Part shown: in pieces, positions 1 through 64,000 of the stretch
How the letters are laid out: the number at the start of each line of letters is the position of its first letter
Position numbering within the stretch: the stretch's first letter is position 1
Source of the DNA: Bryopsis sp. KO-2023
Taxonomy: Eukaryota; Chlorophyta; Ulvophyceae; Bryopsidales; Bryopsidaceae
Assembly (NCBI GenBank): GCA_030272585.1
Contig: BSYQ01000008.1
Location: 4,464,001 to 4,528,000, forward strand
Length of the DNA: 64,000 nucleotides
Reading direction: 5' to 3'
Program-made: the position numbers and the translations under genes
The notes under the pieces: generated by a model
Told to the model about the DNA's origin: nothing
What the model saw: only the letters and a program-made list of their open reading frames with translations
Database searches by the model: none

Positions 1-1071
1 CAATCTGACATTTCAATCCTTCCCTCTCCATCGTCCGCTTTGGCCAAACTCGCCATTCCCAGCAATGCATTTGATGCATCCATCTCAGCATCCTCCGTAC
101 TTCTTTCGTTTCCCCCCCTTTCCATCCCTTCGATTTCAGAGGTTTCTGTTTTCGAGGCGCTTGCAGAGGATCCTGGAAACGGGGACTGCGAACCTTTCAA
201 CTGCATCAATGCCGAGACGGCGTAGCTGTCCGTTTCATTGTGGATGCACCGGCCGTCGGTGGGTTGGTTCATTTGCACCCATCGGTGAACGACATTCATC
301 GGAAGCCAATACTGACTGTCGTCGTCCTCGAACAAACGAATGATCACCGCTTGTCGCCGCCTCTTGTCCTTTCTTGTTACTTTTGCCCTTTGAGTTGGAA
401 TAGAAAAAAAAAAAACATCAGTGGCCAAACTACAATACGAAAAACATGTGTTAACGCAACAAAATAACGTTGTTCTTAAAAGCACGATCCCGACATCGAT
501 GCCAAAATTGCGTCAGAAGGTAATATATGACGCTGTCAATGAATTCATTCATTCATCCACTTCGAACTGGATGCATTTTTGGAGGCATCTTGTGTTTCTG
601 TACCTGTAAAACAAGCCCGGGATGTTCATGCCAAAATGATCTGCTGGGGCATACACCACTTTGCCGCGAATGGCGGGCCAAATCTTCTTCACACCGCTGG
701 TGCAGGCTTCATCGTCGTACTTGGAGCATAGCTCAACATCCATCGCTGATAAGAAGAGAGAAGACGAGGTTGTGGGGACGGGATAAAGAATTTGCCATAA
801 TTTCTCAGAGGAAATATGTCTGGTTCTCGATTGAAGGCGGACGATTTTTAGTCTATCAGGATCACAGGGCAAATTTCTCTGTCAAGACTGATTGTTTTGT
901 TGCGTAAGGATACAGGGCAAAACAGAGTTGCGACCTTTGGTGTTCGTGATCTGAACAGGCTTGTTTTTGGTGTCACTCACGAATCGATCTGGGTCGATAG
1001 GGTCTTACAAGTGCTAAGTTCTGGTTGGACGGTCGATGTGGGATTGAGGTTTGTTGCGATTCGCAGATTTC
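1..1071 (-). CDS. Partial gene, SH3-barrel (PWWP/Tudor-like) chromatin-reader candidate
   Basis: Read on the minus strand, three exons join in phase: about 1071-981 (donor GTGAGT), 745-604 and 387 running off the left edge of the window. The joined stretch contains WPAIRGKVVYAPADHF, then a basic linker (AKVTRKDKRRRQAVIIRLF), then YWLPMNVVHRWVQMN. This is followed by an acidic, Ser-rich tail. An aromatic-rich strand beginning W-P-A-I-x-G-K-V and a second W-containing strand suggest an SH3-like barrel of the PWWP/Tudor type, which reads histone tails or DNA; this is inference from pattern only and no family signature is complete. The start codon is not fixed: exon 981-1071 may be preceded by another exon, and the 3' part lies outside the window. 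The phase match (1 base carried at one junction, 2 bases at the other) is the strongest evidence that the exons belong together. Confidence 0.5.
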
Positions 1072-1869
1072 CTGAAATTCTGCGTTTGAATTGAATGACT
1101 GCAGCCTTATATCTTCAGCGAATTATCGGTTGTGAAACTGTGGTTAAATTCATAATTATCAGCGAACGTTGACTCGCAATCGCGGGGCCGCAACCATTCA
1201 TTTTCGAGTTTGACCATGATATCCTTGGGCTTTACGAGACCGTTTTAGAGTATCATATGCACCCCAAGTGTGTGAAACAATGGACGGGGAAAAAGCTCGT
1301 TTGCATAGAGGAATGCCGAGTTGGACCAACATGAATCTATGATTTGACAATATCTTGATGTTGGCCAACATGCTTTTGGCCTTAGCGATATTCAGAGAGA
1401 GGGAGATAAGAATTTTATCCATATTCGATCAGATTCGAGCTCCTGCCAGAAGGAATTAAACTTGAGAGAACCTGCATGAGAAAATACATGTGTGGAAAAG
1501 CATACCCGCAGCTACCTTTGACCTTTTACAGGATTTCAAAGTCACAAAACATATCCAAATAAACTCATCGTTGTTTTTAACCTGTTTCTGACCAGAAGCT
1601 TTTATGATCTTGACACCACCACACACAACCAGGCCGTTCCTCATCCATTTTTTTTTTTCAGACCAAATGGCAGCCGTTCACAGTATGAAACAAAGAAGCT
1701 ATTCCTATCCCCGCCGCGAATCCCTTTTGAGAACCTCTTTCAGTCGACCCAGCGGCGACGTTTTCGTGTTGGCTGCGCTGGCTGTTCTTCCACCTGAAAT
1801 TCATCAATGCACACAAGGTCCAAAGGAAAACATTCAAAGCTGCACCCGGCTGTGCTGTGTATATCCACA
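1072..1869. other. Gap between two minus-strand genes
   Basis: This holds the presumed 3' flank of the TBC gene and the 5' side of the partial gene to its left. On the minus strand a short open stretch at about 1,230-1,100 (MVKLENEWLRPRDCESTF and on) looks coding-like and could be a first exon of the left-hand gene, but I found no donor that closes the phase. A tryptophan-rich open piece starts near 1,645. No repeat or RNA gene is visible. Confidence 0.35.
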
Positions 1870-3757
1870 CTATTCCAAGGATATGAGGTGCCCAGGACGC
1901 GTTGCTTGAGAAACTGCAGTACCTGCCCCCTCTTTTGATCTTTCAACAAGCTGGTCTTGTTGGACCATGATGATGTGTCGCTGCTCGTCTATGCTCTGAA
2001 CCAAAAACACAGAACCGTCAAAATCGAACATTGAGATATGAGTAGAGTCGACTGTCGTTTTTCGTACTTCTTCCTTCCTTTCGAGTTCCTCGATCAGTTT
2101 CTGCATCTTGCCGATGAGCGAGTTCGTGAACTCCTCTTTGTGCTTCGCATCCTCCAGAATGGTGACGATCCTGTTTCGAAGGGCGGACACGGTCTCGGAC
2201 AGACTGGTGGCTTTTTGCTGTGCCTCAAGCCGCCGCCGCTCGCTGCGGACGATCTTCGATTGTAAGCTGACCACGAGCTGGACGAGTTTTCCAACTTGAG
2301 TGGAATGACCTGAATATCGAGAAAAATCACCCCAGAGCAGTTTTTTTCAACTTCAAACGAGAAAGTGCCCCATTGCTGCGAACATTCTCCAAAGCCTACC
2401 TTCGCTGCCTCCCCCGTCGATGGTGCTTTGAAACGCGTCAGGCCTGCTACCCTCTCGCGGATCTAGTCTTCAAGAAGCATACACAAGAATTGTGCATAAA
2501 GAAGCGAAAAAAAAATTGATTCTTTTCGAGCGGTGAAAGGGTCTCACCTTCTCCATCAAAGAGTCTCTTCAGCCCCAGATCGCTAGAGCTTACACTACCG
2601 CCGGCGCTGGCATCTTCACTGAATAATGCCGAGCTGGAGGTTGAGCCATCGGTTTGACAACCTTGAAGATATATGACGGCGTCTTCCACGGCTCTTCTAA
2701 TGGCACCTTCTTCTGACAAAACCGAGCTGATATCATCGCTCGATCGGCGCTCGCTGTTTTCTGGGGAGCCAGCTAAGCTCCGCTGAGACCTCCACAATGC
2801 CGAAGACTGTCCAGTTGGGTCTCTTGGGGTGTACGACGTGGCGGCGATTTCCAAGGCTCTCACCGCCGCCGAGCTGGTCGACACATTGTTGAAAGTTGAC
2901 CTACAACATCATGATTCCCTTTTTTCCTTTGAAAGTAGTGAGAGTTTGCAACCAAACAAGCTTCACCAAGTCCTCCACTCACATGTTGGTTTTCTTTTGT
3001 GAAGGGGACCTTGACAATCGCGGTGGATCGATGTTTCTTCCACTCATGTCTGTACGGAGCTCTGCAGAGACAATTCAGACGCACGTTTAAACGGGTTCAA
3101 ATCAATTTGTCGATTCCAACGAAGTGAGATAGAGTTTATTCCAACAAGAGCTGCAACAATACCTCTCGAATTTTCTGTTCTTTCAGACGACTCCTTACTC
3201 TGTCGAGATACGAAAAAAGGCCCTGTCAGATAGAGCTCACCGCAACAATACGCCCAAATTTGGGGATCTGCTGCACCAGCTGGTGGATTCCAGACGTACC
3301 TCTCTCAACGCCCAATACGCTGCTATTGGGCTTGCCCCAGGTGAGCTCGCCACAGCTCCTGGCACTTGATCGTCTGTTGTGCGAGCATCACAGGGGTCTG
3401 GTGCATTCTGCCCTGAGGATAGCATACAATATTCATACAATGTAGTCGTGATTCAATCAAAAACCGACCTAAGCCACCACACCCGTTTATTCTTGCAACC
3501 TCAAAAAAAGGCCAGTTTAAGTACCTCCATTTCCACCGTCTTGTTTCGCAAATCGCTCATTGTAGATATCCCTTAAACTGTCTAAGTACTGCTGCGTCAC
3601 ATTTGAGAAAGCTATGCACGCTACGTCAATAAGCTGGCTGCTATCGTAAGACATGGGTGCCATGGATTGCAGCAATTCCCAGGCATCCAGAGCATCAACA
3701 GTTTGCACCAGTGCCTGGACAAGCATCAAGAAATATGTCAACCTCACTGCAGACATG

Positions 3758-3821
<64 letters not shown>

Positions 3822-5510
3822 CAGAGAGCGGGCTTTGTGGCTCGATTTTGCACACCTGTGAATACACATCCACCAATGCGAGCGCTACCCGAAACATTAC
3901 ACAGGGGCACCTCTCGAAAAAGAGCAGATCCCACACTCTGAGGCAGCTTTCAAGCGGGAGAGCATTGACGAAGCAGCAAAGAAACCATTGGGTGCACATG
4001 TATGCTATATCCACTCCAAGGCCTTGCAGATGCGCTGCGAGCTTTGGAAAGTGTTGCTCCACCATGTGACGAAACACCATCTGATCAATGACTGGTGCTA
4101 TCATTTCCATATGAAAATGGCCGGGAAGTAGATCTTCGACCAAGGCGGACAGGCACCAGAAAGCCTCCTCCTCATCCATAAACAGTAGGAGGAGCCCAGC
4201 AGTAAAATTCATCCCCTGCACATTCGTTCATCAGATATCGCGAGAATTTTCTTTCCGCCGTTCAACAAAAGACTAACCGAGTATCTACAGTACCTGGCAA
4301 TATCCAACGTCAGGTTTGTAGCGGGAATAAGCGGCCAAAACTCTTCGGAGCCCGTCTCTACCAGTTATGTCCATCAATGGATGGCCTGGAAAAGTGCGGT
4401 GCAGGTCTTTTTCGATTTGAGTTATCCAGTCGCTGGAACACACATCAAAGACATCATTTCCGATCCATTGCCCCTTGTGTCTGCAACAGATCCAAACTGA
4501 AATCACCTGTCCTCGTTGTTGTCGACCTTTTGCTCCTTTTCTTGTGCTGGTGCGCTTGAAGCTCCTTTCCCGATTTCATCGTCAGTGGAAGAGCCGCTCT
4601 GAGTTTATGAAACGTTTATCAATGAACGAAAGAGGTGCCGCTTATGGCCTTTATCCTTCCCAATAGATTCAACACAACAGACTTCAAATTTGGCGTCTTT
4701 AAAAGCTCTCCATCAGGATCTCACCCTTTTTTGCGGAGACTTCGCCAGAAGCCAATACAAGCCCTTCACTTTGCGGGACTGGGTTCCAAGAGACAAGCGC
4801 CATAGATCACCCCTCAAGCACTGGTCGGAAATGAGCATGTCAGCGAGCAGAATTTTTGACGGAATATGTTCTCCCAATCAAACCAGAGAGCCTCACCATT
4901 GGGATACCCGCTTGGACCAACGCTCGGAAGTGCTGATGCCACTCTTCCCTCACATCGAGCGCGTGGCATTTTTCACCCTCACAGGCCTCTCCCCCAACGA
5001 TGCCTTTCAAGATACTCCCCAACCCACGTTCGGCACCCGATCTATCCTCGAAAATCCTTCAAAGAACCATACTGTGAACACAAGATTGTTTTGGATATAG
5101 CGAAGGACAGACGATACGCCTTCAGTCACTCACCAGTGACCTTCTCCATGAACTCTGATCTTGATGTCAGGTGCAACCAAAGATAAAAACGATTTCCACC
5201 GCTCCCCTCGCTCATTCTCCTCCTTTTCCCACAGTGGCGAGTATCTATTGTACAGGTGCTGGAACTCTCTCTTGACCTGATCGGCAAAATCCAGCTTCAC
5301 ACTACTACCCCTCGAAATGATCTGCTCCCAGGTTGGATTTCTTGTTGATTGGGAGGCAAAGATTTAACACAGATCGACGTCGGACGCTTCCCCCTCGTTC
5401 GACGGTTAATTATTGTTTTCCAGGAACAAGAAACCCAACCGACTTGCGAGTTCAGCCCAATACTCTCATGCATGCTGGCGTAAAAGTGAGTACCTCAAAA
5501 CCGTAAGCAT
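1870..5510 (-). CDS. TBC-domain Rab GTPase-activating protein
   Basis: Fourteen exons close in phase on the minus strand: 5510-5494, 5340-5134, 5056-4897, 4820-4725, 4598-4507, 4480-4294, 4215-3856, 3714-3525, 3412-3300, 3199-3163, 3061-2983, 2900-2548, 2462-2400, 2309-1870, giving about 797 residues. The TBC domain runs from GIPMCLRGDLWRL (about residue 125) to about 375. Both catalytic fingers of the family are present: Arg219 in IEKDLHRTF and Gln253 in GYCQGMNF. It should therefore be an active GAP that switches off a Rab in vesicle traffic. After the TBC domain come a Ser-rich disordered region and a C-terminal coiled coil (about 655-735), as in several TBC proteins that bind membranes or partners through coiled coils. 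An acidic insert (residues 161-190, exon 4598-4507) lies inside the N-terminal part of the domain. The short first exon is the least certain part; a different ATG at 5,568 is in another frame. Confidence 0.88.
3762..3823. repeat. Compound (CA)n(TA)n microsatellite
   Basis: About 19 CA units run straight into about 10 TA units. It lies inside the 141-base intron between TBC exons 4215-3856 and 3714-3525. By chance it is open in the coding frame, so a naive gene caller would read it as a long Val-Cys/Tyr-Ile tract. Splicing from GTATTCACAG to the acceptor at 3,715 removes it. Confidence 0.95.
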
Positions 5511-6005
5511 CTCTGACACTGCTGATCGGGCATGTTTCCGTTTTTGGTGCCGCCTCACGGCGCCGCATCTTGATACAAAAAACCACAGCAACTTCCTATC
5601 CACCTCCGTCGACAGGGAACTTAGTAGCGCCGAGCCGCATCCAGTTTGACGGACGTTGACTCTCAAGTAAGGAATACAGCCAGGTTGGGACAACTACTCG
5701 TCGAGGCGACCTTGGGGAAGAGTGTCCCAAGATGGCGGCGGCCTTCGTTTGCCGATTTCGATAGATTGCGGCATACTTTTGTGCCCCAAACCAAAGATAT
5801 GAACAACACATGGGTAGCTTCAAGTTCCCAACAAGTGTGGGCCCCCTGTGAAACTTGCTGCTCTACCACCAGGAAGTCCCAGTTCTGAAGGAAGTCCTGG
5901 AGGTTGTGTGAAAAACTTGCGATACATGAGTGGAGGCAAACTGTCCGAAAGCTTTACAACAAGCAATCGCTTCTGTTCTTTACAACAAAGACCTCGCTTC
6001 CTTAA
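5511..6005. other. Intergenic: TTC29-like 3' flank and TBC promoter
   Basis: This spacer lies between two minus-strand genes in tandem. It holds only short open frames and no recognisable motif. It must contain the TBC gene promoter and the terminator of the TTC29-like gene. Confidence 0.4.
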
Positions 6006-8091
6006 TCAAGCCACTTCCCAGAACGGCATTCTATTGTTCTTCCAGTGCAAAAGCGCCGGGAGGTCGTCCTGTACTACCAGCATGTATTCGTTCATCCGTG
6101 CAGCACCTCTGGCAACCCCCAGATTGATGCGTGCAATGTCCAAAACTTGCTGATTTCCCAAAGTTCTAGCAACCTCGAAAAACTTCTCAAAGTACGTCAC
6201 AGACTGTTCAAACTTCCCTTGGTTGTAGTAAATGATGCCAAGGTTGCAGCAAGCTCTTGCCTGACCTTCAGGGTCCTACAAAAACCAACATCAGGTGAGA
6301 CAACCACAGATTTCTGGACATGCCGATGCCAGCCAGTGGGAAAACAAACCTGTAAATCGAGAGGAGTTGCACAATTTCAACAAAAGCTGACAAGAAATAT
6401 GCCACATCGGTCGAACACCAGCTCCGCCCACCTGCATCCGACTGATATCAAGGTAGGTTTCCAGTGATAGGATGGCCTTAGGCATATCGTTCAAGGCTTC
6501 GTAGCATTCGGCCATTCCACAGTATGCTTGGCCCTCGGCACCCTGATCTCTGATCTGACGGCTCATGTTCAAATGATTTGAGTGGAAATGAAGAGCTTTC
6601 TGGTATTCACCTCGCTGTTGATGGAGAACACCCAGGCGATGATTGATATGGCCCATTGCAACGGTGTCCTCAACCTGCAGTCCACAATTCTGAGTTTAGC
6701 ATGCTTTAAGGCAGCCGAAATTTAAAGGAACGCCGACATCCAGCCACCTCCTTGTGAGGCACATGAATCTTGCTGACCATAATAACATTGTAGGAATACC
6801 TGTTCCCCATTTTCCCTAGGATACATATATATTTACCGAGAGTGTTGCAGTCTGTATAAAGCACTTCTTCAACCTGGGTTCAGGCACTAATGAGGATGTG
6901 CTTGACTAATGAAGCCAACAGTAAAGCTCTAGTTTGTGTCGGTTAGGAGAGATCAAGTGTCCCTTATCATGTTTGGAAAGAAGGTGAAAAGTTTGAGCAC
7001 ACAGTGTGGTATAGTCCGACGAGGTGGGCTACCACCACATGCCTGTTCAACAAAGTCCATGCATCTTTTCAGATAATCAATAGCTGCCTCGGTGTGTCCC
7101 TGTTTCTCTTCTTCCTCTGCCTTTTTTGTATAGACTTGAACCAAACTGGTGAACGCAGCATTGCTGTCTGTTTGTACATCCTGGTCTCCAGAGAGCTCCA
7201 GAAACCTACCAGGAGTTCAGAGATAGGGGTTTTCACAGCTGCAGCACTGTTACAGTGGCCCCGACAGCCATACAAGCACTCATGAACAAATCCAGAAATT
7301 GAAGGGTGTGAGCTCACCGTTCATGGCAGCAAGCAGCTTCCTCCAAATCCCCCATATGCTGGTAAACTAGGCCCAGTGCCAGATTTGCAGACATTTCCCC
7401 TTGCTCGTAGCCCCCTGTTCGAGCACTTTGCAGTGACCGACGATAGAAAAGCAGTGCTTTGGATAGGTTTCCCACCTTGCAGCAACATCGGCAGATTTAG
7501 CAACCAATTTCTTGTCGGCCGGTCCGAAAACTAATCGTGAGAAACGAAGAAGCACCTGTTGAAAATGATGACCAAGATTGTGGTAGGCATCATGGATGGT
7601 ACGGTGGTCCCCTCTTTGCTTTCCCCCCTCTGCTCTAATCAGTTGTCGGCTGAGCACCGGCAAGCTTTCAGAATCAACTTGACAGGCTGCATTTCCAGGA
7701 GGGGTCTCCTCAGGATGCTCGTGAGATGCAGGCTTAATGGCACTTGTGTTAGTATCGTGAGTGAGCGAAAAGAAATCTGGCCAGGAAAGCAACACACACA
7801 ATCTGAATGGTTTGTGGATGTAGTTGCCCATTGAATATCAAAGTGCTGCTTAGGGCGATCTGTGAGAAAGGAGCTCTTTTCTCAGGTTGTGTTTCCACCT
7901 ATGAATGCCTGGGGCTGTCCTTTGACCAGCAAGCTTATTCCCAGCTCATCCTTGTCTTGAAGCTTAGCTTCTGCCCCATAGCCATCTGCTGCCTGAAATA
8001 CCACTGGAGACCCTTTAAAGGAATCAAAACAAGAAAACCCTGAGTAAGACTCTTCCCCTTGCATGTCGTTTTGTTTGCGTTTATAAGCCAT
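6006..8091 (-). CDS. TTC29-like tetratricopeptide-repeat protein
   Basis: Six exons close in phase (8091-7899, 7776-7556, 7475-7318, 7205-7043, 6674-6432, 6275-6006) and give about 415 residues, close to the roughly 475 of animal TTC29. The first 120 residues are not repeat-like. TPR units follow from AYHNLGHHFQQVGNLSKALL (about residue 124) to EKFFEVARTLGNQQ, and the C-terminus ends LLHWKNNRMPFWEVA. The run A-I-x-S-L-E-T-Y followed by a block of the type Y-F-E-K-F-F-E-V-A-R resembles the C-terminal half of TTC29, an axonemal protein needed for ciliary beating. The assignment to TTC29 rather than another TPR family is moderate. Intron 7042-6675 is best read with a GC donor (CAG then GCATGT), because the nearby GT sites break the frame. 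The reading frame remains open upstream of the chosen ATG, so a further 5' exon near 8,190-8,430 is possible. Confidence 0.8.
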
Positions 8092-9053
8092 CAACGCAAT
8101 TTTGACGCATGGTAAGCGAACCGTAGAACAAGGCGAGCGGGTTCTATCTCAAATGGAAACGCTTGTTACCTTTCCGTAATCTTTGACGTCCCTCTTGGAC
8201 GCATTTGCCTGCATGAACATACGGTCGCCCAATCACTCGACAGTATTTGCTGGATTCCGAAGTATCGACTCAAACGCTCTCTATAGTGTGTTGCGGAAAC
8301 GAGCCACGACGCTGCGCTGGGTAACGTGGCAGCCAGGATTGCGTCGAGGCTTTTCAAATTTACAGACGAAACTGGACTAAGGTCGGGATAAAATCGCCAG
8401 ATATGATCAACTGAAGGTGTTGTGCAAGTCACCGCACCTGTGCAGCAGGATGAATTGGTGGCAACTCGCCAGGGCGGGAGTGCGTTCGAGTTGGCGCCAA
8501 CAGCATTGCTACAGAAGCCACTCGTTTATTTCACAAGAGTCGATCTTTATCGTTTCTGGCCGTGTTGCTGGACTGCGTTTCCGGACGACGCGCGTGTTTG
8601 GCTTTGACGTCTTTGGGAGGGGGAGGGTGTGCGCAAGGAAATTTGTGTGGATCACACGTTTTTCAGGAATTAGAAAAATAGAAAAAAAATGAACTAGTGT
8701 CGCGTAGACTGACCAGGGAGCTCTCAAGGATATGCTCGTGGGGAATATTTTTTGTGCCAGCTGGAGTGCAGCCGAACCCCACCCCCATAAAACCAAAGCT
8801 CCGAAACCAATCGACCAACCCGAATTCGCACCCCAAACAGCCACCCGCATAAGAAAGGAAACCAAAACGCGCCGTTGGCCCGAGAGCCCGAGGAGTTTAT
8901 TTCTTTTCTTGTGCACCAATCGTTTATTTCCGTATTTTGCCTCGCAACCAAAACTCTCTCGTGCCCTTTTTTTTTCCGACACTTTTGACCCCGTCCGTGG
9001 TCGTTGGAAGCAAAACCTGAACGAACGAAGCGTATATCAAAACCTGAGGTACA
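8092..9053. other. Divergent spacer with an unproven 88-codon minus ORF
   Basis: It separates the minus-strand TTC29-like gene from the plus-strand gene at 9,054, so it must hold both promoters. On the minus strand 8,432-8,166 is open for 88 codons and could be an extra 5' exon of the TTC29-like gene (a possible donor GTAACA lies near 8,170), but no phase-consistent join was found. Confidence 0.35.
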
Positions 9054-10478
9054 ATGGAGCGCACTGGAACGAACTCTGGTAAAAAGATTGCCGGTGGCCT
9101 GATCGGGAGTGGCGAGACTCCGGTTTCCCAGGTCTCCAGGCGCGAACCGACCAGAGGAACTTTTGCCAGGTTGGTCGCCCTGCTCCGGCAACCCTGTTTT
9201 TTGCCTCCATCGCTTTTCGCTCTCAGCATTTCGTCAGCAACCCCACCCTGTCGCACGAAGTCGCCAGCGATCCAGAAAAAGGGTTTGATCTGGTCTTACG
9301 AAACCTCGCGGCAGTGTTATGTAATTCTTTGGGACGCTGATCGTCGCTTTCTCCTTCCTTCCCTCCCAACCCGCAGGAGCCAGAGCATGTGGGAGCGCCC
9401 AAAGCAAGAGCAAGCGACCTACGCTCAGCAATATTTGCACGCCTACAACAGCCGCTGGTGAGAGCTCCTTTCGACGATTCCCCAACGATCAGGGGAAAAG
9501 GCCTCATTCAAAAAAACTTTTTTTACAGCTGGATAGATCATTTTCTCTTTCCGCCTTTCCACCTTTTGCACTGCCTTTGGTTACGACATTTCAGAGCGGG
9601 TTTGGGTGGTTTGCTGAGTCACAATGGAAGGAGATCCGATCGCACCTCCCCTGGACGACTAATACTCACAATATTTCTCGAGAGATAAAAGTTACACCGA
9701 GCGGAAGTGGGATGGCGAGCGTCACGATTTTATCCTCCGTGGTCGGGAGGGTCTTTGCTTTTGCCTCTACCGAAAAAGCAACAAAATGAACGCTTGAGTG
9801 GGTTTTCTTTTCCAAAGTTTACATTTCATATTTTTTGGGTTTTTCAAGGGAAGAAAAAGAACAGAAAGAGAAAGGAAAGGAAAAAAAAAGAAAGGAACTG
9901 AAAGGATGATGAATGCTGTGTGCATCTGTTGATTGGAATTGAACTGAATTTTGTTGGTCAGCACGACTGCTCCATCATTTGTCTGTGTATGGGTTCCACC
10001 TGTTTGCCCCCCCCCCCCCTTTTTTTTTTCATTTTTTGCATCCCAATTTAAATAAACTGTGAAGCAACCCCCACCATCTTTTTCGTGGATGAAAGGAACA
10101 AGATCAACTCATCCTCATCTTCTGTTTTGATTTTTTTTTCTTTTTTTTTTCCCTGCACCCGTTGTGTTATCACCCCGGTAGTGCGGTGTTTGTTGTTGTT
10201 TTTTCTTTTTTTCATTGACCTTGGCTGGCACCTGACAGCAGTGCTTTCTAAAAAGAATCAACTTCTTTTTTTTGGGGAAATAAAGCACATTTTAGATGTA
10301 GATGGTGTTCGTTTGCTGTAGAAGCTTCTGAGGGACTAACTCTTTTTTGTGTAAATTTTTTAGGATGATGAGGAGCAATTCGGCGATGTCAGCTTTCAAT
10401 GCTCGAAAATCAGTGATGTCCCGCATGCAGGAGAGCCCTGCATTTCTTCAGAGAAAGGACACACCCACCAGTCAGTAG
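9054..10478 (+). CDS. Unknown 103-residue basic protein
   Basis: Three exons, 9054-9169, 9377-9457 and 10364-10478, close in phase (2-base carry at both junctions, the second restoring a Trp codon) to give 103 residues. The protein begins MERTGTNSGKKIAGGLIGSG, has a central WERPKQEQATYAQQYLHAYN segment and ends in a Ser/Met/Arg-rich tail closing FLQRKDTPTSQ. There is no signal peptide, membrane segment or known motif. The second intron is 906 bases long and contains other open pieces that are not needed for the model. I do not recognise the family. The small size, the central aromatic helix and the head-to-head position with a likely axonemal gene would fit a small ciliary or structural protein, but that is speculation. 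Confidence 0.6.
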
Positions 10479-13226
10479 CAACCTCGAAATACCCCCCCTC
10501 CCCAATCCACACAGGGATGTCTAGATGAGCAAAAAAAAAACTCTTTTATGCACACATTTTAAACCTCCCCTTTAAAAAAAAAATAGAATCCCATTTAGGA
10601 GAGTGTCGAATCGTATGTTTCAAAAAAAGAAATGGGGAAGAAAAAAAAACAGAAAAGAAAAAAAGTTGGGGTAAACAATGAACCACCAAACACAAGAGTT
10701 AGATGATTTTTTTTTTAATTCGGAGTGGAAAAGGAGAAGGAGAAAAGTATCTGAAGAAGGGAAAAAAAAGGGCGAAAATTCCCTGAAACGGTGTGAAACA
10801 TCGAAAGATAGGGGGTGCGGTTTTTTCTCCTTTTTTTTTGTCCTTTTTTTGGTTACCTCTCTCATCGTAGCTAAATCCACTGGCCTAAAAGTGATAAACA
10901 AGAGGGTTTGGGGAAAAAGAAGAAGGAAAAAGATATTTGTAAGGATGAATTAACATGAGTCGAAGCTATCATTTCGGGGTATGGGAAAGATTTGTTATTT
11001 TGGTTGGGAGGGAATTTTCTTTTGGGTTAGTTCCTGGGGAACTGTTTGGGGTGAAAAAAACACAAAACACAATCAATTTATTGGCTACCCGCTGTCATAC
11101 TTTTTTGTTAAACACACAAGATGAGAATCTATTGAAAAGTAAAGAAACAAAAAAAAATCCTTTTCGGCTCCGAGGGTTTTTCCTCTTCTCGACGCTCTAT
11201 CTGTGAGGGTGTTTTTTTTGGGGGGGAGAAATGCTGGAAAAAAAACAAAGGGAAGGGGGGATGATTTTATAGCTGTTTTCCCTGCTTTCTGGTTGTTTTT
11301 TTGAGTGTTCTCTGTGGATTGGAAAGGAAAAAAAGAAAAAAAAAGAGGGTGCTGTCTGTGTGGGTGCATTAAGGATGAATTTGCTGAGTATACCTAATTA
11401 GGGAACCTAAATGGGATATGAGAGGAGAAAAAGAAGGGGGGGAATGTTTGTGTGTGTGTTTTTTTGCTCATCGATGCATTTCTGTGTTCTAAATTCTTGA
11501 AAGAAAGATTCGAAAGGGAGGGGGAGGGGAGCTGTTCCTGTGTGGTTTTGAAAAGGGGGGGGCTGTTCAAGAAATAGGCGAAAAAAGAAAGAAAAAAAAA
11601 GAATGGATAATCATTTTAGGAGGAATTTTTGGATGATGTTGGGTGATGTAGGAAGAGAAAAAAAAAGTTAAGGGAGGTGTCTTTCAAAAAAAAAAAGGAA
11701 AAAGAAAAAAAAAAAGAAGGAAGATAAAAAGAGATAAAAAACGCTGTAGGCATAGCTTGTAAGATGAAAAATTGTCTTTTGGATAAACCAGGAAAAAAAA
11801 AGGAAGGAAAAACAAAAGAAAAGGGTGCGTTGAATTTTTTTTTTTCGAATATGAAGGGTTTCCATGCCCTTCCCACCCTTTCCATGGGCTTTTTTTCGTG
11901 TGTCTTTTTTGTGTTTTGCTAATTTTTTTTTCTTGGGGCAACTCTTTTTTGTTAGAGCTGAGTTCATTTTTATATATATGTACATATATATATATATATT
12001 TTTAGGACTCCGCAATATTACTTTGGCAACGTAATATGGTCTCCGTGCGTTTTCGGTTTGTTTTTTTTAACCCGCTTTTTTTTTCCCTCCCCCGGGGACC
12101 CACAATCTGAGTGGATGGGAAAAAAAAAAACAAAAAAACTTGGAACAAAAAAAAAAGAAAAAAAGTAAAGAAAAATTATTATTTTGGTGCGACTGTGTGT
12201 CGGGAACTCTTGTTTTTGATTTTTGGTCGAAAAAGGGCTTGAGAGAGGTGTTATGGTAATGTGCAGTGGGGTTCTGTCAGTGGTTTTGCTTCTCATTTTG
12301 TTACGTTTTTTCGTTTGGTTTTTTTTTGGGGCCAGGAAATCATCAACAAGGGTTGCTTTTCTTTATTCGATTTCCTGTTATCTATCAACACCTGAACCCT
12401 ACCTCTGTTCCCCACCTTATGTTTTGTTTTGTTTTGTTTTTTCTCTTCTTGGACTGCTGAGCGAGTTTTGATGTGAAAAATGAAAACTTCTAAGGGGGGC
12501 GGGGTTCCCAGGGTGTCAGAGTTTTGTTCGTTTTATTCGTTTTCTTGGTTTCTTTGATGCATTTTTTGGAAATGAGGGGCCGTTTCTTTTTTTTTTTGAT
12601 TTATATAGCCCCCAGAAAATATATACACATATCTCGGTTTTTGTACAACTCCCTATTGCCCTTGTTTGAAGAACTTGTTTTGTGAGGGTTGAAAAAAAGA
12701 AAAAAAAAACATTTATAGCAAAGAGTAAATGAAAAAGGAGCAAAGGACTCATGAAGCAACTTTTTGAAGCGACTTTTTGGTGTTTTTTGTTTTTTGTTTT
12801 TTTTTTTGGGGGGGAATGGGAGCAGAAAAAGATTACCATTCCTTGTGGTTTTTTTTCCCGTTTTCCCTGCTCCACAATTTTCATAGCAAAAGCACAAAAT
12901 GGGTTGATGTTTTTCTTTTTTTTTGGGGGGGGGAGGAAGGAACGCGGCGGTTTTGGTGGTGCTATTCCAGACATATTGTTCGGGTTTTTTTTGTTTCCAT
13001 TTTATTTTTCCACCGAGGAGGGAAAGAAATGGAAAAAGAAAATCCAGCGCTTTGCATGTTTTTTTTTGCATAAACAGCTTTAGATGAGATCACGGTGGGG
13101 AAAGGGGAACTCCGGACATCCATTGTACTATCATCACACATTTTATTTTTTTTTCCTTGACGATTCGTTGTGAATGCTGTATGGAGTGTAATGTTGCTGT
13201 GTAACGGGTTGATGGAATAAAGCTGG
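10479..13226 (+). other. Homopolymer-rich, C-poor tract (long 3' UTR or non-coding)
   Basis: For 2.7 kb the plus strand is made of A, T and G runs with few C. There are many T8-T11 runs, several G6-G9 runs, and poly(T)-poly(G) junctions near 12,800 and 12,920. No frame is open beyond about 150 codons, and those that are read as poly-Phe/poly-Lys noise. The same C-poor sense-strand bias marks introns and flanks of other genes here, so this stretch is probably transcribed from the plus strand, as a 3' UTR of the preceding gene or as a non-coding transcript. An AATAAA lies near 13,216. Confidence 0.5.
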
Positions 13227-13580
13227 ATGCCCTGCTTGCTTTCCTGTTGCAATTGTTTTGCAACAGGACTACTTGCTCCTTTCAAGGAAATGCAGGGGAT
13301 ATGTGTGGAGTTGCGTCAAGCATTAACCAATTATTCATTCCACTCTGAGGATGATCTGTACGAAAAAAACGACGTTTTCTTGAATGATGTTTCAGACTTC
13401 CCTCCATTCGAGAAACAAATGATTGGAATTCTGAATGTTGAACCAGCTCCCCAACAAATGCATCTCATGCAGTATCCTTCCACATCCCTCCAGACCATAT
13501 TTTTTTCTCTAGTTGAAGAATTTTCACACCACAACTGGGGGAGGACAAGGTCATTTTTGGAAAGGCATCTAATGTCATGA
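13227..13580 (+). CDS. Uncertain ORF of 117 codons
   Basis: This is an open frame with a fairly normal amino-acid mix (for example LRQALTNYSFHSEDDLYEKN), standing out from the low-complexity DNA to its left. The opposite strand (13,657-13,331) is also open for 108 codons, so the coding strand cannot be decided. No domain is recognisable. It may be a real exon, a gene relic or chance. Confidence 0.25.
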   Translation: MPCLLSCCNCFATGLLAPFKEMQGICVELRQALTNYSFHSEDDLYEKNDVFLNDVSDFPPFEKQMIGILNVEPAPQQMHLMQYPSTSLQTIFFSLVEEFSHHNWGRTRSFLERHLMS

Positions 13581-14277
13581 GTTTTTTGACAAGAGGAGGG
13601 CAGCATTGCAAGATCATTTTTGCCAGACTGCACCAACGGTTCCAACATGTTTATCACCAGAACCCATTTTGCTACTCTATGAGAGTTGGGCTGAGGTTTT
13701 CTACTGGTCTGTTGTTCATCGTTGGTTTGGATGGTCTTTGCTGTGAGTCAGACTGTGAGCTGAGTAGTGGCTGCCATGTAAACCATGGCAGCCTGGTTTA
13801 ATAAGAAGCCAGGAAGAAGGGTGGAGTTATGAGAGGGAAATTTGACTCCTGTGAAAGTTTGGTTTGCAACTTTTAAGACTCAAGTGTTTTTTAACTCTTG
13901 TTAATGTGCCCATTTTTATGATTATGGGATGACTGGATGTTAGTTTGGCACCATCTGTATGAGAACACCTTTTTGTAAGGTCAAGATCCGCTTGTCGAGA
14001 AGCAACTGTGTAGAATAACTCACTTTAAAACTCTACTAAAAAAAAATTCCCACCCAATTCAGATGTGCCGTAGACAGCACAATGCAACAGGGACAACACA
14101 GCGTGATCGTAGTGTTACAGAGAACCCCCTACTAATTCTAGAATCCCGAATATATACAAACACCGGAGGTACAATCCGTACTGCAACCACCCATTACTTC
14201 AATTTCAATTTCGGGTTCGCAACACATGGGAAAAAAAAAAGAAACAGGGCCATCCGTCAATTATAGTAATAAAAACC
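13581..14277. other. Intergenic, no gene seen
   Basis: AT-rich sequence between the uncertain ORF and the 3' end of the minus-strand gene at 14,278. It has short open frames only and no repeat structure. Confidence 0.4.
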
Positions 14278-14769
14278 CTACACTTTTTTCATCTCATACT
14301 CCGGCCCCCATCTGAAACTGGAGTCGACATCAACATTCACCGTGTTCCCCAAGCTCTGGGTGCAATGTTTTTGTGAGAATTCTCTTTGAACCTGGGGGTC
14401 CTCCAACTTGAGCACCACATGTCTGACAGCACTCACGGCACCCCTGCCCTCGGCCAATCTCAATGCATACAGCCTCCTGTTGTCCAGCGCCCACCACCGT
14501 GAATTAGCATACACGATTCTGACGGGTTGGACCATCATAGCCAATTGATCTCCATGCAGGAGCAATTCGTCGATGAAATCAGCAAGAGGTCCGATTTGGC
14601 CATCTGGTGTGGTTATGAAATTCGGAATGGAATTCATGGTGAACCGGATGTCAGACGGAAGCTGTGGCCTCATGTGGGTGTCTTTCGTGCATTCGCAAAC
14701 GATTCTGACGATCACAAATGCCACGATAACTCCTATTAAGAATGTGTTGGAAACCTCGATCGTCGCCAT
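14278..14769 (-). CDS. Single-pass membrane protein with an SxxWALDNRRLYALR motif
   Basis: This single-exon frame gives 163 residues when started at MATIEVSNTFLIGVIV. The frame is open further upstream, but that part is rich in Lys and reads like leader sequence. Residues 8-24 form one hydrophobic helix, so the protein is probably a signal-anchored membrane protein. The soluble part has a beta-rich segment, VRIVYANSRWWALDNRRLYA, followed by AVRHVVLKLEDPQVQREF. A strand-loop ending in D-N-R-R-L-Y-A-L-R occurs in small uncharacterised eukaryotic and bacterial domains, but I cannot name one. It stands head to head with the gene at 15,139, 369 bases away. Confidence 0.65.
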   Translation of the reverse strand: MATIEVSNTFLIGVIVAFVIVRIVCECTKDTHMRPQLPSDIRFTMNSIPNFITTPDGQIGPLADFIDELLLHGDQLAMMVQPVRIVYANSRWWALDNRRLYALRLAEGRGAVSAVRHVVLKLEDPQVQREFSQKHCTQSLGNTVNVDVDSSFRWGPEYEMKKV

Positions 14770-15138
14770 GGTCTTCTTATGGCTTCTTTTCTGGATTTCC
14801 TTGTTTTGGCCACTCTGTGTTTGGGGGAATTCTGCAATGTTAAAACGACTTTCTTTAGAAAATCTTCGTCCATGGCGATATCTGCCAGGTTTTTTTTTTT
14901 CAGTTTTTGTTTGGGATGGCGCACAGCATATTCCAACCATTAACCAAAAAATCAATTTTGATTTCAATTTCAACACCTTCAGAGAGGGTTTTTTTTCTCC
15001 AAAAAGTAAAAAGATTTGAGCCAGCGAAAAAAAAGCAGCAAAAGAAGAAAATCATTTGAAGAAAATTCAAATGAGAGCAATGATTTCGGGGTGTCGAATC
15101 ACCACTCACTGTTTTTTTCGTTCCACAGCAATTCAGCG

Positions 15139-15576
15139 ATGGATCTATCAATGCGGCGTCCTGTTAAACCCCACGCCAATCACTGCACTGGAAAAGAAAA
15201 TCCACGCCGCCAATTCAACACGGCAGCGATCGAACTTCACCAGCTCCGCCTTCGCGTCAAAACGAGCAGTATGGAATCCAGCAAGCCGCAGCGTGTCGTA
15301 ATTGGGGACCAGCTATTTTATCGTTGGTGCGATGGGACGTTGCAGCCAGTCCACCCTTCCGCATCTCAACCAGCGTTTCCGCAATTCCCAACCGAAACAG
15401 CGCAGCCGCCACCCCACATACAGCGAAGCAGATTTTCACTATCCGAGCCCAGTGAATCGAAAGCAATCCCGTATGCGCTCAACACCTCCCGTTCAGCCAA
15501 CGCACCACACCCATATCCAAGCAAATACGCTCCTCGAACAATGGGGCTCCAGACCGACATAGAGGTCGATGCCTGA
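15139..15576 (+). CDS. Hypothetical basic, proline-rich protein
   Basis: Starting at the ATG at 15,139 (MDLSMRRPVKPHANHCTGKE) the frame runs 145 residues to a stop at 15,576. It is also open upstream to 15,016, but that part is Lys/Ser-rich and ends in a CAG that looks like an acceptor, so the later ATG is preferred or an upstream exon exists. A compact middle part (RVVIGDQLFYRWCDGTLQP) is followed by a disordered Pro/Ser/Gln tail. No family is recognised. It shares a divergent promoter with the minus-strand gene ending upstream at 14,769, and mobile element A lies 240 bases beyond its stop. Confidence 0.5.
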   Translation: MDLSMRRPVKPHANHCTGKENPRRQFNTAAIELHQLRLRVKTSSMESSKPQRVVIGDQLFYRWCDGTLQPVHPSASQPAFPQFPTETAQPPPHIQRSRFSLSEPSESKAIPYALNTSRSANAPHPYPSKYAPRTMGLQTDIEVDA

Positions 15577-15815
15577 GTTGCATTCCGTAAGCGCCAAGGG
15601 GAGGGGATCCCCAGGGAATCCATGAGCTTGTGGTTTTTTTGTTGAGAATTTCTGCAGGAGAAACGTCTTTTTTTTCTCGCCTTTACCAGGGTGGAGGGGT
15701 ATTCAAATTCCCCTTTGCTTATTTGCTTTATCAAACAGGTTTTCAACTGTTTGCTGAGCAGGGAAATTCTGAAACAGCGTTCCTGCTCCAGAAAAGCAAA
15801 GAAACCGGAAATATC

Positions 15816-15831
15816 CATCCCAAATTTTCCG
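15816..15831. repeat. Left terminal inverted repeat of element A
   Basis: CATCCCAAATTTTCCG, perfectly inverted at 18,359-18,374. Flanking trinucleotides (ATC on the left, CGG on the right) do not match. Confidence 0.85.
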
Positions 15832-15854
15832 ACCCCTACTTAAGCTAAAAAAAA

Positions 15855-16290
15855 GTTGGTTTTGACTTAAAGTCGGCCAAAAGTTGATCAAAAGCTACAT
15901 GGCTTATGTCAGTACAAAGCCGATATCAACTTATGTTGTAAAAAAGTCGAGTGACATATCAATAACATATGTCGATAACAGCTGTTTTTCGGCTTATGTG
16001 GATCAACTGTTCACCCAACTAAAAGTTGACCAACATTTGTTTGAGTCGACGTCAACTGACTTAAGTAGATAAAATTGTCAGTACCAACTATTCATCGACT
16101 TGAGCCATTCAACTTGATGTGTGACTTAGAGTTAACCCACTTTGCGTTGATGGGAAGCCAGGTAACTTAAGTCAGAAAATGGTTGTCAGCGACTATTTTG
16201 TCTACTTAAGTTACCCAACGTTTTGGGCGGCTGAGAGTTATCCGACTTTGCGCCGATGGGAAGTTAAGTAACTTAAGTACGATGTAGCAT
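15855..16290. repeat. Left subterminal array of element A
   Basis: About 430 bases are filled with degenerate copies, in both orientations, of GACTTAAGTC and AAGTTGAC/GTCAACTT. Several copies are palindromes by themselves, so a single strand could fold into many small hairpins. Such arrays bind transposase in CACTA elements. Confidence 0.75.
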
Positions 16291-17142
16291 CCAGAACAGT
16301 ACGATCCCAAAAATAGCGCGCCTCGTACCAGCCATCATTCCGTCACGCAGATACCCAGTCACGGAGCAACCATCTGTGGTACCATCATCGTTTGGTGTTG
16401 CAATCGACGAGACAGGGAACCATAATAAGAGTGTCGACGGAGTCGGGTTTCGTCGACGGAGCCAGACGTCGCAACAAACAGGGGCGGCAGTGTAGCCGAG
16501 AGACCAGGGTGGAGCGTCCAGCGCAGCTGCGGGGACAAACGCTCATGTCCCGTCCACGTCGTATCGGCAATGGTCCTCAGCGTGTGGTGTGTGTGTGTGT
16601 GTGTTGCAGGTAGGAGACCGTTCTCCCGATGTCCGGTCGTGTCCTGGTGCAAGCCCGAGTGCCTTCATGGTGAGCAGCGACGATTCCAGGGTGAGTAGAC
16701 CCCCAGGAGGGCCTCCTTTGTTCATGTACCTCACTGCTTCCCCTAACCCTTTACAAGAGGTTGTAAATGTATCCTCCTGGGAGAGCCCATTCCGTTGTGG
16801 TTGCCTTGTGGAGATGCTGCTGCTTGGTGTTGAAATTCTGTGTGATAGATTGCAGGAGAGCTGCTCAATCCTGTGATTGTAACTCGTGACTTGGTGGGAG
16901 GTTCCTCCCTTCAGCATCCCTGATATCGCTTTGTGTAACTGGTCTGATGTTGCTGATGTCAAGGTACAGGGTATGTACTCTGTCGCTTTTGTTATCCTAA
17001 CTTCATCCTGTTGTTTCGTGATATATTTTGTCCTACTGCCAATTTTTCTTGTCCTTGTACACTGCATGTTCTTGAGGATTGGTCATTTATCATAGAGATA
17101 ATCCCTGTGATATTTTGTTAAGAAGGTTAACACTTTTTGCAG

Positions 17143-17935
17143 ATTGAAGTTAAGGCAATGTTGGGTATCCCACAAGAAGATTCGACGGTACACATTATTC
17201 GGAGCTATCATACCCTGAGTAGCCCACCAAGAAAAATTGCTTTGGGCCCATTCGACATCGAGGTGGAGGCTGCTGGAGATAATGCCATCATGGATAGGTG
17301 GTGACGGGTAAGATCCTACTGCATTATCATTTAGTGTCTGCTATGCCCGGTAACTCAGCAAGCTGGATTCGAGAAACGCCCAGATAATGCTGATTAGTTG
17401 CTGGGTGTGTCATGGTCCTTTCTGAAATTTGTAATTTTGCTTATAGTTTCTGTCATTTCCTCTTTCCATTTTATTTTTCTGTGTTTTATAAGATTCACTA
17501 CAATCATTGTAGTATTTAGGCTATTGAATAGCCTTTGGAAATTTTCAAACCGGGCAGAGTTAAACTAAACCTTTGGTCTGGGTATTGTACTCAGGTGTCT
17601 GCTGTGCTCACGGTCACTCTCACATCAAAGAGTGAGCACAATGAGATTATCAAAAAAATATGGTCCTTGGGCGTTGGTTTGAAGATAGTGGGGAAAGAAA
17701 CGGCACCATCACATTGAGGTCTTTGAAGTGGGAAATGAAGCAGCGTAAAAGCGGAAGGGGATTTGAGCATTCTTGTTTTTTAATAGATGTACGGGCAATA
17801 CGAAAACAAGTGCTAATTGGGAAGGATTACAAAAAAGCTGAGTTTTCTGATGGTTCGGCTTGGATTAGGGGGATCAAGAAATCTGAAAGAAGATTTTACT
17901 TGAACGATCTTGTAGAAGTGCGTGATTGGGCTTGA
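17143..17935 (+). CDS. Cargo gene of element A, unknown function
   Basis: An exon-like piece at 17,143-17,297 follows a TTTTTGCAG acceptor and ends before a GTGGTG donor; it reads IEVKAMLGIPQEDSTVHIIR and on to AAGDNAIMD. Further open pieces lie at 17,521-17,720 and 17,700-17,935 in different frames, the last ending RRFYLNDLVEVRDWA at a stop. The amino-acid mix is protein-like, but I recognise no transposase triad or zinc finger. The pieces may be exons of one gene or decayed fragments. On the minus strand 17,067-16,543 is open for 174 codons and is an alternative cargo. Confidence 0.35.
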
Positions 17936-18074
17936 ATATGTTTTGGGGATTGCAACTCACATAAAGATGCTTGTATTGATTGTATTATATGGATTCTTGT
18001 GTAAGATTCTCTCTCCAAAATGTCTGTGTTATTGTTGCAGCCCCTGTAACATTTTCATTGTGACAATGCAGTCC

Positions 18075-18358
18075 ACCCAGCTTCCACCCCAATAAAAGTC
18101 ACCCAACTGTTTTCCGGCTTAAGTCACCCAGCTCGCACCTCAACATGAGTCGCCCGACGTTCGAGCGACATGAGCTACCCAACTGTTTTTCGGCTCAAGT
18201 CACCCAGCTCCCATCTCAACATGAGTCGCCCAACTTTCAAGCGACATGAGCTGCCTAGCTTTTTATCGACTTAAGTCACTTGACTCGAAAGTATAACTTT
18301 AAGTTGGGCAAAGTCGGTACCGACTTTTACCCAACTCAAAACCCGACTTAAGTCGGGG
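18075..18358. repeat. Right subterminal array of element A
   Basis: This mirrors the left array. Repeats of the type AAGTCACCCAACT and CAACATGAGTCGCCC alternate with GACTTAAGTC palindromes. It runs into the right TIR. Confidence 0.75.
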
Positions 18359-18374
18359 CGGAAAATTTGGGATG
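18359..18374. repeat. Right terminal inverted repeat of element A
   Basis: CGGAAAATTTGGGATG, the exact reverse complement of the left end at 15,816-15,831. Confidence 0.85.
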
Positions 18375-21300
18375 CGGGCAAACGAGTTTGGCCTCTAATT
18401 CCCCTCTAATTCGCAGAGGGGAATTAGATTCAGTGAAAGTTTCCCCCTGTTTGTCTTTCATCGACCGGCATCTAAGTATTTCGATCGTTTCAGCAACCCC
18501 CCAAGAATTTTGATGAATGGCCATTTTGATTTTATGTACAGGAGCCTGTTTCCCCCTTTGCTCAGGAATGAATTCATTGAGATTAAAATAAGAGACAACA
18601 ACAACAGATATCTCTGTTTGATTCTTTTTTTTCTCTTTGGTTTGGCTTACTGTTTGTCTTTAAAGGGGACTTCACCAATTCCCACAGCTGAGGTGGAGGT
18701 AGAAGAAAACATGTATTTTTTGCATCGATAAAAAAATACTTGTTTGTTTTTGCTTTCTCCCATCCCATCCTTGGGGAAACAATGTTGGTGTTTAAACACC
18801 ACAAAAAGAAGTATTATAATTTTAGTTTTTGGTTTTTTTTGCTTTTGGGTGTGTGTGTGGAGTGATGGGGGAAATTCTCCACAAAAATCATTGGCCAAAA
18901 AATTTCGAAGTGAAGTTAAATAAAAATTCCCATAAAACTGATTCGTTTTTTCGATACATTCTACATGGGGCTTCTTTTGTAAACAATCATTACAGACTCT
19001 AATGCCATTAATCGGCGATTTAATTCACAGACAATCGCTGCAAACCGTGTGATCCAGTGGCACACTAGCAAAAAATAGTAAGGAAATTTCTATTTTTATT
19101 TATTTTATTTATTTTTTGCTATTTAAATAGCACCAAGAGCATTTAACATTGGAAAATACCTCGTCAAACCATAATTTTCTTTCTTTCTATGGCAAAAACG
19201 AATAATGGGAGCGTCTGGCCATGGATTAGTGCACATAATAAAATCCCACTTTTGTCGACTTCGACTTGGTTTGCCTCCTGCTATCGATGATCATTAACAG
19301 AAGGATTCACTGCACAGTTCAAGTTCCTATTCTTGAAGTATTCTGGAACGGTTCCAGGTCGATGAACTGTAGATTGACACATCCAGCTTCAGGCTCCAGA
19401 ATGTAAATAATCATTTCAAAACTCTTTCAGACCTTCGTTGGATCTCTTTCCCCCACAGGCATGAAAATCAGATATGTGGGATTTCCAGGGAACCTGTCCC
19501 CAGCCATATGGTACCGGACTGGTACCGGACAGGATTAGATCTTTTTGTTTCTCGACCATTTTTTTGTCAGGAAGATGTCATGTGGGTGGAAACATGAGGT
19601 TATTTTTAAATTTTTGCGTGTGGCAGTTTGGTGATGCAATGCATCGCAAGTTATTGCTGAGTATTTTTTTGAGCCACCACATGCTCGGCAATCCAACCTT
19701 CCTGATTGTTCATTCGGTGCGTCAATCTTGACAAAACAAACAAGGTGCAAATGTAAAAACAGAAAAAAAGCTAAAAAAAAAAATCTGAAGAAGCTTCAAC
19801 ACATGCACATGCATGCATTTATTTTTTGTGCTCCTTAAAAAAAAGGAAAAAAACAAAACAGCAGCAAGGCCAAGAAGTGCATTGAAGTGTTCACAGACGG
19901 ACAGAGAAAGGGGGTGCCAAATCCAATGGGATGGGAGGCTAGGGGGTTGGAAAAGGATCCACTTTTGTTGGTTGAAAGCTTGCTTGGTTCAAGCATTTCC
20001 ATAAGACCCAATTCTTTGAGTTTATGAAATAACCCCTTCTTTCTCTCCTTTTGGTGCTCAATTTCCAGATGTCGTGAAAGACAGGCTTCCCTGGAGAAGA
20101 AGATGGAAAAATCAAAGAAACCAAAGTGTACACCGTCGACTTATTTTCTAAACTCCTAGTTTTTGACATCAGGCTCAAAAACAACTTACATTTTCTGATT
20201 CAAGATTTTTTGACTAGATACACAATTTTCAGTCCTGTATAGAAGCAGACCACTTTTCTGTGAGGTGATGTTCCTTTGTTTAGCTTTTACAGCACAATAA
20301 TGCAACTGACAAAAATAAGTACTAATTACAATTTGTACAAAATCTCAGGAGGGAAAAAAACCACAGCAGAATTATTTTTTCCAGTTTCTTTTCCTCTCTG
20401 GAGGCTTTTCGAAAGGACAACTCTTTCACTTTGGCTGTTTGTAGAGGAGAAGGTGGCCCAGAAGCCCAACACAGTCCCAGTTTTATAGTTCGCAGCTCCA
20501 TTGAAAGTAGAGACAGCGTTTCGACGTTGTCTTCCTGCGCGATGCTGGTTTTCGGTGTCAATGGGGCGGCGAGAGGGGTTCAGTTTCTGACGGACCTTTT
20601 TCAGGAAGGGAGGACACGCCACGAAAAAACGATAGCCGTCATCTTCGCGCTGGGCCTCCCGTTGCTTGCTATGTCGGTGTAGGATCGATCGGCGGAACCC
20701 CAGCGAAGATCATCTGTTGATCATCTCGCCGTCCTGCAGATCTTTTTCGACCAGGTCCCCTCCTCTTCGCAGCCGCTGCAACATTTCTCAGCAGAGCTTT
20801 GTTCGCGGAAGGAGAAAACAAACCGAATCGCAGGATCCCCCGAAAGCACCAGGAAAACCGTCCACCCCAGCTCAAAACTTCAAGTTGTTCGAAACGAAAC
20901 GAAGAAAACGACAAACGAAAAAACGAAACGAAGTTCGCGAATTATCCCGAGGGGGGTTCGAACCACCACACCACAAGGGTGCCCCTCCGAAGGGCCGAGA
21001 CGTTTGGATGGACCCCGCATTTCCTATCCCCAATTATCGATCATTCGCCCGGAAACTTTTTGACGGCTAACCGGTTTCACGGTGATTATAGCCTCTCGCC
21101 TTTTTCCAATGGGCTCACTATGGCCGCCGAAGCGGGAGTGCAAGGTACTCGGGGGGTCGGTCCTTTTAACTAGCTACGTAACGCAAGGACCTGGCGAGAT
21201 CGATTCAAGCGCTCGTATCGGAAAGTTGATTGACCATGATTAGCGAGAACGGGTCGCTTGATTTGTGAGATATGACGTTTTTCCTCCTGACGTTTTCGGT

Positions 21301-22152
21301 TATTTGCGGAACTATGCGGGATGATGCGATTTCCCAGCGCACACGGATCATCCGATCATCCGATTTGATCTTGATCCCTGTAAGCCGAGATTGAATTTTA
21401 GCTCTCGTGGACGGCGAATCGCTGCGCCGATGACAGGATGCATCCTGCCCTGTTTTTGGCTCCAAAATTTGCTGTATTGTGTTTAAACACAATAGAGTAA
21501 TTTCACTACAAACACTAAATCGAATATTTTAGTGAGCTGCACAATCTTTCCTTTTCGTCTGGACCATGGCAGTGATTTGCAAAAACAGCTCAAAATTTCA
21601 CAAGATCCAGCAAGAATAAAGGGGGGAAGGGGGTGGGGGGAGAAATTATTGTATGAGACTTGAGAAAGGCAGATTTCGACTTTCCATGTTGCTTCAAACG
21701 GTTGCTTTCCACCTTTGCCTTCAAATCAGTTGTCCAAAAAAACCGGTCCGTCATTTCCCTCATTGATTCCTCCTCAAAACACACAAAAACAAAACAGAAC
21801 AAACGAAAACCAACACCTCCGCCAATATCACCCCTGAAAAACCACAAAAAGAAGTCCCCATAACAAAACCCCAATCCTTAGCTACTACTTCCTAAATTTT
21901 CTCAACCCCACCTGGAAAACATCCACAACACTCCCCTATCCTACCCGAATCAAATTACCCACCTCTAGCAATATCTGATTTCCCTCTCTCCCCCCTCCCC
22001 TTGTTCCATTTTACGGTCCTGCTCACACTACTCTTTAGCCCCCATCCATATTTCCAACGAATCCAAACGAACGCCCCCAGTCTGACACCCCCACACAGAT
22101 CAAAGTCACGAAAGGCTGATCTCCCCCTGATGCCTTTCCTTCCCCCAAAAAA
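18375..22152. other. Long gap without a convincing gene
   Basis: AT-rich DNA with short frames. At 20,542-20,682 (+) a 46-codon frame, MLVFGVNGAARGVQFLTDLF and on to a hydrophobic end (AVIFALGLPLLAMSV), could be a small membrane protein; I rate it low. Around 20,950 there is a GGTTCGAACC palindrome resembling a pol III B box but no tRNA fold. From about 21,560 to 22,150 the plus strand becomes G-poor (C, A and T runs), which fits the 3' UTR of the minus-strand gene that follows. Confidence 0.4.
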
Positions 22153-24204
22153 TCACCTGCTGAGCCCAACAGGCTTATCATCAAAAGGCCCAAAATTTCG
22201 GACAGGGGCTGCAGAATATCGAGGGGACGCCGCTGTTGGTCTTGCAGTATGCACATGTTCCATTTCGCTTGGAGTAGGATACTGCTGCGAATAGCCAGCT
22301 TGACTTTCACTCTGGTGAGATTGCGGCGGTCCAGCCCTGCTCATCCCACTCCCCATGCCACCACCCTCAGAAAAATTCCCCCCGTTCGGGTTTCCATTCA
22401 CAAGGCCGCTACCGTTAGGCGAGGGTCTAGGGCTGGCATGCACGTTGGAAAAAGAAGCTTCGTTCTGGCTCCCATGGAAATTCGCCACCGAGGTTTGAAA
22501 ACCTGCATTGGATCTTTGATGGTGCTGAGCTGGGGCTCCATCCTCCATTGGGGTGGGCAGCGACATGTTGACTGTTCCTTGGTGGGGGTTGAGCGTGTCC
22601 GCAGAGTAACCCGATTGCACCCCTTGCTGGACTGGAGAGTAACTCGATTGCACCCCCTGCTGGACTGGATAATCGGGGGTGGGCAGTTCTCCTTCGTCAC
22701 GCAGAGAGGGCATCGGAAGTGAATGACTTTGCTGTGAAGGTGGGTTCGCCGACTGGGGGGATACCGGATGGTGCTGTATGTTCACAGCTTGGGAGCAATG
22801 GTCCGACCTGGGGGACTGCACAGCTTGATGCTGATGTTGGTACTGGTGTTGGTGGTAGTGTGAGTGATCCGCAACACCGTTTGTGGTCGCAGGTGGAGGT
22901 ACTGTCCCTGTGTGGGCCAGAGGTGCTGTGTAGGAGCCTTGCGATGCTTCCGGAGACACTGGCCTCGAGTATAACCCAGGCGGGGTGCCTAGCCTGGGTG
23001 GAGCTCCTTGAGGGAATCGAATTTCATTGCCGGTGTCGAAGGATGAAAACATCTGAGCCCTCACATCTTGGATTTCCTGCCTAGCTTTCTCGTAAACCGC
23101 CTCCTTCTCTTCCAGCAGCTTTGTCAGCCTAGTTTGCTCGTTTCTGCACATTCCCAGACTCCGTTCCGACCTCAGCTTTTCTTCAGCCAGCTCCCTCTCC
23201 AAGTCCCCCACCCTCTTTTTCAGCGCCTGCGATTCTTCTTGCAATCGCATTTTCTCTTCATCCACCTGGGGAGGGAGCGGGGCTGCTGGTGGCTGCTGCT
23301 TTTCAATAGGCTCCATCACTGGGGATCGACTGCGGTCCATAGCCTCCCTTGGATGCTCATAGTTGTCCATATGGCTAGGACCCCTCCTCGAATCATGGAT
23401 TGGCTGTCGATAATGTGGAGGTGGGGCATAAGGAGGTGGGTGGTCCCCCCACCGCTCATGGTAGTCCCCGGCTGCCCCTCGATAGTCCCCACCTGGCCCT
23501 CGGTATTCCCCATGCGAGTAATACCCGTATCCATACGATAGCTGGGATCGCATCGGTCGTGGCCCATACTCCCTGTCCTCTAGGGGGGGGCCGTAGTGAG
23601 AATGGTGTGAAGGGGGGTACCCCCTCGACCCCGTGTCTCTCCAAGGGGGTGGACCGTAAGGTCCATCTGGATGACGTCGGTCTTCGTGAGGTGGTGGTGC
23701 GTAAGGCTCCGGGGCATCTCGACGATGTGAGTGTGGATGAGGGTAGGATTGCGGCTGAGGTTGCGGGGGGGGTTGGGTGGGCGGATGATGGGGCTGAGGC
23801 TGGGGCTGGGGCTGGGGTTGGGGTTGGGGTTGGGGTCGGGGTTGGGGTCGAGGCTGGGGATTTGGCTGCATATCGTAGCGGAAGTGGGGTGTCCTGTCGT
23901 AGCCCCAGTTGGCGTCCGGTACTCGTGACTTCTGTGGAGGTCCTCTGGAGCCGTTTGAAGGTGGGGCGCTTCGCCGGTGATGAGTTCGCGAAGAGGACGT
24001 GAAACTGAGTCTCAGCGATTTTGCTTGCTGCTGGGTCAAATGTAATTTGATCTTGTCCAGGGTGACGCCAGGTCCGAGCACCGGCAGAAACATATCGGCG
24101 CTGAGCGGCTGGGATTGGTCCTGAATCCGAACCTGCACCTGTTTCACGGAGAAAAACAACACCAACACCATCTTTAACACGACTCTCTGTTGGCAATCGT
24201 ACAT
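22153..24204 (-). CDS. Large disordered Pro/Gln/His-rich protein with a coiled coil
   Basis: One long frame gives 683 residues from MYDCQQRVVLKMVLVLFFSV. Residues 1-60 look folded (VQVRIQDQSQPLSADMFLPV, then LDKIKLHLTQQQAKSL). About 70-310 is disordered and rich in Pro, Gln, Tyr, Gly and Arg, with a run of about ten Pro-Gln pairs at 23,760-23,860 and RGG/SYGYGY-like patches. About 310-400 is a coiled coil (LKKRVGDLERELAEEKLRSE). The rest is Ser/Pro/Gln/His-rich, with a PVQQGVQS unit duplicated near 22,620-22,680. Such layouts are common in transcription co-factors and RNA-granule proteins, but no family is recognised. A CAG before codon VQVRIQ could be an acceptor, so an upstream exon replacing the first 20 residues is possible. 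Confidence 0.7.
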   Translation of the reverse strand: MYDCQQRVVLKMVLVLFFSVKQVQVRIQDQSQPLSADMFLPVLGPGVTLDKIKLHLTQQQAKSLRLSFTSSSRTHHRRSAPPSNGSRGPPQKSRVPDANWGYDRTPHFRYDMQPNPQPRPQPRPQPQPQPQPQPQPQPHHPPTQPPPQPQPQSYPHPHSHRRDAPEPYAPPPHEDRRHPDGPYGPPPWRDTGSRGYPPSHHSHYGPPLEDREYGPRPMRSQLSYGYGYYSHGEYRGPGGDYRGAAGDYHERWGDHPPPYAPPPHYRQPIHDSRRGPSHMDNYEHPREAMDRSRSPVMEPIEKQQPPAAPLPPQVDEEKMRLQEESQALKKRVGDLERELAEEKLRSERSLGMCRNEQTRLTKLLEEKEAVYEKARQEIQDVRAQMFSSFDTGNEIRFPQGAPPRLGTPPGLYSRPVSPEASQGSYTAPLAHTGTVPPPATTNGVADHSHYHQHQYQHQHQAVQSPRSDHCSQAVNIQHHPVSPQSANPPSQQSHSLPMPSLRDEGELPTPDYPVQQGVQSSYSPVQQGVQSGYSADTLNPHQGTVNMSLPTPMEDGAPAQHHQRSNAGFQTSVANFHGSQNEASFSNVHASPRPSPNGSGLVNGNPNGGNFSEGGGMGSGMSRAGPPQSHQSESQAGYSQQYPTPSEMEHVHTARPTAASPRYSAAPVRNFGPFDDKPVGLSR
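23765..23860 (-). repeat. Coding microsatellite (Pro-Gln)n
   Basis: A hexamer-based repeat (GGTTGG/GGCTGG on the plus strand) encodes alternating Pro and Gln or Arg in the preceding protein. It is prone to length change by slippage in steps that keep the frame. Confidence 0.85.
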
Positions 24205-24619
24205 AAGCTGACACACACAAACAGAAAAAAAAATATAATTTCAGGGATGCAAGGGAAATGAACTTGAAATTATTGACAAGGAGGGGATGTGACCCCCATC
24301 GGATTTGAATAGAAAGCAATCTATGCTCATGTACCAACGATTTGGAAGCTGATCGAAATACCAGCACTTGACTTCCTAAAAATCGACCGATACGTAGACA
24401 TAACCCTAAACCAAGACATGCTCCATTTTCTTTCCCTTTTCTTGTTTGATTGTAATCGATATTTTTTCCAGCCAAATCCTATTCCTACACTGTTTTGCTT
24501 GAAATTCTAAATTTCATCCCCACAGGTGCAAGTTACCCAATGACCTCGATGAATCAAGCAACTGGACAAACTTGTTTGTTGATATATTTCAACTATTTTC
24601 AAAAAAAATAAAATTAAAG

Positions 24620-24952
24620 CTACTTTACTGGTGGTGTGAAACCTACTAGGCTCACTTGAGCGTAATGCTTTCCCTCTGGTTGGGAAACCAAATCCCCATC
24701 GCTGGAAGCCTCAAACACGCCGAAAAGCTCGCCTCTACGTAAGAAAAACACGGGCATCCCTTTCCTGACATAGCGAATGTACTGGAAGTGCTCCTCCGAA
24801 GCTTGGCCAACCCGGTTGCGTATGAAGTACTCCAATTGCTCCGAAGATTCCGTGGCGAAAATCACCCCACCGATGTCGTCCGTCACCTTGTCCTTGTCCT
24901 GTGCTTTGGGTGGCTCGGCTGACGCTGTCCCAATCGCAGCATTTTGGTCCAT
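24620..24952 (-). CDS. DCD-domain protein (110 residues)
   Basis: Starting at MDQNAAIGTASAEPPKAQDK the frame gives 110 residues ending VGFTPPVK. After a short linker the whole protein is one DCD (development and cell death) domain: IGGVIFATESSEQLEYFIR, an HFQYIRYVRKGMPVFFLRRG strand pair, and the hallmark LFGVFEASSDGDL. In plants DCD proteins act in stress, ER and cell-death responses, usually with other domains attached; here the domain stands alone. The frame is open upstream through a hydrophobic stretch (IFLFCLCEFSWLWVF), so a longer form with a membrane anchor from an earlier start cannot be excluded. It is transcribed away from NOG2, 607 bases apart. Confidence 0.75.
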   Translation of the reverse strand: MDQNAAIGTASAEPPKAQDKDKVTDDIGGVIFATESSEQLEYFIRNRVGQASEEHFQYIRYVRKGMPVFFLRRGELFGVFEASSDGDLVSQPEGKHYAQVSLVGFTPPVK

Positions 24953-25559
24953 CTTGCGCGTGTGCGTATGTATTGCGTTTCCTTTTTCCGCCTTGGAGAT
25001 CCTGCGGAAAACCCAAAGCCACGAGAACTCGCACAAGCAGAACAGGAAAATATAGGAGAAGGAAATGCGTGCTGGACGCCCGAAACGGAGGCATTTTCGT
25101 CCAAATATAACGGATACACATAACGCTGTCCATAGCAGATCTATCCACAACCTCTTCGACAGCTTTGGACCATTCAGTGCAGAATGTTTCCCAAACAGAT
25201 CCACCTTTGAAAAGAAACACGTCCCTCGAGGACCGACAATCTCGCGCGAGGGCATTAACAAGAAAACAAATCACCAACGCGCTTCCACTCGCAAAAGTGG
25301 AAAAAACCTTCACCGACCTGTCTCAGTCGGCCTTCCCTCTTCCCTCTGTTCGATCCGCCACAACTCGTTGCGCTGGACTCCGTCGGGGCTTCGTGACATA
25401 TTGTTGATTTCTGTCAAGAGAGCGATGTCACACTGTCGGTCAGTCATCCGACCGCGACCGCTTTAAAAATAGCCCCCGTTTTTCAGGTGTTTCTTTTCTC
25501 GTTGACTTTCTCAGCCTCTCTCTCTTTCCACGCCTCCGAAACGCCAACGCCGCGCAAGG
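24953..25559. promoter_or_regulatory. Bidirectional promoter region, DCD protein / NOG2
   Basis: About 600 bases lie between two start codons pointing away from each other. The minus strand is open for a putative signal-peptide ORF (MKVFSTFASGSALVICFLVN) from 25,313, possibly part of a longer DCD transcript. No TATA box stands out. The boundaries of the two promoters cannot be set. Confidence 0.4.
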
Positions 25560-28500
25560 ATGCCGAAATCAAGACCGCCGAAGAAGAAAAGTCAGTCGGA
25601 TACTCGCAAGCCTCGGCACTCGAACGACCCGAATCGCCCGAACAAAGATGTCGCACCCGGAATGCGTAGCGCGGCCACCGTTCGCCGCCTTCAAATGTAC
25701 AGGGCTAAGCCCGTGCGCACGAAGCAAGGGAAGATGGTCTACCAGCAGTACCAGTCCAAAGCGCTGCCGAACACGAGGATCACGCCCGACCGACGGTGGT
25801 TTGGGAACACGCGAACGATCGGTCAGAAGCAACTGGAGCAGTTCAGGGATGCGATGAGGGTGAAAGTGGATGACGCGTTCACGGTGCTTCTCCGAGAGAA
25901 GAAATTGCCCCTTCAACTGTTGAAAGAGGCTGGGCCCAAGGCGGAGACCGCTGGAAAAGGCGAAGGGCTGTTGCAGGTACAATGCTGATGCAACTTGTAT
26001 GAAATTTTCCACCCAGACTGCAAAAAGAGAGAAGGGGTGGGGGGGGGGGGGTTGAAAAGCTGTCAGAATAGAAAGGAAGGAAAATTGGGAGGACTAAGTG
26101 TATGTTGATGATTGTTATCATGACAAACATTTTCACTGGGTTGAGTAAATCTGGGGGAACACCCCATCCCTGTCGATTGGAAAAAAAGAGCACGGAACTA
26201 GTGCCAGCCAGGAAGCCCGTGGCTTAATCAGGCATGTTTTTTTGTTTTGTTTTGTTGATCTATATATGTTTATTTGAATCAGCAGTTATTCTTGATCACT
26301 GAAAATTTTTGGTGACTTTGGTCGAGTTGGGGTAAAACCCAGGTGCTGTTGTGGCGTGGATTTTCATAAAAGAAGAATAGAACTAAAAAAAAGAACTCTT
26401 TAATATGGATTCTACATTTAGAAAAAATTGGAGTTACCCCTTGCATGATATCAAAATTTCATAACATTGAAAAAAGCTGGCAATTTCCTTGTTTACATTC
26501 GCACAATTAGTATTATTCATTTTTATTCATTTTTCATTTAGTTATTATTTTATTTCTTTCCCCACTCAAGGTTGAGCCTTTCGAGGAAGTTTTCGGGCCA
26601 TCCAAGAAACGCAAGAGGCCGAAGCTGCCGAGTGACACCTACGGCGATTTGCTGAACAAAATCGACGAGAGGTCGGAGGCTTACAGCGAAAAGCTGCTGA
26701 AGGGGGGCGACAGAGACCTGGTGAAAGAAGATGACGGTCTCAGGGATTCTGGAAGAGACAGCTTGTTTTCGAAAGGTCAATCCAAGAGAATCTGGGGGGA
26801 GCTGTACAAGGTCATCGATTCCTCCGATGTTATTATCGAGGTATGGAAAAAAAAAAAGTTAGATATTTATTTTACTTACTTTGACACAAAAAAGGAAGGT
26901 TAAAAAGGAATCTGTTGGGTGGTCTCACTTCGATTTGTTTTGAAAAAATACAAATTGAAGTGAAAATGAGCTCTCGGAACGAATTCAGGGTTTTTTGCGT
27001 TGATCCCCTTCCCCTCTGTTTTGGATATTTATTTGGTAAATTTAGAATATATGTGTATTCAATTGAGAGTCGGTGTAATGCTCAGCAAGAACTGGTGGTT
27101 TTTTAGTATTTTGCTTCCGAAAATTGATCCAGTGCTGTGCTTGCTTAAAAGAAGTAAAAAAAAACAATCAAAAACTGAAAAATAACATCGATTTGTCTGC
27201 TTGACTATGTATTAATGCTCCCACTGTTGATGGTCCAGTTTTTTTTTTTTTTTAGAGAACGATATCTACTTCACACAGCTTTTTTTTTCTCACTTGCCTT
27301 GAGTTCGGTCCCTCCACATTCACGTATCAAAAATATTACTAAATGATTATTATTACTATGCAAAATTTATATTCTTTCAACATACCACCACTGTTTGTCA
27401 ACATTTTTCTGCAGGTTTTGGATGCCAGAGATCCGGAAGGCACGCGTTCCAGACACCTGGAATCCAACCTGAGGAAAAACCACAAACACAAGCACCTCAT
27501 CCTGCTGTTGAACAAGTGCGACCTTGTTCCGGCCTGGGTGACTAAGCGATGGCTGCACTCCCTTTCCAGAGAATTCCCGACGGTGGCTTTCCATGCGCAC
27601 ATCAACAAGCCGTTCGGGAAGGGAGCGCTGTTGTCGATTTTGAGGCAGCTTGCGAGGCTGAGGTCTGACAAAAAATCCATCTCGGTGGGGTTTGTGGGGT
27701 ACCCCAACGTGGGCAAGTCCAGCGTGATCAACACGCTGAAAAGGAAAAAAGTGTGCAATGTGGCGCCCATTCCTGGGGAAACCAAGGTAATTCATCCTCT
27801 TCCGTTTGGAAAAAAACATGACATTATATAACTACGATTTCTGGATGCAGAACCACCTTTCATACCCCACCCCCCCCCCCCAAAAAAAAAAAAAAAAAGA
27901 AGAAAAAAAATTGAAACATGCTGTGAAGCAAGGATATTTCAGCGCAACGAAACTGTTTCATGTTCGATTGCCAAAAATATGAAAAAAAGCGTTTTTTACT
28001 CCAGCTCATTTTTTTCTTAATCGATTCGATCTTTGGGGGTAGAAAGATTCACCTAGGATTTCCCAAATTTGTCCAGCCGAGAACTTGTCCAAAAAGCATG
28101 TTTTTTTTTTATCTGCGCAAACAGGTGTGGCAATACGTGACCTTGATCAAGAGAATCAACCTGATCGATTGCCCTGGGGTGGTCCACAGCACCACAGACG
28201 ACACCCAAACCTCCACCGTGCTCAAGGGAGTGGTCCGTGTCGAGCATCTAGAGGATGCCACTGAATACGTCCCCGCTCTGCTTTCCAGGGTCAAACCAGA
28301 ATACATCACCCGAGCTTACTGCGTAAAAACCTGGACTGACTACGAAGATTTCCTCGCTCAAGTGGCCAGGCGATCCGGGAAACTGCTGAAAGGAGGCGAC
28401 CCCGATTTGAACACGGTCGCGAGGATGGTGTTGCTGGACTGGCAAAAGGGTCGAATTCCTTACTTCACCCTGCCACCCAACTACAAGGAAACGCTCCCGG

Positions 28501-28976
28501 TTGGGGAAGTGGATGGGGTTGCCAAAGAGGAAGACGAGTCGGATTTGCCACCGGGGGAGGCTGAAGTGAAGCTGGCTAATCGAGCGCAACGAGCGATCAC
28601 TGATATCTCTGTGCAAGTGGCTGAACAGATCGGGGATGCCATCCCCCAGAAGCGAGGGTATTTTACCACTGAGGATGCTTACGAAAATGGAGTGATTGGG
28701 GCGAACGTGGACGTATCTTCCAGTGGATCTGAATCGGATCAGGAGGATCAAACTTTATCTGGAAAAGACGGTGGGAATGAAAGCGATGCAGAGGAGGAGG
28801 AGGAGGAATTGGAAGAGGAGGGTGGAAATGGTGAGAGTGACACAGACAGTGACGGGTACGGAGCAGAGGGGTTGTCGTGGGAAGCTGTGGTGGCAAGCAT
28901 GAACCAAGTGGAGGAAGAAGAAGAAGAGGAGGACGAGGAGCAACCTTCTGCAAAACGATCGAAAAAAAATGGATAG
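25560..28976 (+). CDS. NOG2: Nucleolar GTP-binding protein 2 (NOG2/GNL2/NUG2)
   Basis: Four exons (25560-25976, 26571-26840, 27415-27786, 28125-28976) close in phase and give 636 residues. This is a circularly permuted GTPase of the YlqF/YRG family. The motifs run G4 NKCD (262-265), G1 GYPNVGKSS (324-332), G2 PIPGETK (347-353), G3 DCPG (368-371). The N-terminal NGP1NT region is present (residues 14-140, [20 protein letters not shown]), and the C-terminal third is acidic, with Glu-rich runs and a basic end. NOG2 binds pre-60S ribosomal particles in the nucleolus and nucleus and acts in rRNA remodelling and export licensing. All residues expected for GTP binding are intact. The intron at 27,787-28,124 contains a C12-A18 tract, one of the few in this window on the C-rich sense strand. 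Confidence 0.97.
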
Positions 28977-30022
28977 GCTCGAGGGATATTGCCGTTTCTA
29001 GGAGGGATCTGGGGGTAGGCGATTTGTTTGTGGGGGGTTTCTGTGAGGTCAAATGGGTGTTGCAGCTGCAACGTTTTGGTGAATCGACGGAAGAGTGCTT
29101 GTGTTGGGCTGGTTTGCGGGTGTGGGTGTGGGGAGCGGGGTGGGGCACCCTCGACTGAAGTTGGATTGGTGATGGTTTTAACATGCTCGGGGATCCAACC
29201 AGCAAGGATCTCCCTTCTCCCTCTTCTTGTGCTAGGTGACCCAGCCACGAACTCCCCCTTGAGGCAATCATAGTTCAAGAATCCACCACATCTATCAGTC
29301 GCTCCTGCAATGTCCCATCGCATCACCAGTTGATGAAGAAAGCTCTTTCAGGTTCTGGGATGAAGCGCTGAGAGTTGTTTTTTTTGCTGAGAGTTTGCCC
29401 TTTCTGGTGGGTAGGACTTTGCGGTGGATTCTGATCGTGGATTCTGATAATGATGGGTTATATTCCCTCACGGATTTTTCTTTTGTTTCCCGGCTAACCA
29501 GTGCCGCGTCACCGCGAATCCCCCCCCCAAAAAATATATATATATATATGCGAATGGGTCATTGTGGACAGTTCAACTATGTGGAAATGTAGCTCAACTT
29601 AACTCATCCAATTCGTCCTGGTCCCTTTTGAAGAAGGTTCTCCGAATCGCTTCTTTTTCATTTGACAACTCCCCAAAGTTTTTCAAAAGATCTCTCACAG
29701 GAAAAAAAAAACCTGAACGGTTTTCACTGATCATGACAGCTCAAATTTGAGAACTGGAGATGCTGGCACCCCACGTCAGCAGAGTCGACAGTCGGACATA
29801 AGGGCACACTGCCAGATACGCCATCACCAGCAGGGAACTCTTAACGATTCCTTCAAGAATTCAACTCGACACCGACAGCGGTTGTGGCTCAAAGCAAGCT
29901 GTCTCGAATCCCGACGTGACGATTTTCATTACATTGAGGGCGGCGGCGAATTCACTTGATCAGAAAAGGGACTTGAGCGTTGCGGATCTGGAACGGCCAG
30001 AGAGTTTCTTGGCGGCGGCACG
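28977..30022. other. Intergenic: NOG2 3' flank and Ycf45-like promoter
   Basis: G/T-rich just after NOG2, then mixed. The minus strand is open here for about 200 codons (29,271-28,663) only because it is the antisense of the acidic NOG2 tail. Nothing else is visible except a short (TA)n run at 29,535. Confidence 0.45.
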
Positions 30023-33000
30023 ATGGCTGATTCATCCAAACAGGAGAACGAGGGGGAGAAACTAAAAGAGATAAAATCGCTTGTGGAGGTGAGTGTCTAT
30101 ACACGTGATGATTCGCTGCCTCGCAGAATGAACGGGTTCTCTGCGTGGAGGAATGACTGTGTCTGACCGTTTCATTGCAGATTCTCCCTCAGGAGCTTGG
30201 TGCATGCTTGCTGGATCATCCAGAGCTGGGCAATCTTGTGGAGGTAAAATCCCTAGTATCAGTAGTAGTCGAAATCCAAATATGAAAACCTGAACGTCGA
30301 AATTCACCATGACAGGAAACAGAAACTAGAAAAGAACTGCCATGTTGAGAATTCACCATGATCAGCAACCATCGTGCTTTTGTGAAAAAATTGTAAGGTC
30401 TAGAGACTTTTTTTTTATCAATTTTGTTGAGGATACCTCCAAAATACTCCATGTGGCTGAGCAGATCGACTTCCATTGGATTTATAGCTGGCATTGGCAA
30501 TTAAAAAACCCACATGGCTGGTGTGGCGATTGTAGGTTGTGCTGGACCTTGGCCGAAAGCCTCAAGCCAATTTTGAAAACTGTCAGGAGAGAATCGAAGC
30601 TGTGGTGGTATGTACAATCGATATATCGATCAATAATCACAACCCACAGCCACAAGAGGAGCCATCACCCTCCATGTTGCTTGAACAAAGAATAAAAAAT
30701 AATAATTGATTTTTTTTTCTTGATTTTTTTGCACCTGAGATTGTTTTAGGTGCAAAACTTTTTTTTTCTAATAATCAATCGAGGGTATCTATTCCTATTT
30801 GCTCCCCTAGCTGTTTCCCAACATGTCGTTCCGTTTATGTACCAAAAATTGCCGAACGTTTTTTGATGATCCTCTCTCCTGATTTCTTGATTTTTTCTTA
30901 GTTTTTTTAATTTTTTGATTCGCTGATTTGGGGTCCAGGTGAGCGAGGAGGATTTACAGCATGTGGTGGCACGTGTGGGTGAATTTGGTCAAGACAACCG
31001 GGCTGGAATCGAAGGCTCCCTGCACAGAGTCAGCTGCCTTCGGAATCGAAGCGGGGTGGTAATAGGATTGACTCTTGCGGTCGGAAAGTCTGTCATGGGG
31101 CCTGCTGCCATGCTGTATGACATTCTCCAGGGTAAATACTTGTGCCACCGACAATTAAAAAACATGTCATTGATTGAGACTTGAAACAGGCTCCAGGTGT
31201 ACTGCTATGAGATCTGGAAAGTTGTGTGTGGTGTTGATATCCATCCATCGATTGTGGCTAATGAGAAAATGCCATGGAACCTACTCTCAAGTGTAAATAG
31301 ATTCCAGATTACACATAACTAAAAAATGCCGATGCTTGTGTTATGGGTACCGCCTGTATTTTTCACTTCTTGTCCTGTCTGACATGGATTCTATCGTGTG
31401 AATCAGAGAGGAAATCAATTTTGTTGCTGGGGCCTCCTGGAGCAGGAAAGACAACTGTCCTGCGGGATATGGCGAGAGTTTTGAGCGAAAAAATGGGCAG
31501 AAACGTCATGATCGTGGATACATCCAATGAAATTGGGGGTTATGGTAACATCCCCCACCCTTTCATCGGGAAGGCCAGGCGCATGCAGGTTCCCAACATC
31601 GCCGAGCAGTACAAGGTCATGGTAGGGCATCCAGTCAGACATAGCACATCAGCTTCAATTTCAATTTTTTTTGGTTTTTTTTTCCGACTCCTTGCAAAAA
31701 TACGATTTTTCCTTTATCCTGCATATCAATTTAAAAGAAATAAAAAAATAACAATAATAAAATATGAATATATATTAAAAAAAGTGTGTGACTGGTCAGG
31801 TTGAGGCAGTACAGAACCACCGGCCAGAAGTAGTGATGGTGGATGAGGTGGGGCGGCGAGAAGAGGCTGATGCATGCCGTTCGATCAGTGAAAGAGGAGT
31901 CCAGATCATTGCTTCTGTACATGGGCACACTTTGGAAAACCTGGTCAAGAATCCTCAACTCGTAGGCTTGGTAGGAGGCATCCAGAATATCACCATCGGT
32001 GATATGACAGCCATCAGGAGGGCTGGGGATATAGCTTGCATGAGGAAGACGGTGAGGATTTTCAAACAAACGGTTTCTTAGGGGGTTGGGGTGCTGGCTA
32101 GCTTTTACTGTGGGTTGTAATGATTGATTGATTGATTGATTATATATATATCCCCGAAAAAAAAGAATCAAAACCCCTGTTGGCTAGCTTTTACTGTGGG
32201 TTGTAATCATTGATTGATTGATTGATCATATATATATCCCCGAAAAAAAAAAAAATCAAAACCCCTGTTGGATTGGGAGCATGGCTCGGTTTTTTCTGAT
32301 CAAAGGCACCAATGTTCAAATGATAGGTCAAAGAAAGAGAGGGGCCACCGGCATTTGATGTCTTGGTGGAAATGCGGAGCCGGGATGAGTGGTTGATTCA
32401 CGATGTGGAGACCTCCGTGGATCATATCTTGAAAGGCCGAGAAATGATGGTCGAGGTAGGAATGCAGGCTGTATTATGAGTCTCAGTTATGTGATTTTAT
32501 TTTTAATATCTGAATTATCAGGAAGAAATATAAAAATAAATAAATGATCGGAAAAAAATTGGGACATTGTGGGCGATGCTGGTGGGCACACAGCAGCAGC
32601 CACACGTGTTCAATGGTTTTCAGAAAGTGTCCATTTTTTGCCAGGTTCGATCTCGGGATTCGACCACTGGTGAAAGTCACCGACGTTCCGTGGTTTACAC
32701 CCATTCAAGCATTTCAGGCATGCCCCCTCAAATACCCACCAAAAAAGGTAAATGGCTGCAGTTTGGCTGTGAGTGTTATGTTTCTTCGGCTCGATTCAAG
32801 TTTTTCTTTCTCTTCTTTTTTTTTAGATAAAAAAGACTGTCTCAAGATTGGGCCTTCCGATCAGATGGATATTTCAGATGAAATCACTGGGGTTACCGCA
32901 CCCAAACCTGCTGATCTGCCCGTTCGAACAGGTAATGGCTGCGGTTTGGCTGTGAGTGCTATGTTTCTTCAACTTGATTCGATCCAAGTTTTGCCTTCTC

Positions 33001-34242
33001 TTTATTTCTGTAGATAAAGACTGTCCAGGGAGGCCTTGCGTTAGGATGAATGGTCCAGATGGTGAAATCACTGGGGTTACTGCACCCAAACCTGCTGATA
33101 TACCCGTCCGAAGAGTTAATGGCTGCATGAGTAAAAAGAGAGAACTGGGGTGCCTCAGTAAGACCATAAGAGTGGGGGAGTGTGAACACAGCACCAGGTT
33201 CAGAGCCGCTTTGGAGGAGCTCATCTCATCAAGTATTGACATCACAACTATTTCTGGGCACGCGCTTGCAAAATTGATGCTGGGGGTAATGAGAATTGCG
33301 AGAAGAAAAATCAAAATTCTCCTGTCGAAACCTTTCCAACAAACAAACACACAGTGCACACGCGCCACTCGGGGCTCGGATCTCGGTCCGTTGATCGAGA
33401 TAATGAAGCCATGGGTGGGAGGTGTGGCGGACAAACATGGGGTGCATCTCAAGGAGAGTGAAAGGGAATGTGCAGCCAATCTCTTGGCTGCTCATGTGGC
33501 TCTATGCACTCAAGATCGGATTCGTTCCTTGCCGAAAAAGAAAAAGGGATCTGGGGCATCACCGGACAGGGAAGAGTTGTTGCACGGGTTAGGGCCTCTA
33601 CTTAGGGACATGATCAAGATCCGGAAACCTCAATTGGATGGAAAAGAACTTGAAACTGTTGGGGAAAGGCTGCTCGAGACGGTGTCGACTGCGTTGGAGA
33701 ACGTGTGGAAGAATCCTGGGGACATCGGCGGCAACGAATCCACTTCGATTGTCGGAACGGACGCGAAGGAGGTTTTTATACATTTCAAGAAAATAGTTAA
33801 GGTTGCTGTGCAGGGCGTCTGGGGGGTGGGAAAGAAGAAAATAGAAGCGGAAGCTTTGAGTCTGACCACGATCGCGATCAACTCCATCGAGACACACAGT
33901 GCAGAATTGCCGGTGCAGAATGCTGAAGCCTTGGATTTGACTGCAATCTCAATGGGCTCCATTGAGACGCACAGTGCAGAATTGCCAGTGCAAAATGCTG
34001 AAGCCTTGAATTTGACCGCAATCTCAATGGGCTCCATTGAGACACGTTCTGCAGATTTGCCAGTGCAAAATGCTGAAGCCTTGAATTTGACCGCAATCTC
34101 AATGGGCTCCATTGAGACACATTCTGCAGATTTGCCAGTGGAAAATACAGCAGGTGGTACCGTGGTGCGTGACAGTGTGTTTGATGGGAGTAGAAATGAC
34201 CATGGTGAAAGTGCACAAGAGTGTAAGGGTGTATTGGAGTAG
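30023..34242 (+). CDS. ycf45: Ycf45/SPD1-type AAA ATPase with long repeat-bearing extension
   Basis: Ten exons close in phase: 30023-30088, 30181-30243, 30536-30607, 30939-31131, 31407-31621, 31800-32051, 32327-32455, 32645-32747, 32827-32931, 33014-34242; total 808 residues. Residues 10-350 match the Ycf45 family (relatives of the sporulation ATPase SpoIIIAA): ILPQELGACLLDHPELGNLV, then VVLDLGRKPQ, Walker A GPPGAGKTT (140-148), DTSNEIGGYG, Walker B VVMVDE (214-219) and the sensor ASVHG. In plants the nuclear homologue serves plastid development; in red algae the gene is often plastid-encoded. No clear transit peptide precedes MADSSKQENEGEKLK, so targeting is uncertain. The last 460 residues have no known domain: two duplicated short exons, a helical part, and four 25-residue repeats. 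The extension could in principle be a separate gene, but every junction keeps the frame. Confidence 0.88.
32096..32271 (+). repeat. Tandem duplication of 86-90 bases in an intron
   Basis: Two near-identical copies, 32,096-32,181 and 32,182-32,271, each hold GGCTAGCTTTTACTGTGGG, a (GATT)n run, a (TA)n run, a CCCCG and an A run. They differ mostly in run lengths, so the event is recent. They lie in the intron after exon 31800-32051. Confidence 0.9.
32708..33130 (+). repeat. Tandem duplication of an exon plus its intron
   Basis: The ends of exons 9 and 10 are near-identical (EITGVTAPKPAD and then LPVR or IPVR). Each is followed by a near-identical donor side: GTAATGGCTGCGG after exon 9 and GTTAATGGCTGCATG after copy 10; GTAAATGGCTGCAG follows exon 8. 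In the last copy the former intron start is read as protein (VNGCMSKK). The unit is about 190 bases. Confidence 0.8.
33847..34146 (+). repeat. Four 75-base coding repeats
   Basis: Four in-frame 75-base units encode 25 residues each, with consensus AEALNLTAISMGSIETHSA followed by ELPVQN. Units 2-4 are almost identical and the first has diverged. They lie near the C-terminus of the Ycf45-like protein. Confidence 0.93.
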
Positions 34243-35851
34243 AGCTCGGAGAAACAATGTTGGTTGGATATGTAGGAAGCCACAGATATTAGTGAAAGAT
34301 TGATTGTTTACTTAAAACAATCCTGGGCTTCTGGACATGTAATATTGATTGATGAATGGATGATTGATGTCTTTCGGAGCCTCCCAGCTTCAACTCAGTT
34401 AACACTTCAAACACTATTATTTGCAGACCATGTCACGTCAGTACCAACACGTTGAAAAGAAAAAACATGCAATGGGAACTGAAACCAAACTCGTGTGGTC
34501 CTAATACTTGTCACTTTATCTCATTTCCTCCTTTTTCTTATAGACACAGAAAGGGCAATTTTTAGTACATGCACCCCACAGGTGTACAGATTTTTTATTT
34601 TTTTTTTATTTTTTTTTGTTAAATTCAAATCTGTTGTTGTATGAGGAAAACTGCTGGTGCAGCTCTTCTCACTCGACCTCAAATAGATACGACTCATAAA
34701 TCTACTTTTCCTGATTGATTTTGTGTTTTTTCTTTCCTTCCAATGGTCAGCAGCCATTGCAGCATTTTATCCATGCAAAAATGTGGCACCCAATGCTGAG
34801 CATTTCAGAAACTCCTTGACCTAACAAAAATGTCCCTTTCGTTTCCCAGTTCGATGTTGTTGAGCAGCAAAAAACACCATGCTCCACCCACTCTCTTCAG
34901 ATTGATTGGAGGGTCGGGCTGGGTGTCTGCTGGCTTTTGGGTTGGAGACTGACATGCAAGCCTGGAATTCCTAGGGCTACAGGGTTGGAGACTGAAAGGG
35001 ACTCCAATGGTGTTTGGCTTGGGCTCAAATCAACACCCAGCAGAATCCCAGACTGGTCTGGATCAGTACTGATGTGGGTTACATCTTTCTTTTTCTTCCC
35101 TCTCATTATCTGGTTTTTCTGTAGAAAAATTACGCAACCAACCTTGCCTAATTTTTTTTGTGTGCGTGTGCATGTAATTTCAATTTGAGTTTTTTTCCCC
35201 CTTTTTCTGTGTTTTGGATCCAGCTTTAGTGTGGCTATTATTAGCCATCCCAGTAGCATCCGCTCCATGTTCTTGAATCTGAAACCAAGAAAAAGAAAAG
35301 AAGAGGAAGGTGATTTTAGTCGGCGGGTAGGCAGAAAGAAACTAAGTGTGTGTGAGGGCATATTTTTGTGTAAAAATACGTTGAAGGCCAGGGGAGGAAA
35401 AACTCATATTGCAGGTGAAAAAGTGAAAAAAAAGACACATGATGAAAAACAATATCTGATTTTCGAGACAAGAATGGAGGTGCAGTTGGAGATAGGGGAA
35501 ATGGGGGGTTCATGAATTTTCATAGTAAAAGAAAAAAAAAGGAATGAGGGGCGTGGAAAAACAGAAAACGGAATGTCATTTTTCCAGTGTGGAACGAGAT
35601 GATACACCTTGTTTCTGTTATGTTTTGGGCGAGGGTGGATTCCCTTTGTGGCGTCTTGTTTTCCACAATTTTGTTTAGGTTGAAAAAAGAATGGTGGTAT
35701 TTTCAGAGCACTGAATGTGACAATTCCGATCATTGGCAATGTCTGGGTGCGTGTGTCAGTCACGTGCCCGCACACGTGATAGTGATGAGCTCACCAGCGT
35801 TGCACTCCTTACAATGTGTCTTTCGAAAGTTTTCAGTTTCCTCCATTTTGG
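34243..35851. other. Convergent intergenic region, no gene seen
   Basis: This is the space between the ends of two converging genes. Open frames are short and low-complexity. A GGTTGGAGACTGA motif occurs twice near 34,940-34,995. Confidence 0.45.
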
Positions 35852-37083
35852 TCAAATGGGAATCTTCTCACAGCCCCCATGCAAGCAGAGGAATTTGGAT
35901 CCACGAGCAGCCTCTTTTCCGTCTGTCACACGCTCTGTTTCGATCTGCCACAGCAACCAACAGGAAACGTCAGACACACACGTTGCCTCCAATGAAGTTT
36001 TTGGCCATGAATTCCTGCCCACGTGCAACATTATGAGGGCCCTTTTGGAGATTGAAAACCACCACTTGGCCAGCACTCAATATTGAGAAAAGGGGAAGTG
36101 AAAGATGCCTTGGTGGTGTGGCGATCCCGATCGGCTGCACTAACCCGAAAAATTCTGATGGGCAGAAAAGTCACCCACAAAGGTCCGCCACCGCCTGGTC
36201 TCACTTCAGCTCGATTCTAGGTGAGGTTCCCACCCGCCTCCCACACTGGCCTCAATTAAGTTGGATTTCTCCAAGCGGCTGTTAGGAGCACAATGAAAAC
36301 TGAATCAACTGATAAGCACTTGGGATTTTGACGTCTGGGGGAACACCAACCAAAGCTTTATACCTGTCTGTTCCTTGGTCGATGCACAATTCTTCTCTCG
36401 GGGCGATGCTCAGTTTCCCTGGCCGTGATGATGTTCGCTGGTGGGATGTTTTCGGCATCGGCGTGGCGGAATATGGGGGATCGCCGTGGATCCCGTCGCA
36501 AGGGTGGCCCCCTGTTTCTCCAACCCAAATGCTGCATTGGAATAGGAGCTGTGGTCCTCGCCTCGCTTTCCGCCCTGAGCGTCGCTTGCACGTCCGCTGG
36601 GACATCGTCGCTGCGACGGATGTAACCGTCGCGCAACGCTCTATCGCCAGCATCTGTTCCAACGGGAGGCGAGGGGGGGCTGCGCTGTCGGAGACGGCGG
36701 TTGATCAGCAAGGCTGATCCTGCGGCGACAGTAGCAAAAGCAAGTCGAAACCACATGCTTGCTCGAATTTTCGTCACTTTGACCCGAAATATGGATGACC
36801 CAGTGACAAAAAAATGGTGCGTTACCTGAGAATATGTATATGCGTTCTGGGTCAATGCTGAGTAGTCGGCGAATGACGTTTGGGAGCACATTTCTGGCAG
36901 TCATATCTGCAGATATGAGAAATCCAAGAGCAAAGACCCTAACAAAACGTCGTTCTAGATACTTTCACTGAACAACTGGATATAAAGATCTCCAAGCTTG
37001 GAGAAGGAAGGTTGGTGTTTGGTGTTTCGTTTTTGATAGACTAGCGCAGGTGCTCCGTCGAGCCCTTCGCCACGCGTTGGCAT
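35852..37083 (-). CDS. Unknown 279-residue protein with one membrane segment
   Basis: Five exons close in phase (37083-36969, 36906-36826, 36761-36364, 36134-35982, 35944-35852) and give 279 residues from MPTRGEGLDGAPALVYQ. A hydrophobic helix, WFRLAFATVAAGSALLI, at about residues 67-83 is followed by Arg-rich disordered sequence. Then come a more folded part (LSAGQVVVFNLQKGPHNVAR) and a short Cys-containing end (KFLCLHGGCEKIPI). I do not recognise the family. Just after the stop, another frame reads THCKECNAGEL, so a longer Cys-rich, zinc-finger-like end through alternative splicing is possible but unproven. A second ATG at about 37,142 opens a 33-codon upstream ORF. Confidence 0.6.
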
Positions 37084-37585
37084 GTTTTCGTAGAGTTGGA
37101 ATTGTTAAAGTGCTCGGACAGAAATCTGTGGAGCGCCGCCATTGTTCTGAAATTTTCACAATGTTGAAAATTGTGAAAAAACACTGACATCAACATGCAG
37201 CATGTGAGGAGTAGTGCAGGATTCAAAACCACACGGAACAACTCCTAACCAGCGTTGGAAGGCAAAAATTTGTTGAAAAACCAGCATTACAAAAGCAAAA
37301 ACACCAGACAGCATTTTTTGTTTATTGAAAACCAGCTCAGTACAATTTAGCCAAAAATAAGAGCAGGATCACAAACGCCCTTTCATAAACTCACGAAACA
37401 GATTTCTTTCTTTTTTTTCTTTCTTTTATTCGATTCGAATACAATTTTCTATCTCAAAACAATAGCCATTCCTAGCACATCCCTTTTTGGAGGATTGAAA
37501 AATAAGGAACCTTTATTCCATTTTATTGCACATCCTCATTCATGTGCCGGATCGGCAAATAATCTCTGTGACTCATCGAACAAGC
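37084..37585. other. Intergenic
   Basis: A short AT-rich spacer between two minus-strand genes: the promoter of the 279-residue protein and the 3' flank of the secreted protein. No features are seen apart from a 33-codon upstream ORF near 37,142. Confidence 0.4.
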
Positions 37586-39084
37586 CTAAGGATCCTGGCC
37601 AAAAGATTTGATGTCAATATCGCTGCCCACAGCACCATCAGAAGTAGCAGTGGCTCCACTCTTTATCGTGTTGCTAGCAAGAGTGGTGGTTGAAGTGCTG
37701 GTATCCGAAGTTGTCGCCGATCCACTCACACTGGCCCCATTTCCTGCAAAACCAGCCTTGGATGCTCCAATTGCAGTGCTCAACGATCCTGCAACACAAG
37801 CCAGTTTTTATCTCTCCAAAAAAAAGCACCAAAACGAGGATATTGATTCATCAGTTATTTGATATTAACACCGACCTGGACTGACTACTTGGCCGAATGT
37901 GTTGGTGCTTGTAGAGCCAACGGTTGGTCCAGAGCCGCCTTGAACACTGGTGCCAAGCTTTGCCGATCCCACAGCAAGACCTGGTCCCTTCTGAGTAAAG
38001 GTGGTAGTGGATCCAGTCGAAGTGGTCACTCCAGATCCAGACTGGGATCCAGCATCACCTTTGGTGATCGCAGTAGAAAGCACACCTGCACATCAAATCA
38101 AAAAAATTATAAAATCTGCACCTCAAAAAGCAGAAATCTGGAAAAAAGGAGTGGTCCAAAAAAAGTGGCATCATGGACAGAGAGCTAGGTGCGGCTTGCC
38201 TGGAGTTGGACTGGCAGGAGGAACTGGAGCGCCAGGAGTCAAGACAGGCAAGGCTGGCACAGCAGGAGTGTTGATAGGAACAGGGGGGGTTTGAGGCACC
38301 ACAGGAACTGGAATTGGCTGCGTTGGAGGCTTCACTGGAGGTGCTGGGGTTGGGGAAGGAGGCGATGGGGTAGGAGGGGAAGGGGCAGGTGGGGTTGGGG
38401 TAGGAGGGGAAGGGGTAGGTGGGGTTGGGGAAGGTGGCGAGGGGGTAGGCGGAGATGGGGTAGGTGGAGATGGCGTAGGTGGGGTTGGGGAAGGAGGGGA
38501 AGGCGTAGGTGGTGTGGGGGAAGGGGGGGTCGGGGAAGGAGGAGATGGGGGTGGAGAGCCGCCAGGAGGATTGTTGACCGGAGGCTTCGGGAAACACCTG
38601 TTCACCACACGACAACTCAATCGTACGAATCCGCAGAGCTCCCAGTGCGGAAACACTTGATATTATGAACAGCTGCGATGCCTACCTTCCAACATCAGGC
38701 CCAGCACAAGTCAGCTTGTCGTTTTTGCAGTCCCTCCCTGCGCAGCATTTGTTGCCTTGAAATTTCCCGCAGCCCGCTGCGAACAGAGCCACCGAAACAG
38801 ATCAGGACGACTTCTAGATTTCACAGACGATGGGGTGATACCCGAATCGAACAAAGCAACAGCACACACACAACAGAGCTGAATCAACAGCCGCAAAAGT
38901 TCAAACAGAAAAAAACAAGAATTTTGGCTTCCTAATTGCCACGGATCGGCGGCGAACGGAATTCCTGACTACGCAATGGCAGCAACCTACGTTTCTTGAT
39001 CAACAAATCCCTGGAGCCATCAACATGCACAGACGCCAGGCACAGCAATGCGACCAGCAGTGGGATCCAAATCTTGCACGCCAT
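37586..39084 (-). CDS. Secreted proline-rich wall-type glycoprotein
   Basis: Five exons close in phase (39084-38991, 38776-38686, 38597-38200, 38085-37876, 37788-37586) to give 331 residues. MACKIWIPLLVALLCLASVH is a clear signal peptide. A Cys-rich module follows (CGKFQGNKCCAGRDC, then LTCAGP). Next is a tract of about 85 residues built of SPTPPSP/TPPTPSPP units, the kind of sequence that is hydroxylated and glycosylated in algal walls (pherophorin and extensin-like proteins). The C-terminal two exons encode Ser/Thr/Gly-rich repeats and end KSFGQDP; both start with a VLSTAI or SLSTAI motif and so look like duplicated exons. The intron after 38200 needs a GC donor (CCAG then GCAAGC) to keep the frame. 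It probably acts outside the cell in the wall or mucilage. Confidence 0.83.
38290..38560 (-). repeat. Pro-Ser/Pro-Thr coding repeat
   Basis: Degenerate 9- to 30-base units (GGTGGGGTTGGGG-like on the plus strand) encode PPSPTPP and related blocks. The opposite strand is open as an Arg/Trp/Gly-rich shadow. Confidence 0.9.
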
Positions 39085-40657
39085 TCTTTCCGGCTGAATT
39101 CGATACAGAGCAAAAGAAATCTGTTTGCTGTGCGTGCGATGAATTGCTTGACGCTGGTTGCTCTTTTCAGCTTGGTGGCTGTTTTATACCTTTTCGGGCT
39201 TGTCAGTACGCTGAGTGTCCCGTCCAATTTAGGAGCGACTCGAGATCGTGCGCCGGGCCACGGAAACCCCCAAATCACCTCTGATGTGACGCATGCACTC
39301 TCTGAGTTTAGAGGTTGAATGTGGTTGTGTGTAGTGATTTCGTGTGCAAACCAATAAATACCATGAAGTCAAGAGTAAGCCATGATGCCAGAAAGCCAGA
39401 AGTATCTTTAACTGAATGGGTTTTGGAAGAACCCACAAATTTCTGACAAAAAGAGAAAGAGGAAAAGGCAAAAACCCACCCAAAGTTACTAAACAATCCA
39501 AAATGTTGTTTTACCAAGCAAGGAACCACAAGGTCAACTGGCCAATTGCAATTTTGGAGAATTCTGGAAAGAAACAAAACTGAAATTCTAAGCTGGGAAA
39601 AATCCGAAAAATAGGGAAACCTAATATGATTTGTTCAACAGCAGTTGTCTTTGTACATCAACCATAAGATGGAGGATTGCAAGTCTACCTTGCATTAAGG
39701 TTCATAGGTCAAATGCATGTAACCCATCAATTTTGCTCCATGTATCTTCTCATCTTCCAGTATCTAGATCAAGAACATACATCTAACTTAAAATTATGCT
39801 GATCAACCCTCATTACTTTGTATGGAACGGTTCCAGAGGATTGATTGAATGGTGTGAAGTTCACTTGGAAACACTGGTGCGAGCAACATTTGGTTTCGGA
39901 GCCAGGGTGACATTGGAACTTGGGAAAAGAGTGAAGAGGGGCCGAATGACTTTGATATTGACAATCGAAAACAGGCACGAATGGCCCATGTCGACGCCTT
40001 GTATTGACAATGGCAAGGATTTTAATCGATCAGGAAGCATTATTTGTTTTTTTGGAAATTGATGGCCACAATAAATATCGGACACAGTTGGAGAGTGTTC
40101 GAAAACTAGAAGAAAACGGGAATAGTTTGATAAAGGAGGAACTTCACTTTACTTGAAGTCGGGTGGATTGATGAGGTTGAAGTTTCTGGATGCAAATGCA
40201 ATGAAAAAGATCTCATCATGTCGACATGATGTGATCTTTTGCATAGACGTCTATGATCACACCAAAAATTGGAACTACATGCAAAACCAAACTCTGGAAC
40301 AACTCTCTTTTTTTTCCTTGCCGATTCTTCCGTTTTCTTAATTTGAACACTCCCAATGTATGTCGCATGTGCTTGCACTTTTCACATTGACGGAGGTCCA
40401 GTTAGGAGTGTAAGATGAGATGATAATTGCTTTACGCTTGATTTTGTAGTTCCACTGCCCTCACCAATAATAATGCCTCAGTCGTCACCATCGATATTTC
40501 CCCCCACCATATATCGTTGCAGATACAACCGCTTGCCGCCACCACAACAGTTGCACTCAAACATACACAATTGTATTGAACCACCACCACCCCATTGAAA
40601 GTAGGGAAAAAGGTACGAAAGTGTTTCGTGTGTTAGACCCAGCGTTGTTGATTTTAG
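39085..40657. other. Gap with weak coding hints
   Basis: On the plus strand 39,796-40,062 is open for 88 codons, and 40,450-40,577 reads STALTNNNASVVTIDISPHH after a TTTTGTAG acceptor. That second piece has the strand pattern of a CS (p23/NudC-like) domain, V-x-I-D-I-x-P-x-x-I-x-L-x-I, and could belong with the terminal exon that follows. I could not connect the phases. Confidence 0.35.
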
Positions 40658-40755
40658 AGGACGATGAGCAGCACACCGACACGGCATCCCTGGACTCGCA
40701 GCTGACTTTCAACCCAGAGAAGATCAGGGCAGAGAGGGCCCGTGGAAACAAATAG
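40658..40755 (+). CDS. Terminal exon of a plus-strand gene (unidentified)
   Basis: A good acceptor (TTGATTTTAG) is followed by EDDEQHTDTASLDSQLTFNP and a basic end, stopping at 40,755. The acidic-then-basic short tail is typical of the C-terminus of a soluble protein. Upstream exons were not found with confidence; a CS-domain-like piece at 40,450 is the best candidate. Confidence 0.4.
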
Positions 40756-43700
40756 TTTCTTACGTTACGACGTGCACTGTGAGCACGGAAAAGGCGGGAG
40801 GGCTCCCTAGCAATGCAATTTTACCATGTGTTTGAACATTTTTTTTGAAGTTTTTCTCGTCCGTTTTCTTGACTTGCGTGTTGTTCGGAACACAAGCACC
40901 CAGAAGTTGATGAAGTGCTGGGTTGAGTGCGTAGTTTGAAGGAAACAGTCCAAAAAAAAAAAGAAAAAAATCTTGTGCGCTGCGTTAACTTGTTAAATTG
41001 TTAAATTAACATCGAGTCCATCCCAAAAAAGAAAACCTGAAAACCCAAAGTTGAAAGATGCGAACAATATTCAACAGAATATTGAATATTCGCTTGGTAT
41101 TCCAGTTTTGCTTCAAATTCGATAACAGATTTGTGTCTGAAACGATAAACCATTCCCACACGTACGGCTGTTCCAATGGATTGGAAAATCAATCATGCTT
41201 GATCACCGTCGAAACATTTGTTGTGTTTTGGAAGAAAAAGAATTTACTCTTTGGTATGCAAATGGCTGAACAAACAAACAAGCACTTTGATTAATCAGTT
41301 TAAGGAGGCCATGCGTTCTTTTTTTTTTTGGATGATCCATTTTTGGCAATGCATTAGATCCAGGCCCATCTGCTTTAGGGTTTTTTTATTTTAAACAAAG
41401 TTTTGAAAAAGAAGTTAAAAAGGGTTGAAAACAAAAATGTGAAAGTCGAAGTGGATGACCAAAAGCCGGAAACCGGGGATGTCTTGTTCGATCTTAAACG
41501 TCGATTCCCTTCTTTTCTTCCATTCAAGCAATTTTAAAAGCTTCATGCATGAGCACTGCTGAAATCCCAGGTCCTACTATAAATAGCTTCGATATATGTT
41601 CAAATCAGTTTTCTGCCTTAATGGTGGAATTCACGCACTGTCAATGACAGTCTGTCATACGTTGAACGATGAGCAAATCGATGGTAGGAGCAATTTAAGC
41701 ATCTCGTTTATGCTTGTTGGTAGAGACACTGAACCCTTGAGCGAATCTTTCGAGAAAAAGACTTTCCCAGAATATTCTTATGTGAAGCAGAAGTCGCAGT
41801 TATCATCCTCAGCCAACATTTCGACTTTTCAACCAAACAAACAAACAGACTGTCTTTTAGTATCGGCAGTGTTTAGGAAATAGTGTCACTTCTGTTGCTT
41901 TTTCCAGCCAGGTTTACAGTTGTTTTCCAGCTTTTACAGGTTTTGGGATCAAAGAAGAAGGGAAAATGGAGGAAGAAGTTGAACAACGGAGCAGCTCATG
42001 CACATTTGGAAGGGGAGCGATGCGAGAGAGGTCACCAGCATCGAAAGAACAAGAAATGATCGACGGAGTGTACTGCATTTTGAATATTTCCTGGAATCTT
42101 GGAAATTCCACCATATTTGTTCCAGCTTCAAATAATAGCCTGTTGTCAGAGAGAAAAAAAATCTCCCTTGCAGGCCTGAAATTCGAGGAGGTGATGGAGT
42201 GCCCCATTATCGACCTCTTTCAAGATCCGAATATAAACCAATGTTTTTGTTTTGTTTTGGCTATCCTTTTCCATCTTTGAAAAGGAAGAAAAGAAAGAGG
42301 ACAAAATTTTGCTTCTGAACTGGTATGTCACAGATCCAGGGAACAAGACTAAATCAAGTAGATGCAATTCTCAATATCTTCGAGCACCAGGCAATAATGA
42401 ATTTCAGTCCCGAAGGAAAAGTGTCAACCAGCAAAGTAGACGAATCGATGTGCAAACTGCGGGCAAACAACACCCAAGGGAGGATGAAGTGGCCATTGCT
42501 GAACACCCTCTATTGAACAGACGATAACTTGAGAAGAATGAGGAGAGGAGACCATGGGGTTGCTCGAGAGAGCACAGGCAAAATCGATGGATCGGCAAAG
42601 GCCTCTCGTAACAAGACGAGACGGCCTTCCAACAAGAAAAGGCGCTCAAGTCCCACCACCAGCCACTGTTGAGAGTTTGGTCAACGAAACAACGAGAAAG
42701 CTTCAAACCGAAGGATTCCTCCGCCACAAAACGACGTTGAGAAGTCTTCTCAACATCGTACAAACGAGTTCATTAATAATAAGTCACTCTTTTCTTGTAC
42801 GACCCTTCCCAACCCCTCTCACACATCGTCTTGTGTGGAGGGAGGGTTGGCTTGGCTTGACCTGAGGTTGCACACACACACACACTACACAGGAAGCAGT
42901 TCGATTCCTTTTCTTCCCTGGATTGCTGAACTCGACCCCCGGACCTCTCCATAGCCGATGCTTCTTTACAACTAATCCAACCACAAATAATCCACAGGGC
43001 ATCACTCCTTGTTTTTCATTTTCCCTCTTTTTTCCCCCAAACCAAGCCAGCCCCCATCATTTTCACCCTGAAGAATGGTTAAAAAAAACACACAAAAACC
43101 CAGAGTTTTTCAAATTTGGAATCTAAATTTAGGAGACCACACAAGTTTAAAATGAATCAAACTATTTTTTGGGGAAAAGGTCAGGTTACCCCCCCCCCCC
43201 CCTTCCTATTTTTGAACCTTTCCCGGTGGTCTGTCAGAATCCTCCATGTTTGGTTTTCTTTTTTTCAAACTTATTCGAGTCAAACCCCAACCCTCTTTTG
43301 TTGCTTTGAATTTCTTTTTCCTGTCTTTTCCCCCCCCCCCCTCCAGATCAATTTTTCCCCAAAAAACACAAATCCCTACGAAATTTTTGCTTGTCAATTG
43401 CTCTTTTTTTTTCCAACTGTTATTTCTTTCTTCTTCCTTTTTTTTTTCCCAGGGCGGGTGGTCTTGCTCCTTATGAACCGAATTTCCTGAATGCTAGCTT
43501 TTCATTTTTTTTTTCTTTTCGCTTTCCCTTTTTATCGTAATTTCTTTTTCCTCCTAGGCTAGACAAGTGCGTCGACAAAAAAAAAGAAAAGCCAAAATAA
43601 TGGAAGTACATATTATGCTGCAAACATATGAAAATAACCTGACTATCATTCTCCATTTTTTTTTCTTAAAAAGGTCTTCTATAAAACTGAATTCAATTTC

Positions 43701-44379
43701 TTCTTCAAAAAAAATGGGACTGCCTGAATTTCCCCACCTCCTATTCTATGCTACTAGCCAAAACTCTATAAACAAAAACAAAAAACCACCTCACATTTTT
43801 TTTTCTTCCAAAAACCCTTTCCCCTTATTTTTTTTTTCAAGGGACGGCGATATGGTGGTCGAAACGAATCCAAACCAGGATTCATTCCATGTTTTTTTCT
43901 CTTCTTTTTCCCTTAGTCAGACTCATTAGTTGAAAATGAAAAAAAAAACCCACTCGAAAGAAGAACGATCGACCAAGATGGAGAAGGGGAAAAAAAAATA
44001 GGCATAATCGCAACATCCTTTCAAAAAAAAAAAAAACCCACACACACACACTCACACACATGCAAAACCCTTTTTCATATTCCAACTGTTTTTTTTCTTC
44101 CTTTTTTCATTCAGAAAAAGAAAAAAAATACACAAAACTCACATACAAACATCCACTCACACTCACTCATACACACACACCTCACACAAAAATTTAGTCT
44201 AGAAAATCAACCCCACCCCCACCCCACTCCTCCTCTTAATCACCACACCTTCCCACCCCCCTTTTCCACCAACAGAACAAACAAAGGAGGCAATTGAAAT
44301 TGCTTGCTGAAACCCCGAGAAGTGTTTTTTCTTTTTTTTTCTTTTTTTAACCCCCAGGCCCACCCACCCCACCTCCCTT
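40756..44379. other. Gap: weak ORFs and homopolymer tracts
   Basis: At 41,966-42,280 and 42,325-42,516 (+) two open pieces resemble each other (CILNISWNLG against AILNIFEHQA, CPIIDLF against WPLLNTLY), suggesting an old duplication. At 42,554-42,865 (+) a 103-codon frame starts MGLLERAQAKSMDRQRPLVT. None has a known domain. From about 42,880 the plus strand turns G-poor, with C and A/T runs up to 13 long, as expected for the 3' flank of the minus-strand TMEM184 gene. Confidence 0.35.
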
Positions 44380-47300
44380 TCATTGGTTTTCCGGTGTGCC
44401 TGGTAATTTGGTGGGTGTCAATTCGGTGTTTGGTGTTGAAGGCCCCAAACCATGTGAAGGAAGCGATAAAAGAAGAGAGGGTTGGGGTTGAGAAATCGAC
44501 AAATCTGGGGGAAGGTCTTTCAGCAAAGATTCGTGTTGATCGGAGCTCATTAAGATGGGGTGGGGCTGCCAATTTTGGGTGTGAGGACGGCTGCCTCCCC
44601 TAAGGGTGCAACAAAAAAGAAGGGGTTGAGGGGAAAACAAAACAAGAACTGACGTTGAGCAGGATACATACAGAGATTGATTGGAAAAAACTGAAAGGGA
44701 AAACACACACACACATCAGGTTTCGTTGATTAAAAAAACTCGAAGAAAAAAAAAAGAAGGAAACATTAAAAAAAAACAACAGCCAATCTTTGTTATCTTT
44801 GCGATCGAATTTTTCACTCTGGCTTTACTGGAAAATCTCAGCTGTGCAAGAATTGTCAGAAAATGAGAAAAAAGTTTTTTCTTTTTGGGAGGAAAGAGGG
44901 AGGGAGGGACGAAGTGTGGGGAAAACGTGCAAAAGAGGAGACTGGTGCATTTTCACTTACCATTCATTTCTGAAAGTTCTTTTCCAATACAGACCGAAAT
45001 TGTGAATGAAATTGCTGAATCCATCGGCCATCGTGGTGGTGGTTCTTTCCACGTGAGAATCCAGAACGCCTGTCCCATCAAAACACATTTATATTTCCAG
45101 ATTGAAGAGAAAAAAAAGCACCCTACAGACAATGACTAATATCACATATATTCGCATATTGACCCGCTGCTAGGATTGTTTTTCATAGCCTCGATGCGAT
45201 ACGTCTGACAAAAAAAATCAAAAAAATCGCTTGAGAACATGAGGCAAATTTTATTATATTTTATTACAATTATTATTATATTATTTTATTGCATCTATTT
45301 CAAGAAAAAAAATGCAACTTCCACCCAACATATCTTTCCATAATGTGCATTTAATCAAGTCGAAAAGAAACAACAATCTGATGGATATTATTCTTTTAAG
45401 AATTTGGTGAAGCTATATAAGAGAAGAGGGGACATCACAAACCACACTCCTTTTTTTTCAACTGAAAAAAAACGGGGGGGGGGGGGAAGAGGGGGGCAAA
45501 ATACGCATACGTGTACATGAATGTTTTTTTTCGTTTTTTTAAGTAAAAACGATGATGGAAATAGACCTCCTACCTGAAACATCGTCCACCACATCTCGCA
45601 CAGCAAACATGTGTTTCAAATTTCCGAAAAAACCCCTGGTCCTTTCCACTGCTGGATCCATGTAATCCTGCAAACACACACACAAAAAAAAACTCTTATT
45701 GTCTCTCCCCCCCCCCCCCCCCCCCCAATTGTTTGGAATATTTTGCCAAAAGAATCCTCCAAAACATTCATTTTTTTCTCATGTACTCTTATTTTTTTTT
45801 TCCACTTGGACTCACATTTATCTCTTTGAAAATTTCCACAACAAACCATTTGAACCCTTCTGATTGAAAAATAAAAAAAAGTTGCGCAACATGAGTATCA
45901 AAACGCCAAAACTCACCCCCCCAAAAAAAATATATATATAAAAATATAAACAATAATAAATAAGCTACAAAAATAAAAAAAAATAAGCAATAAAACGTGA
46001 ATTACCTTATCGTTATTAATTAAAATCTGTATAAAGCTTATCAGCTTTTACGAAATCAAATGGTGAAAAATAGAAGAAACAAAAAAAACTAACAACTGCA
46101 TCCCTAAAAAGCACAGCGTGCAACTTTTGAAACAAAAAAAAAAGGTAAAAGAAGAAGAGGGCCCATGAACCATGTAATCATCTGTGGCCTCCTCAAAAAA
46201 AAATAAAAAAATAAAAGTATACACACATATCAACCTGCTTTCCCTACCTTTGGTGGAAAAACATAGGCAAAAACGAAGGATGCCACGAACATCTCTATAC
46301 AAATGATGAAGTTTTGCAGGCCAGATCCGACGTCTTTTGGATCATAGGTGGTCCATCGATCAGTTTTTATCCAGCCCAAACTCAGCAATGCCGAAATCAC
46401 CACGGATTGCCAAAAAGTGACAAACACCACTGCCTTGATCAGGAGGAATTTCGAAATCGGTCGAATGGGTGCCAGTTCACGATGGGTCGCCCGATAAAAC
46501 ATCACCAGACAGTAAATCGCCCAAATCTGGTCGAAGATTGAAAAAGAGCAGAAACCAAAAAAAAAAAGAGGTGAATAAACGGATATTGAAAAAATGATTT
46601 TGTTTTTAGGAACAAAACTGCTGCCTGAACGATGATGATATCAATGGGGGAAAAAAAAACCTAGTCAAATTTCGACAGTGTAAGTAGAAGTTGAGATTGG
46701 AGTCTTTGTATGCATGCAAAAAATTACATGATGTCTGAAGGATTCAAAATGAAATTAGGGGGAAAGAAAAAAAAAAAAATGAGGAAAAAATGATGTTAAA
46801 AATTTGACCGGACCTGCGAAACATTGTTGATCATGGTGACCCAAAACCACATTCCATCTGGCCAGAATCGTCCAGATTTGTAAAAATCCAACGCCTCCGC
46901 TACCATTCCCATCACTGCTGTTATCGGCCGCAATATTACATAATTCAATATCCCCTGTGAAAAACAGTAGAAAAATACAGACTCACAGAAGTATTTTGTG
47001 AAATTTGTTGTTACAGTAACCGTGGTATTAATTCATGCAACAACGGTACGTCCCAAAAACCACTATAAATATTTCAACATGTGCATTTTTGCCGGAAAAC
47101 CAAAAGAAAAGGGTGAAGTTGATACAAATCCTGCATCCACATACCCAACCTATTTCCTATATCTAAATGCAAACTTTTTTCGGGGCGGAATATCTGTTAC
47201 TCTGGAATTCCTAAAAAACAAAATCCCAAAAGAAAAAGAAAAGGGGTCAGATTTAAAACTGACCCCAATCCCAACCACCACTACCTCTCAAAAAAAAAAA

Positions 47301-49035
47301 AAAAAAGTTAGAATTAAAATTAAAAATTTTACAAAATAATAGTGATAATAAATCAATACAAAAAATACGATACCAATGAGTGGAAACATAAGAATGCCTC
47401 TTTCTTATTCCTATTCCTTTTTTTTTTCTTTTTTTTTAATTCAAAATATTCATAATGCCACCCAATACGAATTCAAAAAAAAAGGAAAAAAACAGACTGT
47501 GTCGATCACACATTCAACTTTTTTTTTTTGGTTATTATCCCAACCCCACCTTTTTGCATTCCCATATGAATTGCCTGCCCATTTTCCAGCGCTCGCAAAC
47601 GAACTGGAATCCCCACATATGATCAAACGGAGGTTTCAGCATCATGTGGGTTTCCAAATCGCCAACCTCGGAATCCAGGAAAGCCACCAAATACGAATAA
47701 AAATTGTAAATGGTGTAAGCTTCGTAGCATTCCCTCAACGGGTTGATGTAAATTTCGGCGCTGTAGAAATGCAGCGCCAGCCAGGCGTCCAGCGCGTAAA
47801 TCGGAACCAACCAGTGGATGCGAATGACGAATTTTTGCAAAAGAGGGGACGTGAAATATTCCAGATGCATGGCGACCTGCTGTCCAAAAATTTCACCCCC
47901 TAAGAAAAAATCGCACAAAAAAAACAACACAAAAACGGATTTTGGTCAAAACTGACTAAAAGGATATTTCCTTTTCTTTTCTTTTTCCCCCCCTTTTTTT
48001 TTTTTTGTTTTTTTTTGTTTTTTTTGTTTTTCTGAATAATACACCGGGGGAAGGAAAAAATGAAGGGGAATTTTTTTAAGGGGGTTGAAAAAAGAAAAAA
48101 GAAAAAAAAAAAGGTTGGCTACCTATTGTCGTCCTCTAGGGTTTCGATGGAGTTGTTTTTAATCTCCACTAAAAAAATCGAGCGTTTTTTTCTCAATTTT
48201 TTTTTTTCGTGAATTCAAATTCAGGTTGATTCCAAAGTGTGTTTTCACTTTCGCATTTACCTGTCTGATTTCTTTTATGGGGTTAGTGCTAATAATTCTC
48301 TTTGTTGATGAAAACAAAAACTACCCCAACGAAAAAACCTACCCCCTATACTACTCAGCTTCCATTCAGCTTCACAGATGGATTTATATCTGTACTTTTT
48401 TTCAACTGTGTTTTGTTCGTTTCAAAATTATGGCGATTTCCACTTTACCTCATAGAATGTAACCGGGAGGGTCAAAAGAACAAAGACGCCAGCATAAAAC
48501 CACGCTGCATGCATTCAAACCAAAAAACAAGTTAGCATCAATAATGGAATCTTCACTATCCTTTTCTTTTTCTGTTCATATGTTCCATCAGCATCCTTGA
48601 AATGTAAAATATACAAATCAAATTATCTAGATTCGATGCCGAAAAAAAACAAACACAAAGGGAATAGATGAATGAATAAAATGGATAAAGACACTGAAGA
48701 AACAAAAAGCTTAAAAAAATAAAATGAATAAATAAATAACCCAAATAAAGACCGGATAGGAAGATTTCTAGTGTTGCAGATGCCCACCTTGAAAGAACGT
48801 CGAGCGATGAGAAGAATTGAACGCCCAGACGAGCAAGGGAAAGGCCAACAAAAGCAACGCAACCAAAACCCACCAGATCTATCCAAGAAACAAATCCACT
48901 CTCAACCCTCAATGTTCACGACGTTCACCCAATCCCCAGCATTGCCCAGAAATCACAACTTGTCGAACGACGCTCGTTTCTGACAAAGGGGGCACCACAT
49001 ACCGCTCTAACGATGCGTCGAAAAGGCCACGCCAT
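44380..49035 (-). CDS. TMEM184: TMEM184 / organic solute transporter alpha family (DUF300) protein
   Basis: Nine exons close in phase: 49035-49003, 48878-48788, 48504-48449, 47876-47550, 46954-46814, 46526-46248, 45667-45574, 45069-44961, 44599-44380; total 449 residues. Family blocks in order are a first membrane segment (WWVLVALLLLAFPLLVWAF), then FYAGVFVLLTLPVTFYEVAM, then LQKFVIRIHWLVPIYALD, then RECYEAYTIYNF, then LNYVILRPITAV, then FLLIKAVVFVTFWQS, then GLQNFIICIEMFVASFVF, and the cytosolic tail. The predicted seven membrane helices match the family. TMEM184/Ost-alpha proteins are membrane proteins of the ER/endosome/plasma membrane linked to solute transport and vesicle traffic. The tail motif SSDQHESLL matches the N-E-H-T-S-L-L region of animal TMEM184A/B. 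Introns are long, C-poor on the sense strand and full of homopolymers. Confidence 0.95.
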
Positions 49036-50368
49036 CCTGACGATCCTCTATCGTTTTTTCTTCACCAAAACTCGTTGGGTCGTCCCACCATAACCTGCTG
49101 AACCGGAATATATTTCTTGGAACTCGGGGAACCGATGGATCCACCGTCGATGGGAAAATCGTCTGATTCACCACGACGCGTTTTCAGAACTTTGAAGAAA
49201 CCGGTTTTTGGGGAAGCTGTCACTTTGAAAACCAAGACGACGCTTGTCTTCAAAAGACAGACCCACATGTGCCCTCCGCACACAAATCCAGTCACTCCAC
49301 CGAAAAAAAAAATGCAAATTCCAAGACGAGTTCAATTTGATCAACTGTTTCCTTTAAAAAAAAGTAAAAACATCCAAAAAAAATCCTGTTGTGGAAGAGA
49401 TGCTGTAGAAGACTTGGGAGCATTCCACCTTCTTGACCAAAAATAAATAAAATTAAGGGTGTGCATGCACCCTGAAGGTGGTTTGTTTCATGTACATTGA
49501 AAAAAAGCGTTTACGGACGATCATGTTAAATGGGAGTGAGCTAGATCAACACCAGAAGCTGCCATTTGCTTTCGTTCCAAGGAGTGGAGCTTTCTCATAC
49601 TTGGGTCGAGCAAGGAAGGAAATTTGTTGATTTTCCCCTCGAGTTTTTGTTTTTCTGTTGAATACAGCAGTGACCAAGAGACAGCCCAAAAAGCTTTCCG
49701 AGGAGTCAGCGCTTGCCACGCTTCCTCCTGACAGAGAGAAAGACCCTCGAGCTTTTTTTTCGAACGACAAGAGGGGAGCTCGGGCAGATAGCTGTGATTG
49801 AACAGTTTCCCCGTTTGCATGCATCGACCCCTCTCCGAGAAAAACACAGCGCTGGTCTCTGTTCCCCAACTAGCGTCAGCTTTTGGTGGCGTCGTGACTG
49901 GGCAACAGGGGAAAGACGACGGAGCGCGGAAGGGAAATCCGCGGAGCTTCCTCAGCAAGTAGGTTGCCGATTTCCTCCATTCTGAGTCAAAAATACGCTA
50001 CCTTGATGCATACGATAATCGTTTTTATCCCAACCACCGCGCGACTTAAGGACGAAGTCATCAGCTGGTTTCTGAAACACAGGGGATTTCCGCTATCTGT
50101 TTGTTGCGTTTCCGACGTTCCTGTTTGAAACTTTTCGCGCTGTGGAACCCTTTCTCAGTTCTTGAGGTGAACTTCAATCTGCACAGAAAAAGGGTTTGTT
50201 AGAGGTAGGACCGAATTCTGAAGTTGGTCGAGCACAGAAATTGTTTGGGTTTTTTCAAGGAGGGGAAGAGGGATGCTTGCCACAGAGAGAGTATATACAC
50301 AAGCTTGTTGAGTTGAGTGCTTTGTTTTCTCTTGCTATAGGAAAGCCCCTTCAGCAAACAGTTTGCCC
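49036..50368. promoter_or_regulatory. Divergent promoter region, TMEM184 / ankyrin protein
   Basis: 1.3 kb lies between two start codons that point away from each other. The ankyrin gene start is preceded by TTGCTATAG, a possible acceptor of a 5' UTR intron. Open frames on both strands (up to 145 codons, 49,958-49,521 minus) have no recognisable content. Confidence 0.4.
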
Positions 50369-52294
50369 ATGACGGCAGGCTCCCAAAAGTCTTCCCAACC
50401 CAACAACCGACAGCGCCTGACAGATGCAGCCAAATCAGGGGATTCCCGGGAAGTGACCAATCAGATCGATGTCTTGCTGAAAAGCAATTTGGCCCTGGCA
50501 GAAGTAGCGATGCCTGCAATTCTGGCAGCTGCCAGAGCTGGTCACATCCACGTTCTGAGTACCATCGTCAAAAGGGGTTGCAGACTGATTCAAGGCTCCC
50601 CAGGGACATCCTCCCCTATACATGCAGCCTGTGAGAGTGGGGAGCCAGAAGTGGTTGAGTTTGTACTCAAACACGGAGGGAACCTGTATGATGTGGATGA
50701 GAAGGGATGGACAGGTTTACACATCGCAGGGGAGTCTGGCCTTACAGCTGTTGCTCAGTGTGTCGTGGATCCAAGAAGCAGGCTCCCTGTGGACATCAAA
50801 ACCAAAAACTCCGGGGACACCGCACTTTCGTTGGCAGCCAAGAATAGCCACTTCGATACAATCCAAGCACTCCTAGAACTACATGCTTCGACGGAGAATA
50901 TGGACTCCTCTGGAGCAACCCCCTTGTACACGGCAGCAAAAGAGGGGAGAATGGATGTCCTGAAAGTTCTTTTGGAGGCAGGAGCTTCCCCAGAAGCCTC
51001 AGGGTGTGGTGGGGAACAACCCATGGTGATTGCAGCCAAAATGGGCCATGCTGAGATTGTCCATTCATTGCTGGATTTCGAGGCAAAACCCCACCCACAG
51101 GCGCTGCAAGCTGCCGCCCAGAGGGGGTTCACCAATGTGGTCGAGGAGCTGTTGACATGTGGTGGAATTACAGAGCTGAGAGATTCAAAGGGGATGACCC
51201 CGCTGTTTTTAGCCGCTCAAAATGGACATGCCTCAGCGGTGCAAGAACTGTTCAAGGGAGGTGCACAACCAAATGCTGTGAACAATGCAGGCATTGGACC
51301 TCTGTACATTGCTGCCAAGAAAGGTCACACTGACGTAGTACAAGCACTCTTGGATGCCGGAGCTGATTTCAGTATGCGAACCCAGTCAATAGGGTTGACC
51401 CCATTACACGTGGCCTCACAGGAGGGCCATCGATCGATAGTCGAAAGCCTCCTGGCGAAAGGGAGTGATTCTTGTGCAATCACCACATCTAGGGAAACGC
51501 CGATCATGCTGGCCGCCGCCTCTGGCCATGCGGGAGTGGTTGAGGCTTTTCTGGACAAAGGTGTGGATCCTGAGACATCAGGCCAGAGGGGCGAAAGCAT
51601 CCTCCACACTGCTGCAAAATACGGACACGGGCCCGTCGTAGATTTGCTACTTCAAAGGGGGGTGGATTCTGAAGCTAGAAAGGCTTCGACGGGAGAGACC
51701 GCATTGTTGATCGCATCTCAAGAGGGTCACTCAGACGTAGTGCAGATTTTGCTGGACCACGGTGCCCAGGTGGAAGCTGCCAACAAAGGCGGGAAAACGG
51801 CACTGATGATAGGTTCAGAGAGAGGCCAGGAAGGGGTGGTGAAGGTCTTGCTGATGTATGGTGCCAGAAAGGATGACGCCATTCGGACGCTATCCAGCTC
51901 TACATCCCAGTCCACTCGCAGGTCACTGGACTTGATATCTCGATGTACTTTTGACGGTCCCCCATGCAGACCCTCACAGACGGTTGAAAGACACAGCCAA
52001 CAAACTGGAAGACGGCCCCAGGAAGATACTAGATCTAGGTCACCAGGGAATGAGAACGCCAACGAGTGGCAACAACAGGCATCAACATCTGAATGCACTC
52101 CACCAGGAAATCCATCTCAAACAGACAACAGCGACAACATGAGTTGCATGGAGGAGGAGGATATCATGAAGGGAAACGGAAACAAGTACAACGTCGACAG
52201 CCCCCTTCCGCTCCCGTCTGGCAGAACTGTGAAAGGAGAGAAACGCAATGTCCCGATGAACGGCTACGATCTTCCTCTTACAAAAGAAAGGTAG
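50369..52294 (+). CDS. Ankyrin-repeat protein (about 14 repeats)
   Basis: A single exon gives 641 residues from MTAGSQKSSQPNNRQRLTDA. Ankyrin repeats with the usual pattern (G-x-T-P-L-x-x-A-A-x-x-G-H, then V-V-x-x-L-L-x-x-G-A) run from about residue 18 to 510, for example TPLFLAAQNGHASAVQELF and GPLYIAAKKGHTDVVQALL. The last 130 residues are disordered and rich in Ser, Arg, Gln and Asn. Ankyrin stacks are protein-binding scaffolds; no enzyme domain is present, so its partner is unknown. It is one of the few intronless long genes here, which may point to a retrocopy or simply to its repeat make-up. The ATG is chosen because it is the first in frame after the possible 5' acceptor. Confidence 0.92.
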   Translation: MTAGSQKSSQPNNRQRLTDAAKSGDSREVTNQIDVLLKSNLALAEVAMPAILAAARAGHIHVLSTIVKRGCRLIQGSPGTSSPIHAACESGEPEVVEFVLKHGGNLYDVDEKGWTGLHIAGESGLTAVAQCVVDPRSRLPVDIKTKNSGDTALSLAAKNSHFDTIQALLELHASTENMDSSGATPLYTAAKEGRMDVLKVLLEAGASPEASGCGGEQPMVIAAKMGHAEIVHSLLDFEAKPHPQALQAAAQRGFTNVVEELLTCGGITELRDSKGMTPLFLAAQNGHASAVQELFKGGAQPNAVNNAGIGPLYIAAKKGHTDVVQALLDAGADFSMRTQSIGLTPLHVASQEGHRSIVESLLAKGSDSCAITTSRETPIMLAAASGHAGVVEAFLDKGVDPETSGQRGESILHTAAKYGHGPVVDLLLQRGVDSEARKASTGETALLIASQEGHSDVVQILLDHGAQVEAANKGGKTALMIGSERGQEGVVKVLLMYGARKDDAIRTLSSSTSQSTRRSLDLISRCTFDGPPCRPSQTVERHSQQTGRRPQEDTRSRSPGNENANEWQQQASTSECTPPGNPSQTDNSDNMSCMEEEDIMKGNGNKYNVDSPLPLPSGRTVKGEKRNVPMNGYDLPLTKER

Positions 52295-53138
52295 CTTCAA
52301 CAAACAAACAAACAAACAAACAACCCAGTGACTTCATATCAAAAACAAGAAATTGATCAAAAACACCACTACATGCACGCACGCTCACACAAACCTCGCA
52401 AACCAACGACTGCACTCGTCGAGTATCGCTTTGCTTGCTTTATCGTATCCTTCATGAAAGTCTTTAACAGAGAGCAACATGCGATGAAGCTGAAACGTCG
52501 AGATTTGTTGTGGCAGCACCAAGCCCATGTCGCCAACCCCAGCTCCAGCCGTCTGGAAGAATGGAATCTGGCATGTGGTATCGGGCAAGGGTAGAGATGG
52601 CTGCGAACCTCATTCCGTTCAAGGGTCGCCCAAGTCGTTCAATGATTTGAAGAGTGTTTACGAGTCCGGGCAGTAGACGGTTGTGTGGGGAGTTTATTCG
52701 AGTCTAGAAGGAGAGCTGGGCGGAGTATGGTCCACCCAATAGGCTTAAGACGAACGTTTCGACGGTCGATCAGAAGGAGTGTGTGTGGGATGTATAGGGA
52801 ACTGGGAAAAACAAAACAAGACGAACTTGGAATTTCTCGGGGTGTATCGACGGATTCTTATTTTCTTTCGCGAGTTTTGAAAAATACCTCAAGTGTAAAA
52901 TCATAGCTTTTCGGCCGCGGCCGCTCACCCTTTTTCAACAGATCAATAAAGTAACCAGAAATTGGCGTCATATATCAGTCAGCTGCCAAAGCGCTCTGTC
53001 CACTCGTGTGACCGTCTACCAAACACACCTCATCCCCAGCCTTCTGTATAAAACCCCACGGATTTCCCCCGATTCCGTGAGAGTGTGGGTCGGTGTCGAC
53101 TAAACAAGCAGCGAAAACAATCCAAGGGGGGGCTTGAA
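52295..53138. other. Intergenic with a weak minus-strand ORF
   Basis: A (CAAA)n microsatellite lies at 52,300-52,322. On the minus strand 52,588-52,385 is open for 67 codons with protein-like content (ISTFQLHRMLLSVKDFHEGY) but no start or family evidence. The rest is promoter for the GH5 gene. Confidence 0.4.
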
Positions 53139-56100
53139 ATGGAACAGAGTGTAGGGACTGTCTCGCGGACGCTCGCAGTAGCGGCGCTGCTCGTGATCGC
53201 AATAGATATGGCTAATGCTTTACCAGGGCACTCGCGTAACGGCACTTTTACCCAAATCATACCCATTGCATACCCAAGTACCCAAACAATACCCAGAATA
53301 TACCCAGACCGTACCCAGCATTGGGTACGTTTTGGGTAATTACCCACCTCACTACCCAAACTGTACCCAAACCGTACCCAATCCATGCCCAATAGTGGGT
53401 AGAATTGGGTAAGTACCGCACACATACCACAGACCTATGGTAAGCGAGATATGCTTGGTATGCCGTGGGTACGCGTTGGGTAGTACCCAATGTTTACCCA
53501 AAAAATTATAGGGATGGGTACGTGTTGGGTAAACATTGGGTACTTTTTGGCAAAACTACTTCCTATGTACCCAAACTTTACCCAGATGTGCCCAAAACGT
53601 ACCCAAATGTGGTACGTAATGGGTATGATGTGGGTAGTACCCAATATTGACCCAAAAAAGTTCAGGGATGGGTATGTTTTGGGTATTCTTTGGCAAAACT
53701 ACTTCCTATGTACCCAAACATTACCCAGACATGCCCAAAGCATACCCACCGTGGCGGGGACAGGTGGCACGTATTGGGTATGTTTTGGGTACGCTTTGGC
53801 AGATCTGGTTGCGCACCTTTTAGACGTTGCCCAAATCGAACCCAAATGCGGCACAAACGCACTCATTACGCATGTAGGCCTCATTAAACTTGCCGAAGAT
53901 CTCGGTCTGCGGTGTTGAACAACGACAACGTTTCTGGTCGCGCTTTCTCGCCCCGCTTCAGAGTCGCGCTTGCGATGCGACTACGAGCTCGCCGTCCCCG
54001 CTTCAGAGTCGCGCTTGCGATGCGACCTGGAAGCATTGGACGGTGCCTTGGGCCTCTGATGAAAACGCTGGTATCACCCTGAGGATCTATCGCTGCCATG
54101 CCAGTGTCAATGGGCACAGGCTCTGATACTTTCGTGGAGGCGGTCGGCATCCTCTCTACGTCAAGTCTTCACCCACGTGGTCGGTGATGTTCCGCTTCTC
54201 TTCCCAGCATGTGCAATATTCTAGGTCAGGTAACATAATAAAACTGCACAAGGTTTAAGCAGCAACATGAATAGGGATATTTCATCTAAAAAAAGTATTA
54301 TGATGTTGTCGTTGCCTTTCTGATTTTTTTTTTGGCCCTAAAGAGAGGCCTGTGAACTTTTTGTAGAGGGGGAGGGGCTCCCTAAAATGAAATTTGTTTC
54401 AGGTGTTTGTAGGGCGAGCATATGTGCTTGCCTTGGTTGAGAAAAAGCCTTCTTCAGGACATATTGGAACAGAGAGGATGAACCTGCATTCTGTGTGGCC
54501 TTGCACACGAGAGAATAACATAGTATCATTTGCACTGCCCAGGTACAGAGCAAAAGTTGGTGTTGTTGAGTCACAATCCTGATATCAAGGTGGAAAATAG
54601 GTGGGTTTTTGTGATCCACAGAAAGCACCTACTGTCTTTGGTGCTTTGTCTATCTATTGTGCTTTGTGGGACCTTTTTGCTTCTGGAGTTTTGACCCATT
54701 TGGAGTCTTCTCAAAGAGTTGTGATGCATGAGACCCTTTGTCATTTCTATGATGTTTGTTGTCTATCATGGCGCTGAAGGTATGACTAAGATTCAAACTG
54801 TGTTCATGAATTGGTTGGTGTCATTGCTGAGAGAGGCAAGGAGCCAAATTTTTGGTCATCAAAGTGTTCTTGCATATACACAGTTTTCCCGAATTAGTGC
54901 CATTTTCTGGTCGTGGGTGCGGCCAGGGAGTGAACTTCGTAATCCCAGCAACAGCATGTGTGTTGATGAGACCACTCGATTGCAGACGTCAACCATGTTT
55001 TCAAAATCCTCAATGGAAGCGCCCTTGTCGGATCCAACATCAGCAAGTTTGCAAGAGCCTCCCGGTTTCTGGAGCATAAAATCTTCAACTCTTACCACAT
55101 CGAGGATGCAATGCCGAGGTATCTGAAGAAATTCGAAAACAGGGATTTGTCCCTGTGCAACTCCATAATCTTGAAAAACACATAAGATGCAGCTGAAGCC
55201 TTGACTCGCTGCAAAGAATACATAAGTGATTCAGGGTGGGTCTTGATTGGACAAAGAGTGTCCAATTGAACTGTGCAACAAGTGAAGAGATTCCCCCCCC
55301 CCCCCTTCCCCAACTGAATAGGAAATATGTGCAAACCACTCCCTCCCAAACAGTTCTTTTCTTGTGTGATAGTGTATTCACACATATGGTGGCAAACAGA
55401 GCTCTTTGATTTTCTAGATATATGTATCCATGTTCCTTCTTTAGCCATATATTTTATCAACGACCCTTCAGGCCCCACACAGATCCATTCTTGCAGATAC
55501 TCAGATGGAACAGCGTGTTTCGTAGAGGGGATCTAATCGGATCCCAGTCTTGCCAGTGGGAGATCTCATTTTGAAAAGAATTAACAAAATACTTGCAAAA
55601 ATACAACAGCTGAAAGGTGCCAACCTTGTGTGTGTGTGCATTTCCTTTGATGCAGAAAAGAAAAGTCAGAGGACTGGGTTCAAGATATTAAATATCCAAG
55701 ACAAGGCTAGCAATTTCCGAAAAGAACTGAGGGGGACGAGGTGGTTGAAGACTCTTCAAAGGGAATTTGACTCGACACCCCTTTTTGAGAATTGAGGTCC
55801 AAAAAAAATTTGAATGAGGGATGTTGCTTGTTTTGATGTGCAAAAATATATGCACTTGTATGCATTTGGAGGTTGAGGGCTGGTTGTGAATAGAGGAACA
55901 AGTGTTCTTGTAAATTATTTCTTATTTGTGATTTTTGTTGTGTTGGGCAGATTGGGTCTGAACTAGACACCACCCGATTTGTACCTGATCTATAACAAAT
56001 GATTGACAGCGGGTGGTTGCTCAAAGCGTACCCAATAGATACCCAATATGCGTTTATGGGTAAATATAGGGTACTTTCTGAAAATACCCAATACATGCCC

Positions 56101-59100
56101 ATTCAGTGTGGGTAAGGATTGGGTAGTACCCGGTACATACCCACCAACTTTGGGTATCTTTTGGGTACTACCCAATTCGTACCCGTCTCGGTGTGGGTAT
56201 GTATTGGGTACTACCCAATTCATACCCACCAACTTTGGGTATCTTTCGGGTACTACCCGGTACATACCCACCAACTTTGGGTATCTTTAGGGTACTACCC
56301 AATTCGTACCCACCAACTTTGGGTATCTTTCGGGTACTACCCAATTTGTACCCACCAACTTTGGGTATTTTTTGGGTACTACCAAATTCGTACCCAACGA
56401 GCTCGACAACTACCCAATCCATACCCAAATCATACCCATAGAATACCCAACTGGGGTATACCCAAATATACCCCAAATTACCCAATTCATGCCATTAAAA
56501 AACGGGTAGCCCGCGGGTAGTTTTGGGTACGAATTGGGTAATTTTCGTAACGTGAGTGGGGGCGGGCATGATTCGTGTGGGGGGATATTCCGCCAAGAAC
56601 GGCGACATCCCTGGTTTTCCGACATATTTCGTGGATCGAAATTGCATGGAATTTCAATTCAGCGGCTGGGGTGCGCGGCATATGCTCGAAATGGCGGCGG
56701 GCACCTCTTCTGCGCTGAGTGAGGAGAGCCGCGGGAACGCCGAAAAAGGGAAAGAACTGATCAAAAGGATATTCGACGCAGCGGACGACTGCGGTCTGAA
56801 GGTGTGCAGGTTCCTTGGCCACGGTTATTCGCAGCAGAAGCTGGTTCTGCAGCCAAAAGAAGGGGTTTACAACGAGGAGGCCCTGGCGGCGCTCGATTGG
56901 GTGGTCGCGGAAGCGGGCGCGCGTGGTTTGAAGATTGTGTTGACGTTTGCTGATAATTGGGGGGAGGTGGATGGGAGGCTGTGGTACGCTGAGAAATTCG
57001 CGGGAAAGAAACCCATGGATTTCTACACTGATGAAGCGATCAAGCAGGCGTACAAGAATCATGTCAAGTTCATCCTGGAGAGGAGAAACGGGGCCACAGG
57101 TGATCCCAGCCGAGAGTATCTGCGCCGATTGTCCATGGTGCCTTGCGAAAGCTACCTCCTTGGATCTGTCAACTCTCGACCGTTACAGGAGTCGTAACGC
57201 CGTATGCTTATAAGCTAATTAAAGTGGTAGTTCCTGTGCTTGATTCCACTTGGGCCCCTTTGTTTCGTTTCTGCGAGGAGATGAGCTGTGCGTGGGTTCA
57301 GGTGTTCGCTACAGAGATAATCCCACCATCCTGGCATGGAATCTACTCAACCAGCCACGATGCGAGTGTCCGTTCCCGGGCGGCGCAGAATCCTGCCAGG
57401 CGCAGTGCGCAAGAATCATCAACGCATGGGTGAAGGAAATGTCTCTCTGGGTGAAACAGCACGACCCCAACCACATGGTGGCGGTGGGGGAAGAAGGCTT
57501 CTACTCCTCATCCACATGGAAACACTGGGTCAACCCGGATGCCTTTTTCGTCGACGGAATTCCGTGGGCGCGCAACAGCGGGCAGGATTCGCTGACGGAT
57601 AACGGTGCGCCGACGATCGACTACATCGGGGTGCAGTCGTGGCCGGATAGGTGGGGATTACCCGGACTGTGGTTTCAGAAGATATGGCTGCGAGAGCATA
57701 TCAACGACGCATGGTGGCTTCGGAAACCCCTCGTGGTGGAGGATTTCGGGAAACTCGTTTTCAGGGACAACGCCGCCCTGCGTCGCAGTAGAAGAGATCC
57801 TTTTTTCGAGGCAATGTACAGGTAGTTGATTAAGGGGGGGGGGGGTACCCACTGTTGACTTGAAAAAGCTGCCTTCAAATAAACCACATCCTATATATAG
57901 ATATAAGTAATGATTTCCCCTCTCTTTTCTTTTTTTTCTTTTTTTTTGGGGGTGGGTGGGTGGATAAGCGTTTCCCTCTGCTTTGGCTGAACAGGAAATT
58001 TGAGGAATCCAGGAAATTCAAGGGGCCTCTGAAAGGTTTGATTTTTTCGAATCTGGATGCATCCAGCAGCTCACCCCGCAGCCCAACGTCTGTCCGCCTT
58101 TCCGATTCGACCTGGACTAAAATAATCAAACCCCAAACCGAGAAACTCATCAGCGATGCAGAAAAGGAGGGGTTGGTTTCCGGGTGCGTGCCCGGGTCGA
58201 GTCGATCTCTTGATGCAGTATTCCTTGAAGGAACGAATATATATTACATGAGCAATGGACCGAATTTGGTGGCCACGTCGGACTGGGGAGACATTGCGGC
58301 GCCGCTTGTGGGGGTTTCCATGGACGAGTGCATTGATGCATGCGAATGGAGGGGCGGATCTTGCCGTCAAATCAGGTGAATGAACGCTTTTGATTTTTTT
58401 ATAGCTTCAATGGGTTGTCAGAGCGTCAAAATATACATGAGTGCATGCCAAGGAATGCCATCATTATATATTTATTTAATTTTTTTAATTTTTTTCAAAT
58501 TCATATTTGGATATGATGTTGATGTTTCATCAGATATAACCCTCTTTTGGATGGGGGCACTTGCGTGTTGAGAGCCAATGGGGAAAGGAAATTCAAATGG
58601 AGTCCAGAGGGATGGCAGACGTTTTTCCGAATGGTCGGCAGCAACAAATGCAAGGACAAGAAATGCAAGCTGTGTGATCAATCTTTTTTCCCCAGGTACA
58701 ATGTGATTTTTTTAAGAAAAGAATTTTTTTTTTTTTGGGGGGGGGGGAGGAATTTTGGTTACTGGTTGCACACTGCAATACATCTTCTTTTTTTTTGGGG
58801 GGGGGGGGGGCATAGCAGAGCCACAAATTCCCGATGGGTTTTGGGAATCTCAATGGACAGTGCCACCAAAAATACAATACACAAGAATTAAACAAAAAAG
58901 ACATATTAAAGAATTTTATTTATTACAGTTGCCTTGGTCCAATTATTATTATTGTAGCTACCATTCAATCACTTAATTGGATAAAACTTGTTGACAATCT
59001 ATGAATTAATCGCTGAACTCCTTGCTTTTTTGAAATCTGTCGATGTTGTGAGTTTTTTTATTTCGTGGCAGCTTTGCTCCAGCACTCAATCAAGAAAATA

Positions 59101-60066
59101 TGAATGGATGAGTTGAGACCTTGGTGTTGCCCTGCAGGTGTTTGAAATGCAAAACAGGCAGGCTGGTTTTGGGTGATGATCACCTCCCGAAATGTGAGTG
59201 ATTTATTTTTTTTGCTACGAACGATTCTTTCATTTACTGTATGGATTTAATCTGATTACATTATTTTGGAAAAACCCAAAAAAATCGAAAAACAAATGAT
59301 GGGAAAATTCATGAAAGCTTTTTTATTATTATTTTGAAAGGAGGGTTGCTCAATTCTTGAAAGTGGGATAAAATGGGGGCATCAAAATAAGCCTTAAAAA
59401 AAAAGAGTGTGTTTGTGTGTGTCAACAAAAAATGTGGGCAAGGTGCAAGATGGAAAAGCAATGAATAATATTTGGATACAAATGATGGAGAGATGTATGA
59501 TTATGGGTTTTTTTTTTCTTCTTTGATGGAGGGAGAGGTATTTGGGATTGCATGAGTACATATCTTCTTTTTTCTTTCGGATAATTTCCTGTGGCGGCCT
59601 AAAATCAACCTTTTTGGCAAGATGCAATAACTGTTTTGGTAAAAGGATCAGAGTGGGGCTACTGCTGTTTTCCTTTTTTCTTTGTGGGTTAATTTCTATA
59701 AATAAAAATGGAAAAAATAGCAACTGAGGATGGGTTTGGAGGGAACTTAACTCGTCTTTGCATGTCAATCATGCATATTTTTTTGGCACGTTACTTTGGA
59801 AATGTCAAATAAAATCCAGGGAAGAATTTTTTCCATCCCCAAACTGTGGAGCGGGGGTGGATTGTCAGGATGATATGTGAGTATTTTTATCTTCTTTCGT
59901 GGTGGGGATTTTTTTTTCTTTCTTTTTGATCAAGTGTTTTACTTCTTTTGTTATTATCATCTGAAGTGGGTGTGGGGACCAGTGGTTGAAGAATCAGATG
60001 AAATCGTTCAGAAATAATGGAAGGGTGTCGGAAGCTTCTTCAATCCTTCATGGAGCAGTTCTTTGA
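53139..60066 (+). CDS. Secreted GH5 (mannanase-like) protein, acid/base residue replaced
   Basis: Exons 53139-53235, 56557-57099, 57302-57821, 57995-58375, 58534-58695, 59138-59193, then 59820-59876 and 59967-60066. All junctions close in phase except the one between 59193 and 59820, where a small exon is probably missing. Exon 1 gives a signal peptide (LAVAALLVIAIDMANALPG). Exons 2-3 give a GH5 (beta/alpha)8 domain most like GH5_7 beta-mannanases: CGLKVCRFLGHGYS, NPTILAWNLLNQPRCE, and KPLVVEDFGK with the nucleophile Glu360. The acid/base Glu of the N-E-P motif is Gln231, and the later conserved His is also Gln (GVQSWPDRW). The C-terminal part has two Cys-rich modules (MDECIDACEWRGGSC; SNKCKDKKCKLCDQ) of PAN/WSC flavour, suggesting carbohydrate binding. 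Intron 1 is the 3.3-kb element B. Confidence 0.85.
53226..53228. repeat. Putative target-site duplication GGG (left copy)
   Basis: GGG before the left end of element B, matched by GGG at 56,559-56,561. A 3-base duplication is the rule for CACTA elements. Because the sequence is a simple G run, the match has limited weight. Confidence 0.55.
53246..53850. repeat. Left subterminal array of element B
   Basis: Dozens of TACCCAA, TTGGGTA and close variants stand in both orientations, spaced 10-25 bases and often as back-to-back palindromes. Longer sub-units recur, for example the stretch with TTTGGCAAAACTACTTCC at 53,545-53,565 and again at 53,690-53,710. Confidence 0.9.
53940..54030. repeat. Short GC-rich tandem repeat inside element B
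   Basis: A unit of about 50 bases containing CGCTTCAGAGTCGCGCTTG and GATGCGAC occurs twice in direct order just inside the left array. Confidence 0.85.
54859..55478 (-). CDS. Cargo ORF pieces of element B, minus strand
   Basis: Two frames, 55,478-55,092 and 55,098-54,859, read protein-like sequence (ASYVFFKIMELHRDKSLFSN; ADVGSDKGASIEDFENMVDV) with a C run between exon-like parts. Another open piece lies at 54,628-54,338. They may be exons or remnants of one protein of the element. No transposase motif is recognised. Confidence 0.3.
55550..55795 (+). CDS. Cargo ORF of element B, plus strand
   Basis: An 81-codon frame contains GDLILKRINKILAKIQQLKG and RKELRGTRWLKTLQREF and ends at a stop at 55,795. 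It is rich in Lys, Arg and Leu, like a small nucleic-acid-binding or coiled-coil protein. No family is recognised and no clear ATG opens the frame. Confidence 0.3.
   Translation: MPVGDLILKRINKILAKIQQLKGANLVCVCISFDAEKKSQRTGFKILNIQDKASNFRKELRGTRWLKTLQREFDSTPLFEN
56025..56545. repeat. Right subterminal array of element B, 42-base period
   Basis: This is the most regular array in the window. A 42-base unit with ACCCACCAACTTTGGGTATC and GGGTACTACCCAATTCGT repeats six to seven times between 56,135 and 56,395. Because 42 is a multiple of 3 and the motif is palindromic, both strands are open as 14-residue repeats; this is a by-product, not a protein. Confidence 0.93.
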
Positions 60067-60874
60067 AAAGAATCAAAGCATTGAAAGGATTTGTTTGGGG
60101 AATGGGGATCTTATTGTTTGGTGTTTTTCTTTTGTGAAGGCCCCCTTGGGCATATTAAAAATGTGATGATTTATTTCGCTGTGAATCGAATCAAAGCACC
60201 AAACCAATCGAAAAATATTCATGAAAGGGGTCAATTTTCCAGAGATTCTTGTCACGACACTGCTCAGACTCAACGTGTCTTACAAACTGGGGTGAATGAA
60301 TACTGAATGAATGCGGTTCAGTCCTGTTTTGTAGCTGTTTTGTAGCCTTGGCTGCTAAGTTAGCAGTACTAACTCCCACTGAACTGTTCTCTAACTGTTG
60401 CCTGACATGAGATCATTCCAACCGATTGATTCCCTCATCAATCTAACCACATCGATGTGAGATGTCTCGTCGCTATTTGAACGCGCACTTTGGAAAGTGT
60501 GTTTGTGGACCCCTATTTTGTGACAGTGGGATATTTTGTGGCACCGTTTAATTCGAACCACGTGTTAGTACGAAGGAGGTTCGTATCATGTCACGTGTTG
60601 AATCAACCATGTTGTAGCGGATGAATGGGCCAGCATCTTTCTTGATTTGGTTATGATGGTTAGCCAAATGGATGGTTCACGTTTGGGTTGGAGTTACTGT
60701 GGAACCAGATTCTGGACTGCTTATTGTGGTGAATCGGAGGGTATTTTGTAATTCTACACTGGTATTGCTCGATTATTGATAATCATTTGGTGTGATTCTG
60801 ACGGTTAGATTTGGGATGGATGTACATCCTGTACAGGCAATACGTTTGGGTAGGGGTACTTATATGACAGAAAG
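60067..60874. other. Intergenic, no gene seen
   Basis: The 3' flank of the GH5 gene followed by AT-rich DNA with short frames. No repeat or RNA gene is visible. Confidence 0.4.
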
Positions 60875-61612
60875 CACTATGGGAAATCGCGTTCTGTGCG
60901 GGGTTAAATCGGGACCCCGCACAGAAGCCTGAAACCCGTGTTTTGCCTCGCACAGGGCCAGAATAACCCCGCACGGCTCTGTTCCCCGGTTTGGGCCGGT
61001 TTTGTGCGGGGTCCCAATTTAACCCCGCACAGACTGGAACCCCGCACACAGAACCTGACGTCTTTCCCGTTGTGGGACCCCGCACAGATGGATCATAGCC
61101 CCGTACAGTGTGCGGGGTACCCTATCCTCCGTACGGGGGTGCCGTGCGGGGTGTATATAAAAGACGTCGGATTCCGTGCACGGGGTTCCAGCCTGTGCGG
61201 GGTAAAATTGGGACCCCGCACAAAACCCGACCAAACCGGGGAACAGAGCCGTGCGGGGTGTCGTTTCCTTTGTGCACGGGTTTCACTTCCCTGTGCGAAT
61301 CATGGGCCACCTCGCACACGAGGTCCAGGCCCCCGCACAACTGTGCGGGGTCGCTGTGCGGGGTCATTGTGAGAAGCGTATGCGGGCTCCTTGTGTGTGT
61401 GTGCGGGGTGACTGTGCGGGCTCCTTGTGTGTGTGTGCGGGGTGTTCGTCACAGCCCTGTGCGGGCTCCTTGTGTGTGTGCGCGAGGTGACTGTGCGGGC
61501 TCCTTCTGTGTGTGTGCGGGGTGACTGTGCGGGCTCCTTCTGTGTGTGTGCGGGGTGATTATTACAGCCCTGTGCGGGCTCCTTCTGTGTGTGTGCGGGG
61601 TGATTGTAGAAA
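60875..61612. mobile_element. Element C (one end): CACTA terminus and CCCCGCACAG array
   Basis: The stretch begins CACTATGGGAAATCGCG. It runs into about 700 bases packed with CCCCGCACAG and its complement CTGTGCGGGG, first as palindromic pairs, then (61,380-61,605) as direct units containing GTGTGTGTGCGGGGTGA and TGTGCGGGCTCCTT. The same motif returns at 63,790-63,870. No matching inverted terminus (ending TAGTG) is seen in the window, so the element is either truncated, extends past the right edge, or is an array left behind. The layout matches the subterminal arrays of elements A and B. Confidence 0.5.
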
Positions 61613-61868
61613 CACAAATGTGCAGATTCATGGTGACAAATTGGTTACAATAAAACAACAATGACAAAACCCCTTTTGAAATGTACACCCCATTTTATCA
61701 TTGAACACTTGTCCATTCCCACTTATTCCAAAACAGAAATAGAAACAAAAAAAATAGCCCAAAACCTTGAACTCTGATCCTGCCATTCAACCCTGCGCTT
61801 GTATTTCAATAATACAGAGCTCGTTGAACATATTATAAATACCCATCTGACCCACTTCTAACCATTTT

Positions 61869-63357
61869 TTAATTAACCATCGAATCCCTCACTGCCTGAC
61901 AGACAAAACCAGCTGTCCAAGGGTTGGAATAAATCAATTGTTTCAAGAAAAGTAAAAGCCACCTCAACATTTTTTCTCTTCTGCCTATTTCCATTACTGC
62001 AAAAGAAGGTTTTTCCGTTTTTGTCTGGGAAACATTATCAAAGCAATAACAATATCCACTGCTGACTGAAAACCCATCCCAGAAGGTGAACAACATCAGC
62101 ATGCTTCGAGTCCAGTTCACATTGATGGCTGCAGCAGATCCAGTCACCTGAAAAAAATTCACAAGGATCTGAAGAACAACACCGTACAAAAATTCTCAAA
62201 TGTTTCTGTGGTGTTTTATTTTGTTGTTTTTCATTGAACATTTTTTACAACAATGCTCTGGCCATCTTTTGCTCCAAGAATCAGCGCTTGCATGTCAGAC
62301 TGATTTATCAGCATCTGTGAAAGTCTGTTACTGTTTTGTCTTGAAAAAAAAAGCATTACACATCAGCATTCCAAAAAAGCACCATGAAAAAAATCGTCCA
62401 AAATTTTGATAATTGGGGCAGAGTGCTGCAACTATTCTGTGTAGAGAATAATTGCTGCAATTGTTTCACTTCTTTTTCGAGGGCTTGCGTTTCCTTTGCC
62501 AACCCCCCCCCCCACCCAAAAAGAAAATGGAAAAGTTTTAAGTGAATGAACAACAGAATGAAACGTATCAACAAGCTCTCTTTAAGAACTACATATGAAC
62601 TATAGATGAGTTCTTTTTCATTTCCTCCACCTGAAATATGCGGTGGCGACCAGCCCTGTCGGGTTTAAATATCTTTTAATATCAACCTCTGCCAACTCTG
62701 TGGACCCTGGATTTCCTTGCTTCAATATCGCAACTGCCAAATCGAGAAAAAGAAAAAAAACATTGAGGAAAAAAAAGAAAAGTCGCACCACAGCCACCAA
62801 GCCAATCAGCAACTTTTCCAGAAAAAAAACATTTTTTTTTGGGGGGGGGATTTGACACATACCGAATTTCCCACCTTGAAAATGTCGGATGGTCTCGATT
62901 TCCTGAAATGTAATGCAAAACGAAATGTGAAAACGAAATGCCAATTCAAAACAGAGTCTTCATACATTCCGGAGATCATCGAATCATCGGCATCAGTTTC
63001 AGCAGGGGGGGGTGGAACCTCCAGGGGTGGACTTCTCTCTCCTCTCTTTGTTTTTTGGTGTCTGTAATGCAAAAAGTAGAACAGACTGAACCTTCAAGTT
63101 CAACTGTTGCAACATAGACACATGGAGGCAAAGCTGACCAGGTCTATTTATATATATCTTTTATTTCGATTGGCTTACAGCCTGTGGAGGTTTGAAGGTG
63201 ATCAATCTGGGGGAACCAGTTGCAAATTTCATAGGTTTCCACATTCTCCATTAACAGCAGCAGCGAGGCCTTTTCCACTGCTCTGAACTCTTTTACTCAC
63301 CATAAAACTCTCGACGAGTGATTCCCTTCCGACGGTGACCTCCCCTGGAAGCACCAT
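61869..63357 (-). CDS. Fragmentary gene, polycystin/TRP-like membrane protein region
   Basis: Several exon-like pieces lie on the minus strand. A start-like piece at 63,357-63,301 reads MVLPGEVTVGRESLVESFM. Others are an acidic piece near 63,040-62,960 (PPPPAETDADDSMISGM), one near 62,735-62,630 (QGNPGSTELAEVDIKRYLNP), one near 62,500-62,390 (ETQALEKEVKQLQQLFSTQ), MLINQSDMQALILGAKDG near 62,320-62,255, and ILVNFFQVTGSAAAINVNW near 62,170-62,090. The last has the pattern of a segment common in very large algal and oomycete membrane proteins with GCC2/GCC3 and TRP-like regions. Some junctions close in phase and others do not, so I give no full model. It may be a short gene or the remnant of a large one. 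Confidence 0.35.
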
Positions 63358-63377
63358 AAAACCACCTGTCACATCAA

Positions 63378-63575
63378 TCCTTTCCGCCGACCGCTCGTAC
63401 GCTCGTCAAGATGGTCGAAGGCGATTCTTCCAGAAGCGTTCGCTTACCCGATTATAGCGAACACATGAAGTTCCCTTTCCGCCGACGCCAACACGGTCGA
63501 AACACGGTCGAACGCGAGCGTTCTTCCAGAAGCCTTCGCTTACCCGATTACGGCGAACAGATGAAGTTTGAAAAC
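63378..63575. repeat. Direct tandem repeat, about 105 bases, two copies
   Basis: Two copies of a unit containing TTCTTCCAGAAGC, TTCGCTTACCCGATTA, GCGAACA and ATGAAGTT stand in direct order, with partial flanking copies of CCTTTCCGCCGAC. The unit is open in frame on the plus strand, but there is no other sign of coding. Confidence 0.8.
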
Positions 63576-63789
63576 CTTAGTCACGTGTCGTAATGCGCAT
63601 GTCTGACGACGTTGAATGATGTGACGGCCGGATTTGACGTCTGCATGGAGTTGGGATTTTTCCATGGGTACTGTGGGTCGTTAAGTGGGAGGAGTGGGGT
63701 TGGATGAACAGATGGGTTGCTTGGGATTCGGGGACTGTGGGCACTTGTGTGTGTGTTTTTGTTTTAAAAAAATTGCCTCGTTTTATGGT

Positions 63790-63875
63790 CACCCCGCACA
63801 GGGCTCTGTGCGGCGTTGATTTCCTGCGCGGTATTTATAACCCCGCACAGGCATCTGTGCGGGGTCGCTAATTCC
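63790..63875. repeat. Second cluster of the CCCCGCACAG/CTGTGCGGGG motif
   Basis: Four copies stand as two palindromic pairs, around ACCCCGCACAGGGCTCTGTG and CCCCGCACAGGCATCTGTGC. They are the same motif as the array at 60,875-61,612, 2.2 kb away, and may be the far side of the same element or a solo remnant. Confidence 0.8.
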
Positions 63876-63917
63876 AGTCGCTGACGACTTTTTCGCGACC
63901 CCAGTTTTAAGGGGATT

Positions 63918-63958
63918 GGAACGCCTGGGAGTCGAACCCAGGTACATACCACCGTTCC
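63918..63958 (-). other. T-arm-like hairpin with a pol III B-box
   Basis: On the minus strand GGAACG, a 10-base spacer, the stem-loop CCTGGGTTCGACTCCCAGG and CGTTCC form a nested hairpin. The inner loop matches the B-box consensus GGTTCGANNCC and looks like a tRNA T arm closed directly by an acceptor-like stem. The D and anticodon arms are absent, so this is not a normal tRNA gene. It could be a tRNA relic, part of a tRNA-derived SINE, or chance. Confidence 0.35.
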
Positions 63959-64000
63959 TAATACGTTTCTGTTCTGTTTCGGGTCTTAATTCGTCAGTTC

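What the first reader, a model, noticed from the sequence alone, without database searches (positions are those of the whole stretch)
53226..56561. A CACTA-like transposon that serves as a self-made intron and keeps the reading frame
Seen directly: inverted ends (CACTCGCGTAACG against CACTCACGTTACG), GGG on both sides, and GH5 coding frame running up to both edges. A GT sits 7 bases inside the left end and an AG ends 2 bases inside the right end. If the element is spliced at these sites, 9 element bases plus the 3-base duplication remain: exactly four codons (His-Ser-Leu-Gly) between ALPG and AGMIRVGG. Any insertion of such an element with a 3-base duplication would thus be frame-neutral wherever it lands. 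Known introners in algae also carry splice sites in or next to their inverted ends, but they are usually short and non-autonomous; a 3.3-kb CACTA-type element with its own cargo behaving this way would be new to me. Inference: this is a family of intron-generating transposons.
Basis: partly seen in the sequence, partly recalled or inferred. Interest (0 to 1): 0.93.

Follow-up and report, generated by a model that had tools for sequence, protein, structure and literature searches.

The report
Young CACTA-like transposon splitting algal gene
A 3.3-kb jumping-gene family member with matching inverted ends sits inside a carbohydrate-enzyme gene of the green alga Bryopsis; its ends hold weak splice-like letters that would keep the reading frame, but no transcript was seen and the insertion likely just interrupts the gene.

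Summary
Window 53229-56558 is a 3,330-bp element with 13-bp inverted ends, a 3-bp GGG duplication, dense TACCCAA/TTGGGTA arrays near both ends, a GT 7 bases in and an AG 2 bases from the far end. It is one of 14 end-to-end copies found in the genome of Bryopsis sp. KO-2023, 14 of 14 with 3-bp duplications. Only one of them carries a transposase-like gene, so this copy is probably non-autonomous. It splits the signal-peptide exon of a GH5 gene from its catalytic exon; an intact paralogue reads straight through. Another family copy splits a dienelactone hydrolase (DLH) exon. The 'self-made intron' part is weakly supported. The frame arithmetic is right, but about 18% of random CACT-type ends would give it. 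The end donor scores like a random GT, the end acceptor worse. Stronger in-frame pairs exist at both loci. The deposited gene models do not use the end-to-end splice: one starts inside the element and splices to a host acceptor, the other omits the first exons. Splice sites in En/Spm ends, and a 12-bp, four-codon introner, are already in print. No RNA evidence could be reached. Verdict: new CACTA-like family; intron role unproven.

The parts
53226..53228 (.). left copy of target-site duplication GGG
53229..53241 (+). left inverted end CACTCGCGTAACG ('G end')
   Evidence: generic recalled matrix
53249..53870 (.). left subterminal array of TACCCAA / TTGGGTA units (approximate limits)
   Evidence: 25 TACCCAA and 20 TTGGGTA inside the element against 5 and 2 in the rest of the window
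53325..53326 (+). rival internal donor TGG|GTACGT, in frame with an acceptor whose exon starts at 56598
   Evidence: best-scoring of 7 in-frame pairs
54209..54229 (+). element-internal ATGTGCAATATTCTAGGTCAG followed by donor GTAACA; the same stretch in the C10:3488518 copy is the first coding exon of the deposited DLH model BSKO_11354
56027..56545 (.). right subterminal array (approximate limits)
56546..56558 (-). right inverted end CACTCACGTTACG ('A end')
56559..56561 (.). right copy of target-site duplication GGG
53139..53228 (+). GH5 host gene, first coding piece (predicted signal peptide MEQSV...NALPG)
56562..57099 (+). GH5 host gene, second coding piece (AGMIRVGG...), cut from the first by the element
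57302..57821 (+). GH5 host gene, third coding exon; deposited model BSKO_09593 starts inside it
57995..59198 (+). GH5 host gene, remaining exons (57995-58375, 58534-58695, 59138-59198)
   Evidence: exact spliced alignment of P0001

Best explanation
A 3.3-kb CACTA-like DNA transposon, one of 14 end-to-end copies found in this genome, lies inside the coding sequence of a GH5 gene of the green alga Bryopsis sp. KO-2023, and it likely interrupts that gene rather than being cleanly spliced out at its ends. Shown: inverted ends, 3-bp duplications at 14 of 14 copies, subterminal arrays, pairs of near-identical copies, one copy with a multi-exon transposase-like gene, and an uninterrupted GH5 paralogue. 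Inferred: that this transposase acts in trans on the shared ends (cut-and-paste, 3-bp staggered target), that insertion is not aimed at exons, and that the GT and AG at the ends are by-products of the end sequence. The AG comes with any end that starts CACT; the GT is one of the about 18% of chance arrangements that keep frame. Low-level splicing at the ends, or stronger splicing between an element-internal donor and a host acceptor, may still occur and would be measurable.
For: Family, ends, duplications. Youth: C10:3488518 and C2:2453906 differ at 1 of 2,538 bp, C15:1414547 and C3:3398731 are identical over 3,587 bp, and this copy matches C3:2219216 at 99.92% and 100% over its two parts. One transposase-like gene, in C2:8447791-8461212: its pieces match there at 92-100%, the next best place in the genome at 41%, among 66 scored candidates; only this copy of the 14 matches. 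Two public proteins align to my model at 32% over about 600 aa. Empty-site paralogue: C9:2992937-2993542 aligns to host residues 6-206 with no stop; P0002 and P0003 align without gap at the site. DLH: 5 of 5 relatives aligned over the site have no gap there, where the end-to-end splice would add four residues inside VLVHQIFGL. Weak end splice sites and better rivals. Deposited models without the end-to-end splice.
Against: No RNA was seen, so clean splicing is not excluded. The splice matrix is a generic one that I recalled, checked on only six introns from deposited models. The deposited models may be ab initio; I could not learn whether RNA-seq supported them (paper not held). The host frame stays open through the GH5 exons read. 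The GH5 site may bear extra residues: paralogues L048 and L050 are open across it but have a longer stretch between signal peptide and GEG/GSG-VRVGG. Insertions are not depleted in long open frames: 5 of 14 in frames of 180 codons or more against 22% of positions, and 4 of 14 at 230 or more against 10-15%, which a harmless intron would also give.
Confidence: 0.7

Rival explanations
1. One reading: the element would be removed as an intron exactly at the GT and AG in its inverted ends, leaving 12 nt (His-Ser-Leu-Gly) and a working GH5 enzyme.
For: Sites and frame exist. Both orientations offer GT and AG at the same offsets (ends listed). GH5 paralogues L048 and L050 carry extra residues near this place, so four more may be borne. 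At DLH the end donor joined to the host acceptor CACCAG|AT ranks 5 of 75 in-frame pairs. The ends of Spm elements are said to be recognised as intron ends at times (passage in PMC4219821), and an Aureococcus introner adds 12 bp and four residues (PMC9860276 section 7).
Against: Weak sites; the end-to-end pair ranks 4 of 7 in-frame pairs at GH5 and 47 of 75 at DLH; deposited models differ; four extra residues would fall inside the VLVHQIFGL stretch of DLH.
Confidence: 0.1
2. The element is spliced out, wholly or partly, but through other sites: an element-internal donor (such as TGG|GTACGT at 53325, or CAG|GTAACA after the internal mini-exon) to an acceptor in the host exon just downstream.
For: The best-scoring in-frame GH5 pair is donor 53325 with exon start 56598. 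The deposited DLH model starts in the element and joins CAG|GTAACA to the host CACCAG|AT; that intron ends 7 bases past the element. Both of its sites score well (98.5th and 88.8th percentile).
Against: The DLH model drops the upstream exon and may be a prediction only; no transcript seen.
Confidence: 0.2
3. End-guided removal from RNA: the two ends pair in the transcript and a repair-like splicing route (the 'SOS splicing' of DNA transposons in animals, recalled; none of the 10 papers listed holds the term) would cut the element out with little regard to splice consensus.
For: The 60-nt ends can form a duplex of -55.5 kcal/mol here, and -53.8 to -64.3 across 14 copies and both orientations.
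Against: End-to-end pairing follows from inverted ends and is not special: 39 cross pairs against a mean of 23 and a maximum of 54 in 100 mononucleotide shuffles. No evidence here that algae have the route.
Confidence: 0.05

Closest known systems
CACTA / En-Spm DNA transposons of plants (e.g. soybean TgmR, maize Spm)
   Same: Ends starting CACT, 3-bp duplications, repeats near both ends in both orientations, non-autonomous copies beside one copy with a multi-exon transposase-like gene; end sequences said to act as intron ends at times (TgmR paper PMC4219821, passages seen; the maize A2 paper was seen only as a reference title there).
   Different: Ends read CACTC, not CACTA; the transposase-like protein matches no Pfam model above its cut-off.
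Introners (Gozashti et al. 2022, PMC9860276, passages and the whole of section 7 read)
   Same: Splice letters carried in or beside element ends; an Aureococcus family carries both sites and adds 12 bp, four residues.
   Different: Introner families there have median lengths of 30-654 nt and are introns; here copies are 2.5-16 kb, 14 in number, and none is shown to be spliced.
CACTA elements that carry gene fragments (soybean Tgm-Express, PMC1947982, title and start of abstract seen)
   Same: The transposase-bearing copy holds GH5-like gene pieces and a weak PAN-domain match below the curated cut-off.
   Different: Only fragments were seen; expression unknown.

Membership tests
CACTA / En-Spm (CMC) transposons | Inverted ends beginning CACTA (or CACTG; recalled) | tested here: inconclusive
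   All 33 long-end matches begin CACTC, as did the patterns searched; the first four letters fit, the fifth does not
CACTA / En-Spm (CMC) transposons | 3-bp target-site duplication | tested here: met
   14 of 14 end-to-end copies
CACTA / En-Spm (CMC) transposons | Subterminal repeat motifs in both orientations | tested here: met
   This copy; ends of the other 13 full copies:
CACTA / En-Spm (CMC) transposons | Tnp2-type transposase recognised by Pfam Transposase_21 or kin | tested here: not met
   No transposase family at E up to 5; resemblance of motifs is recalled only. Filed as CACTA-like, not as a member
Introners | Element carries or recruits splice sites at its edges | tested here: met
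   GT and AG present but weak
Introners | Copies are spliced introns in transcripts | not testable with these tools
   No RNA data; deposited models do not show it at the two clear coding insertions
Introners | Many copies sitting in coding exons of genes | tested here: inconclusive
   2 of 14 clear (GH5, DLH); 3 more lie in open frames of 187-247 codons without a Pfam match; the other 9 lie in frames of 146 codons or less
Introners | Short elements (family medians 30-654 nt) | tested here: not met
   2,538-15,995 bp; four of the five longest hold later insertions or other long extra stretches, the fifth the transposase gene

The most novel reading that the evidence does not exclude
A CACTA-like transposon family of kilobase size, moved by one transposase copy, whose inverted ends are splice sites in both orientations and leave exactly four codons, so that each exon insertion becomes a frame-keeping intron: full-size introners caught in the act, with recent copies in GH5 and dienelactone hydrolase exons.
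Probability: 0.1. Interest if true: 0.75.

Novelty: new member of a known kind. Interest (0 to 1): 0.35.

Why it matters
If the ends are used for splicing, this would be a very recent case of a full-size transposon making introns, with pairs of copies differing at 0-2 positions, and would let intron birth be watched in one culturable alga. If not, it is a recently active CACTA-like family in Bryopsis that likely disrupts genes and confuses their annotation, and may serve as a mobile-element tag.

Tried and rejected
Rejected: chance ends (controls). Rejected: an ordinary old intron at this site, because GH5 paralogue C9:2992937-2993542 and proteins P0002 and P0003 run through it; paralogue stretches L048 and L050 are also open across it, with a longer linker, and for L049 the script picked another frame, so it says nothing. 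Rejected: cargo in this copy (transposase and GH5 queries hit only C2:8447791 among the 14 copies). Rejected as evidence: open host frame (copies too young); frame-neutral arithmetic (17.7% by chance).

Led nowhere: structure prediction of the transposase relative P0025 (4-row alignment, mean pLDDT 36, so no fold search was made); PDB sequence search (no match); NCBIfam (two hits far below cut-off); codon-usage scoring of insertion sites (6 training frames, weak separation; GH5, DLH and C15:1414547 were the only three of 14 whose best frame had no stop in 240 bp); a paper search for introners together with CACTA (one yeast paper, listing only); a chlorarachniophyte paper (PMC12730881, passages), read while the organism was still unknown and not relevant. 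My first exon model of the transposase skipped an exon that deposited protein BSKO_02870 has; I put it in. One alignment row, and the translations, were shifted by one base by my error; redone.
Full report
What is there. The element runs from 53229 to 56558 (3,330 bp), with 13-bp ends CACTCGCGTAACG and CACTCACGTTACG, GGG on both sides and dense TACCCAA/TTGGGTA units near both ends: 25 and 20 inside against 5 and 2 in the rest of the window.

Where it is. A protein search with the host gene returned BSKO_09593 of Bryopsis sp. KO-2023 on a contig of 6,109,207 bp, the length of the window's contig C8. So the genome is that of a siphonous green alga. Relatives in that search carry PF00150 (recalled as the GH5 cellulase family).

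The family. In the 91.09-Mb assembly the 13-mer pattern gives 34 places, 11 in the backwards control; 32 are element ends and two are not. Longer ends give 18 and 15 matches, 0 in the controls; 32 of the 33 are exact, and one, at C3:1529195, has two changes that remove the GT. They form 14 end-to-end copies of 2,538 to 15,995 bp, 14 of 14 with identical 3-bp flanks, plus five unpaired ends. Of those five, C4, C8:5755987 and C13 continue as partial copies and C12:1506965 shows family sequence in pieces; C3:1529195 was not fetched. Some copies are young: C10:3488518 and C2:2453906 differ at 1 of 2,538 positions, C15:1414547 and C3:3398731 are identical over 3,587, and this copy matches C3:2219216 at 99.92% and 100% either side of a 6.5-kb extra stretch. 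Other pairs differ by 8-12% or more in their shared parts; this copy and the DLH copy are about 91-92% alike there.

The motor. Among the 14 copies only C2:8447791-8461212 matches a transposase-like gene. In the whole genome the next best place has 41% identity (19 matches from 66 scored candidates). My exon model and deposited protein BSKO_02870 share two introns and the donor of a third; the deposited one has an extra exon that I then added. Two public proteins, P0024 and P0025, align at 32% over about 600 residues. No Pfam or NCBIfam model fits above its cut-off, so CACTA membership of the protein is not shown; the motif likeness is recalled. This window copy has no match to it and is therefore probably non-autonomous (inference).

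Host genes. GH5: the paralogue at C9:2992937-2993542 matches host residues 6-206, across the site, in one open frame, and P0002 and P0003 show no gap there. Two more paralogues (L048, L050) are open across the site but with a longer linker, so this spot varies in length. The second clear coding insertion is C10:3488518 in a dienelactone hydrolase (Pfam PF01738, E 6.9e-16). Relatives P0014-P0017 and P0019 read through the site (5 of 5 aligned; P0018 starts after it, P0020-P0022 were not fetched). In both genes the G end lies upstream. Three further insertions lie in open frames of 187-247 codons (C2:2453906, C8:418189, C15:1414547) without a Pfam match, and are unresolved, like the other nine. 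Five of 14 lie in frames of 180 codons or more against 22% of window and flank positions, 4 of 14 at 230 or more against 15% and 10%, and 8 of 14 at 100 or more against 67-68%: no clear avoidance or preference.

Is it an intron? For: the letters are there, in both orientations, and 7 + 2 + 3 = 12 bases stay. Against, first, chance: the AG two bases from the edge is simply the other strand of CACT, and 17.7% of random CACT+9 ends offer a frame-neutral GT. Second, strength: with a generic recalled matrix the end donors lie at the 68.5th and 48.7th percentile of all window GTs and the end acceptors at the 13.6th and 30.6th of all AGs, while six introns from deposited models score 93.6-99.9 and 81.7-98.0. 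Third, rivals: within the stretches scanned, the end-to-end pair ranks 4th of 7 in-frame pairs at GH5 and 47th of 75 at DLH; the end donor with a host acceptor ranks 5th at DLH. Fourth, deposited models: BSKO_09593 starts in exon 3; BSKO_11354 starts with MCNILG coded inside the element and joins donor CAG|GTAACA to the host acceptor CACCAG|AT. Whether RNA supported these models is unknown. Fifth, the retained bases would make a stop in 25% of phase-2 sites and 4.7% of phase-0 sites, none in phase 1, and would put four residues into VLVHQIFGL of DLH.

Precedents. PMC4219821 (passages) says that the ends of Spm elements sometimes mimic splice sites and are recognised as intron ends, citing a 1990 paper whose title names a novel intron made from a dSpm in maize A2 (title only; not held). 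PMC9860276 (passages and section 7) describes an Aureococcus introner that carries both splice sites and adds 12 bp, hence four residues. So the arithmetic and the principle are known. The searches (open-licence papers, listings of the best 15-25 each or fewer) listed no paper titled as a CACTA-type introner family; that is not proof of absence.

Verdict. A real, recent, CACTA-like family in a green alga, with two clear coding-exon hits. The intron reading stays possible, is testable in one RT-PCR, and is not the likelier reading now.

Noticed in passing
G000:C2:8447791-8461212 (L035, L036): The transposase-bearing copy holds GH5-like pieces (about 9.96-10.97 kb in element coordinates, tblastn E down to 1.6e-13) and a weak PAN match near 11.1 kb: the same gene type as this window copy's host gene; looks like captured host sequence.
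   Followed up: partly
window 54209-54229 and the same stretch in 6 further copies: A mini-exon-like stretch (preceded by CCCAGC, followed by GTAACA) is kept in 7 of 14 copies and opens the deposited DLH protein BSKO_11354.
   Followed up: partly
G000:C3:2219216, C6:551960, C6:1167585, C12:2458968: Long copies contain extra stretches of 6-14 kb with long open frames (up to 1,778 codons) that look like nested retroelements.
   Followed up: no
L028 (C15:1411547-1421133), upstream flank: Open frames of 675 and 356 codons, retroelement-like by eye, lie beside an insertion identical to the C3:3398731 copy.
   Followed up: no
G000:C14:525003-525456, C1:3186976-3187839: Weaker matches (71-77%) to the interior of this element away from the 14 copies: older copies or a source of the interior.
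   Followed up: no
window 38345-38550 and 61381-61607: Two G-rich minisatellites (15/45-bp and 34/113-bp units).
   Followed up: no
window 33882-34146: A 75-bp tandem repeat, 3.5 copies, whole number of codons, inside a long open frame (32956-34239).
   Followed up: no
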